Shown here: positions 1 through 57,688 of the stretch, piece after piece
How positions within the stretch are numbered: the stretch's first letter is position 1
Layout of the letters: every line of letters begins with the position of its first letter
Assembly (NCBI RefSeq): GCF_900291465.1
Contig: NZ_LT985808.1
Span: 1,105,058-1,162,745 of the forward strand
Source of the DNA: Bacteroides sp. Marseille-P3684
Lineage (GTDB): Bacteria > Bacteroidota > Bacteroidia > Bacteroidales > Bacteroidaceae
Direction of reading: 5' to 3'
Length of the DNA: 57,688 nucleotides
The notes under the pieces: generated by a model
What the model was told of the DNA's origin: nothing
Databases searched by the model: none
Seen by the model: only the letters and a program-made list of their open reading frames with translations
Position numbers and translations under genes: made by a program

Positions 1-1
1 G

Positions 2-211
2 GTGTATAAGGAACTTGAACGGGTCATCAGAGAAGTCGGCATGAAGATGAGCGTTGACAAGGTTCTTGAAATCGCCAAGACAATAACGACGCTCAGAATA
101 AGGCTGCCCAACGGCTCGGTATATACTGAGACTCTATTCACAACACCACAGCAGGAGACCATCAAACCATTGTTGGAGGCATTAGATCAAGACAAAAATA
201 AAGCAGGGTGA
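2..211 (+). mobile_element. IS transposase, C-terminal fragment (DDE type, IS4/IS1634-like)
   Basis: This is the last 69 residues of an open frame that enters from outside the window; the apparent GTG start is only the window edge. Segments such as KELERVIREVG and VDKVLEIAKTITTLRIRLP resemble, from memory, the C-terminal end of DDE transposases of IS4/IS1634-like elements common in Bacteroides. No catalytic residues are in view. The stop (209-211) is followed almost at once by susC coding sequence in another frame, so the right end of the element must lie between about 212 and 240. The other end is not visible. The family assignment is tentative; the placement of an IS end here is more secure. 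Confidence 0.65.
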
Positions 212-1987
212 CGCATTGTCAAAGTCAGGAATAATGATTATGAGCCGAATGTGGGCAATCCATTGTACAATGCTTCATTGAATAGTCGGGATGAGACGAA
301 GGATTTCCAACTTTCTGATTATTTCATCGCCGAATATAATCCGGTGAAAGAGCTGAAATTGCGTGCTCGTTTCGGGCTGACCCAGCTTACTTCAGAAAAC
401 GAACTGTTTTACTCACCGGATGACACGCGTTTTGACGGCTATGATATCTTGCAAAAAGGTTCGTATGACTATACAGATACGAAAACCACGAAATATGAAG
501 GAGAGTTTACAGCGATTTATGCCACGGTGTTAAGTGATAAACATCGCATCAATCTGGCTGTCGGTGGAAACATTTCTGAACAGAAATCAACGGTACAAGG
601 CTATTCGGCACAAGGCTTCCCTTCCGGTGATTTTACTTATCCGTCATTTTCCAATGGTTATCCGGAAGGTGGAAGACCTACTTATACGGAATCGGTTAGC
701 CGGGCTGTGAGCACTTATTTGACTGGAGGTTATGCGTATGATGACCGTTATCTGATGGATGTCAGTTATCGTCTTAACGGCTCTTCAGTATTCGGTTCTA
801 CGAAACAATTCATCAATACATGGTCTCTTGGTTTGGGATGGAATATTCACAACGAACATTTTATCAAGGACAATGTCTCTTGGATTAATTACCTGAAAAT
901 CCGTGGTTCTATCGGTAACCCTGGAAATCAGAACTTCGATTCGGCACTCTCTCTGACAACATTCCGCTACCTTTATACGTCCTATAACTATTTTGGCATG
1001 AGTTCGGTGCTTGAAACGTTGGGTAATCGGAATCTGGAATGGCAGACTACCTTGGACCGTAATATCGGTTTGGATATGACCCTCTTCAATGAACGCTTTA
1101 ACTTGACGCTGGATTATTATTACAAGACCACTGACCCCTTGTTGATTGCCATAGGCTTGCCTAGCTCTTCGGGCGTGACCAGTTATAATACGAACTTCGG
1201 CAAACAGATTTCCAAGGGATTCACTGGAACTGCACAATACTATATCCTGCGCGACTTTGATAAACGTCTGACATGGTCATTGCGTGCCACAGTCCGTATG
1301 GAGTCGAGCAAGCTGGATGGAATCGGGAACACACTTGCCAGCATGAATGAATACAATCAGAGCCGTTCTACCGAGCGTTATTATGACGGTGCTGACCCCG
1401 ATGATATCTGGGCAGTACGTTCTGCCGGTATAGACCCGGCTACCGGACGGGAGATTTTCATTACCAAGGACGGCAAGTACACGTACGATTTCTCGTATGA
1501 TGATGAAGTGGTAGTCGGTAACACCCGTCCGAAAGCGGAAGGTACATTTGGCTCCAGCTTTGCTTACAAGGGCTTTACGGCAGGCTTGACTTTCCGCTAT
1601 CGCGTTGGAGGAGACTCTTTCAATTCGGCTGTCTATGAGAAGGTGGAAAACATATCTTCCGATGATTTGATATACAATCAGGACAAGCGTGCGCTTTATG
1701 ACCGCTGGCAGCAACCCGGAGATATTGCACCCTTCAAGAATATTGCCGATGCAGGTTCGACACCCATGTCTTCGCGTTTCGTACAAAAGGAGAACACATT
1801 GACACTGGAGTCGTTCCAGGTAGGTTATGAATTTGATCCGGATTTTGCTCGTAAATTGGGCATCAGTGGCTTGCGCCTGAATGCCTACATGAACGACATC
1901 TTCCGCATCAGCAGTATCAAGGAGGAACGTGGTACATCCTATCCGTTTGCACGCAGTGTGTCGTTTGCTTTATCATTCACCTTATAA
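212..1987 (+). pseudogene. SusC/RagA-family TonB-dependent outer membrane transporter, 5'-truncated by IS
   Basis: About 592 codons are open from just after the transposase stop; the first possible start (GTG 251) has no ribosome-binding context, so this is the 3' part of a larger gene. It begins near the NPLYNASLN segment and runs through SusC barrel-strand sequence to the terminal FALSFTL, a typical C-terminal barrel strand. Full SusC proteins are about 1000-1100 aa; the signal peptide, carboxypeptidase-like domain, plug and first strands are missing. SusC normally imports oligosaccharides with its SusD partner, encoded 12 nt downstream. As it stands the protein cannot be exported or assembled, so the locus is probably crippled unless an intact copy exists elsewhere. 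Confidence 0.88.
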
Positions 1988-1999
1988 TAAACACGCGTT

Positions 2000-3499
2000 A
2001 TGAAATATTACAAATATATCTTCCTGTCCCTTTTGATTTGTGTGGCAGGACTTTTTACGGCATGTTCCGACTGGCTTGACTACAGTCCCAAAGACAAGGA
2101 GACTGAAGAGCAGACGTTCGGCACGCGTCAGGGATTTTATACGGCTGTCAATGGTGTTTACAATCGTCTGATCAGTGATGTCATGTATGGCAAGAATCTG
2201 ACGTGGGGTATGCTGGACATCCTGGCATTGCATTATCAGACTCCGGCTTCATTGGTTTATGAGGGCTTTTCTGCATCCGAATTGGCGAACTATAACTATT
2301 CCAACACCAATGTGGCAGACTTGATGGAAAGTATCTGGGATGAAGCTTATGCCACCATCTTGAATATAAATGTTATTCTGGATAATGCCGAGACCCATCG
2401 GGGCACCGTGTTGTCGGAGGAAGATTATAATCTGATTCGTGGTGACATGCTCGCTCTCCGGGCTTTCTTGCATTTTGATATGTTGCGCATGTTCGGTCCA
2501 GTTTATAGCCGGGACCCTGAACAGTTATGCATCCCCTATGCTGACAGTCGGGAGGCAAAGGTCTATGAACAATTGTCTGCGCGTAGCATCATCTACGACC
2601 ACCTCTTGCCTGATTTGGAGGCAGCTGAAAATTGTTTGCATGAGTATGACCCCATTATTACCCAAGGACCGTTATCCACGACGGAAGAAGGGGCAGACAA
2701 CTATACCCGTTATCGTCAGTTACGTCTGAACTATTATGCGACAATCCTGTTGAAAGCCCGTGTCTATCTGTGGGCAGGCGACCGTGCTGCTGCATTGGTA
2801 GAAGCTCGTAAACTGACGGACGACCCGCAAGTGCGTACTTATTTCCCCGCTGTCGATTCCGATGAATTGCTTAGCGGAAGCAACAGTACACCTGACCGCA
2901 CGTTCTCTACGGAAATCCTTTTTGGGTTTTATGACAGCGGACGGGATAACATCTATACATCCTACTTTGAATCATCGTTGACAACCTCCAGCTTGTTGAC
3001 ACCTCGTTCGAATTTTGTACAGGAGAGCTTGTTTGGTACTACCTCGCTCTATGATTATCGTGCCCGTTCACAGTGGACCATGAGCGGAGAGTTGGCTTAC
3101 TTGATTAAGTATAAAGGACTGGAGTTGACAGCGACTCAATTGGAAGACGGTACTTATCCGTTCTGGACCTACTTTATGCCGCTGATGCATCTGAGTGAGG
3201 CTTATTATATCGCTGCTGAATGTCTGCAGGAGACTGACCCGGATGCGGCGTTGGATTATATGAATGAAATTCTCGCAACGCGTGGTCGCCAGCAACTGGC
3301 ATCAGGAAGCAACCTGCTCACTGAGATACAGAAAGAGTACATGCGCGAAACGTGGGGAGAAGGGCAGGCATTCTTCCTTTTCAAACGTCTTTACATGAAC
3401 ATCACAAGGGACTTTAATGGCAATTCCACTTCTTCGAAGACGGCTTCAGACAATAACTTTGTGATACCTCTGCCTGAAAGCGAATTAATCAACCGTTAA
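2000..3499 (+). CDS. SusD/RagB-family glycan-binding lipoprotein
   Basis: 499-aa surface lipoprotein. The N-terminus is a lipoprotein signal ending LFTAC, with lipidated Cys near residue 22 followed by the SusD start pattern SDWLDYSPKDKETEEQTF. The helical TPR-like core includes LRAFLHFDMLRMFGPV, the hallmark of SusD/RagB proteins, and the C-terminal part has the usual EYMRETWGEGQAFFLFKRL. SusD caps its SusC transporter and captures oligosaccharides. It follows the broken susC by 12 nt and precedes the DUF4843 gene by 13 nt, so the genes form one transcription unit. Its own frame is intact, but the missing SusC N-terminus probably leaves it without a working partner. Confidence 0.95.
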   Translation: MKYYKYIFLSLLICVAGLFTACSDWLDYSPKDKETEEQTFGTRQGFYTAVNGVYNRLISDVMYGKNLTWGMLDILALHYQTPASLVYEGFSASELANYNYSNTNVADLMESIWDEAYATILNINVILDNAETHRGTVLSEEDYNLIRGDMLALRAFLHFDMLRMFGPVYSRDPEQLCIPYADSREAKVYEQLSARSIIYDHLLPDLEAAENCLHEYDPIITQGPLSTTEEGADNYTRYRQLRLNYYATILLKARVYLWAGDRAAALVEARKLTDDPQVRTYFPAVDSDELLSGSNSTPDRTFSTEILFGFYDSGRDNIYTSYFESSLTTSSLLTPRSNFVQESLFGTTSLYDYRARSQWTMSGELAYLIKYKGLELTATQLEDGTYPFWTYFMPLMHLSEAYYIAAECLQETDPDAALDYMNEILATRGRQQLASGSNLLTEIQKEYMRETWGEGQAFFLFKRLYMNITRDFNGNSTSSKTASDNNFVIPLPESELINR

Positions 3500-3512
3500 C
3501 TCCGTATGCATT

Positions 3513-4355
3513 ATGAAACATATTATTAGTTGTATAGCAAGCCTGTTGTTGCTTATGCTGTTGATCCCGGCATGTTCCGAGGAAGAAATCATGACCTTTG
3601 ATGGACGGGTTGCAGGAATCTATCTGCAGCGTAACTCGTCATACACCATGGATGGGCAGGGAAACATTTCGTCTCAGAAATATGCTGACTCCACCAGTCT
3701 TTCGTTTGCTGACAGTACGGAAGAAGCAACGCGCATCATTACTCAGCTTACGGTGAAAATCATGGGTAATGTGGTAGATTATGACCGTCCGTTTACGCTG
3801 AAGGTCGATGAGCAGGCCAGTACGGCAGTGCGAGGTACAAACTTTGATTTCAATGAGAGCGACTGTGTCATTCCTGCCGGGGCTGCACAGACCTACGTTC
3901 CCATTACGATTTATCGTACGCCGGATTTGGCAGAAGACGAAAAGAAGCATTACATCGAGTTCTACTTGGAAGATAATGATTTCTTTACCGTTGAACTGGA
4001 ACAGTATAAGGACATTGATGACTGGGCGGCTACAGGAGATACGTTGTGTGGTTCTCGCTATACGATTATCTTCAGCGAGATTTATACTGTTCCCTTCTAT
4101 TACGAAATCTTTGGTCCCGATTACTTTGGTGATTGGTCTGTATCTAAGGAAAAGCTTATCAACTCTTTGATGGGATGGACGCATCAGGATTGGGATAACG
4201 GCACTGTCCAGCTCGGTGCTTTGGGGTACGCAGCTCAGCTGACACATAACCACTTGCAGGAAGCTGCAGACAGTGGCAATCCAATTTTGGACGATGACGG
4301 AAGTTACATGCAGCTGACTGGAAGCTATGAGGTGGATTATTCAGCTTATGAATGA
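3513..4355 (+). CDS. DUF4843 domain lipoprotein of a PUL
   Basis: 280-aa predicted lipoprotein with signal MKHIISCIASLLLLMLLIPAC. After the lipid Cys the sequence SEEEIMTFDGRVAGIYLQ and a beta-rich body with repeated immunoglobulin-like strands match what I know of DUF4843 proteins, which are encoded just after SusD in many Bacteroides loci. They are presumed surface glycan-binding or accessory lipoproteins; no enzymatic residues are recognisable. Its position, 13 nt after susD and 34 nt before the PKD-like lipoprotein gene, supports a role in the same import complex. No biochemical function can be inferred. Confidence 0.8.
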   Translation: MKHIISCIASLLLLMLLIPACSEEEIMTFDGRVAGIYLQRNSSYTMDGQGNISSQKYADSTSLSFADSTEEATRIITQLTVKIMGNVVDYDRPFTLKVDEQASTAVRGTNFDFNESDCVIPAGAAQTYVPITIYRTPDLAEDEKKHYIEFYLEDNDFFTVELEQYKDIDDWAATGDTLCGSRYTIIFSEIYTVPFYYEIFGPDYFGDWSVSKEKLINSLMGWTHQDWDNGTVQLGALGYAAQLTHNHLQEAADSGNPILDDDGSYMQLTGSYEVDYSAYE

Positions 4356-4389
4356 CGATAGTTATCAATGCATTAAAAAAGAATGAATT

Positions 4390-5991
4390 ATGAAATACAT
4401 AAATTTAGGTTTTATTTCATTGCTGCTCTTGTTTATCGCAGCGTCCTGCTCGGAAGACAAAGGCAACTACACCTACGAGGATGTGCCGGAAATCACCATA
4501 ACCGGTGTGCAGGAGAGCTATGACCTGATGCGTGGCGTCGATTCGCTGGTCTTTACCCCGACCGTCACGTCGAGCACCGAGGGAGAAATCGCAGCGGATA
4601 ATCCTAACTACGAATACGGTTGTCTGCTTCGTCCCACAAACGGAACATCCTTTGGAGAGAACGACGATTCCTATACGCATGACATGAATCCTGACAAGAC
4701 GCAGGCCTTTACGTATGGGTTCTCAGAGATGGTGGGCAGCTATCAAGGTATTTACACCGTGACTGACAAACGCACCAATGTGACAGCTTATCATACGTTT
4801 AATATCAGCCTCCGTTCCAGTGTCTATGAAGGTTGGATGGTGCTTTGCAACGAAGGGGACGACAACCGGGTACGGTTGGACATGGTGTCGGTCATTTCCA
4901 GTGACCGCATCACTCCGGTGTATGATGTGTTGAATGAGTCCTTCCCCGAGCAACACAATGCGACTCAAATCATGTTTGACCACAACATGTATGCTACAAC
5001 GGGAGATTACATCTACCTGATGACAGAGACAGGTTCTTATAAACTGGAGAAGACGGAATTGACAGCTGAGACGGCAGACAATGTGGAAGGTGGATTCCTG
5101 TGTGACCTGAATGGGGATGTTCCCATCCGGTTTGCGGCATGTGGATGCTGTCCTCCCGGTTCCAGTGGGCATTTCATGACAACCAAGAACGGAAATGTGT
5201 ACATCAATACGTTGTCCGGTTCCGGTGCTGCCTATGAATACCTTGGAAATACCTCTACTGAGCTTGGTGATGCCGAATACCGCGTATCCCCCTATATCGG
5301 GGTAGGCATGGAACGTAACGGACTGACTTTCCAGCCGAATTCGACTGCTGCTCTGTTCTATGACATTGACAACAAGCGTTTCATGACATGGAACACGTCT
5401 GCCAATGACCAACTGTTGTCTGAGGTTCCGGAGGGAGGAGCGACCTTCATCCCGTTCAAGACCGGTCAGGACCTTGTCTACATGGAAGGTACCAGTTACA
5501 ACCAGAATGTTGTGTTTGCCATCCTGGAAGATGAGGGAGGTGCCCGCTCTGTATTAGCTACCAATCTGACGGACAACCAGTATGTGCAGGAGAACTACTA
5601 TGAGGATATTCAGGCTGAGAATTTCAACGTGGCTGAACATTTTGCCTTCCATTCCCAATATCCCTACATGTTCTATGCTTATGGTAATAAGGTCTATACT
5701 TACCAGCTTGGTACAGGGATAACTACGGATATTTCTCTGCCTGCAGGGGAGGAAATCACCATGTTGAAGATAGACTTGTGGAAGTGGTTGACGCCTTCAT
5801 CCATTCCGGAAGACAAGGTTGCCGAACAGCACTATGTGCTCGTAGGCTCTTACAATCCGGCTACAGGAGGTGATAATGGAGGTATTCTCCGACGTTACCG
5901 TCTGAATAACTCGACCAACAGTCTGGAACTTGTTAACGAGTGGAGCGGATTTGCCAAGATTGTGGATGTCTGCTACCGCGAACGCTTCTGA
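4390..5991 (+). CDS. PKD-like family lipoprotein (putative surface glycan-binding protein)
   Basis: 533-aa lipoprotein with signal ending FIAASC. An N-terminal Ig/PKD-like region (about residues 25-140, beginning SEDKGNYTYEDVPEITITG) is followed by a long beta-rich region that could be a propeller. The four-gene order SusC, SusD, DUF4843, PKD-like lipoprotein is common in Bacteroidetes PULs, where the last gene is a likely surface glycan-binding protein. No catalytic signature is visible. It is the last gene of the + strand unit and converges on the HTCS gene; the palindrome array at 6085-6321 and a run of nine T lie just downstream and may end transcription. Confidence 0.78.
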   Translation: MKYINLGFISLLLLFIAASCSEDKGNYTYEDVPEITITGVQESYDLMRGVDSLVFTPTVTSSTEGEIAADNPNYEYGCLLRPTNGTSFGENDDSYTHDMNPDKTQAFTYGFSEMVGSYQGIYTVTDKRTNVTAYHTFNISLRSSVYEGWMVLCNEGDDNRVRLDMVSVISSDRITPVYDVLNESFPEQHNATQIMFDHNMYATTGDYIYLMTETGSYKLEKTELTAETADNVEGGFLCDLNGDVPIRFAACGCCPPGSSGHFMTTKNGNVYINTLSGSGAAYEYLGNTSTELGDAEYRVSPYIGVGMERNGLTFQPNSTAALFYDIDNKRFMTWNTSANDQLLSEVPEGGATFIPFKTGQDLVYMEGTSYNQNVVFAILEDEGGARSVLATNLTDNQYVQENYYEDIQAENFNVAEHFAFHSQYPYMFYAYGNKVYTYQLGTGITTDISLPAGEEITMLKIDLWKWLTPSSIPEDKVAEQHYVLVGSYNPATGGDNGGILRRYRLNNSTNSLELVNEWSGFAKIVDVCYRERF

Positions 5992-6084
5992 TAATCTGAT
6001 TAAGCTCTCTTATGCAGGGGATGTGGCACCGTGTTCGGGTGCTGCATCCCCTGTTTCTCTTCCGTTGTCCGGACTTTCTCCCGG

Positions 6085-6321
6085 CAAACACTGTTGTCCC
6101 ACGGATGGAACACGTGAGTTTGACTCACACAACACAAGAGTTTGACCTGACAAACTAATTAGTTTGACATACCTAAGTATTATACTTAGACCACCAAAGT
6201 ATCATACTTAGGCTGCCTAAGTATAATACTTTGGTCCATCAAACTACTATGTTTGTCAGGTCAAACTCTTGTGTTTGTCCGGTCGAAGACTTGTGTTTGA
6301 CCGAACAAACACAAATGATAC
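6085..6321. repeat. Array of about ten 16-17-bp palindromes with 22-bp period
   Basis: Near-palindromic units start at 6108, 6130, 6151, 6173, 6195, 6217, 6240, 6262, 6284 and 6306 (partial), spaced 21-23 bp with 5-7-bp spacers; a weaker unit may start at 6085. Examples are CAAACTAATTAGTTTG (6151-6166, perfect), CTAAGTATTATACTTAG (6173-6189) and CAAACTCTTGTGTTTG (6262-6277). The outer units have CAAA/TTTG edges and the three middle ones mostly CTAAGTAT arms. The array is also symmetric about position 6203: unit 6130 plus spacer acctga mirrors spacer tcaggt plus unit 6262. It lies between two 3' gene ends, so a role in termination or RNA end protection is more likely than a promoter role. Confidence 0.85.
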
Positions 6322-6335
6322 GACAGGCTCTCCTC

Positions 6336-6344
6336 TTTTTTTTT
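6336..6344 (+). terminator. T-run after palindrome array
   Basis: Nine consecutive T on the + strand follow the palindrome array and overlap the HTCS stop codon. With the hairpins just upstream this could end the PUL transcript arriving from 5991. The separation between the last clear palindrome and the T-run is longer than in a standard intrinsic terminator. Confidence 0.4.
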
Positions 6345-9300
6345 ACTTCTTCTTCATAAACTCACTCGGACTCATGCCATACTTCTCCTTGAACCGTTGG
6401 CGGAAGTAGGGGACACTGCTGAAGCCTGTCATGTCGGACACCTCGGTCACGGTGTATTCGCCGGACTCCAGGAGGGTAGCGGCATGCCTCATCTTGGCAT
6501 CGCGCACCAGCTCGTTGACGGAGATGTTCATCAGTGCCTTCACCTTGCGATAGAGGGTGGAGTGGCTCATGCACATCTTGTCGGCAATGAACGCGATGTC
6601 CATGCGTTCCAGGCTCATGTTCTCCTCGATGACCCGGTTCACCTTTTCCAGGAAGTTGCGGTCGAGCTTGCTGAGTTTCCGCAGGGCATCCGTCTCTTCC
6701 TGTCCGGGTTCTTCCGTCTGTTGGCTGCCGATGAGGCGTGCCAGTCGGCGTCGGTTGTCGAGCAGGTTGTCAATGCGGCTGATGAGCAGTCCGGCGCTGA
6801 ACGGCTTGCTCAGGTACGAGTCTGCCCCGGCGGCATAGCCTTCCTCCTTGTCGCGGGTACTGTCCTTTGCCGTGAGCAGGATGACGGGGATGTGGCTCGT
6901 CTGTACGTCCTCCTTCACGAGACGGCAGAGCGTCACGCCATCCATGACCGGCATCATGATGTCGCTCACGATGAGGTCGGGGATTTGCTGTTGCGCCGCG
7001 TCGAGTCCCTCTTGTCCGTCGGCTGCCGTCACGACGTTGTAGCGGTCGGCGAGGGAGCTGCGGATGTATTCACGGATGTCCGCGTTGTCTTCCACCACGA
7101 GCACGATGGGGCGGTTGTCGTCCGTCGTTTCCGGCTGTTCACCGGAAGCAGCTTCCGGGAGTACGGCGTCCGTCCGTGACTCCTTGTGCAGTGCGTCGGG
7201 ATAGAAGTTGTCGGTGAGCAGGCTGACGGTGAAGGTGCTGCCTTCTCCCGGTGTGCTCTTCGCGTCGATGGTGCCCTGATGGAGGCTGACGAGCGACTTC
7301 ACCAGCGCCAGTCCGATTCCCGTCCCCGAGGCGCGATGGGGACTGTCCTCCTGGTAGTAGCGTTCGAAGATGTGCGGCAGTGCTTCCGCGCTGATGCCGT
7401 GTCCCGTGTCGCTGATGCGGATGACGGTGTGGCGTGTGCCGTCCGTCGTCTCAGTGGCGATGCTCAGGCTGATGCTCCCCTGCGGTGTGTACTTGATGGC
7501 GTTGGAGAGGAGGTTGTCGAGGATGATGGTCATCACGTCGGGGTCGAAATAGAGGGTGGTGTCCGTCGGAGCGATGGAGAGGCGGAAGTCCACCCGGGCG
7601 TTGGAGTTCAGTTCCTTGTAGCGCAGCCCGATTTCCTGCACCAGCTTGCCCAGGTCGGCACGCTCCACGCAGAGTCGGCGGTTCTCCGTCTCGGTCTTGC
7701 GGAACTCCAGCAGCTGGTTGATGAGGTTGAGCAGGCGGACGGAACTGTCGCGTATGGCGCTGAGCTTATTCGCATGACCGGGCGAGAGCGTCTTGTCCTG
7801 GAGCAGGTCCTCCAGCGGACCGAGGATGAGTGTCAGCGGCGTACGCAGCTCGTGGGTCATGTTGGTGTAGAAGCGGAGGCGTTCATCGTTGAGCTTCCGG
7901 TCGTTCTCGTGCTGGTGACGTTCCAGCTTCAGCCGGTTCTCCAGTTCCAGCCGGTGCTTGTAGAAGCGCAGTGCCAGGTAGAGCAGCAGGCATCCCATTG
8001 CCAGATAGAACAGCTTCGCATATCCTGTGAGCCACAGCGGGGGCAGGATGCGGATGGATACGGATGTCTCGTCGGTGCTCCACGGCTGGTTGCGCAGCCG
8101 TGCCTTGACACGGAAGGTATAGGTCCCCGGAGGCAGGTTGCGGAACATGACGCGGTGGTCGTTCCCGTTCTCGAACCAGGCGGTGTGCAGTCCTTCCATG
8201 AGGTAGGCATACTCCACCTGCCGGCTGCGGGTGTAGTCCATCACGTTGAAGGCGATGTGGAACGTGTTCTCGTCGTGGGCGAGGCGGATGGTCTGTCCGT
8301 CGGCAAGCGGCAGGATGCGCTCCAGGTTCTTCATGTCGCCGGTGCTGCTGAAGCTCCTGACTTCCGTGATGACCACGGGGCTGAGCCGACGTGGACGGTC
8401 GATGTCCGTGGGGGAGAAGCTGCACACACCCCGTTGCGAGCCGAAGCAGAGTTGCCCGTTGCGGTCGGTGCAGACGGCGCCGTCCATGAAGTCACCCTTG
8501 GGCACACCTTCATCGGACGTGTAGTTCTCGAACTGTTGTTCCTTCCGGTTCCAACGGGAGATACCCCCGTTGGTGCTGAGCCAGATTTCCCCGTCACGGT
8601 CTTCGGCGAGGGCACGCACATGCACGTTCACCAGTCCCTGCTTGCCGCTGTACAGCCGGCAGTCTTTCGGACGGGAAGGGTCGGGCAGGCAGGAGATGCC
8701 GTTGCGTGTGGCTATCCAGATACCTCCCTGCCGGTCGACGAGACAGTCGTTGACGGCGTTTGAGCCCAGTCCGTTGGTCTCGTCGAGGGCACAAATGAGC
8801 TTGTATGCGGGGTTGAAGGCGACGATGCCCTTGCCGAAGGTACCGACCCAGAGGTTGCCTTTGCGGTCGCGCAGGATGCGGTTGACCATGCGGTCGGGCA
8901 GCTGGCGGGTGATGTCGTCGCGTCTTTCCAGCCTGCCGTTCCGGCAGATGTAGAGTCCGTTGAGGGTGGCGACCCAGATGGTCCCGTCAGCGTCCTCGTG
9001 GAAGTCGCGTACGTCGAGTGCCGGGTCGGGAGACGCGATGCGGGTGAGGCGTCGGGTCGCCGGGTCACAGGTGAGCACGCCGTCGTTGTAGAGTCCCAGC
9101 CAGAGCAGTCCCTTACGGTCCTTGTAGAGTGCGTTGACGTGGGTGTTGGGGCTGGCAAGTCCCGTCAGTTCCAGGGTGAAGGCTTCCCGTTCGCCGTCGA
9201 AGGCGACGAGCCGGTTCTCACAGCCTGCCCACAGCAGCGAGCGGTTGTCGACGGCGAGGCTCCACACCTGGTTGGCGCCGGATGCGTCGGTGGAGGAGCC

Positions 9301-10374
9301 CGTGGGGAGGAGGGTCCGGAAGATGGGACGTTCGTAGCTCAGGAAGTCGATGCCCTGACGGTAGTTGCCAATCCAGATGTTGCCGAACGAATCCTGGAAG
9401 AAGCAGCGCGCATTGGCGGAGGAGATGCCGTCCCGTTGTCCCGCTCCGATGTTGTCGAAGCGGACGTCTCCGGACGACAGGGCCTGTGGGTCGAGGATGC
9501 TGACGCCGCCCATCTGTGTACAGACCCACAGACGTCCGTCGTCCGCCTGTCCGATGTCATAGACATAGTTGGAAAGGAGGGAGTGGGGGTTGCCTTCCTC
9601 GTGTCGGAAGGTGGTGAAGGTGCCCTGCTCCGGGTGGAAGAGGGCGAGTCCGTTGTTGGTGCCGACCCATACCCGGTGGTCTCTGTCGATGAAGATGCAG
9701 TGGACGATGTTGCCCGGCAGGCTGTGCGGGTCGTCCTGGTGGGTGAAGCTCCGGCAGGTGCGTTGCTTCAGGTCGATGAGGCTCATGCCCTGTCCGTCGT
9801 GCCCCACATAGAGGTGTCCGTTGCCGTCATCCCGGCTGCACCAGGAAGTCCCTTCGAAGTGCGCGATGTCGCTCATCCGCCAGGGAGTGAACGTGTGGCT
9901 TTTCGGGTCGAAGTGTTCCACTCCGAGGTGGTAGTGGGTGACCCAGATGCCCCCGTCGGCAGCCCGTGAGAGGTCGGTCACATCGCTCGACAGGAGTCCG
10001 TTCTGCGAGTTGTAACGGGCGGTGAACTGTTGGCTGACACAGTCGTAGACACAGAGGCCGTGGCGCTGGGTACCGATATATACAGTACGCGTGGAGGGGT
10101 CGCAGTATACGGTGTTGAGCTCGTTGCTGCTCAGGGCGGAGTTCTGTGTGTTGTAGACCGTTACCTCCGTTCCGTCGAACTTGTTCAGTCCCGATTCGGT
10201 GGCTATCCAGATGAAACCCTGGTAGTCCTGGGCGATGTCTACCACATAGTTGCTCGACAAGCCATTGTCCACGTTGAGATGCCTGAACGGATGGGAACCT
10301 TGTCCCCGGAGGGGGCCCGTCAGGAAGGAGAGACACAGTGCGATAAAAGTGACAGTGAAGTGAGAGATTCGCAT
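6343..10374 (-). CDS. Hybrid two-component system sensor/regulator (HTCS)
   Basis: 1343 aa, full length for the family. In order: signal peptide (1-24); periplasmic two-bladed Reg_prop propeller repeats (about 30-700) with many repeats of the kind DRKGNLWVGT; a Y_Y_Y domain; one membrane helix near 786-806; HisKA with the phosphorylated His at H841 in MTHELRTPLTLI; HATPase with N-box near 953 and GTGIGLALVKSL; a receiver domain with phospho-acceptor D1138 in SDIMMPVMDG; and a C-terminal AraC-type DNA-binding domain (about 1245-1343). HTCS proteins bind an oligosaccharide in the periplasm and switch on their PUL. The gene is divergent from the GH43 gene at 10575 and convergent with the first PUL. 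The shared operator-like repeats at the second PUL's promoters suggest that PUL is its target. Confidence 0.95.
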   Translation of the reverse strand: MRISHFTVTFIALCLSFLTGPLRGQGSHPFRHLNVDNGLSSNYVVDIAQDYQGFIWIATESGLNKFDGTEVTVYNTQNSALSSNELNTVYCDPSTRTVYIGTQRHGLCVYDCVSQQFTARYNSQNGLLSSDVTDLSRAADGGIWVTHYHLGVEHFDPKSHTFTPWRMSDIAHFEGTSWCSRDDGNGHLYVGHDGQGMSLIDLKQRTCRSFTHQDDPHSLPGNIVHCIFIDRDHRVWVGTNNGLALFHPEQGTFTTFRHEEGNPHSLLSNYVYDIGQADDGRLWVCTQMGGVSILDPQALSSGDVRFDNIGAGQRDGISSANARCFFQDSFGNIWIGNYRQGIDFLSYERPIFRTLLPTGSSTDASGANQVWSLAVDNRSLLWAGCENRLVAFDGEREAFTLELTGLASPNTHVNALYKDRKGLLWLGLYNDGVLTCDPATRRLTRIASPDPALDVRDFHEDADGTIWVATLNGLYICRNGRLERRDDITRQLPDRMVNRILRDRKGNLWVGTFGKGIVAFNPAYKLICALDETNGLGSNAVNDCLVDRQGGIWIATRNGISCLPDPSRPKDCRLYSGKQGLVNVHVRALAEDRDGEIWLSTNGGISRWNRKEQQFENYTSDEGVPKGDFMDGAVCTDRNGQLCFGSQRGVCSFSPTDIDRPRRLSPVVITEVRSFSSTGDMKNLERILPLADGQTIRLAHDENTFHIAFNVMDYTRSRQVEYAYLMEGLHTAWFENGNDHRVMFRNLPPGTYTFRVKARLRNQPWSTDETSVSIRILPPLWLTGYAKLFYLAMGCLLLYLALRFYKHRLELENRLKLERHQHENDRKLNDERLRFYTNMTHELRTPLTLILGPLEDLLQDKTLSPGHANKLSAIRDSSVRLLNLINQLLEFRKTETENRRLCVERADLGKLVQEIGLRYKELNSNARVDFRLSIAPTDTTLYFDPDVMTIILDNLLSNAIKYTPQGSISLSIATETTDGTRHTVIRISDTGHGISAEALPHIFERYYQEDSPHRASGTGIGLALVKSLVSLHQGTIDAKSTPGEGSTFTVSLLTDNFYPDALHKESRTDAVLPEAASGEQPETTDDNRPIVLVVEDNADIREYIRSSLADRYNVVTAADGQEGLDAAQQQIPDLIVSDIMMPVMDGVTLCRLVKEDVQTSHIPVILLTAKDSTRDKEEGYAAGADSYLSKPFSAGLLISRIDNLLDNRRRLARLIGSQQTEEPGQEETDALRKLSKLDRNFLEKVNRVIEENMSLERMDIAFIADKMCMSHSTLYRKVKALMNISVNELVRDAKMRHAATLLESGEYTVTEVSDMTGFSSVPYFRQRFKEKYGMSPSEFMKKK

Positions 10375-10410
10375 AGCGTTCCAGTTAGGTTACAAAAGAT
10401 TGACTGTGCG

Positions 10411-10418
10411 CAAAGGTA
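10411..10418 (-). promoter_or_regulatory. -7 element TACCTTTG for the HTCS gene
   Basis: TACCTTTG on the - strand lies 37 nt before the HTCS start and matches the Bacteroidetes -7 consensus. No clear -33 TTTG is seen about 20 bp upstream. The operator-like half-sites of the CAZyme promoters are not obvious here. Confidence 0.5.
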
Positions 10419-10475
10419 GTCCAAAATCTTAAATTGCTCGCACGTAAGCACTGCAATTCTTGCACCGTGGGCACA

Positions 10476-10545
10476 TTTGACCGATAACTGACACCTTTTT
10501 GCCGAAATAGTTGCGCCGTGCTTTGTCGGCTCCTTCCTAGTTTTG
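10476..10545 (+). promoter_or_regulatory. Promoter and candidate HTCS operator upstream of GH43
   Basis: Two direct repeats, TTTGACCGATAA (10476) and TTTGCCGAAATA (10498), are exactly 22 bp apart. The second starts exactly 40 bp before the -7 element TAGTTTTG (10538-10545). The promoter at 12070 has the same spacing and a similar sequence. This suggests binding by a dimeric AraC-type regulator, most simply the adjacent HTCS. Confidence 0.6.
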
Positions 10546-10574
10546 CATCCGGAAAACCCATCACTGGACCGAAC

Positions 10575-11735
10575 ATGAAACACTTCTTCTTCTACTACCT
10601 GTGTCTGGCATTCCTCCTGCAAGCCTGTGGCGTGCGGGGCGGGAACCACGAACCGATACGTCCCGGAAAGCTGTGGCTGGACGACCGGGGAGTACACATC
10701 AATGCACATGGCGGAGGGGTCCTCTACCATAAGGGGACTTATTACTGGTACGGAGAGTATAAGTCCGACTCGACGAGCAAGGCGCTGGTGGGCATCACCT
10801 GCTACTCCTCGTCGAACCTCACCGACTGGAAGAACGAAGGAATCGCCCTGTCTGTGGCAGACAACGACACGACAAGCGACATTGCCAAGGGGTGCATCAT
10901 GGAACGCCCGAAGGTAATCTACAACGAGCGGACCGGGAAGTTTGTCATGTGGTTCCACCTGGAGCTGCGTGGACGGGGCTATGCGGCTGCACGTTCAGCG
11001 GTAGCCGTCAGTGACTCCCCAACAGGCCCCTTCCGCCACCTGCGCTCGATGCGTCCCGATGCCGGGCAGCTGCCTTTCGACATGACGGCGGAAGAACGTG
11101 CCGTGCTCGACACGCTCGATGCCGCCAAGTATGCCCGATGGTGGACGCCCGAGTGGCGCGAAGCCATCCGCAAGGGGCTCTTCGTGAAGCGCGACCTGGA
11201 AGGCGGACAGATGGCACGGGACATGCAGCTCTTTGTCGATGACGACGGCAAGGCCTATCACATCTTCTCGTCGGAAGACAACCTGACGCTCCACATCGCC
11301 GAGCTGAGCGACGACTACCTGAGTCATACCGGGAAATACGTCCGGGTAGCTCCCGGCGGACACAACGAGGCACCGGCACTGTTCAAGAAGGACGGTGTGT
11401 ACTGGATGATCACGTCCGGCTGTACGGGGTGGGACCCCAACGAGGCACGTCTGTTCTCCGCTCCCTCCATCTGGGGACCGTGGACGCAGCTGCCCAATCC
11501 CTGTGTCGGTCCGAAGTCCGAAATCACCTTTGGCGGACAGAGCACCTTTGTCCTCCGGTTACCCGGAGCGGACGACCGCTTCATCTTCATGGCGGACATC
11601 TGGCGTCCGAAGCATCCGAGCGATGCCCGTTACATCTGGTTGCCCGTCCGTTTCAAGGAGGGAGTACCTTATGTGGAGTGGATGGACCAGTGGGATCTGG
11701 GCTTTTTCGACCGTCCGATTGTCGAACAGGAATAA
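10575..11735 (+). CDS. GH43 lipoprotein, probable exo-beta-1,3-galactanase type (GH43_24-like)
   Basis: 386 aa from ATG 10575, chosen because it gives a lipoprotein signal (MKHFFFYYLCLAFLLQAC) and lies 30 nt after the -7 element. One five-bladed GH43 propeller. The usual catalytic-base Asp of GH43 is absent: the first-blade motif reads INAHGGGVLYHKG (N43 onward). This is a known trait of exo-beta-1,3-galactanases of subfamily 24 and relatives. The likely general acid is E265 in HNEAPALFK, and Q322 in FGGQSTFV matches the Gln reported to stand in for the base. Predicted to strip galactose from the beta-1,3-galactan backbone of arabinogalactan proteins at the cell surface or in the periplasm. 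A terminator at 11939 separates it from the next gene. Subfamily assignment is by eye. Confidence 0.78.
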   Translation: MKHFFFYYLCLAFLLQACGVRGGNHEPIRPGKLWLDDRGVHINAHGGGVLYHKGTYYWYGEYKSDSTSKALVGITCYSSSNLTDWKNEGIALSVADNDTTSDIAKGCIMERPKVIYNERTGKFVMWFHLELRGRGYAAARSAVAVSDSPTGPFRHLRSMRPDAGQLPFDMTAEERAVLDTLDAAKYARWWTPEWREAIRKGLFVKRDLEGGQMARDMQLFVDDDGKAYHIFSSEDNLTLHIAELSDDYLSHTGKYVRVAPGGHNEAPALFKKDGVYWMITSGCTGWDPNEARLFSAPSIWGPWTQLPNPCVGPKSEITFGGQSTFVLRLPGADDRFIFMADIWRPKHPSDARYIWLPVRFKEGVPYVEWMDQWDLGFFDRPIVEQE

Positions 11736-11938
11736 CGGATGCTCCCTGCGGGCAGACATGTGGGGAGCCCTCATATAATAATAGGTGAACGTTCGCCGCT
11801 TCCGTCGCTGTTGCCCGTGAACCGGTAAACCGACGACGGGTCCACTGACAAGTGGAGTGCAGGCGAAATGAGTAATAGGTAAAAGGAAATGATTGTTTAA
11901 AGGAGGTCAATGTACCGAGATGACTTTCTTGTTGAGAG

Positions 11939-11972
11939 AAGCTTCGCCGTGATGGCGAGGCTTTCCTTTTAT
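11939..11972 (+). terminator. Intrinsic terminator after GH43
   Basis: AAGCTTCGCC (11939-11948) pairs with GGCGAGGCTT (11954-11963) across a 5-nt loop, with one G-U pair, followed by a T-rich stretch TCCTTTT. It would end the GH43 transcript 200 nt after its stop. Confidence 0.7.
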
Positions 11973-12007
11973 CCGTACGGCGGCAGGAGGACGTTGAAAA
12001 GGGTCGT

Positions 12008-12077
12008 TTTGCCTGAATACCGTGGGACATTTGCCCGAATACCGTCGGTGTTATTCGCTGCGGATGCTGTATATTTG
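12008..12077 (+). promoter_or_regulatory. Promoter and candidate HTCS operator for the GH43/GH51/GH35 operon
   Basis: Direct repeats TTTGCCTGAATACCGTGGG (12008-12026) and TTTGCCCGAATACCGTCGG (12030-12048) differ at two positions and are 22 bp apart. The second starts exactly 40 bp before TATATTTG (12070-12077). The repeat is the clearest copy of the motif shared by four promoters of this locus. Confidence 0.7.
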
Positions 12078-12118
12078 CACAAATCATCACTTATAAACGC
12101 AGTATAGAACGAATCGCT

Positions 12119-14044
12119 ATGAAAAAAACACTTCTGACTGCCCTGCTGCTCGCCTGGCTGGTGCCGGGCATGATACGGGGCGGAAACAACCTCCAGGAGA
12201 AAGACTACGTCGCTTACCTGTTCACCTACTTCACGGGCAACCGTATGGCAGAAGAGTCCATCCACTTTGCCGTCAGCCTCGACGGCTACACCTACCGTGC
12301 GCTCAACGGCAACAAGCCCGTGCTTGACTCCCGCCTCATCAGTTCTACCGGCGGTGTGCGTGACCCGCACATCCTGCGTGCTGAAGACGGACGGACGTTC
12401 TACATGGTCGTCACCGACATGGTGTCGGGCAACGGCTGGTCGTCCAACCGCGCCATGGTCCTGCTGAAGTCCACTGACCTGGTGAACTGGACACACTCCG
12501 TCATCAACATCCAGAAGCGCTACAAGGGACAGGGCAACCTGCGCCGTGTGTGGGCGCCACAGACCATCTTCGACCGCGAAGCCGGCAAGTACATGGTCTA
12601 CTGGTCCATGCTCCATGAAGGTGGACCGGACATCATCTACTACGCTTACGCCAACGACGACTTTACCGACCTTGTGGGCGACCCCAAGCCTCTCTTCCTC
12701 CCGAAGGACAAGAAACCGTGTATCGACGGTGACATCGTGTTCAAGGACGGAGTCTACCACCTGTTCTACAAGACCGAAGGACACGGCGACGGCATCAAGG
12801 TGGCGACGACCCGCTCGCTCACTTCAGGGCAGTGGACGGAGTCGCCCGACTACAAGCAGCAGACGCCTGAGGCAGTCGAGGGCGCCGGGACGTTCAAGCT
12901 CATCGGTCAGGACAAGTATATCCTGATGTACGACGTCTACAAGAAGGGAGCGTACCAGTTCACCGAAACCACGGACCTGCAACACTTCAAGGTCGTCGAC
13001 CATGCCGTGGACATGGACTTCCATCCGCGTCACGGCACGGTGATTCCCATCACACGCGATGAGCTGATTCGTCTGACCGACAAGTGGGGCAAGCCCGAGG
13101 GGCTGGGTGAGATTCCCAACAACCCCGTACTCCCCGGTTTCCATGCCGACCCGGAAGTGCTCTATTCCCGCCAGACAGGCAAGTACTATATCTACTCCAC
13201 GAGCGACGGCTATGCCGGATGGGGCGGCTGGTATTTTACCGCCTACTCGTCCGATGACCTCCGGACCTGGCAGCCCGAAGGGACGGTGCTCGACCTGCGC
13301 TCGCCGCAAGTGTCGTGGGCTAACGGCAACGCCTGGGCTCCCGCCATGGAGGAGAAGCTGATTGACGGCAAATACAAATACTTCTTCTATTACAGCGGCA
13401 ACCCGACCGACAACTCAGGCAAGCAGATTGGTGTGGCTGTCGGCGACTCGCCCGTCGGTCCGTTCAAGGACCTGGGACATCCCATCGTCACGGAGTCACC
13501 TGCCGGACACGGGCAGCAGATTGACGTCGATGTCTTCACCGACCCGGCGTCGGGCAAGAGCTACCTGTACTGGGGCAACGGCTATATGGCAGGTGCCGAG
13601 CTGAACGACGACATGGTGTCTGTCAAGACGGAGACCATCACCGAGCTGACCCCTCGAGGAGGCACGCTGAAGACCTACGCCTACCGCGAAGCCCCTTACG
13701 TGTTCTTCTACCGCGGACGCTACTACTTCATGTGGTCGGTCGATGACACCGGTTCGCCCAACTACCACGTCGTCTACGGCACGTCGGACTCGCCCCTCGG
13801 TCCCATCCAGGTCGCCAAGGACCCCATCGTGACCATTCAGGACCCGGCACAGGAGATTTACGGTCCGGCTCACAATTCGGTAGTCCGCAACCCGCAGACC
13901 GGTGAGTGGTTCATCGTCTACCACCGCATCAATAAGGATTACCTTCCGAAGGAGAAGGGACCGGGCTTTCACCGCGAAGTCTGCATCGACCGGCTGGAGT
14001 TCAACGACGACGGTACCATCCGGCGTGTGAAACTGACGAAGTAG
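12119..14044 (+). CDS. Secreted double-GH43 protein, probable alpha-L-arabinofuranosidase
   Basis: 641 aa with an N-terminal signal peptide (MKKTLLTALLLAWLVPGMIRG). Two five-bladed propellers in tandem: an N-terminal GH43-like domain (about 27-320; GGVRDPHIL with D82 in the base position) and a canonical C-terminal GH43 (about 335-640) with base D344 in FHADPEV and acid E524 in YREAPYVFF. GH43 enzymes act mainly on arabinofuranosyl, xylosyl or galactosyl linkages; beside GH51 an arabinofuranosidase role is the best guess. First gene of a + strand operon (gaps of 46 and 51 nt to GH51 and GH35) with its own promoter. Two catalytic-type domains in one chain may attack different linkages. Confidence 0.85.
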   Translation: MKKTLLTALLLAWLVPGMIRGGNNLQEKDYVAYLFTYFTGNRMAEESIHFAVSLDGYTYRALNGNKPVLDSRLISSTGGVRDPHILRAEDGRTFYMVVTDMVSGNGWSSNRAMVLLKSTDLVNWTHSVINIQKRYKGQGNLRRVWAPQTIFDREAGKYMVYWSMLHEGGPDIIYYAYANDDFTDLVGDPKPLFLPKDKKPCIDGDIVFKDGVYHLFYKTEGHGDGIKVATTRSLTSGQWTESPDYKQQTPEAVEGAGTFKLIGQDKYILMYDVYKKGAYQFTETTDLQHFKVVDHAVDMDFHPRHGTVIPITRDELIRLTDKWGKPEGLGEIPNNPVLPGFHADPEVLYSRQTGKYYIYSTSDGYAGWGGWYFTAYSSDDLRTWQPEGTVLDLRSPQVSWANGNAWAPAMEEKLIDGKYKYFFYYSGNPTDNSGKQIGVAVGDSPVGPFKDLGHPIVTESPAGHGQQIDVDVFTDPASGKSYLYWGNGYMAGAELNDDMVSVKTETITELTPRGGTLKTYAYREAPYVFFYRGRYYFMWSVDDTGSPNYHVVYGTSDSPLGPIQVAKDPIVTIQDPAQEIYGPAHNSVVRNPQTGEWFIVYHRINKDYLPKEKGPGFHREVCIDRLEFNDDGTIRRVKLTK

Positions 14045-14090
14045 GAGAATTGTCAACTTGTCCCCTTGTTAACTCATAAACCACTCATCC

Positions 14091-16571
14091 ATGAAAAAGC
14101 TAAAATGTGCGGCTGCCCTGGCAGCTTGCTGGTGTCTGTCTCCGCTGCAGGCACATGTCACGGAGACGACGAACGTCCCCGACTCGGTATCTTTGTTTTC
14201 CTATGCGACTCCCGGCGATGAAGGGCGTAGCGGACTGAAGTTCGCCTGGAGTCCCGACGGCAACCGCTGGTTCACGGTGGGCGACGGCTATGCCTTTGTC
14301 CGTAGCGACTACGGTGCCTGGGGTGCGGAGAAGCGGATGGTCCGCCCGCAGCTCTATCAGGAGCCCGGAGGCGGTGCATGGCACTGCGTGTGGCAGCTTA
14401 ACGGAAGCGGCAAGGAGCTTGCCCATGCGGCTTCTCCCGACCTGCTGAGCTGGAAACGTCAGACTTACTTTACGCCCCAGCAACGCAAGGACCTCCCTGC
14501 TGCCAGCTGGAGAAGCGGACGACCGGAGCGTGTCACCCTCGACGGGGTGCAGCTGGAGGGCAGCGTGATGCGGGTAGCTTGGGCGGACGTGGAACGCCTG
14601 AACCGCCATGCTGCCTACCGTGCGTACATCGGACAACTGCACGATGAGCGTACCGAGCAGGACCCGCAACGCTTTGCCGGACTGAAGCCCGTCCATGTGA
14701 ACCTGACGGTGGACGGCGGCAAGGCAAAGCACATCAGTGACAAGCTCATCGGGGTCTTCTTTGAGGACATCAACTACGGAGCCGACGGAGGACTCTATGC
14801 CGAACTGATTCAGAACCGTGACTTCGAGTACAGCGCGGCGGACCGCGGCGAGTGGAACGCTACCACGGCATGGAGCCTCGAAGGCAAGGGCACGGAATTG
14901 CGGATAGCTACCGATTCGCCCATCCATCCCAATAATCCCCACTACGCCGTGCTCGACGTGAAGCAGCCGGGTGCTTCGCTGTCAAACGGAGGATACGACG
15001 GCATCGTGCTGCGCAAGGGAGAGAAGTATGACTTCTCGTGGAGGACGCGCATGCTCGGCGGACGTCCGGGCAAAGTGAACGTCAGCCTGTGCACACCCGA
15101 CGGACAGGTGCTGGCTGCCAAGTCCTTCCGCCTGAACGGCAAGGACTGGAAGAAGCTGGATGCCGTGTTCACACCGACAGCGGATGCCGATGCCGCCCGG
15201 CTGGTCATCACACCCGCCGAAGCCGGCACCTACGCCTTCGACATGGTGTCGCTCTTCCCGCGCAACACCTTCCGCGGACATAAGAACGGGTTGCGTGCCG
15301 ACCTGGCACAGGCGATAGCCGACCTTCATCCGCGCTTCGTCCGCTTCCCCGGCGGATGCGTCGCACACGGCAACGGCATCGACAACATCTACCGCTGGAA
15401 GAACACCATCGGTCCGCTCGAAGCCCGCAAGCCAATGCGCAACCTCTGGGGCTACCACCAGACGATGGGACTGGGATACTACGAATACTTCCGCTTCTGC
15501 GAAGACATGGGAGCAGAGCCTTTGCCGGTGCTTGCTGCCGGAGTTCCCTGCCAGAACTCGGCGTGTCCGGAAGGGCATCTCCTGGGAGGCGGACAGCAGG
15601 GAGGCATCCCGATGGAAGAGATGGACGCATACGTGCAGGACATCCTGGACCTCATCGACTACGCCAATGCGGACCCGAAGCAGAACAAGTGGGCGAAGAT
15701 GCGTGCCGAAGCCGGTCACCCTGCGCCCTTTAACCTGAAGTACATCGGTATTGGCAACGAAGACCTCATCACCGACGTGTTCGAGGAGCGTTTCACGATG
15801 ATTTACGAAGCCATCCGGAAGCATCATCCTGAAATCACCGTCGTCGGGACCGTCGGACCTTTCTGGGAAGGAACGGACTATGAGGAGGGCTGGGACCTTG
15901 CCACCCGCCTGCAAGTCCCCATTGTCGACGAGCACTACTACAACACCCCGGGCTGGTTCATCAACAACCAGGACTTCTATGACCGTTACGACCGTTCGAA
16001 GTCGAAAGTATACCTGGGCGAATATGCCGCCCACCTGCCGGGACGTCCCAACAACATCGAGACCGCCCTGGCGGAGGCCCTCTACCTCACGTCGGTGGAA
16101 CGCAACGGCGACGTGGTGACCATGACGTCCTATGCCCCTCTGCTGGCAAAGGAAGGACATACCCAGTGGAATCCCGACCTGATTTACTTCAACAACCGCG
16201 AGGTACACCCCACCGTGGGCTACTATGTGCAGCAGCTCTACGGACAGAACGCCGGAGATGCTTATCTGCCCGTCAGCATCCGGACCGACAGTCGGCGCAG
16301 CGATGTGAACAGACGCATTGCCGTCTCCGTGGTGAAGGACAGCCGCAGCGGTGACCTCATCGTGAAGCTGGTGAACCTCCTGCCCGTGGAAGTGCGGACG
16401 GACGTGAACCTCCAGGGAATTGAACAGGTGAAGCCGACTGCCACCAAGACCGTACTCACTGGTACGCCGACAGACCGGAAGGCACGTCCCGTGACCACTA
16501 CGTTCGAGCCGGGCGGTACATCGTTCCCCTGCACGCTTCCTGCCTATTCCTTCACGGTCATCAGACTGTGA
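14091..16571 (+). CDS. GH51 alpha-L-arabinofuranosidase with N-terminal propeller-like extension
   Basis: 826 aa with signal peptide. The GH51 part starts near residue 205 (KHISDKLIGVFFEDINYGADGGLYAEL), then a CBM-like beta-sandwich insert, the TIM barrel and a C-terminal beta domain. The acid/base is E557 in GIGNEDL and the nucleophile is E644 in YLGEYAAH; both are present, so the enzyme should be active. It should release terminal arabinofuranose. Residues 30-200 are extra: LFSYATPGDEG, a segment reading SPDGNRWFTVGDGYAFV and a segment reading AASPDLLSWKRQTYF look like part of a GH43-type propeller, similar in style to the N-terminal domain of the preceding gene. Second gene of the operon. 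Confidence 0.92.
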   Translation: MKKLKCAAALAACWCLSPLQAHVTETTNVPDSVSLFSYATPGDEGRSGLKFAWSPDGNRWFTVGDGYAFVRSDYGAWGAEKRMVRPQLYQEPGGGAWHCVWQLNGSGKELAHAASPDLLSWKRQTYFTPQQRKDLPAASWRSGRPERVTLDGVQLEGSVMRVAWADVERLNRHAAYRAYIGQLHDERTEQDPQRFAGLKPVHVNLTVDGGKAKHISDKLIGVFFEDINYGADGGLYAELIQNRDFEYSAADRGEWNATTAWSLEGKGTELRIATDSPIHPNNPHYAVLDVKQPGASLSNGGYDGIVLRKGEKYDFSWRTRMLGGRPGKVNVSLCTPDGQVLAAKSFRLNGKDWKKLDAVFTPTADADAARLVITPAEAGTYAFDMVSLFPRNTFRGHKNGLRADLAQAIADLHPRFVRFPGGCVAHGNGIDNIYRWKNTIGPLEARKPMRNLWGYHQTMGLGYYEYFRFCEDMGAEPLPVLAAGVPCQNSACPEGHLLGGGQQGGIPMEEMDAYVQDILDLIDYANADPKQNKWAKMRAEAGHPAPFNLKYIGIGNEDLITDVFEERFTMIYEAIRKHHPEITVVGTVGPFWEGTDYEEGWDLATRLQVPIVDEHYYNTPGWFINNQDFYDRYDRSKSKVYLGEYAAHLPGRPNNIETALAEALYLTSVERNGDVVTMTSYAPLLAKEGHTQWNPDLIYFNNREVHPTVGYYVQQLYGQNAGDAYLPVSIRTDSRRSDVNRRIAVSVVKDSRSGDLIVKLVNLLPVEVRTDVNLQGIEQVKPTATKTVLTGTPTDRKARPVTTTFEPGGTSFPCTLPAYSFTVIRL

Positions 16572-16622
16572 CATCCCGGTCCCGACCCCTATTGATAACC
16601 CTAAAAAGAATATCCAAATCCA

Positions 16623-18953
16623 ATGAAAAGACTGTTAGCTTTCGGACTTTCGCTCCTTCTCGCCTTCGGTGCTGCCAACGGCATCTTGGCGCAGGAACAC
16701 GACAAGTTTGAAGTGGGGCAGGGCACCTTCCTGCTGAACGGCAAGCCGTTTGTAATCAAGGCGGCCGAGGTGCACTATCCCCGTATTCCTGAACCTTACT
16801 GGGAACACCGTATCGAAATGTGCAAGGCGTTGGGCATGAACACGCTCTGCCTCTATGTATTCTGGAATCTGCACGAGCCCAGCCCCGGGCAGTTCGACTT
16901 CTCGGGGAACAACGACATCGCCCGGTTCTGCCGGCTAGCGCAGAAGCACGGGATGTACGTCATCGTGCGTCCGGGACCCTACGTCTGTGCCGAATGGGAA
17001 ATGGGCGGACTGCCCTGGTGGCTACTGAAGAAGGACGACGTACGCCTCCGCACCCTCGACCCCTACTACATGGAACGTGTGGGCATCTTCATGAAGGAGG
17101 TGGGCAGGCAGCTCGCTGACTTGCAGGTGAGCCGCGGCGGAAACATCATCATGGTACAAGTGGAGAACGAGTACGGGTCCTACGGGACGGACAAGCCCTA
17201 TGTATCTGCCATCCGTGACCTGGTGCGTGCCTCCGGATTCACCGACGTCCCTCTCTTCCAGTGCGACTGGAGTTCCAACTTCACCAACAATGCGCTCGAC
17301 GACCTGCTCTGGACCGTGAACTTCGGTACGGGTGCGAACATCGACGAACAGTTCCGCAAGCTGAAGTCGCTCCGTCCCGACACACCGCTCATGTGCAGCG
17401 AGTTCTGGAGCGGATGGTTTGACCACTGGGGACGCAAGCACGAGACGCGCGATGCTGCCACCATGGTCAGTGGCATCAAGGACATGCTCGACCGCGGCAT
17501 CTCCTTCAGCCTCTACATGACACACGGAGGAACGACCTTCGGCTGGTGGGGTGGCGCAAACAACCCCGCCTATTCGGCGATGTGCAGCTCGTATGACTAC
17601 GACGCGCCCATCAGCGAAGCCGGATGGACTACACGCAAGTACTTCAAGCTCCGTGACCTCTTGCAGTCCTACCTGCCTGCCGGTGAGACACTGTCCGAGC
17701 CTCCTGCACCCATCCCCGTCATAGAGGTGCCCGCCATCACCCGTTGGCAGGTTGCACCCCTCTTTGACAACCTGCCCGCTCCCAAGCAGACAGAGGACAT
17801 CCGTCCGATGGAGCAGTTCGACCAGGGATGGGGCACCATCCTCTACCGCACGACGCTGAAGGACGACATCTCCGGCACGCTTCACATCGACGAGGTGCAT
17901 GACTGGGCACAAGTCTTTGCCGACGGACGTCTGCTGGGACGGCTTGACCGTCGGCAGGGAGAGTTCACCCTTCCGCTGAAAGGTACCTTGAAGAAGGGCA
18001 CCCGGCTGGACATCCTTGTCGAAGCGATGGGGCGTGTCAACTTCGACAAGTCCATCCATGACCGCAAGGGCATCACCCGGCGGGTGGAGGTGCTCAGCGG
18101 AGACACTGCCCGCGAGCTGAAGGGGTGGACCGTCTACAACTTGCCACCCTTTCATGACTTCGTCAGTCACAGGAACTACCGCCCCGGCAAGGCGGACGGG
18201 ATGCCTGCCTATTACCGCGCCACGTTCAAGCTCGACCGTCCGGGAGATACCTTCCTCGACATGCGTACGTGGGGCAAGGGCATGGTCTGGGTCAACGGAC
18301 ACGCCTTGGGACGGTTCTGGGAAATCGGTCCGCAGCAGACGCTCTACATGCCCGGCTGCTGGCTGAAGAAGGGGGAGAATGAAATCATTGTCCTCGACCT
18401 CAAGGGACCTGCCGAGACCTGCGTTGCCGGACTGGCTACCCCCATCCTTGACCAGCTCCGTGTGAAGGCGCCCGAGACACACCGCAAGGACGGGCAGAAC
18501 CTGAAGCTCGACGGCGAGACACCGGTACACACCGGGACGTTCGCTTCGGGCAACGGCTGGCAGGAGGTGAAGTTCGACCACCCTGTGGAGGGACGCTTCT
18601 TCTGCCTCGACGCCACGAGCAATTATGACGGAAGCAACATAGCCGCCATTGCCGAGCTGGATGTGCTGGGAGCCGACGGCAAGCCGCTCTCGCGCGAACA
18701 CTGGACGGTGGTCTATGCCGACAGCGAGGAGACGCGCAGTGGCAACCGTACGGCTGACAAGGTGTACGACCTGCAGGAGAGTACCTTCTGGCAGACGGTG
18801 GACAACACCGCCTATCCTCATCAGCTGGTGATTGACCTGGGGCGCAACTGCCGGGTGACGGGCTTCCGCATGTTGCCCCGTGCCGAGGCAGGTGCTCCGG
18901 GACAAGTGAAGGACTACAGGATTTACGTGAAGGCAAAGGACTTCGCGTATTGA
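16623..18953 (+). CDS. GH35 beta-galactosidase with C-terminal F5/8-type (CBM32-like) domain
   Basis: 776 aa with signal peptide ending near AANGILAQ. The TIM barrel shows the GH35 signature GPYVCAEWEMGGLPWWLL, acid/base E183 in VENEYGSYG and nucleophile E260 in MCSEFWSGWFDHWG. Beta-sandwich domains follow, and residues of about 620-776 form a discoidin-like domain with QLVIDLGRNCRVTGFRMLPR. Expected to remove terminal beta-galactose; in an arabinogalactan setting the beta-1,6-galactan side chains are likely substrates. Last gene of the operon starting at 12119; a long hairpin follows 16 nt after the stop. Confidence 0.93.
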   Translation: MKRLLAFGLSLLLAFGAANGILAQEHDKFEVGQGTFLLNGKPFVIKAAEVHYPRIPEPYWEHRIEMCKALGMNTLCLYVFWNLHEPSPGQFDFSGNNDIARFCRLAQKHGMYVIVRPGPYVCAEWEMGGLPWWLLKKDDVRLRTLDPYYMERVGIFMKEVGRQLADLQVSRGGNIIMVQVENEYGSYGTDKPYVSAIRDLVRASGFTDVPLFQCDWSSNFTNNALDDLLWTVNFGTGANIDEQFRKLKSLRPDTPLMCSEFWSGWFDHWGRKHETRDAATMVSGIKDMLDRGISFSLYMTHGGTTFGWWGGANNPAYSAMCSSYDYDAPISEAGWTTRKYFKLRDLLQSYLPAGETLSEPPAPIPVIEVPAITRWQVAPLFDNLPAPKQTEDIRPMEQFDQGWGTILYRTTLKDDISGTLHIDEVHDWAQVFADGRLLGRLDRRQGEFTLPLKGTLKKGTRLDILVEAMGRVNFDKSIHDRKGITRRVEVLSGDTARELKGWTVYNLPPFHDFVSHRNYRPGKADGMPAYYRATFKLDRPGDTFLDMRTWGKGMVWVNGHALGRFWEIGPQQTLYMPGCWLKKGENEIIVLDLKGPAETCVAGLATPILDQLRVKAPETHRKDGQNLKLDGETPVHTGTFASGNGWQEVKFDHPVEGRFFCLDATSNYDGSNIAAIAELDVLGADGKPLSREHWTVVYADSEETRSGNRTADKVYDLQESTFWQTVDNTAYPHQLVIDLGRNCRVTGFRMLPRAEAGAPGQVKDYRIYVKAKDFAY

Positions 18954-18968
18954 ATTGACTATTAAATA

Positions 18969-19036
18969 ACAGAGCCACGGAGGCGCGGAGGAATCAGCCG
19001 GATGCTGTTCCTTCTCTGCGACCTCCGTGGCTCTGT
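18969..19036. terminator. Bidirectional long-stem terminator between GH35 and GH97
   Basis: ACAGAGCCACGGAGG (18969-18983) is the exact reverse complement of CCTCCGTGGCTCTGT (19022-19036). The inner sequence can pair further (GCGGAG with CTCTGC). It lies between two converging genes. The wording resembles the hairpin at 38578-38642. Confidence 0.7.
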
Positions 19037-19074
19037 TGTTGTCTGTATCAGGTTGTCGGCGGATGCCGTTGTCC

Positions 19075-21024
19075 TTATTCGCCCGTCAGCACCATGCCGC
19101 CGTTGGGCTGGAGCGTTACACGGACGGCTTCGGGGTTCTTCACCGTCAGCTGTCCTTCCTCCAGGGCGAGAGACTTCCGGTTGTCGGTGTAGCTGTGCAG
19201 CTTCGTCCCCTTGTCGAACATCGGCAGACGGAGCTTCAGTTCGAGCGGTTCCTTTCCGGCATTGACGCCGGCGATGTACCAGCGGTCGCCGTGGCGACGT
19301 GCCAGCACACAGTAGCGTCCCGGGTAGCCGTCGATGAAGCGTGTCTCGTCCCACGTCGTGGGTACCTCCTTCATGTACTCGATGGCGGCAGCCGGTGCAT
19401 CCGTCAGGTTGTTGGGTGCCAGGGCGAAGTTCTGGATGGGGTTCTGGAAGAGGACCGACGTGGCTAGTTGGAAGGCATCCGTGGTACGGCGTGTGCAGCC
19501 TCCGTCGTTCGTGCGGTTCAGTCGTCGGTTGAGCACCACACCGCCGAACTCCATGCAGCCCACGGTGTTGCGGATGAACGGGTGCAGGCAGGCGTTGAAC
19601 GCCTCGTTGTCGTCGGAGCTTTGGTTGAAGACGAGGTTCTCCGAGGCAAGGACGGCTTCGCTGCCCACGTAGTTGGGGTACATCCGTTCCCAGCCGCGCG
19701 GCAGGGTACAACCGTGGAAGATGACCATCAGCCCGTAGTCGTCGGTATCGCTGAGGATGTCCTCATACAGCCGCATGGTCTCCTGCTTGTCGCCGCCGAA
19801 GAAGTCCACCTTGATGCCCTTCACACCCAGTGAGGCGAGCCACTTCATCTCCCGTTTGCGGACAATGGGGTCGTCCATGCAGTTCACCGGTCCCTGTTCG
19901 ATGTCGTTCCAGTAGCCGCTGGAGCTGTACCACAGGAAGAGGCTGACCCCCTTGGTGCGTGCATAGGCTGCCAGGTCGGCGATGCGCTCGCGTCCGATGC
20001 GTGTGTCCCACCAGTTGTCCACCAGTGTGTACTCATAGCCCATGGCGGCGGCAAGGTCGATGTAGCGCACCTGGTCGTCATAGTTGATGCTGCCGTCCTG
20101 CCACAGTATCCAGCTCCACGTGCCGCGTCCGTAGCGGTAGGTATGTTCCGACGCATAGCGGGGTTCCACCACGTCCCAGGGGACAGTCGTCTCGACGATG
20201 GGTGCCAGGTCGTCGCCGACGGTCAGCGTCCGCCACGGTGTGTGTCCGGGGAGTGCCATGCCGGCAGTGGCAGTACCGTTGCCATTGTTCTCCTCGGGCA
20301 TGGGGAACGCCACGGTGTAGAGTCCGTCGGGCGTGGCGTCGCTCAGGTGCGAGGCGCAGTAGCGACGGTCCACACCGGTCTCGCTGACGAGTGCCCAGTG
20401 GCTTCCGCTGACGTGGAAGAGCCCGGGGAAGGTGTAGCCGTGTCCGTATTGCGAGCGTTCGCTCATCGGGGCATCCGGCTTGTAGACCTCTTCGTAGCTG
20501 GGCTTCGTACGTTTCCAGCCTATCATGGCGTCGCTCTGCGGAGTCAGGAAGGTCGTGGTGCCCTCGGGAAAGTCAAAGCCGGTGGCTTCCCGTTCGATGA
20601 CGATGCTTCCCGTCTCGCCGAAGCGCGGCAGTTCGTAGCGGAATGCCACGTCGTTGTTGCTCACGCGGAAGACCACGTCGAACGTACGTCCCGCTGCATC
20701 CTTCAGGCTGACGGCTAGTTCGTTTGCCCGATAGTGCACCTCGGACTGCTTGATGCGGTCCAGCCGGTAGGTCTCGTCGAGCGTCTTCCGTTCAGCTCCG
20801 GCAAAGGTCAGTCCCCGGGTAAAGTCGCCCACGTTAGCTACGAAGCCCAGTGGGGAGTCTTCCAGGATGGTTGCCGACTGATAGGTCACGCCGTAGACCG
20901 GCTTTCCTTCTTTCACTGCCACATCGACGCGCAGCCTGTTGTCGGGGCTGCTCACGGTAGCATCCTGTGCCCATGCTGCCAGTGGCAGGCACAGACCGAT
21001 GAGGATAGATAGTGTTCTGTTCAT
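19075..21024 (-). CDS. GH97 glycoside hydrolase, probable retaining alpha-galactosidase type
   Basis: 649 aa with signal peptide MNRTLSILIGLCLPLAAWAQ. The N-terminal beta-super-sandwich starts SSPDNRLRVDVAV, then a TIM barrel and a C-terminal beta domain. GKGTWSWILWQDGSINYDDQ-like text is typical of GH97. The barrel carries KVDFFGGDKQ with D407 in the place of the Asp nucleophile of the retaining (alpha-galactosidase) branch, and E456 in VGSEAVLASE as the likely acid/base. The inverting SusB-type branch lacks this Asp. It is downstream of susD but separated from it by a strong terminator, with its own candidate promoter. Its substrate in this locus is not clear. Confidence 0.88.
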   Translation of the reverse strand: MNRTLSILIGLCLPLAAWAQDATVSSPDNRLRVDVAVKEGKPVYGVTYQSATILEDSPLGFVANVGDFTRGLTFAGAERKTLDETYRLDRIKQSEVHYRANELAVSLKDAAGRTFDVVFRVSNNDVAFRYELPRFGETGSIVIEREATGFDFPEGTTTFLTPQSDAMIGWKRTKPSYEEVYKPDAPMSERSQYGHGYTFPGLFHVSGSHWALVSETGVDRRYCASHLSDATPDGLYTVAFPMPEENNGNGTATAGMALPGHTPWRTLTVGDDLAPIVETTVPWDVVEPRYASEHTYRYGRGTWSWILWQDGSINYDDQVRYIDLAAAMGYEYTLVDNWWDTRIGRERIADLAAYARTKGVSLFLWYSSSGYWNDIEQGPVNCMDDPIVRKREMKWLASLGVKGIKVDFFGGDKQETMRLYEDILSDTDDYGLMVIFHGCTLPRGWERMYPNYVGSEAVLASENLVFNQSSDDNEAFNACLHPFIRNTVGCMEFGGVVLNRRLNRTNDGGCTRRTTDAFQLATSVLFQNPIQNFALAPNNLTDAPAAAIEYMKEVPTTWDETRFIDGYPGRYCVLARRHGDRWYIAGVNAGKEPLELKLRLPMFDKGTKLHSYTDNRKSLALEEGQLTVKNPEAVRVTLQPNGGMVLTGE

Positions 21025-21058
21025 GTATAAGGTTTTTAGTTTATGAGTCTGTTGATAG

Positions 21059-21089
21059 GGGGACGCACGTCCCCAGGCAGGTCTGCCTG
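21059..21089 (-). promoter_or_regulatory. Two adjacent hairpins in the GH97 leader
   Basis: GGGGAC-GCAC-GTCCCC (21059-21074) is followed directly by CAGGCAG-GT-CTGCCTG (21074-21089). Both fall in the untranslated leader 35-65 nt before the GH97 start. There is no T-run, so these may be RNA-stability or translation-control structures rather than a terminator. Confidence 0.5.
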
Positions 21090-21111
21090 TAGGTTTTCAG
21101 TTTAGGTTGCC

Positions 21112-21119
21112 CGAAGGTA
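21112..21119 (-). promoter_or_regulatory. Candidate -7 element TACCTTCG for GH97
   Basis: TACCTTCG on the - strand differs from the consensus by one base and lies 88 nt before the GH97 start. A GTTGGA/TCCAAC inverted repeat (21129-21143) sits just upstream. The TTTGCCnGAATA half-site is absent here. Confidence 0.4.
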
Positions 21120-21163
21120 CGCACTTCCGTTGGAACGTCCAACTTGCCGTCTGATAATTTGTG

Positions 21164-21209
21164 GATAAAAGAGGAGGGTATACATTCCTCTTCGGGAACA
21201 TATACCCTC
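21164..21209 (-). terminator. Intrinsic terminator after susD
   Basis: On the - strand a long stem (21174-21209; GAGGGTATA pairs with TATACCCTC, extended by TTCC/GGAA) is followed by CTCTTTTATC. It begins 27 nt after the susD stop and should separate susCD from GH97. Confidence 0.8.
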
Positions 21210-21235
21210 AACACGTTTCTTGTATCACTTGTTCT

Positions 21236-23296
21236 TTACTTCGTGCTGTTCTCGTCGGCTACGGCTTCTTGCCAGGAAGTCCACATGGGAGCATTGGCAT
21301 CATAGCCGTCGTAACCATAGTTTTGTGCCAATTCTCCTTTATTGTTCCCGACAATAGACCCGTTAGGGATGGGCCAGTACAGGTTGTGTTTATCCATCCG
21401 GTAGTTGAGAGCCGTGGCCTGACCGGAGGAGATGGTGTAGCCTCTGTTGTAGTAGGAGTAATGAATAACTCGCTGGTACCAGTAACTTCCTCCTTTGTCG
21501 TCGGTACCGCTCTGTTTATCCCAATTGCTAAGGTTGTAGGTGTTTCCCCATTCGTCGGCAATTCCGCTCAGGGCAAGGCAGTAGGACACGCGGACGAGTT
21601 CTGTGTGACGCCACTCTTCGAGGTAGAGTTCACGGGCACGTTCGTTCATGATGTCGCCGATGTTTACTTTCGTATAATATTGCGAGCATTGTGCGCGGTG
21701 ACGCACGGTGTTGACATCCTCTGTTGCACCTGCCACATTGCCTTGATAAAGGCGTGCTTCGGCACGGAGCAGGTAGGTCTCAGCTGAACGGTAGAGATAC
21801 CAATTGGCGTTGCTTCCTTTGGTTGCTCCATTGAACTGGTTCGCGCCCATGTTCTGTTCCGCACTCTCATCTTTGAGATAGACTTTGTAGAGTGGAAAGT
21901 CGAACCAGTCGCGGATGGTGTCATTACAAAGCAGGTCGCCTTGTTTTACGGTGTATTTGGGTGTGCCGTCGGCGTTGTACAGCAGATTCCCTTGTGCATC
22001 GCGTGCGGCGATGGTGGTGTCTGAGTAGAGCATTACGTTACGTCCGTTGTAGAGTCGGGAGGCTGTATTGTAGTATTTCAGGTCTTCCATGTTGACCCAG
22101 TTGCCCACTTCGGAGTTGTGACGCAGGTCTGCCCGGTCTTCCACTCCGTTGACCTTCCACAGTCCATGCTGTGCAAAATGGGTGAGTCGTATGGTAGCGA
22201 TGCCTCTACCTAGCGCTCGTGTCCAGTCATACTGTTGATTATAACTTTTGTTGTTACGGGCGTAGTTGATCATGGCCTGGTTGCCGTCAGGCATCTTGAG
22301 GTTCTTGTCATTCCAGAATGGAACAAAAATGCGCATGGTGAGGAAGTCGGTGTGTGACTCATTCGAGTTGTTGGGCATCATCATGATGGTTTCAGTATTG
22401 GAGGCAAGCGCTTTGTTTTCCGGACGGTGCAAGTCCCAGATGACGTTGCGCGTGATGTGCCAGGTGTCCGGTTCCCCACTATTGGCAAATGAACCAAAGC
22501 TGTTGGTCATGAGCGGATATTGTCTGATGAGTGTGTCTGCCTGTGCTTCCGCCTTGGCCCACTGCCCTGTGGCTAGATAGCATTTGATGAGGAGCTGGCG
22601 GCAGGCGCCTTTATTCACCATACCGTAGTACTTCGTGTCTGCCTGTTCCGGTACCCATTGTACAGCCTTTTCCATATCCTGAGTAATCATTTGGAGTATG
22701 GCTTCCTTCTTGGTGGTGCGGTAGTTCTGTTTGGGTATCTCCAACAGTTTTGTGACCAAAGGCACGTTGCCGAACTGAAACACGAGGTTCAGGTAGCGGT
22801 AGGAGCGATGGAAGTAGGCGCGTCCCATATAGGCGTGCCGAGTGGTTTCGTCAAGTCCTTGAATGTTGTCCAAGTATGCAAGTACAGTGTTGGCATACTT
22901 GATGCCGTTGTAGCTCTGTCCCCAAAAGTAGGATATCTGGTTGTCGTCACCATTGCTGATACCGTTGGTAGGCGTTAATTTGTCGGCAAAGTTGTCGTAG
23001 CATCCCCAGCTCCCCGCGTCGGTTTTTCCGTAGAGGGCAAGATCGGAGAAGAGGTATTCCGTAGAGATGGGTACATTGATGTTGTTGGTCTCGAAGTCGG
23101 TCCAGTACAGGCGCAAGTGGCGGTCACACATTGCGAGAGCAGCTTGCAGTCCTGATTCGGAGGTAAAGGTTTTCTCCGGTTCATAGAACGACAGCGGGTC
23201 AGGTTCGAGGAAGCTGTCAGTACATCCAGCAGAAAGACATGCTCCGCTCAGCAGGAGCAATCCTTTCGAAAGTGTATGTTGAATAGATTGTTTCAT
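21236..23296 (-). CDS. SusD/RagB-family glycan-binding lipoprotein (large form)
   Basis: 686 aa, longer than the usual 500-600. The lipoprotein signal ends CLSAGC, followed by TDSFLEPDPLSFYEPEKTF. Family features are the TPR-like helices with AYMGRAYFHRSYRYLNLVFQFGNVPLVTK (only part need be compared) and the C-terminal ERARELYLEEWRHTELVRV. It pairs with the SusC encoded 21 nt upstream and should present oligosaccharides to it. Extra length lies in the middle and C-terminal parts. A terminator follows at once, so susC-susD form a two-gene unit. Confidence 0.93.
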   Translation of the reverse strand: MKQSIQHTLSKGLLLLSGACLSAGCTDSFLEPDPLSFYEPEKTFTSESGLQAALAMCDRHLRLYWTDFETNNINVPISTEYLFSDLALYGKTDAGSWGCYDNFADKLTPTNGISNGDDNQISYFWGQSYNGIKYANTVLAYLDNIQGLDETTRHAYMGRAYFHRSYRYLNLVFQFGNVPLVTKLLEIPKQNYRTTKKEAILQMITQDMEKAVQWVPEQADTKYYGMVNKGACRQLLIKCYLATGQWAKAEAQADTLIRQYPLMTNSFGSFANSGEPDTWHITRNVIWDLHRPENKALASNTETIMMMPNNSNESHTDFLTMRIFVPFWNDKNLKMPDGNQAMINYARNNKSYNQQYDWTRALGRGIATIRLTHFAQHGLWKVNGVEDRADLRHNSEVGNWVNMEDLKYYNTASRLYNGRNVMLYSDTTIAARDAQGNLLYNADGTPKYTVKQGDLLCNDTIRDWFDFPLYKVYLKDESAEQNMGANQFNGATKGSNANWYLYRSAETYLLRAEARLYQGNVAGATEDVNTVRHRAQCSQYYTKVNIGDIMNERARELYLEEWRHTELVRVSYCLALSGIADEWGNTYNLSNWDKQSGTDDKGGSYWYQRVIHYSYYNRGYTISSGQATALNYRMDKHNLYWPIPNGSIVGNNKGELAQNYGYDGYDANAPMWTSWQEAVADENSTK

Positions 23297-23317
23297 TGTG
23301 TTTCGTGCGTTAAGGAG

Positions 23318-26300
23318 TTAGAAGGTAAGATTCAGTCCGAAAGTATATGTACGTGTAGCCAGTCCTCCGGTTTCGGGGTCTCCATATTCCCATGAGCCCC
23401 AGCACCCCAGGTTACGTACAGTGGCATAGAATTTTACACGTTCCATTTGCCAGGGGCGGGTGAGCCGTTGCGGCAGGGTATAGGCCAGTGAGAGATTGTC
23501 GAAACGTACAAACGAACGGTCGTAGAGTTTGGCGGGACTTCCGGCGCCGCTCGGTCCGGCAGCGTTGAGACGGGCATACTTGTTGGTTGGGTTCTCGGGC
23601 GTCCAGTATTCCTTCTTGAAAGTATTGAAGGTGTAGGTGACCAGTGAACCGTCATTGTCTCCGTTCAGATAGTTACCCGAAAGGCTTTTGTGCCCGAGGT
23701 GTGAGTAGAGGCTGAAGGAGAGGTCGAAGTTTTTCCATAGTGTGAAGTCATTGCGTAGCGAGAGGCGTACTTTTGGTGTGGTCTGTCCGAGGAATTGTTT
23801 GTCGTAATCGTTGAAGACGGGTGTACGGGTTCCATCGGAATTAACTTTGTCATCGAGCGTATAGGAGTTCTCCACTTTCGGATCGCCGGGACGTTGACCA
23901 TACTTGGCGGCTTCTTCTACTTCGTCAGTTTGCCAGATACCCGTTACCTTGTACGCCCAGATGACGCCGATGGGCTGGTTGATGAACCATCCGTTTCCCT
24001 TGTCGTCCATTTCACGTTGTCCGATGACGTTACCTTCGTTGTCAGTGATGTTCTCCATTTCATAGTACAAGTGTTTGATGCGGTTCTTGTTCCAGGAGAG
24101 ACTGAAGGAGGTGTTCCACTTGAAGTCTTCCCGATCGAAGTTGACGGAGCTGAGAGTGAGTTCCAAACCGCGGTTTTCCACTTCACCAAGATTGGTCGTG
24201 ATGTTGCTGAATCCCGAGAAGTCGGGCAGACGCTGTTGCATGATCATGTCATGCGTAGTCATCAGGTAGCCTTCAATGCTTCCGGTGAGACGGTCGTCGA
24301 AGAAGCCGAAGTCGAATCCGATGTTATAAGCTTCTGTCTTTTCCCATTGCAGGTTCGGGTTGGCGAGTCGGTCTGCGCTCAGGTATTTCATGTCTTTCAC
24401 ATCTCCGTTTGCCGTAATGTATCCCATGGACGCTCCGGTCCCTGCTCCCAGGTTGGAGAGGGCAATGTATGGGTCAGCGAGTGAACGGTTGCCGTTCTTA
24501 CCCCAGGATAGACGGAGTTTCCCGGTGCTCATGGGCGCCCAGTTGAAGAACTTCTCATTGGCGAAGTTCCATGCTACTGAGACAGAGGGGAAAGTTGCCC
24601 ACGGATTGTTGGCACCAAATGCACAGTATCCGTCACGTCGGATGGTTGCAGTAATCATATACCGCTCGTCGTAGGAATAAAAGAGACGCCCCATATAGGC
24701 GGCTGCGGTCTCGTGGGTATCATTGGAAGAGAAGTTGCTCAGGTCCTTGGTCCCGTTGACAGTGTTGTGGAAACCCAATGCATCTGATGGCTGGATGCCT
24801 CTAGCCTCGATACGGTCCTGCCAGAAGCGGCGTTCCTCAGCTTCCTGCACGAGGGTGAGGATGACGTGATGCTTATCAGCAAAGGTATGGTCCCAAGTGA
24901 GTGTGTTGTTGAGCGACCAGTCGAAGCGTTTGCTTTGCTCGCGGTTGGCACCTTCAGTATCCGGGTTACTGTCCGGACGTTCTGCGGACGTGAAGTAGCG
25001 GTCGTAGAAGAACTGGTAACGTGGGGCTACGTTGAACTCATACTTGAGTCCGAAAGGAAGTGTAACTTTTGCATTGAAGATGGTGTTGAACACTGTGTAC
25101 CCCTTCTCAAGGTCAATGTATTGACGTTCGAAGTAGTAGTTATAGCCACGCTTCACCTGGTCACCCATGGGGTATTGTGCATAAGAGCCGTCTTCATTGT
25201 AGCAGTTGGCATAGGGACTGTTGCGCAGCATGTTGTTGTCCCAGTAGTTGGTCCCGACGTTGACAGCGATGTCTCCGTCCGTACGGTCTTGAAAGTTGAC
25301 GTTCGCACCGATTTCCAGCCAGTCGGTCACTTTGCCTGACACTTTCAGGTTGGCGCGCATGGCACTGTAGTCGTTGCCTACAATGGCTCCCTCGTTTTTC
25401 AGATAGCCGAAGGACATGTAGTAGTTCATCTTGTCACTTGCTCCAGAAATGCTGGCGTTATAGTCCTGATTGATGCCCGTACGGAAGGTCTTATCGTACC
25501 AGTCAAACGTCTTGCCATCTATGAAGTTCTGCAATACGGCGTCCTCCATGCCCAGGCGGCGTCCCCAGATGCTTCTGAGACTTTCACCTTCGGTATTGTT
25601 GGAATAGGCAGCCCACTGGTCTTGGGTGATGCCATAGGGAGCAAGCTTGTTGGGGTTATCGTAGTATCCCGGCTGTTTGGCATGGCTACCGGTCTGATAA
25701 GCTTCATAACGTCCTGTTTCAGGATTCACACCGTAGGTTGTGGTCTTGTGCCAGTCGGTGAGGTATTGTACGTAATCATCAGGGTTGAACACATCGCGAT
25801 AATCACTCCGCGTGTTGATGCCTAGGGTGGCAGTCACATTAATGGTCGGTTTGCCTAATTTGCCTTTTTTCGTGGTGATGACGATGACACCGTTTGCACC
25901 TTTTGCACCATAAACGGCGGCTGCGGAGGCATCTTTCAGTACGTCAATTTGTCCGATATCCTGCGGGTTAATTTCAGACAGTTCACCATAGAACTGCATG
26001 CCGTCGAGGATGATGAGTGGGTCATTGTGTCCTCCGCTGGTGTAGATGGAACGTTGTCCACGCACCTGGAGCGAGCCTCCACCTTTAGCAGATGCATCAT
26101 AGCCAACATTCAATCCCGGTGTACCGCGCATAACGTCCTGTACGGTCTTCGGTGCTTCGTTCGCCAACGCATCGGGACGTATCTGGATGACAGAACCTGT
26201 CAGGTCTTTCTTACGCATGGTGCCATAGCCGACTACTACAACTTCTTCCAAAGACTGACTGTCTTCTTGAAGCTGGACAATAACTTCCTTGCCGGGAACA

Positions 26301-26620
26301 GTCTCAATCTCCTGTGTTACATAGCCGATATAAGAGATTTCAAGGGTGACTTTACCCTCTCCCGGTACGCTGATTTTGAATCGTCCGTCGAGGTCCGTGA
26401 TAGAGCCAGTGTTACTCCCTTTAACTCTGACACTGGCGCCAATGACAGGTTCTCCCTTGGCATCTTTTACAAGCCCTAGGACAGTATGTGTCTGTTGTTG
26501 GATTGTGTAGCTTTCGGTCGTGGATGCCTGTATCCCGAGTGGGAAGCTGCCCACGAATCCTGCGCAACACAGCAAGGCGAACAGATACCTTTTGTTGTTT
26601 GTTGATGGATTAGATTTCAT
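23318..26620 (-). CDS. SusC/RagA-family TonB-dependent outer membrane transporter
   Basis: 1100 aa, full length. Signal peptide, then a carboxypeptidase D regulatory-like domain (about 45-125; VLGLVKDAKGEPVIGASV), a TonB-box-like EEVVVVGYGT, the plug domain (ALANEAPKTVQDVMRGTPG) and a 22-strand barrel ending TYTFGLNLTF. Imports oligosaccharides across the outer membrane with the SusD encoded downstream. It has its own promoter with 22-bp-spaced repeats like those of the CAZyme genes, which ties it to the same regulator. The sequence looks intact, unlike the susC at the left edge. Confidence 0.96.
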   Translation of the reverse strand: MKSNPSTNNKRYLFALLCCAGFVGSFPLGIQASTTESYTIQQQTHTVLGLVKDAKGEPVIGASVRVKGSNTGSITDLDGRFKISVPGEGKVTLEISYIGYVTQEIETVPGKEVIVQLQEDSQSLEEVVVVGYGTMRKKDLTGSVIQIRPDALANEAPKTVQDVMRGTPGLNVGYDASAKGGGSLQVRGQRSIYTSGGHNDPLIILDGMQFYGELSEINPQDIGQIDVLKDASAAAVYGAKGANGVIVITTKKGKLGKPTINVTATLGINTRSDYRDVFNPDDYVQYLTDWHKTTTYGVNPETGRYEAYQTGSHAKQPGYYDNPNKLAPYGITQDQWAAYSNNTEGESLRSIWGRRLGMEDAVLQNFIDGKTFDWYDKTFRTGINQDYNASISGASDKMNYYMSFGYLKNEGAIVGNDYSAMRANLKVSGKVTDWLEIGANVNFQDRTDGDIAVNVGTNYWDNNMLRNSPYANCYNEDGSYAQYPMGDQVKRGYNYYFERQYIDLEKGYTVFNTIFNAKVTLPFGLKYEFNVAPRYQFFYDRYFTSAERPDSNPDTEGANREQSKRFDWSLNNTLTWDHTFADKHHVILTLVQEAEERRFWQDRIEARGIQPSDALGFHNTVNGTKDLSNFSSNDTHETAAAYMGRLFYSYDERYMITATIRRDGYCAFGANNPWATFPSVSVAWNFANEKFFNWAPMSTGKLRLSWGKNGNRSLADPYIALSNLGAGTGASMGYITANGDVKDMKYLSADRLANPNLQWEKTEAYNIGFDFGFFDDRLTGSIEGYLMTTHDMIMQQRLPDFSGFSNITTNLGEVENRGLELTLSSVNFDREDFKWNTSFSLSWNKNRIKHLYYEMENITDNEGNVIGQREMDDKGNGWFINQPIGVIWAYKVTGIWQTDEVEEAAKYGQRPGDPKVENSYTLDDKVNSDGTRTPVFNDYDKQFLGQTTPKVRLSLRNDFTLWKNFDLSFSLYSHLGHKSLSGNYLNGDNDGSLVTYTFNTFKKEYWTPENPTNKYARLNAAGPSGAGSPAKLYDRSFVRFDNLSLAYTLPQRLTRPWQMERVKFYATVRNLGCWGSWEYGDPETGGLATRTYTFGLNLTF

Positions 26621-27069
26621 TGTTGCTCGTATGTTTTAGATTCTAGCTCGTTTTATTCCGCTTTGTAACTTGAAGAGGAGGTATATTGGCTTACCTTCTG
26701 CTTGCAAACCTAGAGGCTTTTCTTTTAGAGAAGAGTGAAGAATCATGCAACAATGATGCAGAAATCATGCATTAACAGCGTTGCTGAAAAATTGAATGGA
26801 ACATGCACAAAGAGTAACAGATGCTGATCGTAATGAACTGGTGCAGAAGTAGTCGGTACGGGGAACAAACTACTTTCAAAACCCTGTTGTAAAACATACG
26901 TTCTTATGAACCTATTTCCTGGAAAATCCTGATTTTGCGTACGTAAAAAACGATGTCTCTGCAAGGAGTGAATACCGTATGTGGCTTCTCGAAGGGAGAG
27001 GATTTACACATAGAACGGGACCAGGCGTCCGGTCAATTCAAAGAATCATCACTTATAAAATAGCACACG
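26621..27069. other. Divergent intergenic region upstream of susC
   Basis: 449 bp without a gene. The susC side holds the -7 element and 11/22-bp repeats. The 27070 side has no perfect TAnnTTTG; the sequence is AT-rich with no strong hairpin that I can see. Confidence 0.6.
26705..26773 (-). promoter_or_regulatory. susC promoter with three direct repeats at 11-bp steps
   Basis: The -7 element TAGGTTTG (- strand, 26705-26712) lies 85 nt before the susC start. Upstream, TCATGCA (26743), TGATGCA (26754) and TCATGCA (26765) step by exactly 11 bp. Read on the - strand the outer copies are TTGCATGATT and ATGCATGATT, 22 bp apart, with the proximal one 38-39 bp from the -7. That matches the layout at the 10538 and 12070 promoters. 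Confidence 0.6.
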
Positions 27070-27741
27070 ATGAAAAAACTTCAGTTGTTTCTGTTGGGAT
27101 TGGTGGCTTGTTGCATGACGGCGGCTGCGCAATCCGGTTTTCCGCTTATTCCGGACTCGATGCGAATCAATTCGAGTGAAGTGGCGGGTAAGATTGGCGA
27201 CTTTATCAATGTACGGACGCCGGAGCTGAAAGCTTACTTCCGTAGTCTGCGTCCCGTGGAAAAGGTTTATTGGGAATATATCTGTATCTATGACAGTATA
27301 TTGACTGCCTGGAAGGATAGGCCGGAGAAGACCCGGCAAAGGGAAGAGGTCGAACCGTATCTCGTCAGCATTCAGAGCGAATATGGCATGCTCTCATACG
27401 GTGCCATGCTTTCCTATACCGACGAAATCCTGGCCAATCCGACCATACAAAGGCTGATTGAAGAGGCTCGTGAGTCTATCCGCAATGGGGCAAGTTCGAG
27501 CGCTGCCCTATGCGCCATGTTGGACAAGCTTCCCCGTTACAGGGACTGTTGGAAGGAAGGACCGCTTAGCAGGCAACAGCGCAGGCTGCTTGCTGAAAAC
27601 AGTGCCCTGCACAACGCGCTGAATGCATTGACCGCCCGCGATTTTGACAGCTTGTTTCTTGAACGGGAAGGGTGGGCGAATGTGCGCGACACGACGACCT
27701 GTGTAATCAAAGTGCATAAAACATCGAAACGGAGACATTGA
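27070..27741 (+). CDS. Secreted protein of unknown function inside the PUL
   Basis: 223 aa. Signal peptide MKKLQLFLLGLVACCMTAAAQ, then a mostly helical, charged protein with no motif I recognise. No lipid Cys follows the signal, so a periplasmic location is likely. It is the only + strand gene between the - strand susCD and GH105-GH154 units, so it is transcribed alone; no clear -7 element was found. The end of its frame lies inside a long hairpin (27727-27788). Membership in the PUL is only by position. The start is supported by the signal peptide. Confidence 0.7.
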   Translation: MKKLQLFLLGLVACCMTAAAQSGFPLIPDSMRINSSEVAGKIGDFINVRTPELKAYFRSLRPVEKVYWEYICIYDSILTAWKDRPEKTRQREEVEPYLVSIQSEYGMLSYGAMLSYTDEILANPTIQRLIEEARESIRNGASSSAALCAMLDKLPRYRDCWKEGPLSRQQRRLLAENSALHNALNALTARDFDSLFLEREGWANVRDTTTCVIKVHKTSKRRH

Positions 27742-27788
27742 GCCTGTGTGTCCTGCAAGAGCGGGATGCAGACTCGGTGTCTCCGTTT
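27727..27788. terminator. Long hairpin overlapping the end of the 27070 gene
   Basis: AAACGGAGACA (27727-27737) pairs exactly with TGTCTCCGTTT (27778-27788), and the loop contains a second stem TCCTGC/GCGGGA. It lies between converging genes and overlaps the upstream stop codon, so it probably serves both strands. Confidence 0.65.
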
Positions 27789-27823
27789 CAGTGCATGTAT
27801 GTCAGGGCTGAAAGAGCCGGACG

Positions 27824-30139
27824 TCAGAACAAGTCCGACGTGCGGATGTCATCGTGCCAGACGTGGTCTTTCGGGAAAGGCTTTCCACCCCAGGCACGGC
27901 GGGAAGTCCATTCCTGCGGAGCGTCCGTCCAGAACGGATGGGCGGCGGGAAGTCCCAGGGGAAGGAACGACAGCGAGGTCATGTAGAGGCTGCCGTTGTT
28001 CGTGTACCAGTCGGCAACGTCCGGCTGACGTCCGTTGAAGCCGATGGTGAGGAAACCGCCCTCGTTGAAGTTCTGTTTCCCGTCGAACATGCGGTGCATC
28101 ACGGCGGTGAGCGCACAACGCACCTGCGACGGAGTCACCCCGGCAGGCAGTTCGTCATACCATGCCATGAGTGCCAGGGGCTGCATGGCTGCCATGCGGT
28201 AGGGGATGGAACGTCCGAAGACGGGGAAGGTCCCTTCCGGAGAGATGAAACGTTCGAGGATGAGGCTGTACTTCTGTGCCCGTTTCAGGGCGCGGTCGTA
28301 GTACTTGTCATAGGCGATACGTGTGTGGCTGCGGGCATCCTTCATCGCCTGGAGCGTTTCAAGGTACATGGGGTGGAACACGTAGCTGCTGTAATAGTCG
28401 AACACGAACGAGGGACCGTCGGAGTACCAGCCGTCGCCGGTGTACCACTCCTCCACCTTGCGGATGGCGGAGTTGACGCGGTAGGCATCATAGGGGGCGC
28501 CTGCCTTGGCTAGGAAGCTCTCGATGGTCGAGGAGAAGAGCAGCCAGTTGGTGTACGGCGGGTCGATGCGGCGCATCTGGGTGAACTCCGTGATGTAGCG
28601 CTGTTTGGTCGTCTCGTCGAGCGGCACCCACAAGGCGTCGTAGGCACGCAGGAAGCTCTCGGCAACGTAGGCGGCATCCACCAGCGGCTGGCCTTCGTTG
28701 CGCCACAGGAGGTAGTCGGGGCTGTCTGGGTCCACGGCTTGGGCATAGCTCTTCAGGGCAAGCTCGCGCAGCTCACGGCGCATCTTCCCCTCGTCGGTGT
28801 TGTCGTCGGGGAGGGAGAGCCAGGGGGCAATGCCTGCCATGAGCCGTCCGAAGCACTCCATGTAGGTGACGCGCTTGTCCCGTCCGTCCCACGTGGGGCT
28901 GACTTCCACCAGCATGTTCTTTTGCAGTTCACCTTTTGCCAGGTTGCTCAGCACGGGATACGCCATGTCGTAGGCGAGCTTGCACCAGTAGGCGCGGTCA
29001 GTCTGACGCGGCGCCTCAAGGTAGCGCACATATTCGCAGGCTGCCAGGAGGAAGGCACCTGTGCCGAAGTTTGCCGTCGAGTGGGCGTCGACCACCTGTC
29101 CCGGGATTGCCTTCTCGCCGATGGGCTGTACGTAACCCACCGAACCGTCCTTCTGGAGGGCTGTCTCAGAGAGGTACTTCCATGCCTTCCCGATGACGGG
29201 GCGGAAGGTCGCTTCGTCGAGGTAACCGTTGTTGACGCCCCAGAGCATGCCGTAGGTGAAGAATGCCGTTCCGCTGGTCTCCGGTCCGGGGGCATGTGCG
29301 GGGTCCATCATGCTGCGTGTCCAGTAGCCTTCCGGTTGCTGGAGACGGGCGACGGCGGCAGCCATGTCACGGAACTTCTGTACGAAGAAGTCGCGGTGGC
29401 GGTAGTCCGTGGGGAGGTCCTGCAGCACCTTGGCAAGTCCGGCGAGCACCCATCCGTCGCCACGTGCCCAGAAGTCCTTCTTGCCGTTCGTGCTCTTGTG
29501 ACGGGGGTAGACATACTTCGCATCGCGGTAGTACAGGTGCTCGTCCGCATCGAACATGATGCTGTCGGAGTAGGTCAGGTACTCATGGAGCTTGTCGAGG
29601 TAGCGCCTGTTGTGCGTCACCTTGTAGAGCTTCGTCATGACGGGCATCACCATGTAGAGTCCGTCGCTCCACCACCAGTAGTCGCGGCGCGGCGTGCTCA
29701 TCTCATACTCCATCACTTCGCGTGCCCGGCGTATCTTGCGGTCGTCGGGGGCGAGGTTGTAGAGGTCAACGTACGTCTGGAAGCACACCTGCCAGTCGCC
29801 GAAGAGCACATGGTCGTCGGTCTCCCCGTAGGTGAGCTTCCACCGGGAGCGGTCGTTGCTGCGTGCCCCCATCCAGCGGTTGTGGGCTGCCCAGGCTTCG
29901 GAGTACACACGGAAGTCCTCGTTGCCGGTCAGGAAGTAGGCTTCCATGTTGCCGGTGTGGTAGGCAGCGTTGTCCCAGAAGGCATTTGTCTCGGGCTTGT
30001 GTTCCGCCTGCCAGTGCCGGTTGACCCGTTCGATGAGCTGCCGCACCTTGGCAGCTTCATCGGGTTTGGCGGAAAGGGTGGCAGCCGGAAGCAGGAACAG
30101 CAGGCAGGCTGCAAGGGTCTTGAAAAGGGTCTTGTTCAT
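27824..30139 (-). CDS. GH105 - GH154 (DUF2264) fusion enzyme
   Basis: 771 aa with signal peptide ending LSAKPDE. Residues of about 25-376 are a GH105 alpha6/alpha6 barrel (YWWWSDGLYMVMPVMTKL, FWARGDGWVLAGLAKVL, GPETSGTAFFTYGMLWG), the family of unsaturated uronyl hydrolases. Residues of about 380-771 match DUF2264, now GH154 (MECFGRLMAGIAPWLSLP, EWYTGDGWYSDGPSFVFDYY), a family with reported beta-glucuronidase activity. Together they could clear glucuronic-acid caps, saturated and unsaturated, from arabinogalactan or similar pectin side chains. It follows the DUF4861 gene by 66 nt on the same strand. The exact linkage is inferred from family and context. Confidence 0.85.
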   Translation of the reverse strand: MNKTLFKTLAACLLFLLPAATLSAKPDEAAKVRQLIERVNRHWQAEHKPETNAFWDNAAYHTGNMEAYFLTGNEDFRVYSEAWAAHNRWMGARSNDRSRWKLTYGETDDHVLFGDWQVCFQTYVDLYNLAPDDRKIRRAREVMEYEMSTPRRDYWWWSDGLYMVMPVMTKLYKVTHNRRYLDKLHEYLTYSDSIMFDADEHLYYRDAKYVYPRHKSTNGKKDFWARGDGWVLAGLAKVLQDLPTDYRHRDFFVQKFRDMAAAVARLQQPEGYWTRSMMDPAHAPGPETSGTAFFTYGMLWGVNNGYLDEATFRPVIGKAWKYLSETALQKDGSVGYVQPIGEKAIPGQVVDAHSTANFGTGAFLLAACEYVRYLEAPRQTDRAYWCKLAYDMAYPVLSNLAKGELQKNMLVEVSPTWDGRDKRVTYMECFGRLMAGIAPWLSLPDDNTDEGKMRRELRELALKSYAQAVDPDSPDYLLWRNEGQPLVDAAYVAESFLRAYDALWVPLDETTKQRYITEFTQMRRIDPPYTNWLLFSSTIESFLAKAGAPYDAYRVNSAIRKVEEWYTGDGWYSDGPSFVFDYYSSYVFHPMYLETLQAMKDARSHTRIAYDKYYDRALKRAQKYSLILERFISPEGTFPVFGRSIPYRMAAMQPLALMAWYDELPAGVTPSQVRCALTAVMHRMFDGKQNFNEGGFLTIGFNGRQPDVADWYTNNGSLYMTSLSFLPLGLPAAHPFWTDAPQEWTSRRAWGGKPFPKDHVWHDDIRTSDLF

Positions 30140-30205
30140 ATCAATGGTTCGGTTGGTGTTTCCGTGGACGGACAGACAGGTCCTCCTCTCCGGTCTGCGG
30201 AAGGC

Positions 30206-31456
30206 TCAGTTTACTTTCACTATCAGCGGACTGCGCAGGCGTTGTGCGAAGCTCTTCAGGTAAGCTTCCCACGTCGGCATGTCAGGCACGTCCGCCTTGC
30301 TCCATCCGCTGCCCCAATAATAAAGGTAAGGCGTACCCGGATGGTAGGTACTGATGCCCAGGACATGTCCCAGCGCACCGGAGTGCTCCTGCCGTTCGTC
30401 GGCGTTGAAGAGCCGTACGTCTGCATCGTTCATGGGTTGCGGAGTGACGGCGCCGATGAAGAGGATGCCGTTGTCGCCCGCAGCATTGTCCGTGAAGTCG
30501 GCATAGGCGATGTAGCCCTGTTCCGCATCGGCGGAATAGCCCTCGGGGTTCTCGGCATGGAGCACGATGCCGGCAGCCACAGGCGTGTCAGCGGACAGGT
30601 TCTCGTAGGTCACCTCCGTGCGGTTGAGGTAGGACCCTGCATCGAGCGAGATGAGGCGTGTCTCGACCACATTGCCGTCCGCGTTGACCGTCAGCGGATG
30701 GAAGACGAGGCGGGCGGTGAAGCGCAACGGACCGTTGTCGAGCACCTCACACTCCTTGTAGCAGGAGGGGTAGACAATCCCCGAGTCTGTCAGCAGGGCT
30801 GCCGTTCCACCGCCGAGGGTGGCACCGACGCCGTAGCAGTCCATGCCGTTGCCGTGGTCCACATGGTAGGAGATGGAGTCGCGCAGGCGGTCTGCCTTCG
30901 CCTTCTGTCCAGCCTTGTCGAGCGCATGGACCTCGTCCCATGCAGCCTGGTCGGTCTCCAGGGCATAGCGTTGTTCCAGCACCGGTGTGGCAACCGACTT
31001 GGTGAAGATGTCGTAGCCGAAAGCCTTCTCGCCCCGGGCTTGCAGAGCAGGACCGTAGGCACGGTAACCCGCCTTGTCGTTTTCCCAGGCAAGGTCGTCG
31101 AGGCGTTCGGGATATTTCCTGCCGACGCTTGTGGCGGGCACATTGTCGGCGATGCCCGTGCGGATGATGTAGACTTTTGACGACTTGCCGTCGACGCTTG
31201 CAGGGAAGATGAGCTTCCCGTCGTAGGTCACTTGCGAGGGAACCGGTTCTCCGGTGCCTTCGCTGACGAGGTAGCTCTCACCGTCTGCCGGATGGAGCTT
31301 GTGGAGTTCCTCCAGAGGTATTTCGACCATTTCGCCCTGCCGTCCGTCAGGCAGGGTGTTGGTGATGGTTACAAACGAACGGGGCGTGATGGAACAGCCC
31401 GACAGGCATGCAGCGGCGATGAGAGCCGTCAGTGTGTGAGTAAAAGGTTTGGTCAT
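30206..31456 (-). CDS. DUF4861 domain lipoprotein
   Basis: 416 aa. Lipoprotein signal ending ACLSGC, then a short linker and a beta-rich body: SFVTITNTLPDGRQGEMVEIPLEEL and a middle part with DHGNGMDCYGVGATLGGGTAALL. This resembles DUF4861 proteins, which I recall from Bacteroidetes glycan loci; no activity is known to me. First gene of a unit with the GH105-GH154 fusion, suggesting it acts on the same uronic-acid-containing glycan, possibly as a lyase or hydrolase. Conserved His, Asp and Cys in the DHGNGMDCYG segment are worth testing as active-site residues. Start chosen by the lipoprotein signal. Confidence 0.75.
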   Translation of the reverse strand: MTKPFTHTLTALIAAACLSGCSITPRSFVTITNTLPDGRQGEMVEIPLEELHKLHPADGESYLVSEGTGEPVPSQVTYDGKLIFPASVDGKSSKVYIIRTGIADNVPATSVGRKYPERLDDLAWENDKAGYRAYGPALQARGEKAFGYDIFTKSVATPVLEQRYALETDQAAWDEVHALDKAGQKAKADRLRDSISYHVDHGNGMDCYGVGATLGGGTAALLTDSGIVYPSCYKECEVLDNGPLRFTARLVFHPLTVNADGNVVETRLISLDAGSYLNRTEVTYENLSADTPVAAGIVLHAENPEGYSADAEQGYIAYADFTDNAAGDNGILFIGAVTPQPMNDADVRLFNADERQEHSGALGHVLGISTYHPGTPYLYYWGSGWSKADVPDMPTWEAYLKSFAQRLRSPLIVKVN

Positions 31457-31713
31457 GGTTATGTTTGTTTATAAGTGGACGGATGGACCGCACGGACGGG
31501 TGGACAAGGACCGCCTGCTTGCCGGGAAGGTCCGGTTCACAAGGGGAGGCTCGTCGGCAACCCATACGGGAGCAAACCCATCAACACGGCGACAAGTTGG
31601 CGGGCGGCAAGCGTGCAGGTATTAACCCCAATGAATTTCTTTCCATAGTCTGCTGGCTTGTCGGCTCGTCAACCTGTCGGCTGAGTGTTGATGCATATCA
31701 TTTGCTGGTGAGG

Positions 31714-31761
31714 CAAATTTAGGCTAAATATCGGATTTTCGGGCATTGTAAATCGTGCAAA
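31714..31761 (-). promoter_or_regulatory. Promoter and candidate operator half-site for the DUF4861 unit
   Basis: The -7 element TAAATTTG (- strand, 31714-31721) is preceded by TTTGCACGATTT starting at 31761, exactly 40 bp upstream, the same distance as in the 10538 and 12070 promoters. The distal partner is weak (AATGAAGAGATA, 21 bp further out). Confidence 0.5.
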
Positions 31762-32072
31762 AGGGGTTGCTATCTCTTCATTTTCGCTTTCCGGGGCTGA
31801 AAAAAGGCAGTGCGGGGCTGTAGGCTCTGCCGAAGCGATGGGGCGCGGGTGTCGCCCTTCCCTGTTTCCTGTGGCGGAAGTCAAAAAGATGCCGTTCGGA
31901 CCCGTTTGCTTGACAGATTTGCGTCAGATGCCCTTTCCGGCTAACTCGTATTTTGCGCATTTCCGTCAAATCAGCAAGCAAGTGTGAAGACGTGTGAATG
32001 AAAACGTCCGAAAATGCCTCTGAATTTAGAAAACTATACGTTTGATTTTCGAAATCCTTACATTTTAACGCT

Positions 32073-32154
32073 CAAACAATGTTGTTTCACGCATCAAACA
32101 CTTGTGTTTGGCAAGTCAAACAATATTGTTTCACCTCCCAAACAATATTGTTTC
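32073..32154. repeat. Array of four 16-bp palindromes with exact 22-bp period
   Basis: Units CAAACAATGTTGTTTC (32073), CAAACACTTGTGTTTG (32095), CAAACAATATTGTTTC (32117) and CAAACAATATTGTTTC (32139) each have 16 bp followed by a 6-bp spacer. The build is the same as that of the array at 6085-6321. Both arrays share the unit edges CAAAC and GTTT, and the centre CTTGTG recurs (32101, 6268). Confidence 0.88.
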
Positions 32155-32176
32155 ATCCGCGGAAGTCAAATCTTTG

Positions 32177-32211
32177 GAGAGTGAAAGGCAAAAATCTGAA
32201 GTTTCACTCTC
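32177..32211. repeat. Hairpin next to second palindrome array
   Basis: GAGAGTGAAA (32177-32186) pairs with TTTCACTCTC (32202-32211) over a 15-nt loop. No T-run follows. Confidence 0.5.
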
Positions 32212-32663
32212 TGGAAGGAAGGGACGTCAACTAATCAGAAGGTAATAAATGGAACGGTAAAACAGAGTCATGAACAGAAGAAGGATGCAATCGGACGACT
32301 TTCATCCGTCACGGTGGGATGAAAATCTCCCGTCAGGCGACAATGTGTATTTTGCGAATCGCCCGAGAAGGGCCTCGGAATCCACGAAACTGTATTTTGG
32401 TGCGAGGAAGGGGCGTGTGGAGAGCTTCGTTTGACATTTTGTCAATAGGCAGCCACAGAATGCAGGATGCGGAACCGTTCGTTCCGGGAATTATAAGAAA
32501 AAAGATTACTTATGCAGGATGCGTTGAGAGCCTCCTGTTACAGCTGGTCGCGCGTATAGATTGTTTAGATATTTATAATGTATATATATTGTCATAGCTA
32601 CCCCTATGAAATTCCAATAGTTTAAAAATATGATGATTAACGGTTCTGTTTTTTGAAAAAAGT

Positions 32664-32695
32664 GTTGCTTGGTGTGAAGCGGTTGTTTACTTTTG
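32664..32695 (+). promoter_or_regulatory. Promoter driving the split AraC gene (and, if flipped, the S-layer-like gene)
   Basis: GTTG (32664-32667) and TACTTTTG (32688-32695) are separated by 20 bp, a good match to the Bacteroidetes -33/-7 pair. The start codon at 32731 is 36 nt downstream. The promoter is outside the invertible segment and points into it. Confidence 0.65.
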
Positions 32696-32730
32696 CCTCG
32701 TAAATCACATTTGCGATAAAAGAGTGTAAT

Positions 32731-32922
32731 ATGGATGCTATAGTACAAGGTAGAGAAGGAAAAAGTTTTCCTTTTACTCCTACCAAGCTGTCAGGAAACC
32801 CACGGACGGAGCTTTATCAGAAGGTCCTTAAGTATCTGGATGTCCACAAGGTATATCTGGATCGCGAACTTTCGTTGTCGAAGTTCAGTTCAATAGTGGG
32901 CACGTCTATGAACCTTGTTTAG
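32731..32922 (+). CDS. AraC-type regulator, N-terminal half (split by invertible segment)
   Basis: 63 codons. Residues 1-58 read as the start of a short AraC-type regulator: a basic N-terminus, then YLDVHKVYLDRELSLSKFSSIVGT, which is the first helix of an AraC helix-turn-helix. The last five codons (SMNLV) come from sequence beyond the 17-bp repeat (32888-32904) and then a stop. The natural continuation, NTTYLSNTVNEMFGC and onward, is found in the same frame after the other repeat copy on the opposite strand (37176 downward). As it stands the product lacks the recognition helix and should not bind DNA. It has a good promoter. Confidence 0.8.
   Translation: MDAIVQGREGKSFPFTPTKLSGNPRTELYQKVLKYLDVHKVYLDRELSLSKFSSIVGTSMNLV
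32888..32904 (+). repeat. Left 17-bp inverted repeat of invertible segment
   Basis: GTTCAATAGTGGGCACG is the exact reverse complement of 37162-37178. The bases flanking the two copies differ on both sides, so the identity is sharply bounded, as expected for a recombination site. It encodes SSIVGT in the AraC frame. Confidence 0.9.
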
Positions 32923-33238
32923 TCACCTGTTTCCGCACATTTGAATAGAATTTACATACGTCAATGGCTGCACTGCTGATGTTTAGCGTGCAGCCATTGA
33001 CATATAAGGCATTTACCTCCGTCGCTTCATCCCATTTCCCCGGTCCGGATTTTTGTGCAATTTTATGTTTTAGGACAGCTATTTCGTCGTAAAAGCAGTT
33101 CATTCTTCTTCAAAGTTGGTCACCGGCTGGTCACCGGGTTTGTGGCTGGAGGACAAGAAGGATAAAAAGAAGGGCACATTCTCGTTTGTGAGATGTGCCC
33201 TCCAACAGATTGCCTAATTACTTAGAATTTAAAGTGAA
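32923..33238. other. Gene-less stretch inside the invertible segment
   Basis: About 315 bp holding the terminator of the large gene (33161-33200). A 65-codon - strand frame (32906-33103) ends at a TAG 2 bp inside the left repeat; it resembles nothing I know and has no promoter. Confidence 0.5.
33161..33200 (-). terminator. Intrinsic terminator of the S-layer-like gene
   Basis: GGGCACAT/ATGTGCCC stem (33172-33200, extended by CTC/GAG) followed on the - strand by TTCTTTTTATC. It lies 38 nt after the stop and moves with the gene on inversion. Confidence 0.8.
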
Positions 33239-36200
33239 TTAGTTTGCTTGAGTTCTACCTACTGTACCGTTTACCCAAACAACAAACTCTTCTTGGCTCC
33301 ATTTGTGTTTGATCTTTACCGGTATCTTGATATCGAAGTTCACCACAGTTGCAGTGTTGTTGGTGTACGTCAACTTGTCGAAGTGTTTCTCAGCAATATC
33401 TCTCATGGTAGAGCCTATAGCGGGAACACCAGCAGCAGTATTAACAACATAACCATCGTCTACTCGCGCATAGTCTCCAAGTGTATCATTCCAACGATAA
33501 ACTTTGAATTCTACGTCGTTAGTAACTTCTTTCAAGGGTCTCCATTGACCATCGGCACTGTTCATATTAGTCAAGATCTCTTGCGGATCAACTGAAATGT
33601 CAGATACCTCATAGTAATGATAGTAATCCAAGTAGTCAGCGAAGTGACGGACTCTGAAATCATAGAAGTCAATCAGGTCAGCCAGGTATACCTCAGTCTC
33701 AGGTTCACCGCCATCGTATGCATCTACGAAGTGAACTTCGTCTTTAGGTTGTGCATAAACAGGCTTCAAGAACTCTACATCAAATGTATTATCAGCGGTA
33801 GGTAAGAAGGCACCACACTCTCTGTTAAATGCAGCTACACCAATATTGACATCCAATGTATTCTTCAACAGAGTTTCAGCTTTGCTAAGATCGCCATCCC
33901 AAGATTCAGGAACGTTCAAGAGATCTTTGGCTACAGCGTTGTTCATCAGCTCCAACCATACACCGTGATCTCTTACATGAGAATTGTGAGGATTATAGTT
34001 CAGCTTAGCAATAGGAGTACCATTGGCAGTCAGAATTTGGTTCTTGAATTCGTAAGGTTCTGCATCCGTAAACAACATTACATCGTTATTGGCAGTTGTG
34101 TTGGCAACGCCCAAAGTGTAAGATGTATTGCTTACGCCTTTGACTGTTCTGTTGTTGTTGGCAAGTGAGAAGTAGTAGTAATAAACCAGACTGTCATTCT
34201 GGAAAGAAGTAAAGTTGCTTTCCTTGTTCCAGTCGTAAACTACATTCCATGTATCTTCCGGTTGGATGATAAACTTCGGTGCATTTTCATTGACTGCAAA
34301 GCATACATCACCGGGACCGTTAGAGATATTCCAGCTACTGCCCATAGTACCGTTGCCAGAGTGTCCGATTGTGTTCTTTTCGAAACGGCTGTCCAAAGCT
34401 ACATAGAAGTCACAGCTGGCTGCTTTCATGTCAGTGATTGTAGCAGGTACATCTACATTGGCGTGGATAGCACGCATGTTCTTATAGTCACCGGCAGAAG
34501 TTTCTGACATGCTATTGTCTGCATACCAGTAAGTTGAGAGTTTATTTCTCAAGACAGCCTTCGGATACTTCAATGTGATTTCGATCGGTAAATAGATAGG
34601 CTTCTTGGCCGTACCCGTGTTACCCAGACCCTTGTTAGGTTCATACTTCACATATCTTGTGATAGTAACAACAGGATAACCTTCATTTTTAGCCAATGCC
34701 ACAAAGTCTGCACGGTCGATAGTCCATGAGAGAACATCAGTTGTTTCAGCACCGTAGTTGGCAATTTCGTGGATTGTACCAATAGCAGGAACTTGCGTAT
34801 AGGTCGGATAGCCATACATATCTTCGCCGCCAGGAACAAATTGTATTACTTCATGGTTTTCATCAGCAACGATGTGGTAGTTCGCATCAAAGGTCTCTTT
34901 TGAAGATTCAGCAGTAGCTTCCAGCAACTTGGTTTCGATAGCATGCCATGTAATCTTCTTGGTTTGGTCTCCACAACGATAGAAGAAGTCGCCCAAGTTG
35001 AATTTCTCAGCAGCAACTGGTGTTTCAGGAGCGATAATTTTGAACTTGATGAAGCCGGCTTCTACAACCTCTCCATTTTCTGTATTCTTGATAGAAACAC
35101 GAATCAACGGAGTACGTCCTACAGAAGCAATCGCTTTTCCAATCTTGGTTGAGTCAATCTTGCAGTCGAGCAGGTCAGTATCACTGTTGCTATCTACACC
35201 GCATGCAGCGATAGATGTGTAAGCTTCACCGGCTTCATTGGTCTTTGTTACCAATACACAGTGGTTCTGTGACTGTTCGGTCGCGTTAGAACCAATAGTG
35301 AAAGGAACTTTTTCGAACGCAAATTCCATGCCATGAGCTTTCAGAGAATCTTCATTCCAAGTATAGATGCTTTTTGCGGCATTCCATGAACGTCTTGAGT
35401 TTGCTGTTACGTGTATACGAACCAATTCATTCAAATTGATACCGTTGGCATCACTGTAAGCTAATTCAACTGTTGCAGATTGCTCGGCTGCGTCTTTAGC
35501 TTTATCATATAAGTGGGCGCCACCACCAATGGGATTGGAGTGGGTACTTGCCGAACCTACCGGATGATCAGTATCAAACTCCTTTTCTGTAATGATGTGA
35601 TTGCTGGAAGTGTTGTAAGCCAAAGCTTCGATAGCAATCTGTGAAGCATATACAGAAGAATAAGTGGAGGTGATAACTTCAGTTCTTTGTTCATCCAAAG
35701 GAACTTGGATGGCGAGGTCTGTAATCTTGGAGTCATCCTTCCGTGCAGGATAGAAATAGGACTCGTTAGTACGGTCTTCTTCTTGTGTCTTTACTAACTG
35801 ACCTTCCATCTTGATGCCGACTTGCATCTTTCCGTCTCTTACATCTTTGAACCAAACAGCCATCGGATTGGATGCGGCAGCTCTGGTTTGGATAAAGTCA
35901 CGGTCATCAGAAGTTACACCTAAGTTCTCCTGTGAAAATTCGCTGATGATAGCAGTAGTCGGGTTCATGTGATACTCCTTGCAGTAAGTCGGATTCACAA
36001 ATCCCCAATTCTCGCTTACGACAGCTTCATCTTTAATGGTGTAAGGTTGAGCCAGTTCTGCATAGCCTTCACCGGTGACAACTTGATGTACAGTCATCAT
36101 ACCGGTCTTTTCAGAACCATCAAACGTTACAGGATGATAAGGAATATATGCATATTCCATTGCATTTTGTCCATCCAGAACCAATTCAGGCTGGAATACC

Positions 36201-36856
36201 AATGCTTTCAAATCACCTCTTAACGAGATAACCAAATCGCCTTCATAGCCTTCTACGTTGCGCAATGTCAGGACATCGTTATCCCAAATAGCAATTACGC
36301 CTTCAGTCTTGATAGAGGCAGTCCATTGGATGTTGGTGTTTTCTTTTGTTTCTGAACCGTCAGCTGCAACATTGACTTTGATCCAATATCCGTTTTCATC
36401 CCCTTCTGTTCCAGGATAGTAATAAACAGAAGAGGTTGATTGCCCGGGAGTACCTGGTTCTCCAGGTTCACCTTGTTCACCCTTTTCTCCGGGATCACCT
36501 TTATCTCCCTTTTCGCCGCGCGAAGGCTTTTGAGTGTCTACGCCATCAATAAACCAATTACCATTTGGTCCGATTTCAACGACGCTGCCGTCTTCGCCGT
36601 CAACGCCATTGGTCAGTTCAAAGGTATTGCCGTTGCTCAATGTGAGACGAACTCCATTGGAAGTGGCGGTCACATCGGTCAGGATGGCACCTTTTTGAAT
36701 TTGTGACTGAAGTTCAGACGCGAGACTCTCAACGGCTTCGAGACCTGCGCGAAGCTCGTCAATGTCGTCATCGTAGTCTTTACATGACGTCACCACTCCT
36801 GCTGAGAGCAAGGCTGCACTGAACAGGAGCGTACTCATTAACTTTTTGTTCATCAT
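33239..36856 (-). CDS. Large S-layer-like lipoprotein with DUF4988 (PL29 N-terminal) domain and collagen-like tract
   Basis: 1205 aa. Lipoprotein signal ending VVTSC (Cys about 25), followed by KDYDDDIDELRAGLEAVESL, a helical coiled start typical of DUF4988 proteins. A Gly-X-Y tract (about 113-137: GEKGDKGDPGEKGEQGEPG) is flanked by a DGEDGSVVEIGPNGNWFIDG repeat-like segment. The rest is a long beta-rich, Thr/Asn-rich body. The family includes proteins that form the phase-variable surface layer of B. thetaiotaomicron. No enzyme motif was found, so a structural surface role is more likely than lyase activity. The gene is more AT-rich than its neighbours. No promoter is visible in this orientation; see the invertible segment. 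Confidence 0.82.
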   Translation of the reverse strand: MMNKKLMSTLLFSAALLSAGVVTSCKDYDDDIDELRAGLEAVESLASELQSQIQKGAILTDVTATSNGVRLTLSNGNTFELTNGVDGEDGSVVEIGPNGNWFIDGVDTQKPSRGEKGDKGDPGEKGEQGEPGEPGTPGQSTSSVYYYPGTEGDENGYWIKVNVAADGSETKENTNIQWTASIKTEGVIAIWDNDVLTLRNVEGYEGDLVISLRGDLKALVFQPELVLDGQNAMEYAYIPYHPVTFDGSEKTGMMTVHQVVTGEGYAELAQPYTIKDEAVVSENWGFVNPTYCKEYHMNPTTAIISEFSQENLGVTSDDRDFIQTRAAASNPMAVWFKDVRDGKMQVGIKMEGQLVKTQEEDRTNESYFYPARKDDSKITDLAIQVPLDEQRTEVITSTYSSVYASQIAIEALAYNTSSNHIITEKEFDTDHPVGSASTHSNPIGGGAHLYDKAKDAAEQSATVELAYSDANGINLNELVRIHVTANSRRSWNAAKSIYTWNEDSLKAHGMEFAFEKVPFTIGSNATEQSQNHCVLVTKTNEAGEAYTSIAACGVDSNSDTDLLDCKIDSTKIGKAIASVGRTPLIRVSIKNTENGEVVEAGFIKFKIIAPETPVAAEKFNLGDFFYRCGDQTKKITWHAIETKLLEATAESSKETFDANYHIVADENHEVIQFVPGGEDMYGYPTYTQVPAIGTIHEIANYGAETTDVLSWTIDRADFVALAKNEGYPVVTITRYVKYEPNKGLGNTGTAKKPIYLPIEITLKYPKAVLRNKLSTYWYADNSMSETSAGDYKNMRAIHANVDVPATITDMKAASCDFYVALDSRFEKNTIGHSGNGTMGSSWNISNGPGDVCFAVNENAPKFIIQPEDTWNVVYDWNKESNFTSFQNDSLVYYYYFSLANNNRTVKGVSNTSYTLGVANTTANNDVMLFTDAEPYEFKNQILTANGTPIAKLNYNPHNSHVRDHGVWLELMNNAVAKDLLNVPESWDGDLSKAETLLKNTLDVNIGVAAFNRECGAFLPTADNTFDVEFLKPVYAQPKDEVHFVDAYDGGEPETEVYLADLIDFYDFRVRHFADYLDYYHYYEVSDISVDPQEILTNMNSADGQWRPLKEVTNDVEFKVYRWNDTLGDYARVDDGYVVNTAAGVPAIGSTMRDIAEKHFDKLTYTNNTATVVNFDIKIPVKIKHKWSQEEFVVWVNGTVGRTQAN

Positions 36857-36915
36857 ACTAAAACTTTAAATTTAAAGATTAATAATAACTTTAATTGTTT
36901 TATTCTCTTTTCTTT

Positions 36916-37176
36916 CTATTGTTCTTCACAACCCTTCCGACAGATGTTCATGAAGCGGTTGGGGGTGATGCCCTCACAGCGTTTAAAGGAAGCGTAGAAG
37001 GTGCTCTTGGAGGCGAACCCGCACACGAAGGGGATGTCTTTCAGCCGACAGATGCCGCGACGCAACACCTCTTTGGCGTATTGCACACGGTACCAGTTGA
37101 TTAACGACTTCAAATTGCAGCCAAACATCTCGTTCACGGTGTTCGACAGATAGGTAGTATTCGTGCCCACTATTGA
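36916..37176 (-). CDS. AraC-type regulator, C-terminal half (split by invertible segment)
   Basis: 86 codons from the repeat to the stop: SIVGTNTTYLSNTVNEMFGC, then INWYRVQYAKEVLRRG, IPFVCGFASKSTFYASFKR and GITPNRF, i.e. most of an AraC DNA-binding domain with the second helix-turn-helix and the conserved GF-S-STFY--FK and G-TP--F signatures. The frame upstream (up to 37329) is low-complexity Leu/Pro-rich and not AraC-like, so this half has no proper start here. Joined to 32731-32904 it gives a 139-aa regulator with no frame change. It sits 59 nt upstream of the large lipoprotein gene on the same strand. Confidence 0.82.
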   Translation of the reverse strand, partial: SIVGTNTTYLSNTVNEMFGCNLKSLINWYRVQYAKEVLRRGICRLKDIPFVCGFASKSTFYASFKRCEGITPNRFMNICRKGCEEQ

Positions 37177-37178
37177 AC
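37162..37178 (-). repeat. Right 17-bp inverted repeat of invertible segment
   Basis: CGTGCCCACTATTGAAC on the + strand, the exact reverse complement of 32888-32904. On the - strand it encodes SIVGT in the AraC frame. Confidence 0.9.
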
Positions 37179-37332
37179 ATGCCTGGATAAGCGGAAGTAA
37201 ATCAGAAAATAAACGGAAGATGATGAAAAGGAGGTGACCGGACAGTGACGGCGTCGGTTGAAAAAACAGGACGAGTGTCTGAAGGGGAAGGGTGAAGGGG
37301 AAAGGAGTGAGGCAGGAAGGCGGAGGCAAACC

Positions 37333-37379
37333 GATAAAAAACTCCCCTCCGCAAAGTCGTCGTGCTTTGCGGAGGGGAG
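37333..37379 (-). terminator. Strong intrinsic terminator upstream of the invertible segment
   Basis: CTCCCCTCCGCAAAG (37342-37356) pairs exactly with CTTTGCGGAGGGGAG (37365-37379) over an 8-nt loop, followed on the - strand by TTTTTTATC. It ends the 37773 lipoprotein transcript and should stop read-through into the OFF-oriented segment. Confidence 0.88.
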
Positions 37380-37407
37380 CGGTTGCCTCAGAGCGAGGGT
37401 GAGTTTC

Positions 37408-37773
37408 CTATTCCTTGTCCAGGATGAGCTGCTCGTCGCCGATGCGGAGCGTCATGTAGGCATTGTTGATGGTGCCGCTCATCTCGAAGCTGCCCGACCA
37501 GGCACGGAAGGTACCGTCGGACTCGTTGTAGGTGTATTGCATCGTTTCGCGCGAGGACTCTTCGCCGTTCTCGGCACGGACAATGTAAGTCAGGTTGGTA
37601 CGGCTGACGATGATAATCTGGTTGTACATGCTCCCGGAATCCTTGCCGGTCCAGGTGGTGTTTACCAGCGCGTCGGCTGTCGGGGTGGAATAATCCTCTT
37701 CGCCGCAGGAGGCGAGGTGCAGGCACACCAGCAGGGTGAGCAGGGTGCCGGCAATCAGTTTCCATGTTTTCAT
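37408..37773 (-). CDS. Small lipoprotein of unknown function
   Basis: 121 aa. Lipoprotein signal MKTWKLIAGTLLTLLVCLHLASC, then a single small beta domain with alternating strands (NTTWTGKDSGSMYNQIIIV; MQYTYNESDGTFRAWSG; TINNAYMTLRIGDEQLIL) that could be a lipocalin-like barrel. No named family is recognised. It has its own -7 element 29 nt upstream and a strong terminator, so it is a single-gene unit divergent from the beta-barrel gene at 37929. Confidence 0.75.
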   Translation of the reverse strand: MKTWKLIAGTLLTLLVCLHLASCGEEDYSTPTADALVNTTWTGKDSGSMYNQIIIVSRTNLTYIVRAENGEESSRETMQYTYNESDGTFRAWSGSFEMSGTINNAYMTLRIGDEQLILDKE

Positions 37774-37801
37774 ACGTGTTGTTGGTTGGTCTATGATGGC
37801 G

Positions 37802-37809
37802 CAAAGGTA
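37802..37809 (-). promoter_or_regulatory. -7 element TACCTTTG for the small lipoprotein gene
   Basis: TACCTTTG on the - strand, 29 nt before the start at 37773. No clear -33. Confidence 0.5.
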
Positions 37810-37885
37810 ATGCTTTTGTGGAAATGCAGTCTTTCTGACGCGGAAATAGTCGGCGCGTCCGATTATTTATCTCTGGGAATATGGT

Positions 37886-37893
37886 TATATTTG
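37886..37893 (+). promoter_or_regulatory. -7 element TATATTTG for the beta-barrel gene
   Basis: TATATTTG lies 36 nt before ATG 37929 and downstream of the alternative in-frame GTG/ATG codons near 37881, so it decides for the start at 37929. Confidence 0.55.
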
Positions 37894-37928
37894 TGGCAAA
37901 TTGGTACGATGACAAACAGTACAGACCT

Positions 37929-38561
37929 ATGAAGAAATTGATTGGCTTCCTCGTTGCCTTAGTCTGCATGACCGCTTCCGTGGCACAGGAAGGAAACTGG
38001 CGCATCAGTGTCCTGGGCGGTTATGAGAACTTCCCCGGCAATCCCTATACCGAGAACGGTTACCGCCTGGGTGGAGAGGTGCGCTACTACCCTTCGAACC
38101 GGATTTATATCCTGGCGGATTTTCATGCAGGTTTTAACCAGGGGCATGGAATGGGGACTTATCCTTCTTCGATGGAGAAACCGGGTGAGGGACGGCTCGA
38201 CTGGAAAATACGGGAACTGAGCGGTGACTACGGCGTCGGGTGGGAGTTCGTACAGACACGCCGTTCGGCACTGTTCCTGCAAGGGACGTTGGGCGTGAAC
38301 GTACGCAAGACTTACCTGCCGCAGACCTATTGGGAGGAAGGCTACGTCCCCGACACCCGTGAGAAGGACAGGACAGTCCGTACGGCATTGGGCTTTGCAT
38401 TGGGCTATGATTACCACCTGAGTCCGCACTGGGTGGTCGGTGTGGACTATAGCGGCTACTTCCACTGGAAAATACTGGACCGGATTGCCAGCCTGTGGCT
38501 CATCTCCGAACCCTCGTGTCTCCAGCATTCGGTGAATGTCCGTCTCGGATGGGAGTTCTGA
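37929..38561 (+). CDS. Outer membrane beta-barrel protein (OmpW/porin-like size)
   Basis: 210 aa. Signal peptide MKKLIGFLVALVCMTASVAQ followed by alternating amphipathic strands (WRISVLGGYENF; GYRLGGEVRYYP; RIYILADFHAGF; ALGFALGYDYHL) and a C-terminal SVNVRLGWEF ending in Phe, as in outer membrane barrels. The size suits an 8-stranded barrel; no ligand can be named. The start at 37929 is preferred over 37881 because of the signal peptide and promoter. Faces pyrH tail to tail across a long hairpin. Confidence 0.75.
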   Translation: MKKLIGFLVALVCMTASVAQEGNWRISVLGGYENFPGNPYTENGYRLGGEVRYYPSNRIYILADFHAGFNQGHGMGTYPSSMEKPGEGRLDWKIRELSGDYGVGWEFVQTRRSALFLQGTLGVNVRKTYLPQTYWEEGYVPDTREKDRTVRTALGFALGYDYHLSPHWVVGVDYSGYFHWKILDRIASLWLISEPSCLQHSVNVRLGWEF

Positions 38562-38577
38562 GAGCCCCTGATAGCGG

Positions 38578-38642
38578 CAGAGGCACAAAGGCACAACCGG
38601 TATGAGGGAGAATCCCCCGTACGTTGTGTCTTTGTGCCTCTG
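38578..38642. terminator. Bidirectional long-stem terminator between barrel gene and pyrH
   Basis: CAGAGGCACAAAGGCACAAC (38578-38597) pairs with 38623-38642 with one G-U pair; the loop has a further GGGA/TCCC and GTA/TAC stem. Located between converging stops at 38561 and 38668. Its AGGCACAAAGGCAC wording is like that of the hairpin at 18969. Confidence 0.78.
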
Positions 38643-38667
38643 TATCTCTGTGTGCGGCGTGCAGGCG

Positions 38668-39378
38668 TCAGTTGTGCACCAGGGTGCCGATAGCCTCGCC
38701 GGCAATGACCTTCTTCAGGTTGCCCACGGTGTCCATGTCGAAGACGATGATGGGGAGGTTGTTCTCCTTGCACATGCAGGTGGCGGTGAGGTCCATCACG
38801 CGCAGGTTGCGCTTCAGCACTTCGTCATAGGTGATGTCGGCAAACTTCGTGGCTGTCGGGTCTTTCTCCGGGTCGGCGGTATAGATGCCGTCAACGCGCG
38901 TACCCTTGAGCATGACATCCGCTTCAATCTCGATGCCGCGCAATGACGAACCTGTGTCGGTGGTGAAGAAGGGGTTGCCCGTCCCGGCAGACATGATGAC
39001 CACTTCGCCCTGTTCCATGCACTCGATGGCCTTCCACTTGCTGTAGAACTCGCCGATGGGTTCCATGCGGACGGCAGTCAGCACGCGTGCCTTGACGCCT
39101 ACGGCTCCCAGTGCCGAGCTGAGTCCCAGACTGTTGATGACCGTGGCGAGCATGCCCATCTGGTCGCCCTTCACGCGGTCGAAGCCTTTCGAGGCACCAC
39201 TCAGTCCGCGGAAGATGTTTCCGCCACCGATGACGATGCCGATTTGTACGCCCATGTCGTGTATTTCCTTAATCTGTGCGGCATATTCGCCCAACCGTTT
39301 CTCGTCGATGCCGTATTGTTTTTCGCCCATGAGGCTTTCCCCGCTCAGCTTGAGCAGGATGCGTTTATATTTTGCCAT
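38668..39378 (-). CDS. pyrH: UMP kinase
   Basis: 236 aa from ATG 39378; an upstream TTG (39384) is in frame but the ATG is preferred. Amino-acid-kinase fold: KRILLKLSGESLMG at the N-terminus, IVIGGGNIFRG glycine loop, DQMGMLATVINSLGL, GTGNPFFTTDTGS and IYTADPEKDPTA, all typical of bacterial hexameric UMP kinase. Phosphorylates UMP to UDP in pyrimidine nucleotide synthesis in the cytoplasm. Complete and of the usual length. Single gene with a good -33/-7 promoter. Confidence 0.97.
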   Translation of the reverse strand: MAKYKRILLKLSGESLMGEKQYGIDEKRLGEYAAQIKEIHDMGVQIGIVIGGGNIFRGLSGASKGFDRVKGDQMGMLATVINSLGLSSALGAVGVKARVLTAVRMEPIGEFYSKWKAIECMEQGEVVIMSAGTGNPFFTTDTGSSLRGIEIEADVMLKGTRVDGIYTADPEKDPTATKFADITYDEVLKRNLRVMDLTATCMCKENNLPIIVFDMDTVGNLKKVIAGEAIGTLVHN

Positions 39379-39408
39379 ATTCAAGTAAGGTGTTTATGAT
39401 GTTTCCGG

Positions 39409-39439
39409 CAAAGGTAAAGATAATATGAGTATCCGCAAA
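39409..39439 (-). promoter_or_regulatory. pyrH promoter
   Basis: On the - strand TTTG (39436-39439) and TACCTTTG (39409-39416) with a 19-bp spacer, a full match to the Bacteroidetes consensus. 31 nt before the start codon. Confidence 0.75.
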
Positions 39440-39502
39440 GGTCCGTCCTTACATTCCTCCCCGTCAACCTGTTCCCCGTTCTCTTGTGCTTTTGACGGAC
39501 GC

Positions 39503-40801
39503 TTATCCGCCTCGTCCGAACACCAGCTTCCGCCCCAGCCATGCCTGCATCACGCCGCGCATGCCCAGGTAGACCAGGAAGGCAAGCCACAGGGCGTGGT
39601 TGCCCCAGCGGTCGGCTCCGAGCCAGTAGATGAGGAAGAAACAGGCCGACGCCACGAAGATGGATTGCAGCATCCAGCGGGTCGAGGTGGTACCGATGAA
39701 GAGTCCGTCGAGCAGGAAGGCGGAGAAGCTGACGAAGGGGATGGCAAGCGTCCAATAGTGATAGTCCGCCGAGGCAGTGATGACCTCAGTCTCGTCGGTA
39801 AGCAGACCCAGGAACGACTGTCCGCCTGCCACGTAGAGCAGGGTGAACAGGGCTGCCACGCCCGTGCCCCAGGCAAACAGCCGACGCACCGTCTGCCGGA
39901 ATGCCGGGTGGTTGCCTGCGCCGTAGTACCGTCCGCCCAACGCCTCGCCGGCATAGGCGAAACCGTCCATCACATAGGAGAAGAGGGTGAAGAGCTGCAT
40001 CAGCAGGGTGTTGACGGCCAGGATGATGTCTCCCTGACGTGCCCCGGTGGAGGTGAAGAACACCGTGGTCGCCACGAGGCAGAGCGTACGCAGGAAGATG
40101 TCACGGTTCACACCGAAGAAGCGCATCATGGCACGTCGGTTGGCAAAGTCGCGCCAGTGCCAGCGTCGGCGTAACGAGCCGTAGTAGCGCAGCCACAGCC
40201 ACACAGCCATGCCGGTCCCGGCATACTGGGCGATGAGGGTTCCAAGTGCCACGCCGTCGACCTTCATGCCGAAGAGGAAGACGAAGCTCAGGCTGGCGGC
40301 AATGTTGACCAGGTTCTGTGTGATGGCGATGTACATGGGGAAGCGGGAGTTCTGCATCCCGATGAACCAGCCCGAGAAGCTGTAGAGTGCCAGGACGGCG
40401 GGTGCTCCCCAGATGCAGATGTTGAAGTAGAGGGTGGCGCTCTCCTGTACGGCAGGCGATGCATCGATGAACTGGAACGCCATCCAGCGGAGGGGGGCTT
40501 GCAGCAGGAGCAGGGCAAAGGCAATGAGCAGTCCCACACCGGTGGAGCGGAGCAGGAGACGGGTCACCTCGTTGAGGTCGCGGCTGCCGAATGCCTGCGA
40601 GGTCATTCCGCTCGTCCCCATGCGCAGGAAGCCGAATATCCAGTAAATCATGTTGAACAGCATGCCTCCCACGGCAATGGCACCGATGTAGACCGGGGAG
40701 CCCAGGTGTCCGACGATGGTCACGTCGACCAGCCCGAGCAGCGGGACGGTGATGTTCGAGATGATGGAGGGGATGGCAATGTCGAGTATCTTCTTGTTCA
40801 T
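39503..40801 (-). CDS. MATE-family multidrug/cation exporter (DinF-like)
   Basis: 432 aa from ATG 40801 (an in-frame TTG at 40807 is less likely). Twelve hydrophobic helices; the start LDIAIPSIISNITVPLLGLVDVTIVGHLG is the MATE N-terminal signature, mirrored in the second half near DIILAVNTLLMQLFTLFSYVMDGFAYAGEALGG. Inner membrane antiporter that probably exports organic cations or drugs; the substrate is unknown. Follows msrA by 40 nt on the same strand and is probably cotranscribed. Confidence 0.93.
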   Translation of the reverse strand: MNKKILDIAIPSIISNITVPLLGLVDVTIVGHLGSPVYIGAIAVGGMLFNMIYWIFGFLRMGTSGMTSQAFGSRDLNEVTRLLLRSTGVGLLIAFALLLLQAPLRWMAFQFIDASPAVQESATLYFNICIWGAPAVLALYSFSGWFIGMQNSRFPMYIAITQNLVNIAASLSFVFLFGMKVDGVALGTLIAQYAGTGMAVWLWLRYYGSLRRRWHWRDFANRRAMMRFFGVNRDIFLRTLCLVATTVFFTSTGARQGDIILAVNTLLMQLFTLFSYVMDGFAYAGEALGGRYYGAGNHPAFRQTVRRLFAWGTGVAALFTLLYVAGGQSFLGLLTDETEVITASADYHYWTLAIPFVSFSAFLLDGLFIGTTSTRWMLQSIFVASACFFLIYWLGADRWGNHALWLAFLVYLGMRGVMQAWLGRKLVFGRGG

Positions 40802-40841
40802 AAGCAATGCGGTTGTCGGGGGAAGGCAGTCCGCTTCCCGT

Positions 40842-41342
40842 TCAGAATCGTTTCACATAGCGGTGGCAGTCCGGCAGTTCGCCGTTCTTCTCGAAATAGT
40901 CCTGGTGGTAGTCTTCCGCCGGCCAGAAGATGGTTGCGGGCGTCAGACGGGTGACGACGGTCAGTCCCTTGTCGCGCAGGCAGGCGATGAGGCGCTCGGC
41001 AATGGCTTTCTGACGTTCGTCGGCATAGAAGATTTCCGAGCGGTATTGCGGACCGATGTCATAGCCCTGTCCGTCCGTCTGGCACGGGTCGTGAATCTCG
41101 AAGAAGCGTTTGGCAAGCGTCTCATAGTCCACCTTCGACGGGTCGAAGACGATGCGCACCGCCTCGGCATGCCCCGTGGTGTGCGACTTCACTTCCCCGT
41201 AGGTGGGGAAATCCACATGTCCGCCCGTATAGCCGGACTCGATGGAAAGGATGCCGGGCAGCTGTTTCATATAGTATTCCACGCCCCAAAAACATCCGCC
41301 TGCGAAGATGGCGGTCTCGGTCATTGTTGTGTCTGGTTTCAT
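40842..41342 (-). CDS. msrA: Peptide methionine sulfoxide reductase A
   Basis: 166 aa. TAIFAGGCFWGVEYY carries the catalytic Cys (C17) in the GCFWG motif; GYTGGH, TGHAEAVRIVFDP and QYRSEIFY are further MsrA signatures. Reduces the S-epimer of methionine sulfoxide in oxidised proteins. No lipoprotein or secretion signal, so cytoplasmic; no fused MsrB domain. First gene of a probable two-gene unit with the MATE exporter, with a -7 element TAATTTTG at 41388-41395. Confidence 0.96.
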   Translation of the reverse strand: MKPDTTMTETAIFAGGCFWGVEYYMKQLPGILSIESGYTGGHVDFPTYGEVKSHTTGHAEAVRIVFDPSKVDYETLAKRFFEIHDPCQTDGQGYDIGPQYRSEIFYADERQKAIAERLIACLRDKGLTVVTRLTPATIFWPAEDYHQDYFEKNGELPDCHRYVKRF

Positions 41343-41387
41343 AAGCTGTAGGTTTTAGTCGGATGATACACACAAAAATTCGTCGGG

Positions 41388-41395
41388 CAAAATTA
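41388..41395 (-). promoter_or_regulatory. -7 element TAATTTTG for msrA
   Basis: TAATTTTG on the - strand, 46 nt before the msrA start. No clear -33. Confidence 0.45.
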
Positions 41396-41446
41396 GTGCT
41401 TTTATGCATGCCCCGGTGTCATTCTGTCCCTGAAAAGCGAGGCTGA

Positions 41447-41478
41447 TTTGTCCTTTTGTCCGGAAATGTGTAATTTCG
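41447..41478 (+). promoter_or_regulatory. Promoter of the GntR regulator gene
   Basis: TTTG (41447-41450), 20-bp spacer, TAATTTCG (41471-41478), 37 nt before ATG 41515. Confidence 0.6.
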
Positions 41479-41514
41479 CGAGCTTAATCAAAACAAACCC
41501 GCCTAAACCCAGTC

Positions 41515-41871
41515 ATGGTATTTAAGGAAAACAAACCCATATACAAGCAAATCGCCGACCGCATTTGCGATGAGATTCTCACGATGGAATATCGGGACGA
41601 GAGCCGTATTCCTTCCGTACGCGAACATGCTGCCACGCTCGATGTCAATGTGAACACCATTGTGCGTGCCTACGACTATTTGCTGGAGCTGGATATCCTC
41701 TACACGCGTCCCGGACTCGGCTTTTTCGTCAAGCCGGGTGCCAAGCACAAGGTGCTTGCCTTGCGCAAGGCGCAGTTCCTGGGCGATGAGCTGCCCGAGT
41801 TCCTCGCCCGCCTCACCCAGCTGGACATCCCCATCGAAGAGATTGTGGAAATCTACCGGAGCATGAAATAG
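41515..41871 (+). CDS. Short GntR-family transcription regulator (YtrA-type)
   Basis: 118 aa. Winged helix of GntR type: IYKQIADRICDEILTMEY, then RIPSVREHAATLDVNVNTIVRAYDYL, then the wing ILYTRPGLGFFV. The C-terminal tail of about 40 residues is helical and lacks an effector domain, as in the YtrA subfamily, which often controls ABC transporters. No transporter is adjacent: msrA is divergent and dnaG follows 73 nt downstream. It may act on distant genes or on itself. Confidence 0.9.
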   Translation: MVFKENKPIYKQIADRICDEILTMEYRDESRIPSVREHAATLDVNVNTIVRAYDYLLELDILYTRPGLGFFVKPGAKHKVLALRKAQFLGDELPEFLARLTQLDIPIEEIVEIYRSMK

Positions 41872-41917
41872 CCGAAGAATGCGGCGTGAAGGGTGACCAC
41901 TTTCTCCATTTAATTCG

Positions 41918-41925
41918 TAAATTCG
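41918..41925 (+). promoter_or_regulatory. Candidate -7 element TAAATTCG for dnaG
   Basis: TAAATTCG differs by one base from the consensus and lies 19 nt before ATG 41945. dnaG could also be read from the GntR promoter. Confidence 0.35.
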
Positions 41926-41944
41926 CGCAACGAATCAAGTTCAC

Positions 41945-44023
41945 ATGATAGACCAAGCAACCATAGACAGAATCATGGACGCCGCACAGATTGTCGACGT
42001 GGTGTCGGAATTTGTCACCCTGCGCAAGCGGGGCGTGAACTACGTCGGGCTGTGTCCGTTCCATAGCGAGAAGACACCTTCCTTCAGCGTGTCTCCCTCG
42101 AAAGGCGTGTGCAAGTGCTTCAGTTGCGGAAAGGGAGGCAACGTGGTGCACTTCATCATGGAGCACGAACAGCTCTCCTACTACGAAGCGCTGAAGTGGC
42201 TGGCACACAAGTACAACATCGAGGTGAAGGAGCGCGAGCTGACCGATGAGGAGAAACACGCGCAAAGCATCCGCGAGAGCATGTTCGTGGTCAACGAATA
42301 TGCCCGCGACTATTTCCAGAACATCCTCCGCAGCCATGTGGAGGGGCAGACGGTCGGAATGACCTATTTCCGCCAACGCGGCTTCCGCGACGACATCATC
42401 ACCAAGTTCCAGCTGGGCTATTGCCTGAACCAGCACGATGCATTTGCCCGGGAAGCTACCCTGAAGGGCTACCGTCCGGAGTACCTCGTGAAGACGGGAC
42501 TGTGCTATGCCCGCGACGACGGTTCCCTGCGCGACCGCTTCTGGGGACGGGTCATCTTCCCGGTCCACACCCTGTCGGGGAAGGTCGTGGCCTTCGGCGG
42601 ACGTGTCCTCAAGACCGATGCCAAGACGGCGAAGTATGTCAATTCGCCCGAGTCGGAAATCTATCACAAGAGCAATGAGCTCTACGGCATCTACTTTGCC
42701 AAGCAGTCCATCGTCAAGCAGGACCGTTGCTTCCTGGTGGAGGGATACACCGATGTCATCTCGATGCACCAGTCGGGCATCGAGAATGTGGTTGCTTCCT
42801 CGGGTACGTCCCTCACTCCGGGACAGATACGCCTCATCCACCGCTTCACGAACAACATCACCGTGCTCTATGACGGCGACATGGCAGGCATCAAGGCTTC
42901 CTTGCGCGGCATCGACATGCTGCTGGAGGAGGGAATGAACATCAAGGTGGTGCTGTTGCCTGACGGGGACGACCCCGACAGCTTTGCCCGCAAGCACAAT
43001 GCCACGGACTATCAGGCATACATCAATGCCCACGAGGTGGACTTCATCCGTTTCAAGGCCAATCTGCTGCTCGACGATGCCGGCAATGACCCCATCAAGC
43101 GTGCCGGACTCATCACCGATATCGTACGCAGCATCTCGGTCATCCCCGATGCCATCGTGCGCTCCGTATATATCAAGGAATGCAGCCAGCTGCTGCAGGT
43201 GGAGGAGAAGCTGCTCATTGCTGAAGTGGGCAAACTGAAGGAAGCGCAGCTGGAGAAGGAATACAAGGCGCAACGCAACGCACAGATACAGGCACAACGT
43301 GCTGCCGGCGAACAGGGGGCGTCGCCTTCCGCTGAAGGAACTGCTGCCCCTGAAGGTGAACCGGGTGAGGCGGCTCCGGCAATCCCTGCACCGGGTGAAC
43401 CCGTTGTCCCCTCTCCGGTGCCCGACACGTATGAATCTTACATCCCGCAGGACAATCCCGAAAGCCGGAAGTTCTATCCGTTGGAGAAACTCATCATGGA
43501 GCTGCTGGTTCGCTATGGAGAGCGGGTGATGTGTGTGACCACCGACGAGGAGGGGAACGAAGCCCCCCTGACGGTCACCGAGTTCATTGCCGGGAATCTG
43601 CAGATTGACGATTTGCAGTTCCATAATCCGTTGCACCGGCAGATGCTTGCCGAGGCTGTCAGTCATATCCATGACGAAGGCTTCCGTGCCGAACACTATT
43701 TCGGGACACATCCCAACCCCGACATCAGCCGCTATGCGGTGAACCTTGCCAATGAACGTTACACGCTGAGCAAGTATCATACGAAAAGCCAGAAAATCGT
43801 CACGGACGAGGAACGGCTTTACGAACTGGTTCCCCATGTGATGACCGACTTCAAGCATGCCATCGTGGAGGAGGAACTGAAGCATACCCAACAAGCTCTG
43901 CTCGACCCGGAGAACATGCACGACGAGAGCCGGTACCTGTCCATCATGAAGCACTACAAGGATCTGTCCGAGGTACAGCGTATCATGGCAAAGCGACTCG
44001 GTGACCGGGTGCTGAACGTCTGA
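41945..44023 (+). CDS. dnaG: DNA primase
   Basis: 692 aa, about 100 longer than E. coli DnaG. The N-terminal CHC2 zinc finger has ligands C37, H40, C58 and C61. The RNA polymerase core with a TOPRIM domain follows: FLVEGYTDVISMHQSGIENVVASS and VLYDGDMAG hold the catalytic Glu and Asp residues. A low-complexity Ala/Pro/Glu-rich linker (about 445-495) precedes a helical C-terminal DnaB-interaction domain. Makes RNA primers at the replication fork. The long linker accounts for most of the extra length. Confidence 0.96.
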   Translation: MIDQATIDRIMDAAQIVDVVSEFVTLRKRGVNYVGLCPFHSEKTPSFSVSPSKGVCKCFSCGKGGNVVHFIMEHEQLSYYEALKWLAHKYNIEVKERELTDEEKHAQSIRESMFVVNEYARDYFQNILRSHVEGQTVGMTYFRQRGFRDDIITKFQLGYCLNQHDAFAREATLKGYRPEYLVKTGLCYARDDGSLRDRFWGRVIFPVHTLSGKVVAFGGRVLKTDAKTAKYVNSPESEIYHKSNELYGIYFAKQSIVKQDRCFLVEGYTDVISMHQSGIENVVASSGTSLTPGQIRLIHRFTNNITVLYDGDMAGIKASLRGIDMLLEEGMNIKVVLLPDGDDPDSFARKHNATDYQAYINAHEVDFIRFKANLLLDDAGNDPIKRAGLITDIVRSISVIPDAIVRSVYIKECSQLLQVEEKLLIAEVGKLKEAQLEKEYKAQRNAQIQAQRAAGEQGASPSAEGTAAPEGEPGEAAPAIPAPGEPVVPSPVPDTYESYIPQDNPESRKFYPLEKLIMELLVRYGERVMCVTTDEEGNEAPLTVTEFIAGNLQIDDLQFHNPLHRQMLAEAVSHIHDEGFRAEHYFGTHPNPDISRYAVNLANERYTLSKYHTKSQKIVTDEERLYELVPHVMTDFKHAIVEEELKHTQQALLDPENMHDESRYLSIMKHYKDLSEVQRIMAKRLGDRVLNV

Positions 44024-44206
44024 TTTGTACATCTGTCCGTGCCGGTCAGCCTGCTCAAATTCCGTGAGTTCAGCACTCCTTTGTCAGCTAAATCCCTTGT
44101 GAACAGAGCCGTTGAACGGGCACGATGTGAAAGTTAAGGGGTTATAAAGAATATCATAAGAACCAAATGTACATCGAAAAAGGACGGATTGTCTTCTTTT
44201 ATTCCC

Positions 44207-44214
44207 TAGCTTTG
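44207..44214 (+). promoter_or_regulatory. -7 element TAGCTTTG
   Basis: TAGCTTTG matches the consensus and lies 53 nt before a small frame (ATG 44268) and 383 nt before the TPR regulator gene. No -33 at the right distance. Confidence 0.45.
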
Positions 44215-44267
44215 CAATAGACAACAAACAGCGGTCTGTTAGACAACTGCTGTACAACCTGGGAAAC

Positions 44268-44420
44268 ATGACTCAACGCTTTCTGTACATCTCTTCAGAG
44301 CCTGCGAACCGTGACAGCGTCGTCGGTTTTACCTGTCAGATGCTCCTGAACATACGCAATGCGCTCTCGCCCAATGGCAGCAGCCCTTGCCGATGTGAGG
44401 TCCGGAAGCGTATGGCGTGA
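44268..44420 (+). CDS. Possible 50-aa small protein
   Basis: ATG 44268 to TGA 44418, preceded by GGGAA at a plausible ribosome-binding distance and by a -7 element. The protein starts MTQRFLYISSEPANRDSVVG and ends with Cys and Arg residues (CRCEVRKRMA). No family is recognised and no signal peptide is seen. It could be a leader peptide for the next gene or chance coding. Confidence 0.3.
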   Translation: MTQRFLYISSEPANRDSVVGFTCQMLLNIRNALSPNGSSPCRCEVRKRMA

Positions 44421-44597
44421 AGCCAGGTCAGGATTCCCTGTCCCCCGACTGTCTTTCTAGGACTTTCAAGTCTCACCATATAGCCAATGCACATTGGCCC
44501 CCTCCATCGCTCCCCGGACTGTGTCCGGCATCTGACTGTGAACCGTTCCTTTCAACAGAGGGAGCACTACACCCGCTTAACATTTTAACGAGAAGAC

Positions 44598-46253
44598 ATG
44601 AATTTGAAGAAACAATTCTTATTGATAAGTCTCATCCTGCTGACCTGGGCATGTGACTCAGGAAATTCCATACACTACCAACCCGCTTTGCTGCAACTGG
44701 AAGATTCGCTGGAGCAGACACCCCAGAAGACCCTGCATGCACTCTGGCTGATGGATACGACCGCCTTCCGTCCGGAAGACCGGCAGCTCTATCACTACAT
44801 CGCTTACAAGGGCGCCATGCTTCTGCCCGATGAGAAGAACCCGAAGCCTGAGGAGCTGAAGGCGTCCATCGGCTATTTCAGGGAGAAGGGGGACTCTGCC
44901 CGGCTTTATCAGCTCTACTACTACCTGGGACAGGTCTATACCGGGCGTTTTGCCTGGTTGCGTGCGAGCAACAGTTTTGCAGAAGCACGCAAGTATGCCG
45001 GACAGAATCCTCGTCGCGTGTTCCAGGCAAAGTTGGGAGAGGCTTACGTCTACCGCTTCAAGATGATGTATAAGGAAGAGGAGACCTGTCTGGAGCAGGC
45101 CCTGCAGATTGCCCGTTCCTTGTCAGACCGGAACCTGAAGGACCGTGCCCGATACGAACTGTCGGTTCTTTATCTGCGTCAGAAGAGGTATGCAGATGCG
45201 AACCGTGTACTCTCGCAGGTGGTCAGCCGTCCGGAAGGGGAGCAACCGGCCTTGTTCCGTGCCTCGTGCTTCCGCGAGTTGGGAAGGAGCTTTCTCCGGA
45301 TGGGGCAACCCGATTCGGCGCTGGTCTGCCTGGGAGAAGCCCTGTGTCTGGACAACAGTCGGGGGCAACGTCAGGAGTGCAGTGTGCTTAGAGGCGAGTC
45401 GTTCCTCCGTCTGCATCGCTTTGATGAGGCGGAAGAGACCCTGATGGACAGCATCAATCTTCAGGACCATAAGCATAAGGCGGCTGTCTACCGTACCATG
45501 TCTCAGCTGATGCAGGAGAAGGGGGACTTCAAGAGGGCATCCTACTACCTGGAGCAGAGCCTCCTTTACCGTGATTCTCTGGACTATGACAACCACGAGG
45601 AGTATATGGGCAACCTGAATGCGTTCCAGGAGCACGACCACCAGCAACGTCAGCTGGCACAGGCGGAGGAGGCATACACCCGGCGTACGTCTCGTTTTTA
45701 TCAGGCCATCAATGTCTTTGGGCTGTTTGTCCTTGTGTCTTTGCTGCTGTTTATACGGACCTACCGGAAGAAAAAGAAGATTCAGGAACAGCTGTACGAG
45801 GAACATAACAGCCGTCTGGACCTCATGGCACGCCAGCAGGCTGCCGAACTGAAGCTGTTGCAGGAAAAGAAGGAAAAGGAGGCGATGGAGATTGAGAAGC
45901 TGAACCAGAGCATCAATTTCTACAAGCGTCTGAACACGCTCACCATCCCGATTCTGATGAAGACGCAGAATGCCCAGGGTGCCATCCATCTGGAGGAAGA
46001 GGAGTGGGACATCATCGTGAAGAACACGGATGCCTGTTTCGATGGCTTTACCACACGGCTGAAGAAACGCTTCCCGGATCTGACGCTTGACGAGATAAGG
46101 TTTGCCTGCCTGCTGAAGATGGAATTTTCCATCCACATGCTCTCCAATATCTACCACATTGCCAAGCCCAGTATCTCGCGGAAAAAGATGCGCCTGAAGG
46201 AAAAGATGGGCATTGAGGATATGAATCTCGATGACTTTATCCAACAGTTCTGA
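44598..46253 (+). CDS. Membrane-anchored TPR protein with C-terminal LuxR-like DNA-binding domain
   Basis: 551 aa. Lipoprotein-like start ending LTWAC. Residues of about 30-360 form TPR-like helix pairs. One membrane helix (about 372-390, INVFGLFVLVSLLLFI) is followed by a basic RTYRKKKKI and a long coiled coil (about 395-450, with KLLQEKKEKEAMEIEKL). The C-terminal 70 residues (LTLDEIRFACLLKMEFSIHMLSNIYHIAKPSISRKK) resemble a LuxR-type helix-turn-helix. This layout is common in Bacteroidetes one-component regulators with an outside sensor and inside DNA binding. If lipidated, the topology conflicts with a single helix, so the N-terminal segment may instead be a cleaved or uncleaved anchor. 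Target unknown; TGTACATC repeats flank it. Confidence 0.75.
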   Translation: MNLKKQFLLISLILLTWACDSGNSIHYQPALLQLEDSLEQTPQKTLHALWLMDTTAFRPEDRQLYHYIAYKGAMLLPDEKNPKPEELKASIGYFREKGDSARLYQLYYYLGQVYTGRFAWLRASNSFAEARKYAGQNPRRVFQAKLGEAYVYRFKMMYKEEETCLEQALQIARSLSDRNLKDRARYELSVLYLRQKRYADANRVLSQVVSRPEGEQPALFRASCFRELGRSFLRMGQPDSALVCLGEALCLDNSRGQRQECSVLRGESFLRLHRFDEAEETLMDSINLQDHKHKAAVYRTMSQLMQEKGDFKRASYYLEQSLLYRDSLDYDNHEEYMGNLNAFQEHDHQQRQLAQAEEAYTRRTSRFYQAINVFGLFVLVSLLLFIRTYRKKKKIQEQLYEEHNSRLDLMARQQAAELKLLQEKKEKEAMEIEKLNQSINFYKRLNTLTIPILMKTQNAQGAIHLEEEEWDIIVKNTDACFDGFTTRLKKRFPDLTLDEIRFACLLKMEFSIHMLSNIYHIAKPSISRKKMRLKEKMGIEDMNLDDFIQQF

Positions 46254-46671
46254 TGGACGAAAATTGGGGATTGAAACCTCTACAAAAGAGAAATCAGCCG
46301 TATTTGTACATCATGGTAATTTGATAAATAACTGTTAATCATAGGAATGATGTGTTTCACTTGTACATCATAAATTTATCCGTCGCATGTATATTCCATG
46401 TATTTTTGCTGTCGAGAGAAAGGGAAGATGATTGCCCGGACACGAAACATCCGTACAATCTCCTTCCTGTGACATACTAGAGGAGAGAGAGGAGTTGGGC
46501 CGATATTGTTCCCCACAGATATCGGAAGGAGGAGAGCCGGGAAACTCTCCTCCATTACTCCTCTTTAAAATAAGAAGCCATCCGCGCTTTGCCGTTCCCT
46601 TTGCAAGGGCAGGACAAAGCCGGATGGCTTTTCGTTTTCAGGACTTCAGGTATTGGGATTCGTCCGGACCC
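46254..46671. other. Gene-less region with stacked hairpins
   Basis: 418 bp. Two 11-bp direct copies of TTGTACATCAT (46304, 46361), then hairpins CCGATAT/ATATCGG (46500-46525) and GGAGGAGAG/CTCTCCTCC (46528-46553), then the terminator shared with trpS. No coding signal. Confidence 0.6.
46564..46630 (-). terminator. Terminator after trpS
   Basis: AAGCCATCCG (46575-46584) pairs with CGGATGGCTT (46621-46630), with an inner GCTTTG/CAAAGC stem; on the - strand it is followed by CTTATTTTAAA. On the + strand it is followed by TTCGTTTTC, so it may act both ways. Confidence 0.78.
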
Positions 46672-47790
<1,119 letters not shown>

Positions 47791-47825
47791 TCAATGATGC
47801 TGTTCGCCACGGTATACACGGCGAG

Positions 47826-47833
47826 CAAAGATA
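47826..47833 (-). promoter_or_regulatory. -7 element TATCTTTG for trpS
   Basis: TATCTTTG on the - strand, 66 nt before the trpS start. No clear -33. Confidence 0.5.
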
Positions 47834-47921
47834 CAGAAAAAGCGGACATTATCCGCTCCCCCTTTCTCCTTTTCTTTATTCCTTGTCCGTGCCGTACGCG
47901 GCGTTCGGACAGGTGCAAAAT

Positions 47922-47956
47922 AAAAAAAGCCTCTCGCCCGAGAGCAAGAGGCTTTT
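47922..47956 (-). terminator. Intrinsic terminator of the OmpA gene
   Basis: AAAAGCCTCT/AGAGGCTTTT stem (47925-47934 with 47947-47956) followed on the - strand by a T-run. It lies 30 nt after the stop at 47986. Confidence 0.85.
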
Positions 47957-47985
47957 ATCAATTAGTAAGTCTTAATCTTCAGCGA

Positions 47986-49155
47986 TTATTTCACAACGTC
48001 AACAATTACACGACGGTTGTAAGAGTTGGGTTTCAAGGTAGCTACACCACCCAAGCCTTCAACAACGAGGTTGTCGCGGCTTACGCCCAATTTAACCAAC
48101 TCGTCAGCAACGCGGTTTGCACGCTTCTCACTCAACTTCTGGTTGAATGCGGCGCTACCTGTTGCGCTGTCGGCATAACCGGTAACTTTCAGCTTGATGT
48201 TGCTGTCAGCTTTCACTGCATCAGCCAATACCTGCAAGTTCACGATTTCTTTTCTGGAAGCGATTTGAGAAGAACCGATGTTGAAGAAGATAGAGCGCGG
48301 AGCACCTACGTATTCCTTACGATAGTCGGTCTTGATTACTTCCTTCGGCTTCTTGGCCAATTCTTCTTTCAGACGAGCGTTTTCGTTCTGTTGAGCTGCC
48401 AATGCAGAGTTCAATGCATCGAGCTGGCTTGCGTTCAATGCCATCAAGGCATCTACGTCAACAGCCTTGCGGAAGCCTGTGGTCTTGCCCAAGTTCACGG
48501 TCAAACCAACCGAAGCGGTGAATACCTTGTCGGCACCTCTCCAGATCTTGTTGCCGCTGGCTTTGTAACCGATGCCGTCGAAGCTCTTCGGTGCTGCCAA
48601 TGCAGAGAGTTCGAAGTTCACGCTGAGGCGCTTGTTCAAACGGAAGGTGTTCAGGATACCTACGTTGGCACCCATCATGTAGTTGTTCTGAGAGCAGTTA
48701 CGGATTACTCCAGCACCCAGGTAGGGGATGAAGTTCCATACGCGGTTCTCGTTGTAGCCGAAAATCATGTTGCTCAGGTTGAACAATACATCGCCGTGCA
48801 GGTTCCAATAGTCAAAGTCGATGTTGTCGGGTGACCATACACCACCGTTTACCTGGACACCTTTCACGCCGTCGAATTTGGCGCGGATACCCAAGCCCGG
48901 AGTAAACCACTTACCAACAGCTACATTGAAACCAAACTTGCCACGATCATTGAAGGGATTCTTGGAGATACCTTCTTCCTGGCTTGAATAGAACGCATTG
49001 TAATTCACACCAGCGCTGATAAACCAGTTGCTCCAGAAGGAGTTGGTTTCTACGCTTTTCTCTTTCACAGGGACATCAGTCACTGTGTAAGTCTCCTGTG
49101 CTATCGCTGCAGAAGACAAACTGGCTACTGCCAGTGCAAGCATCAACTTTTTCAT
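47986..49155 (-). CDS. OmpA-family outer membrane protein
   Basis: 389 aa. Signal peptide MKKLMLALAVASLSSAAIAQ, an N-terminal eight-strand barrel (about 40-230; FISAGVNYNAFYSS, FGFNVAVGKWFTPGLGIRAK), a coiled segment (about 240-275; LNSALAAQQNENARLKEEL) and a C-terminal OmpA peptidoglycan-binding domain (about 285-389; RSIFFNIGSSQI, VTGYADSATGSAAFNQKLSEKRA, NRRVIVDV). Anchors the outer membrane to the cell wall and is usually very abundant in Bacteroides. Single-gene unit with long leader (-7 at 49245-49252) and a strong terminator. Confidence 0.95.
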   Translation of the reverse strand: MKKLMLALAVASLSSAAIAQETYTVTDVPVKEKSVETNSFWSNWFISAGVNYNAFYSSQEEGISKNPFNDRGKFGFNVAVGKWFTPGLGIRAKFDGVKGVQVNGGVWSPDNIDFDYWNLHGDVLFNLSNMIFGYNENRVWNFIPYLGAGVIRNCSQNNYMMGANVGILNTFRLNKRLSVNFELSALAAPKSFDGIGYKASGNKIWRGADKVFTASVGLTVNLGKTTGFRKAVDVDALMALNASQLDALNSALAAQQNENARLKEELAKKPKEVIKTDYRKEYVGAPRSIFFNIGSSQIASRKEIVNLQVLADAVKADSNIKLKVTGYADSATGSAAFNQKLSEKRANRVADELVKLGVSRDNLVVEGLGGVATLKPNSYNRRVIVDVVK

Positions 49156-49554
49156 AATTATGTTATTTATGAATTACTATTATTTGTCTTAAATATTAAA
49201 TTTCGTACCGTTCAAACTCTTCTATTAGAACTGGCTACTACATGCAAAGATACACAAATTATACTTAACATTAGTCTATGAAGGCAATTATTTTATGCCT
49301 CCGATGGCAAGTTATTACTTAATAGGCTCATTTTCTAGCAATTTATAGGAAAGGCTTTTTTGAGGGAAGTGCCTTTTTGCTTAGGCTTCAACGGGTTGAA
49401 GCTGTATATTGGCCAGGACGTGCTTTCCTATTGTTCGTTTTATCCTTTCCTGGCGGGTTTGAAGTGTCAGTTTCTATGTTCAAATGCATGCGCTTAACTT
49501 GTAAAATATATTTTATGCACCTCATGCCTTTGTCCGGAGAGATTCCGGTCTGTC
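49156..49554. other. Intergenic region between ompA and mutL
   Basis: 399 bp. Holds the ompA leader and -7 element, and a GCTTCAA/TTGAAGC hairpin (49385-49402) downstream of mutL without a T-run. No gene seen; a 70-codon + strand frame from 49377 has no support. Confidence 0.55.
49245..49252 (-). promoter_or_regulatory. -7 element TATCTTTG for ompA
   Basis: TATCTTTG on the - strand, 90 nt before the ompA start, giving an AT-rich leader of about 80 nt. Confidence 0.5.
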
Positions 49555-51474
49555 TCAGAACAAGGCATCAATGTCATCGCCCGGAATGACGGACAGGATG
49601 GTTTTCCCGTCCGGAGTATAGTTGGGTGTCTGACAGGAGAACAGGGCGTCTACCAGTCCGTCCATCTCCTCGTTGCTCAGCACTTGTCCCGGCACGATGG
49701 CGGCGGCTTTTGCCATGACGAGGGCGAGGGCATGATGGACTTCCTCCTTGACGCCACATCCTTTCTCCATGGCTGTATGGACCAGGTCGTGCAGGAGGGT
49801 TGCGGGGACAATGCCTTCAATGTCGGCAGGTACTCCGTTGATGGCATAGCTTCCTCCACCCAGGTTGGAAAGGTCGAAGCCGATGGCGGAGAGATCGTCG
49901 AGGATGCTTTCCAGGATGACTGCTTCGGACGCGGGGAATTGCACCACTTCCGGGAAAAGGATACCTTGTGAGGTCCCTTGGTGTTTGACTATCTGGGCAA
50001 GGTAACGGTCGTAGAGCACCCGGATGTGGGCACGGGTCTGCTCGATGAGCATCAGTCCGGATTTGACCGAGGTGAGGATGTAGCGTCCCTTGAACTGGTA
50101 GTGCTGGGCGGCACGTTCTGCACCGGCTCCGGCAGCGGAGGATTCTCCGGCTGTGGCGAGCAGATGGGTGGCAGGTTCCGTCGGTGTGGCTTCCGGAGTC
50201 TCGGAAGGTACCGATTCGGGGAGGTCGGGTTTCAGTGCTCCCTGGTAGAGACTTTCCCAATTGTCGGGCACGGACGGTTCGTCAAAGTTGGGTACATAGG
50301 TGGACGCCGACCTGCCGCCGGAGCTGCTGTTTCCTGTTCCCGGAACATACGAAGTTTCTTCGCTCGTTTCAAACGGGTTGTAGCTGGGGTTATAGGTCAT
50401 GCGGGGTGCTTCGGCATAGCCGGACGTATCGAAGACCGGGATGTCCGGCATGTCTTCCGTGTCGAAGTCGATGGTCGGGATGGCATTGAACTTGCCCAAT
50501 GACTCCTTGACGGCGGCAGCGAGTATCTGCCAGATGGCCTGCTCGTTCTCGAACTTGATTTCGGTCTTCGTCGGGTGGATGTTCACGTCGATGTTTGCCG
50601 GGTCAATCTCGAAATAGATGAAGTAGGATATCTGTTCGCCGGCAGGGATGAGGTTCTCGTAGGCATCCATCACGGCTTTATGGAAGTAGGGATGGCGCAT
50701 GTAGCGTCCGTTGACGAAGAAGTATTGGTGTGAGCCTTTCTTTCGCGAAGATTCCGGTTTGCCTACATAGCCGCTGATTTTGACCATGGATGTCTCGACG
50801 TTCAGGTTGAGCAACTGCTGGTTGAGCTTCTTCCCGAACACCTCGATCAGCCGTTGGCGGAGGGGGGAGACGGGCAGGTTGAACAGCTCAGACTCGTTGT
50901 GATGGAGGGTGAACGCCACGTCGGGATGTACCAGGACGATACGTTCGAACTCGTTCAGGATGTTGCTCAGCTCTGTCTGGTTGGACTTGAGAAACTTGCG
51001 GCGTGCGGGCACGTTGAAGAACAGGTTGTTCACCGTGAAGTTGCATCCCCGGGCACACGACACCGGTTCCTGGTTCTGGAGCTTCGAACCGGCTATGGCT
51101 ATCAGCGTCCCCAGTTCGTCGGTTTCTCTGCGCGTTTTCAGTTCGACTTGCGCCACCGCAGCGATGGAGGCAAGCGCTTCTCCACGGAAGCCCATGGTGT
51201 GCAAGGCGAACAGGTCGGCTGCCTCGCGTATCTTGGAGGTGGCGTGGCGTTCAAAGGAGAGGCGGGCGTCCGTCTCTGACATGCCTTTCCCGTCGTCGAT
51301 GACCTGGATGGCGGTTTTCCCGGCGTCGGTTATCAACACATGGATGTTCTTGGCTTCGGCATCGATGGCATTTTCCACGAGTTCCTTCACCACCGAAGCG
51401 GGGCGTTGGATTACTTCGCCGGCGGCTATCTGGTTGGCAACGGAATCGGGTAATACACGAATTATATCACTCAT
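49555..51474 (-). CDS. mutL: DNA mismatch repair protein MutL
   Basis: 639 aa. N-terminal GHKL ATPase: [37 protein letters not shown] and [11 protein letters not shown] long low-complexity linker (about 345-455, Ser/Pro/Glu-rich) leads to the C-terminal dimerisation domain. The nuclease motif DQHA of endonuclease-type MutL is not intact: the matching place reads [13 protein letters not shown] (E478). So the protein may lack nicking activity, or use a divergent site. Couples MutS mismatch recognition to repair. Last gene of a six-gene - strand unit; 9 nt after the small membrane protein gene. Confidence 0.95.
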
Positions 51475-51483
51475 AGATGTAGC

Positions 51484-51726
51484 TTATAGAATAGTCTGAC
51501 TTCCATTTAACAGGTAATAGAGCAGTCCTGCCAGCAATGCCAGCAGGACGAGTCGCACGAGCAGCGGGTTGCGGCGGGATGGGGTGCGCCGGTGCCAGCG
51601 TTTCCGGAACAGCCGTTCCTTGTCGCCTGCTTCCCTTCCCGGAGTTGCGCGGCGGGAGGAAGACCTACCATAATATATATAGGTATGGTGGAATCCCCGG
51701 GGGCGGCGTGTCTGAAAGAGTCCCAT
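51484..51726 (-). CDS. Small Arg-rich single-pass membrane protein
   Basis: 80 aa. Basic N-terminal 50 residues (GRSSSRRATPGREAGDKERL, FRKRWHRRTPSRRN) followed by one helix LLVRLVLLALLAGLLYYLL near the C-terminus: a tail-anchored inner membrane protein, cytoplasm-facing if the positive-inside rule holds. No named family. It sits 10 nt after the OstA-like gene and 9 nt before mutL, which supports real coding. Function unknown. Confidence 0.7.
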   Translation of the reverse strand: MGLFQTRRPRGFHHTYIYYGRSSSRRATPGREAGDKERLFRKRWHRRTPSRRNPLLVRLVLLALLAGLLYYLLNGSQTIL

Positions 51727-51736
51727 CGTGAACCGG

Positions 51737-53404
51737 CTATTTCTTCAGCAACCCTTTCAGCGTGGGCAGAGGCGGTTTGCGTTGGACGCTCTTCTTCAGC
51801 TCCTGTCCGGCTTTCTTGCCGCGCCAGCGGAACACATCGTCTTTGTTGAGCGGACGGATGTAGTCAAACCAGGCGAACGAGGGCAGGTAGAGCTTGTCTT
51901 CAGGAATCTGAAGCATCGGGTACATCACGCCGTCCGTCTGTGTGGTCATCTTGATTTTCTGTACCTTGCGTTGCAGCAGGTAGACATTCATCAGGCTGGA
52001 TTCGGCAGTGATGTAGCCGATGAGCGTACTGTCTTTTCCGTCGACAGGGAAGTAGCCCAGGCGCACATTGCCGATGACATCGACCTGACGAAGGTCTCCG
52101 CCGGTAAAGTAGGCCTTGATTTCCTTTCCGCTCACCTGGTTGTAGTGTACCGAGTCCATCTGTTCGATGGACATGGCCTGATTGATGATGTGTGCCCAGT
52201 CGATGGTACTGTCATTCATGTAGGCACGGATTTCCTCTCCGAAGAGTTGTTGTTTGCCGTTCCACACAATGGGGTCGTGGTACATCGTCATGCAGGAGTC
52301 CTGTGAGTTGAAGACCAGCGAGTCGCAGACGCCCTGCAGGTCGCTCTTGTAGATGCGCACCTTGTGGTAGACGAATGTCTTCCGGTAGACGGAGTCGGTG
52401 TTCATGTTGTAGGTGATGAGCCGCAGCGTGTCGCCGTGCATGTAGAGGCTGTCGTTGTTCTGCGAATAGTTGATGGCAAGTGCGCTGTCGGTCACCAGGG
52501 CATTCCCCTTCAGCTCGTCGTAGAAGCCGTATTCACCGGTCAGGAGGTTCTTGTTCTCGGTGTCGGTCATGACCACGTTGCGGAATGCCTCGCCATACCC
52601 CTTGTTCCGGTTGTAGAACAGGCTGTCGCCCACCAGCTGACGTTGCTGGTTGGTGAGTACCGACCGTTGCAGCAGGATGGCCTCACCGCTTGTGGTGTTG
52701 TAGAAGCCCAGCTCGGAATAGATGTGGTTCTGGTCACTTACGATGTCCGAGGGGCCTACGATGTTGGCTATCTTGGTCTGTGAGTTGTAGCGCAGGGTGT
52801 CCGAGGTGAGGGTGAACTTCGGGTTGACGAGCTTGACGTCATAGTTGAACACGGCATTCTTCGTGGCGGGGCTGTACTCGCCCCAGTCGGACGTCAGGAT
52901 GTTCTCTTCGTCGGTGAGCGTACCGCCTTCGAAGAAATAGCCCAGGTTGAACACCCGGTCGTAGTTCAGGCTGTCGGTTGTCAGGATGGTGTTCCGGTTC
53001 TGCATCTTCACGTTCTCACGGAGCATGGCTATCTGCGAATTGCCGTCATAGTAGAGCCAGTCACCATAGATGAACAGCGTGTCGCCCTGCTGCATCTTGA
53101 TGTTTCCGAACGCTTCAAAGGAGTTGCGGGCTTCATAGAAGTAGGCCGAGTCGCAGTCCATGTAGGCACTGTCGTGGCGGAAACGTACGTTGCCGACCAG
53201 GATTTGTGCGTCGGGGTTCTGCTCCTTGTTGAACCGGAGGATGTCGGAGTGCAGCAGGTAGACCTTGGTCTTCTGTGGCTCCTTTTTCTGCTTGCCGTTC
53301 GTCGGGCGCACCTGCGCCGCACAAATGCCAAACAGGCACAGAATACCAAACAGTAATATTCTGTGCCCGCCTAGAATGTTTCTACGCTTTTCAGTATCAA
53401 ACAT
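51737..53404 (-). CDS. OstA/LptA-like envelope protein
   Basis: 555 aa. N-terminal signal or anchor (about 12-30, HRILLFGILCLFGICAAQ), then repeated OstA/LptA-type beta-jellyroll strands: KVYLLHSDILRFNKEQNPDA, LVGNVRFRHDSAYMDCDSA, GDTLFIYGDWLYYDGN, MLRENVKMQNRNTILTTDSL. The family handles lipopolysaccharide transport across the periplasm. It lacks the LptD barrel, so it may be the LptA-like bridge of Bacteroidetes. 27 nt after a SurA-type chaperone gene, in keeping with outer membrane assembly. Confidence 0.88.
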   Translation of the reverse strand: MFDTEKRRNILGGHRILLFGILCLFGICAAQVRPTNGKQKKEPQKTKVYLLHSDILRFNKEQNPDAQILVGNVRFRHDSAYMDCDSAYFYEARNSFEAFGNIKMQQGDTLFIYGDWLYYDGNSQIAMLRENVKMQNRNTILTTDSLNYDRVFNLGYFFEGGTLTDEENILTSDWGEYSPATKNAVFNYDVKLVNPKFTLTSDTLRYNSQTKIANIVGPSDIVSDQNHIYSELGFYNTTSGEAILLQRSVLTNQQRQLVGDSLFYNRNKGYGEAFRNVVMTDTENKNLLTGEYGFYDELKGNALVTDSALAINYSQNNDSLYMHGDTLRLITYNMNTDSVYRKTFVYHKVRIYKSDLQGVCDSLVFNSQDSCMTMYHDPIVWNGKQQLFGEEIRAYMNDSTIDWAHIINQAMSIEQMDSVHYNQVSGKEIKAYFTGGDLRQVDVIGNVRLGYFPVDGKDSTLIGYITAESSLMNVYLLQRKVQKIKMTTQTDGVMYPMLQIPEDKLYLPSFAWFDYIRPLNKDDVFRWRGKKAGQELKKSVQRKPPLPTLKGLLKK

Positions 53405-53431
53405 ATAATGTCAGTTCCTTTTCCTGTTGTT

Positions 53432-54793
53432 TTAGTGAATCCATCCGGGGTACTGGAAGTCGCAGTTCTTCCACCGGTCGTTGATGCGGACGTACGTGGT
53501 CCGTTGTTTCTCGGCAATCCACTTCTGGAGCTTCTCGTTCTGGAGCTTTTCCAGTACGACGGACTTGAGTCGCTGGTAGTCCTCGGTGATGGTTGCCTTG
53601 TGCCCGGGGATGCGTGTCTTCAGCTTGACGATGGCACACTTCTCCTTGCCGTTCTTGGCATCAATCATGGTGAAGGCGTTCGAGATTTCGCCGATGTTCA
53701 TCTTGTCCACCACGACGGCAATCTCCTGCGGGAGTTGTCCCATCTCAAACCGGGAAGTTCCCAGCTGTGAGTTCGGCATCAGACCGTTGTTGTTCTTCGA
53801 GTCCTTGTCGTCCGAGAGATAGAGGGCGGCACTCTCGAAGGTGAACTTCTCGCTGCGGATGTCGTTGGCGATGGAGTCGAGGTGGGCGAGCGAGGCGGTG
53901 AGGTCCTTTTCTGACACCTGCGGCTTGAGCAGGATGTGGCGTACCTTGATGCGGTCGCCGCGCTTCTCGACAAGCTGGATGATGTGGAAGCCGTATTCCG
54001 TCTCCACGACCTTCGACACCTTCTTGGGGTCGGTCAGGTTGAAGGCGACGGCTGCAAACTCCGGCACGAGCTGTCCGCGTCCCATGAAGTCCATCTCTCC
54101 TCCCTGACGGGCCGAGCCCGGGTCTTCGGAGTACAGACGGGCCAAGGTGGAGAACTGTGTCTCGCCGGAGTTTACCCGTTCGGTGAAGTCACGCAGACGG
54201 GCTTTCACACGGTCAATCTCTTCCTGGGGAATCTTCGGCTGCTGGGTGATGATCTGCACCTCTACCTGAGTCGGGATATAGGGGATGCTGTCTTGCGGAA
54301 GCTGGCTGAAGTAGCGGCGTACCTGTGCGGGAGTCACCTTGATGTCGCCCACGATCTGGCGTTTCATCTTGTCGGCAATCATCTCGTTGCGCACGTCCTC
54401 GCGCCATTTTTCACGGATTTGGGTGGAGGTCATGTTCATGTACTCCTCGAACTTCTCCTTCGAGCCCACTTGCTGGATGTAGTAGTTCATGCGTTGGTCG
54501 ACCATGGACAACACTTCGGTGTCGGACACTTCCACACTGTCGAGGACCGCCTGATGGAGGAACAGCTTCTGCACCGCCATCTGTTCGGGGATGACACAGT
54601 AGGGGTCCTTGTCAAACTTGATGCCTTGGTATTGTGCTTGCAGGCGGGCTTGCTCGACGTCGGACTTCAGGATGGCCTCATCGCCGACAACCCACACCAC
54701 TTCGTCAATGATATTGTCCTGTGCATAAGTGGCGGTGCCCAGCGTCCAGGCACACAAGAGCAACAGGAGCTTGCTAGTAAACAGTCTTCTCAT
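53432..54793 (-). CDS. SurA-type peptidylprolyl isomerase/chaperone
   Basis: 453 aa with signal peptide ending GTATYAQ. N-terminal SurA-like helical domain (about 25-165) then two parvulin-type rotamase domains (about 175-285 and 285-395), the first with SEDPGSARQGGEMDFMGRGQLVPEF and ETEYGFHIIQLVEKRGDRIKVRHILL. Periplasmic folding helper for outer membrane proteins. Its start overlaps the stop of the preceding gene by 4 nt (ATGA type), so translation is probably coupled. Closest of the three to SurA. Confidence 0.93.
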   Translation of the reverse strand: MRRLFTSKLLLLLCAWTLGTATYAQDNIIDEVVWVVGDEAILKSDVEQARLQAQYQGIKFDKDPYCVIPEQMAVQKLFLHQAVLDSVEVSDTEVLSMVDQRMNYYIQQVGSKEKFEEYMNMTSTQIREKWREDVRNEMIADKMKRQIVGDIKVTPAQVRRYFSQLPQDSIPYIPTQVEVQIITQQPKIPQEEIDRVKARLRDFTERVNSGETQFSTLARLYSEDPGSARQGGEMDFMGRGQLVPEFAAVAFNLTDPKKVSKVVETEYGFHIIQLVEKRGDRIKVRHILLKPQVSEKDLTASLAHLDSIANDIRSEKFTFESAALYLSDDKDSKNNNGLMPNSQLGTSRFEMGQLPQEIAVVVDKMNIGEISNAFTMIDAKNGKEKCAIVKLKTRIPGHKATITEDYQRLKSVVLEKLQNEKLQKWIAEKQRTTYVRINDRWKNCDFQYPGWIH

Positions 54794-55650
54794 TGGTCTT
54801 TGTTATAATAATACTTAATTTCATCGTTATCAACAGCCCGTTGGTAGAGGTCGGTCCTTACCTTGCGCATGAAGTCGGCTTGCCGGAGGGTGCCCAAGGC
54901 GCTTTTCACCTCGTCGCGTGCAGCTTCGAAGGGTTTCACTTCTCCCCGTTGCAGCAGCTCGTCCACGTGCAGGAAGTAGTAGTATGCCGTGTCCTTCAGC
55001 TCCACGTCGCGGTTGCGCCGCAAGTAGCTCTCGGCATCCTTGAACTTCTGCGGAAGTTTGCCGAGTATGGCGGATGCCGGCATCCAGCGGTCGTAGAAGT
55101 ACTGATAGTCGGCGGCATGTCCCAGGCTGTATTTCTCCAGGTGGTCGATGGACTTTTCGTCCTTCTGCCGGTACCAGCGGCGGATGCGGCTGAGGTCCTT
55201 TGCCGTCAGGGGAACCTTGATGAAAAGCCCCTTCAGCAGGGTTTCGTCCGTCTTGAACAGCGTCCGGTTCTTCTCGTAGAAGTCGCGCAGGTCTGCTTCC
55301 GACAGTTCGTCCGTCAGTTCCTGTGCCACCAGGTTCTGCTGGTAGCTGTGCATGATGAGCGAACGGCGGTAGCTCTGCACCAGTTCCTCGATGCGCTCCA
55401 TGTCGGGGACGTTGCTTTCAGCCTTTTCATAGAGCAGCCGGTCTTCCACCCAGTTGCGCAAGTAGTTGTCCATGAACGTGGTGCTGTCCTTTTTCGACAG
55501 TCCTACGGGCATGAGCGGCTTCACATCCTCGGCGTACAGGAAGTTCCCGTCGACTTCCACCAGCGGTGTCTTGCCGCGGTGGTCGGTCGGACTGCCACAG
55601 GCTGCCAGCACAACCGCCAGGCCGAGAAGCGGGTATCCTCTTTTTTTCAT
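54790..55650 (-). CDS. PpiC-type lipoprotein, periplasmic chaperone-like
   Basis: 286 aa from ATG 55650, chosen because it starts a lipoprotein signal (MKKRGYPLLGLAVVLAAC); a longer frame from 55707 would overlap the upstream gene. A helical SurA_N-like body (KTPLVEVDGNFLYAEDVKPL, then EELVQSYRRSLIMHSYQQNLVAQ) and a region like the inactive parvulin domain (YDRWMPASAILGKLPQ). Likely a membrane-attached folding factor acting with the genes on both sides. Catalytic isomerase residues are not evident. Confidence 0.8.
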   Translation of the reverse strand: MKKRGYPLLGLAVVLAACGSPTDHRGKTPLVEVDGNFLYAEDVKPLMPVGLSKKDSTTFMDNYLRNWVEDRLLYEKAESNVPDMERIEELVQSYRRSLIMHSYQQNLVAQELTDELSEADLRDFYEKNRTLFKTDETLLKGLFIKVPLTAKDLSRIRRWYRQKDEKSIDHLEKYSLGHAADYQYFYDRWMPASAILGKLPQKFKDAESYLRRNRDVELKDTAYYYFLHVDELLQRGEVKPFEAARDEVKSALGTLRQADFMRKVRTDLYQRAVDNDEIKYYYNKDQ

Positions 55651-55696
55651 ACTGCCACGAAGATGCAAAAACAGTGAACGAAGATACAGCTTTAAT

Positions 55697-56932
55697 CTAT
55701 ATAGCATCGTGACTCTTAACTGTTTTTAAAACCTCTTGGTTTATTTCAACCTTAAACTTCTTTGCCCACTTTTCTTCTTCTTTGGCGAGCATGCCCGCCT
55801 TGTAGTCACGTTCCAGGAGTGCGTAGACGTCCTTGTAGGATTCCGGCTTCCGCTTGAGCACCTTGCCCAGCACCTGCACGTAGGGATAGTCGGGCGAAGG
55901 GGTGAACTCCCCCTGTCCGAAGAAGAGCTTGTCGACCGATGCGTTGGTCCCGATCTGGAATAGTCCTTCTTCCACCTTCAGCCATTGCGAGCCGCCCACC
56001 TCGTCGAACCGACGGATGGCGTCGGTCCACTCCTCTTCGGGAAAGCCGTCGAGGTAGGTCAGGAGTCGTTCCAGACGTTCCTTGTCATTGGCTTGCAGGA
56101 TGATGCCCTTGAAGTGGGGCAACTTCCAGCGGTAGTGTTTCTTGTGTTTCTTGTAGTAGTGTTTCAGCCGCTCGTCGTCGGTTTGCAGCAGTTCGTCTTC
56201 CACCATGCCGGCAAGCAGTCCGTCGTGGTATTCGCGGAGGAGGTATTGCTTGTCGGTCTCCCGGACCCTCGGCGCAGCCTCTTCTTCCGGAATCTCTTCT
56301 TCCGTCAGCCGTCCGATGAGATGCACGCCGGCAGCCGAGAGGAAGGGGCGGGAGGTCTCGTCGGGCTTCAGCAGACGCAGCCGTGTCAGCAGCTCGTTGG
56401 GCAGCTGGTAAGGCTTGACGCAGACGATTTCCGCCTGCCATCCGGTGGGGAGATGTCCGGCGTTCTGTTCAATCCAGCTTGCCAGTTCCCCTGCCGACGG
56501 CATGGCAGCCGACACCGAGTCGAGCTTTGCCACCCATGCTCTGGTGCCACTGTAGGAGACCGACTGGGGGATGCGCAGGCAGACGTGTGCAATCCATCGT
56601 CCGTCCGTGTCCGGTGCTTCGGGAGAGACGGAAGCCTGTTGCTGACGGTTGAGTTTCTGCAACCGCAGCTTGCAGTTCTCGAACTGCTGACGGAAGAGTC
56701 GTGTCGTGTCCAGTCCTTCCGTCTGTGCCTGGCAGACTCTCCACTTCAGGCGGACGAAGCGCCGCAGGAAATCCGACGGAGGCAGGGCGCCGGCATTCTT
56801 GCGATAAGCATACAGGAACTCGCTCCGCGACACCGGCAGGTGTCCTACTCTCATCAGCAGTGTGTCGCTCTGTGCCGATGCGCAGAGGCTTGCCAGCATC
56901 AGCCCTCCCCAAAGGAATATTCGTTTTATCAT
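55697..56932 (-). CDS. PpiC/SurA-like periplasmic protein (divergent)
   Basis: 411 aa with signal peptide MIKRIFLWGGLMLASLCASAQ. The start DTLLMRVGHLPVSRSEFLYAYRKN is the usual SurA_N beginning. Regions WIAHVCLRIPQSVSYS and LPHFKGIILQAN resemble divergent rotamase strands. First gene of the envelope operon; the next gene starts 46 nt after its stop. No clear -7 element was found just upstream. Divergent and probably chaperone rather than enzyme. Confidence 0.8.
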   Translation of the reverse strand: MIKRIFLWGGLMLASLCASAQSDTLLMRVGHLPVSRSEFLYAYRKNAGALPPSDFLRRFVRLKWRVCQAQTEGLDTTRLFRQQFENCKLRLQKLNRQQQASVSPEAPDTDGRWIAHVCLRIPQSVSYSGTRAWVAKLDSVSAAMPSAGELASWIEQNAGHLPTGWQAEIVCVKPYQLPNELLTRLRLLKPDETSRPFLSAAGVHLIGRLTEEEIPEEEAAPRVRETDKQYLLREYHDGLLAGMVEDELLQTDDERLKHYYKKHKKHYRWKLPHFKGIILQANDKERLERLLTYLDGFPEEEWTDAIRRFDEVGGSQWLKVEEGLFQIGTNASVDKLFFGQGEFTPSPDYPYVQVLGKVLKRKPESYKDVYALLERDYKAGMLAKEEEKWAKKFKVEINQEVLKTVKSHDAI

Positions 56933-56939
56933 GTTGTAA

Positions 56940-57209
56940 TCATTTATTAACGCTTATCAAAGTCTCTCCGAAGAAAGAAGAAAGCAATGAAAGGGTCTTT
57001 ATCGTGAAATTATGTTGGCCGCTTAACCATTTGGTCACTTCACTTGGCCGTTTGCCTAATGCCTGTGCAAACTCTACTTTGGATAAGCCACGTTCTGTCA
57101 TCAGTTCATAAATACGATTGGATATGGCAAACTCCAAGGACACCTCTTGCTGAATAGTCGGGGAGGTGCTTGCCAACATTTCATCGAAAGAAGTCTTTAT
57201 CGTTTTCAT
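56940..57209 (-). CDS. XRE-family helix-turn-helix protein (orphan antitoxin-like)
   Basis: 89 aa. Cro/C1-type helix-turn-helix at about 35-85: IYELMTERGLSKVEFAQALG, then KRPSEVTKWLSGQHNFTIKTL. Size and form suit a HigA-like antitoxin or small regulator. No toxin gene is seen upstream on the same strand, and the gene downstream is the envelope operon, 7 nt away. So it is an orphan, or a toxin has been lost. Possible -7 elements at 57214-57221 and 57316-57323 (- strand). Read-through into the envelope operon is possible because no terminator lies between. Confidence 0.85.
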   Translation of the reverse strand: MKTIKTSFDEMLASTSPTIQQEVSLEFAISNRIYELMTERGLSKVEFAQALGKRPSEVTKWLSGQHNFTIKTLSLLSSFFGETLISVNK

Positions 57210-57583
57210 AGGTCAAAAGTATTTGCAGTTTCTATTGTATGGAATAGATGGTGCAGTTTTCGGTGGCCTTTACCCGTCTTGATTCAGCGTTACCCATCTT
57301 CTTGGTTTTTCGGCACAAAGATATTGTTAGTATTTTCCTTATAAATGAAATAGGGTGCCTTTTTATGCTAATTTAGCTTTCGCAAGCTCAAGTTGCAATG
57401 CCCGAAATCTGACATCCGTTTTTGGACTTCGGTGTAAGGATGGCAGACGCGGAACGCAAGTCATCACCGTTTTTTTGCGAAACTTCGTCCACATGAATGG
57501 ATGTTTCCTGCAAATGTAGTACCTTTACCGCCGACGCACGAAAAGGCGATTCAACCCTTCAAACATCCTCGGAGAACTACATT
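57210..57583. other. Intergenic region upstream of the XRE gene
   Basis: 374 bp with - strand -7 elements (TACTTTTG 57214-57221 and TATCTTTG 57316-57323) and a + strand TACCTTTA near 57522 that could serve the right-edge gene. No frame with coding signal. Confidence 0.5.
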
Positions 57584-57688
57584 CATGAACCTGTCCGGAA
57601 ACCATGCAGACCCTGACAAGGAAGTCGACCTGACCGACATCCGTATCTTCAAGCAGCAGTATGAAGCGAACTTCCGCCGCTTGAAGTA
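57584..57688 (+). pseudogene. Right-edge partial gene with apparent frameshift near its start
   Basis: ATG 57584 opens MNLSGKP and stops after 10 codons. In the neighbouring frame from about 57602 the sequence reads DPDKEVDLTDIRIFKQQYEA and continues to the edge without a stop, but with no start codon. Removing one A from the AAAA run at 57598-57601 would join them (MNLSGNHADPDKEV and on). Either a real frameshift or a sequence error. The acidic start with FKQQYEANFRRLK could be the beginning of an ECF sigma factor, which is a guess. Confidence 0.35.

What the first reader, a model, noticed from the sequence alone, without database searches (positions are those of the whole stretch)
32888..37178. 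Intragenic inverton: flipping a 4.3-kb segment rebuilds an AraC regulator and places an S-layer-like gene behind it
Seen directly: a perfect 17-bp inverted repeat (32888-32904 and 37162-37178) with flanks that differ at once on both sides; an AraC N-terminal half ending at one copy (+ strand) and the C-terminal half starting at the other (- strand); both read the repeat as SIVGT in the same frame; the joined product is 139 aa. In the flipped state the 1205-aa gene starts 59 nt after the regulator, in line with the promoter at 32664-32695. Known: Bacteroides surface layers and loci are phase-variable, usually by promoter inversion. Here the switch would cut a regulator inside its first helix-turn-helix and move the target gene as cargo. 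Inferred: present state OFF, with all-or-none control of both regulator and surface protein.
Basis: partly seen in the sequence, partly recalled or inferred. Interest (0 to 1): 0.93.

Follow-up and report, generated by a model that had tools for sequence, protein, structure and literature searches.

The report
Regulator-splitting DNA switch for surface proteins
In this bacterial genome a 4-kb piece of DNA appears able to flip, and because one end lies inside a regulator gene a single flip would both rebuild the regulator and put a large surface-protein gene behind its promoter; relatives carry the same locus in the opposite position or with interchangeable surface proteins.

Summary
Observation confirmed; interpretation largely supported. 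A perfect 17-bp inverted repeat (32888-32904 / 37162-37178) splits a small AraC-family gene at the turn of its first helix-turn-helix. Flipping the segment restores a 139-aa frame, with the 1205-aa surface-protein gene 59 nt behind it. Repeat length alone is unremarkable (3 of 40 random windows reach 17 bp). Recurrence is the evidence. The genome has three such split loci. Nine of 14 relatives in the genus show the locus: four split with both halves visible, two joined, three seen only in part. A tyrosine recombinase lies near 12 of 15 loci (not near the window's). The 7-bp crossover core agrees between the two sites in 9 of 9 loci, though only seven are independent of how sites were found. 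C-halves of loci 1 and 2 have dN/dS 0.038. Two genomes of another genus carry a cassette array at this crossover, each joining a different cassette. Homologous operons without the intragenic site usually have an inverted repeat around the promoter instead (20 of 25; 6 of 6 in one P. massiliensis strain). So this is a second switch on a known kind of phase-variable surface operon. No reads were available; switching in this strain is inferred.

The parts
32665..32695 (+). Fixed promoter of Bacteroidetes type, TTG-N20-TACTTTTG, outside the invertible segment
   Evidence: found before the N-half in 10 of 10 loci examined (start of TTG 59-69 nt before the start codon; N19 in G248 and G292; last block TTCG in G011; start codons of locus 3 and G013 assumed); random pieces 79 of 5000
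32731..32922 (+). N-half of the AraC-family regulator; in the present state a truncated 63-aa frame
32888..32904 (+). Left crossover site (17-bp arm); 7-bp core GGGCACG at 32898-32904, preceded by AATAGT
32905..37161 (.). Invertible segment (4257 nt between the arms) carrying the C-half and the surface gene
32956..33005 (.). Hairpin between the left site and the 3' end of the surface gene; perhaps a terminator that also stops N-half transcription in the OFF state (inferred)
   Evidence: -31.6 kcal/mol; no shuffled control
33239..36856 (-). 1205-aa surface-protein gene with lipoprotein-like start, DUF4988 and a collagen-like stretch (collagen below its cut-off); cargo of the switch
   Evidence: homologous over nearly full length to L115, a promoter-type locus
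36916..37161 (-). C-half of the regulator (from the recognition helix of HTH1 through HTH2; helix naming recalled), stop at 36916
37162..37178 (-). Right crossover site (17-bp arm); core GGGCACG at 37168-37162 on the minus strand

Best explanation
It is a site-specific DNA inversion switch whose crossover lies inside an AraC-family regulator gene. A tyrosine recombinase, encoded beside locus 3 of the same genome and near the locus in relatives, recombines two inverted sites with a 7-bp core (GGGCACG here) that codes for V-G-T, in the turn of the first HTH. In one orientation (present assembly, OFF) the promoter drives a 63-aa stub, and the C-half and surface gene have no recognisable promoter. 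In the other (ON) the regulator is whole and is followed in one operon by the surface protein. In two genomes of another genus the same crossover serves a cassette array in which C-half and surface gene move together. Shown from sequence: both gene orders (in different species), the breakpoints, conservation, core agreement. Inferred: switching in this strain, the recombinase's role (in trans at loci 1 and 2), ON/OFF expression, and the surface protein as an S-layer.
For: Three split loci in one genome, all at the same codons. Joined order in G014 and G008 with a partner site inverted beside the recombinase. Recombinase homologue in 12 of 15 loci; R, K, HxxR, H and Y invariant in the 9 of these 12 aligned (catalytic role recalled). 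7-bp core agrees within 9 of 9 loci, four core types; 79 of 200000 shuffled pairings match throughout. For the seven split loci alone, whose sites were set by the protein halves, the exact fraction is 0.0024; neither is corrected for kinship. C-halves of loci 1 and 2: 31 of 50 synonymous against 9 of 187 non-synonymous sites changed, dN/dS 0.038. G248 against G292: several synteny breaks fall at the core, and each joins a different cassette to the same N-half. Promoter before the N-half 10 of 10, before the OFF surface gene 0 of 7. In MAG G007 two contigs, N-half|C-half and recombinase|C-half, share exactly their last 141 nt, starting at the core.
Against: No read data and one assembly per species, so no strain was seen in both states. 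No recombinase near loci 1 and 2. The arms share only 11 bp in a row at loci 2 and 3. Partner sites of G014 and G008 were found by searching for the core, so their agreement is partly by construction, and V-G-T fixes four of the seven bases in the rest. In G007 the N|distal contig expected from a mixed population was not seen, and the recombinase flank is not syntenic with the G008 stretches fetched, so two loci sharing the C-half are possible. N-half dN/dS is only moderate (0.30 for loci 1-2, 0.53 for loci 2-3); many other C-half pairs are saturated. In G013 the OmpA-like gene inside the segment is oriented otherwise than in G014, so these two are not simple mirror images. Some G248/G292 breaks lie elsewhere than at a core.
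Confidence: 0.85

Rival explanations
1. Fixed, one-time rearrangement: the regulator was broken by an old inversion and both halves are remnants.
For: All three loci of the own genome are split; no reads available.
Against: C-half dN/dS 0.038 between two loci that are both headless; core, frame and promoter kept in each; the same break in several species with joined forms in others.
Confidence: 0.06
2. Inter-locus or cassette shuffling rather than local two-state inversion: C-half cassettes move between N-halves at different places.
For: G248/G292 array with several cassettes; the G007 contigs could be two loci.
Against: In the own genome the three loci carry three different cores (GGGCACG, GGGTACA, GGGTACG), which should disfavour cross-locus exchange by a tyrosine recombinase (inference); N and C of each locus sit a few kb apart in inverted orientation.
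Confidence: 0.12
3. The regulator is not the activator of the surface gene; the flip mainly makes a trans-acting regulator (for instance one that restrains the other surface loci), and the surface gene is carried along. This is compatible with the inversion itself.
For: The regulator is whole only in the joined state; several loci in some genomes; C-half types differ between cassettes.
Against: Not tested here.
Confidence: 0.3
4. Assembly artefact at 32888 or 37178.
For: Inverted repeats can mislead assembly (general knowledge).
Against: The repeat is 17 bp (11 bp in a row at loci 2 and 3), shorter than ordinary reads; same architecture in other assemblies.
Confidence: 0.01

Closest known systems
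Invertible promoters of B. thetaiotaomicron S-layer loci (BT1927 type)
   Same: Phase-variable S-layer-like protein near a site-specific integrase, with OmpA-family genes at such loci (PMC12118408 and PMC12548429, passages). An OmpA-like gene lies inside the segment in G014, with homologues at the same kind of place in G008 and G013
   Different: There a promoter flips between inverted repeats (CCGTTACCTABVRAGTAAC, PMC12118408). Here the promoter is fixed, and the regulator gene is cut and moved with the surface gene. BT1927 itself could not be retrieved, so homology to it is untested
Promoter-repeat AraC/surface-gene loci in genus g13 and Phocaeicola massiliensis (found here)
   Same: Same regulator family, homologous surface proteins, same gene order
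   Different: HTH turn reads ETNQ/DTNQ instead of VGTNT, no intragenic site, no such recombinase in the fetched stretch, and in most a promoter repeat 150-172 nt apart. That these promoters invert is inferred from the repeats
Shufflons, and type I restriction hsdS inversion (recalled)
   Same: Constant N-part joined to alternative C-parts by a tyrosine recombinase; the G248 and G292 arrays look like this
   Different: The shuffled gene is a transcription factor, and each C-part brings a whole surface-protein gene behind it; the window locus has one cassette only
Intragenic invertons and gene-altering inversions (Chanin 2024; Milman 2023)
   Same: Inversion breakpoint inside a coding sequence
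   Different: Known to me from recall and from citations in other papers only; neither is held, so overlap with their lists could not be checked

Membership tests
Site-specific DNA inversion switch (inverton) | Two inverted sites with an identical crossover core | tested here: met
   7 of 7 core columns agree in 9 of 9 loci with both sites known; two of the nine partner sites were found by the core itself
Site-specific DNA inversion switch (inverton) | Dedicated recombinase | tested here: met
   Tyrosine recombinase at locus 3 and in relatives, 12 of 15 loci; none near loci 1 and 2; its activity on these sites not tested
Site-specific DNA inversion switch (inverton) | Both orientations found | tested here: met
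   Across species only: split at own loci 1-3, G001, G011, G012, G013; joined in G014, G008
Site-specific DNA inversion switch (inverton) | Both orientations in one population | tested here: inconclusive
   G007 contig pair with a 141-nt shared end; no reads
BT1927-type promoter inverton | Inverted repeats flanking the promoter of the surface operon | tested here: not met
   No repeat over 10 bp before the N-half at the five split loci nor at the 8 intact VGT loci
Shufflon | Several alternative cassettes at one constant part | tested here: not met
   One cassette at the window locus; met in G248 (1 joined, 3 silent) and G292 (1 joined, 1 silent)
AraC/XylS regulators | Double-HTH DNA-binding domain | tested here: met
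   PF12833 over cut-off on the joined window protein and on natural L111; natural L069 matches solved AraC-type domains
S-layer proteins | Forms a regular surface lattice | not testable with these tools
   DUF4988 over cut-off in 4 of 10 surface proteins scanned; no solved relative except collagen-like or chance matches

The most novel reading that the evidence does not exclude
One recombinase serves several invertons in a genome. Each locus has its own private 7-bp core, written in the wobble positions of the V-G-T codons, so the regulator protein stays unchanged while cross-locus exchange is blocked. Where the cores are the same (the G248/G292 array) cassettes are swapped, and every surface protein then arrives with its own DNA-reading half of the regulator, so that surface identity and regulatory specificity switch together.
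Probability: 0.3. Interest if true: 0.9.

Novelty: new variant of a known kind. Interest (0 to 1): 0.8.

Why it matters
Phase variation of Bacteroidales surface proteins is commonly explained by flipping promoters. Here the same kind of operon has a second device: the crossover is buried in the regulator's DNA-binding domain, so one event controls the existence of the regulator and the placement of its surface gene, and in array form it exchanges both as a unit. Two switch types on homologous operons allow a natural comparison of how switches evolve, and the wobble-coded core suggests a way for one recombinase to keep several switches apart. Split regulators like this one are likely to be annotated as pseudogenes and missed by promoter-inverton searches (inference).

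Tried and rejected
Length of the repeat as evidence: rejected, since random windows reach it. The 22-nt palindrome arrays near loci 1 and 3 as operators of the switch: set aside, since the paired pattern occurs 110 times over the genome. Linking to BT1927 by one published qPCR primer (forward only, up to 1 mismatch): no match in 61 genomes of g13 and 158 of g3. Viral contigs: the alignment search gave 71 candidate stretches but no relative, a degenerate joined-junction pattern no match. Plasmid records: one search counted 8 Phocaeicola records; I fetched six, all P. massiliensis from one strain, all of promoter type. Solved relatives of the surface protein: only collagen-like or chance matches for the window protein, none for L111.

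Dropped before counts: L122 and L146 (motif not found); G003, G006 and G007 from the core count, as only one site is in view; L075, L077 and the G292 recombinase from the alignment; a weak recombinase-like hit in L031 (19% identity); DNA matches of 250 nt or less in the G248/G292 comparison. Loci of g13 beyond those fetched were not examined. One search used a stricter promoter pattern; one search repeated it with the same pattern and a control.

Papers. Passages only were seen of PMC12548429, PMC11892184, PMC10939037 and PMC12632263, PMC13114119, PMC8375218 and PMC12118408. PMC11852207: listing only. Not held: Chanin 2024, Milman 2023, Taketani 2015, Porter 2020; these are recalled. Searches in whose listings I saw no paper on an AraC-splitting surface-protein switch. 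The key inverton papers are outside the library, so absence from print is not shown.
Full report
WHAT IS THERE. The window holds a perfect 17-bp inverted repeat at 32888-32904 and 37162-37178, 4257 nt apart. On the left arm ends the N-half of a small AraC-family gene (ATG 32731); on the right arm starts, on the other strand, its C-half. Flipping the segment in a script gives one 139-aa frame, and the 1205-aa gene starts 59 nt after its stop. The joined protein matches HTH_18 and HTH_AraC over their cut-offs. The junction S-I-V-G-T falls at the turn before the recognition helix of the first HTH: in a natural joined relative (L069) the two best solved domains align through it without a gap (helix naming recalled). 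Repeat length alone proves nothing: 3 of 40 Markov windows reach 17 bp or more.

THREE LOCI IN ONE GENOME. The own genome (3.7 Mb, 3 contigs) has three such split genes: locus 1 in the window; locus 2 at C1:1022540 (N) and 1026491 (C); locus 3 at C1:544911 (N) and 539600 (C). Each encloses one large surface-protein gene (1205, 1100, 1244 aa). Their first 50-80 residues are 57-77% identical with a lipoprotein-like start (SCKDYDDDID); beyond that the only other alignment among the three is 22% over 251 aa. The sites share 11 bp in a row at loci 2 and 3. Locus 3 has a tyrosine recombinase (PF00589, PF13102, PF17293) ending 90 nt before the core; none was found near loci 1 and 2.

RELATIVES. A search covered 15 genomes of the genus, own included. 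The locus was fetched from nine of the 14 relatives. Four are split with both halves in view (G001, G011, G012, G013). Three contigs show only the recombinase-side C-half junction (G003, G006, G007-C91). Two are joined, regulator followed by surface gene (G014, G008). One contig ends inside a joined regulator (G007-C189). In the two joined loci a partner site lies inverted beside the recombinase with the same core. The recombinase homologue was found in 12 of 15 loci, arrays below included; the eight aligned with it are 47-68% identical to that of locus 3, and R217, K242, H304xxR307, H330 and Y339 are invariant in all nine. The other five relatives (G002, G004, G005, G009, G010) gave only weaker matches, of paralogue type, or none.

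THE CROSSOVER CORE. Aligning both sites of nine loci, the seven bases that span V-G-T match in 9 of 9 at every column; matching falls off outside. Between loci the core differs: GGGCACG, GGGTACA, GGGTACG, CGGCACG, always at third codon positions. All nine match in 79 of 200000 shuffled pairings. Caution: the partner sites of G014 and G008 were found by searching for the core, and shared V-G-T fixes four of the seven bases elsewhere. For the seven split loci, whose sites were set by the protein halves, the exact fraction is 0.0024. Kinship is not corrected for. The core is flanked by AATAGT- and AATACT-like arms, as expected for a tyrosine recombinase (inference).

NOT A PSEUDOGENE. C-halves of loci 1 and 2 differ at 31 of 50 synonymous but 9 of 187 non-synonymous sites, dN/dS 0.038, though neither has a start in the joined frame at present. 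Many other pairs are saturated at synonymous sites and say little; N-halves give 0.30 (loci 1-2) and 0.53 (loci 2-3).

PROMOTER LOGIC. TTG-N18-22-TAnnTT(T/C)G stands before the N-half in 10 of 10 loci examined, starting 59-69 nt from the start codon (start codons of locus 3 and G013 assumed). Random 203-nt pieces of the same loci have it in 79 of 5000, and the 600 nt before the surface gene of split loci in 0 of 7. TAnnTTTG alone occurs in 1 of these 7. A hairpin of -18 to -32 kcal/mol lies within about 330 nt past the N-site in 5 of 5 split loci folded, without shuffled control. Hence split = OFF, joined = ON (inferred).

CASSETTE ARRAY. Two genomes of another genus of the family (G248, G292; genus g13) have one intact regulator with surface gene and silent C-half plus surface-gene cassettes (three in G248, one in G292), with the recombinase and ruvB at the far end (ruvB named from recall). 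The four silent C-halves start at CGGCACGAATACG; the DNA before it differs within G248, though two of the three resemble each other over about 15 nt. G248 joins the N-half to one C-half type, G292 to another that is silent in G248. DNA alignments of the two break at or within 3 nt of these cores at G248 7076, 13189 and 22610 and G292 6616 and 23690; further breaks lie between genes or inside the variable surface genes. This is the clearest evidence that recombination takes place at this point.

TWO SWITCHES ON ONE KIND OF OPERON. Homologous regulator/surface-gene pairs whose HTH turn reads ETNQ or DTNQ lack the intragenic site; 20 of 25 have an inverted repeat of 17 bp or more in front (mostly ATCTCTTAnTAAGAGAT, 150-172 nt apart), the arrangement of an invertible promoter. 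Six of six loci from one Phocaeicola massiliensis strain are the same. Of 8 intact frames with VGTNTTY or VGTNTSY none has a promoter repeat longer than 10 bp, nor have the five split loci. The recombinase was found in the fetched stretch of none of the 25. Surface proteins of both types are homologous: 24% over 1232 aa between the window protein and L115, 40% over 1033 aa between G013 and L115. The 25 come mostly from a few genomes with many copies and are not independent.

BOTH STATES IN ONE SAMPLE? In the MAG G007 two contigs, N-half|C-half and recombinase|C-half, share exactly their last 141 nt, starting at the first base of the core. A G003 contig ends 140 nt from the first base of its core. 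Such ends arise when two sequences run into one in an assembly graph with k=141 (recalled property of assemblers). It fits coexisting orientations, but the fourth junction was not seen and the recombinase flank is not syntenic with the G008 stretches fetched, so two loci sharing the C-half are possible.

AGAINST AND OPEN. No reads; one genome per species. In G013 the OmpA-like gene lies in the other orientation than in G014, so further rearrangement happens. What the regulator binds, and whether the protein forms an S-layer, is untested; DUF4988 is over its cut-off in 4 of 10 surface proteins scanned. B. thetaiotaomicron's S-layer BT1927 is switched by promoter inversion and is reported to protect against phage and complement (PMC12548429, passages); I could not retrieve its sequence.

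VERDICT. A conserved DNA inversion switch with its crossover inside a transcription-factor gene; a new variant of phase-variable surface-protein control. I saw no description of it in the listings of my library searches, but the main inverton papers are not held there.

Noticed in passing
window 32072-32164; genome-wide, e.g. C1:544202-544281: Arrays of 14-bp palindromes (AAACAATATTGTTT, AAACACAAGTGTTT) at a 22-nt period; the two-copy pattern matches 110 times in the genome and its reversed control 0 times. Function unknown.
   Followed up: partly
window 6131-6275: 25-bp perfect inverted repeat, arms 95 nt apart, around a chain of further short palindromes of the AAGTATNATACTT kind; looks like another palindrome array.
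   Followed up: no
L069 4475-5572, L070 15772-16899, L073 4746-5837: OmpA-like gene (PF00691 in L069; the other two are its homologues) inside the segment of three relatives, turned differently relative to the surface gene in G013 than in G014.
   Followed up: partly
L078 (C1:1597156-1597479): An intact AraC-type paralogue of about 160 aa; matches of this kind, 33-40% identical to the joined query, occur in 14 of 15 genomes of the genus. Possible ancestor or partner of the split regulators.
   Followed up: no
L117, L118, L119, L123: Intact regulators with the VGTNTTY turn but no recombinase found in the fetched stretch and no promoter repeat longer than 10 bp; perhaps forms fixed ON.
   Followed up: partly
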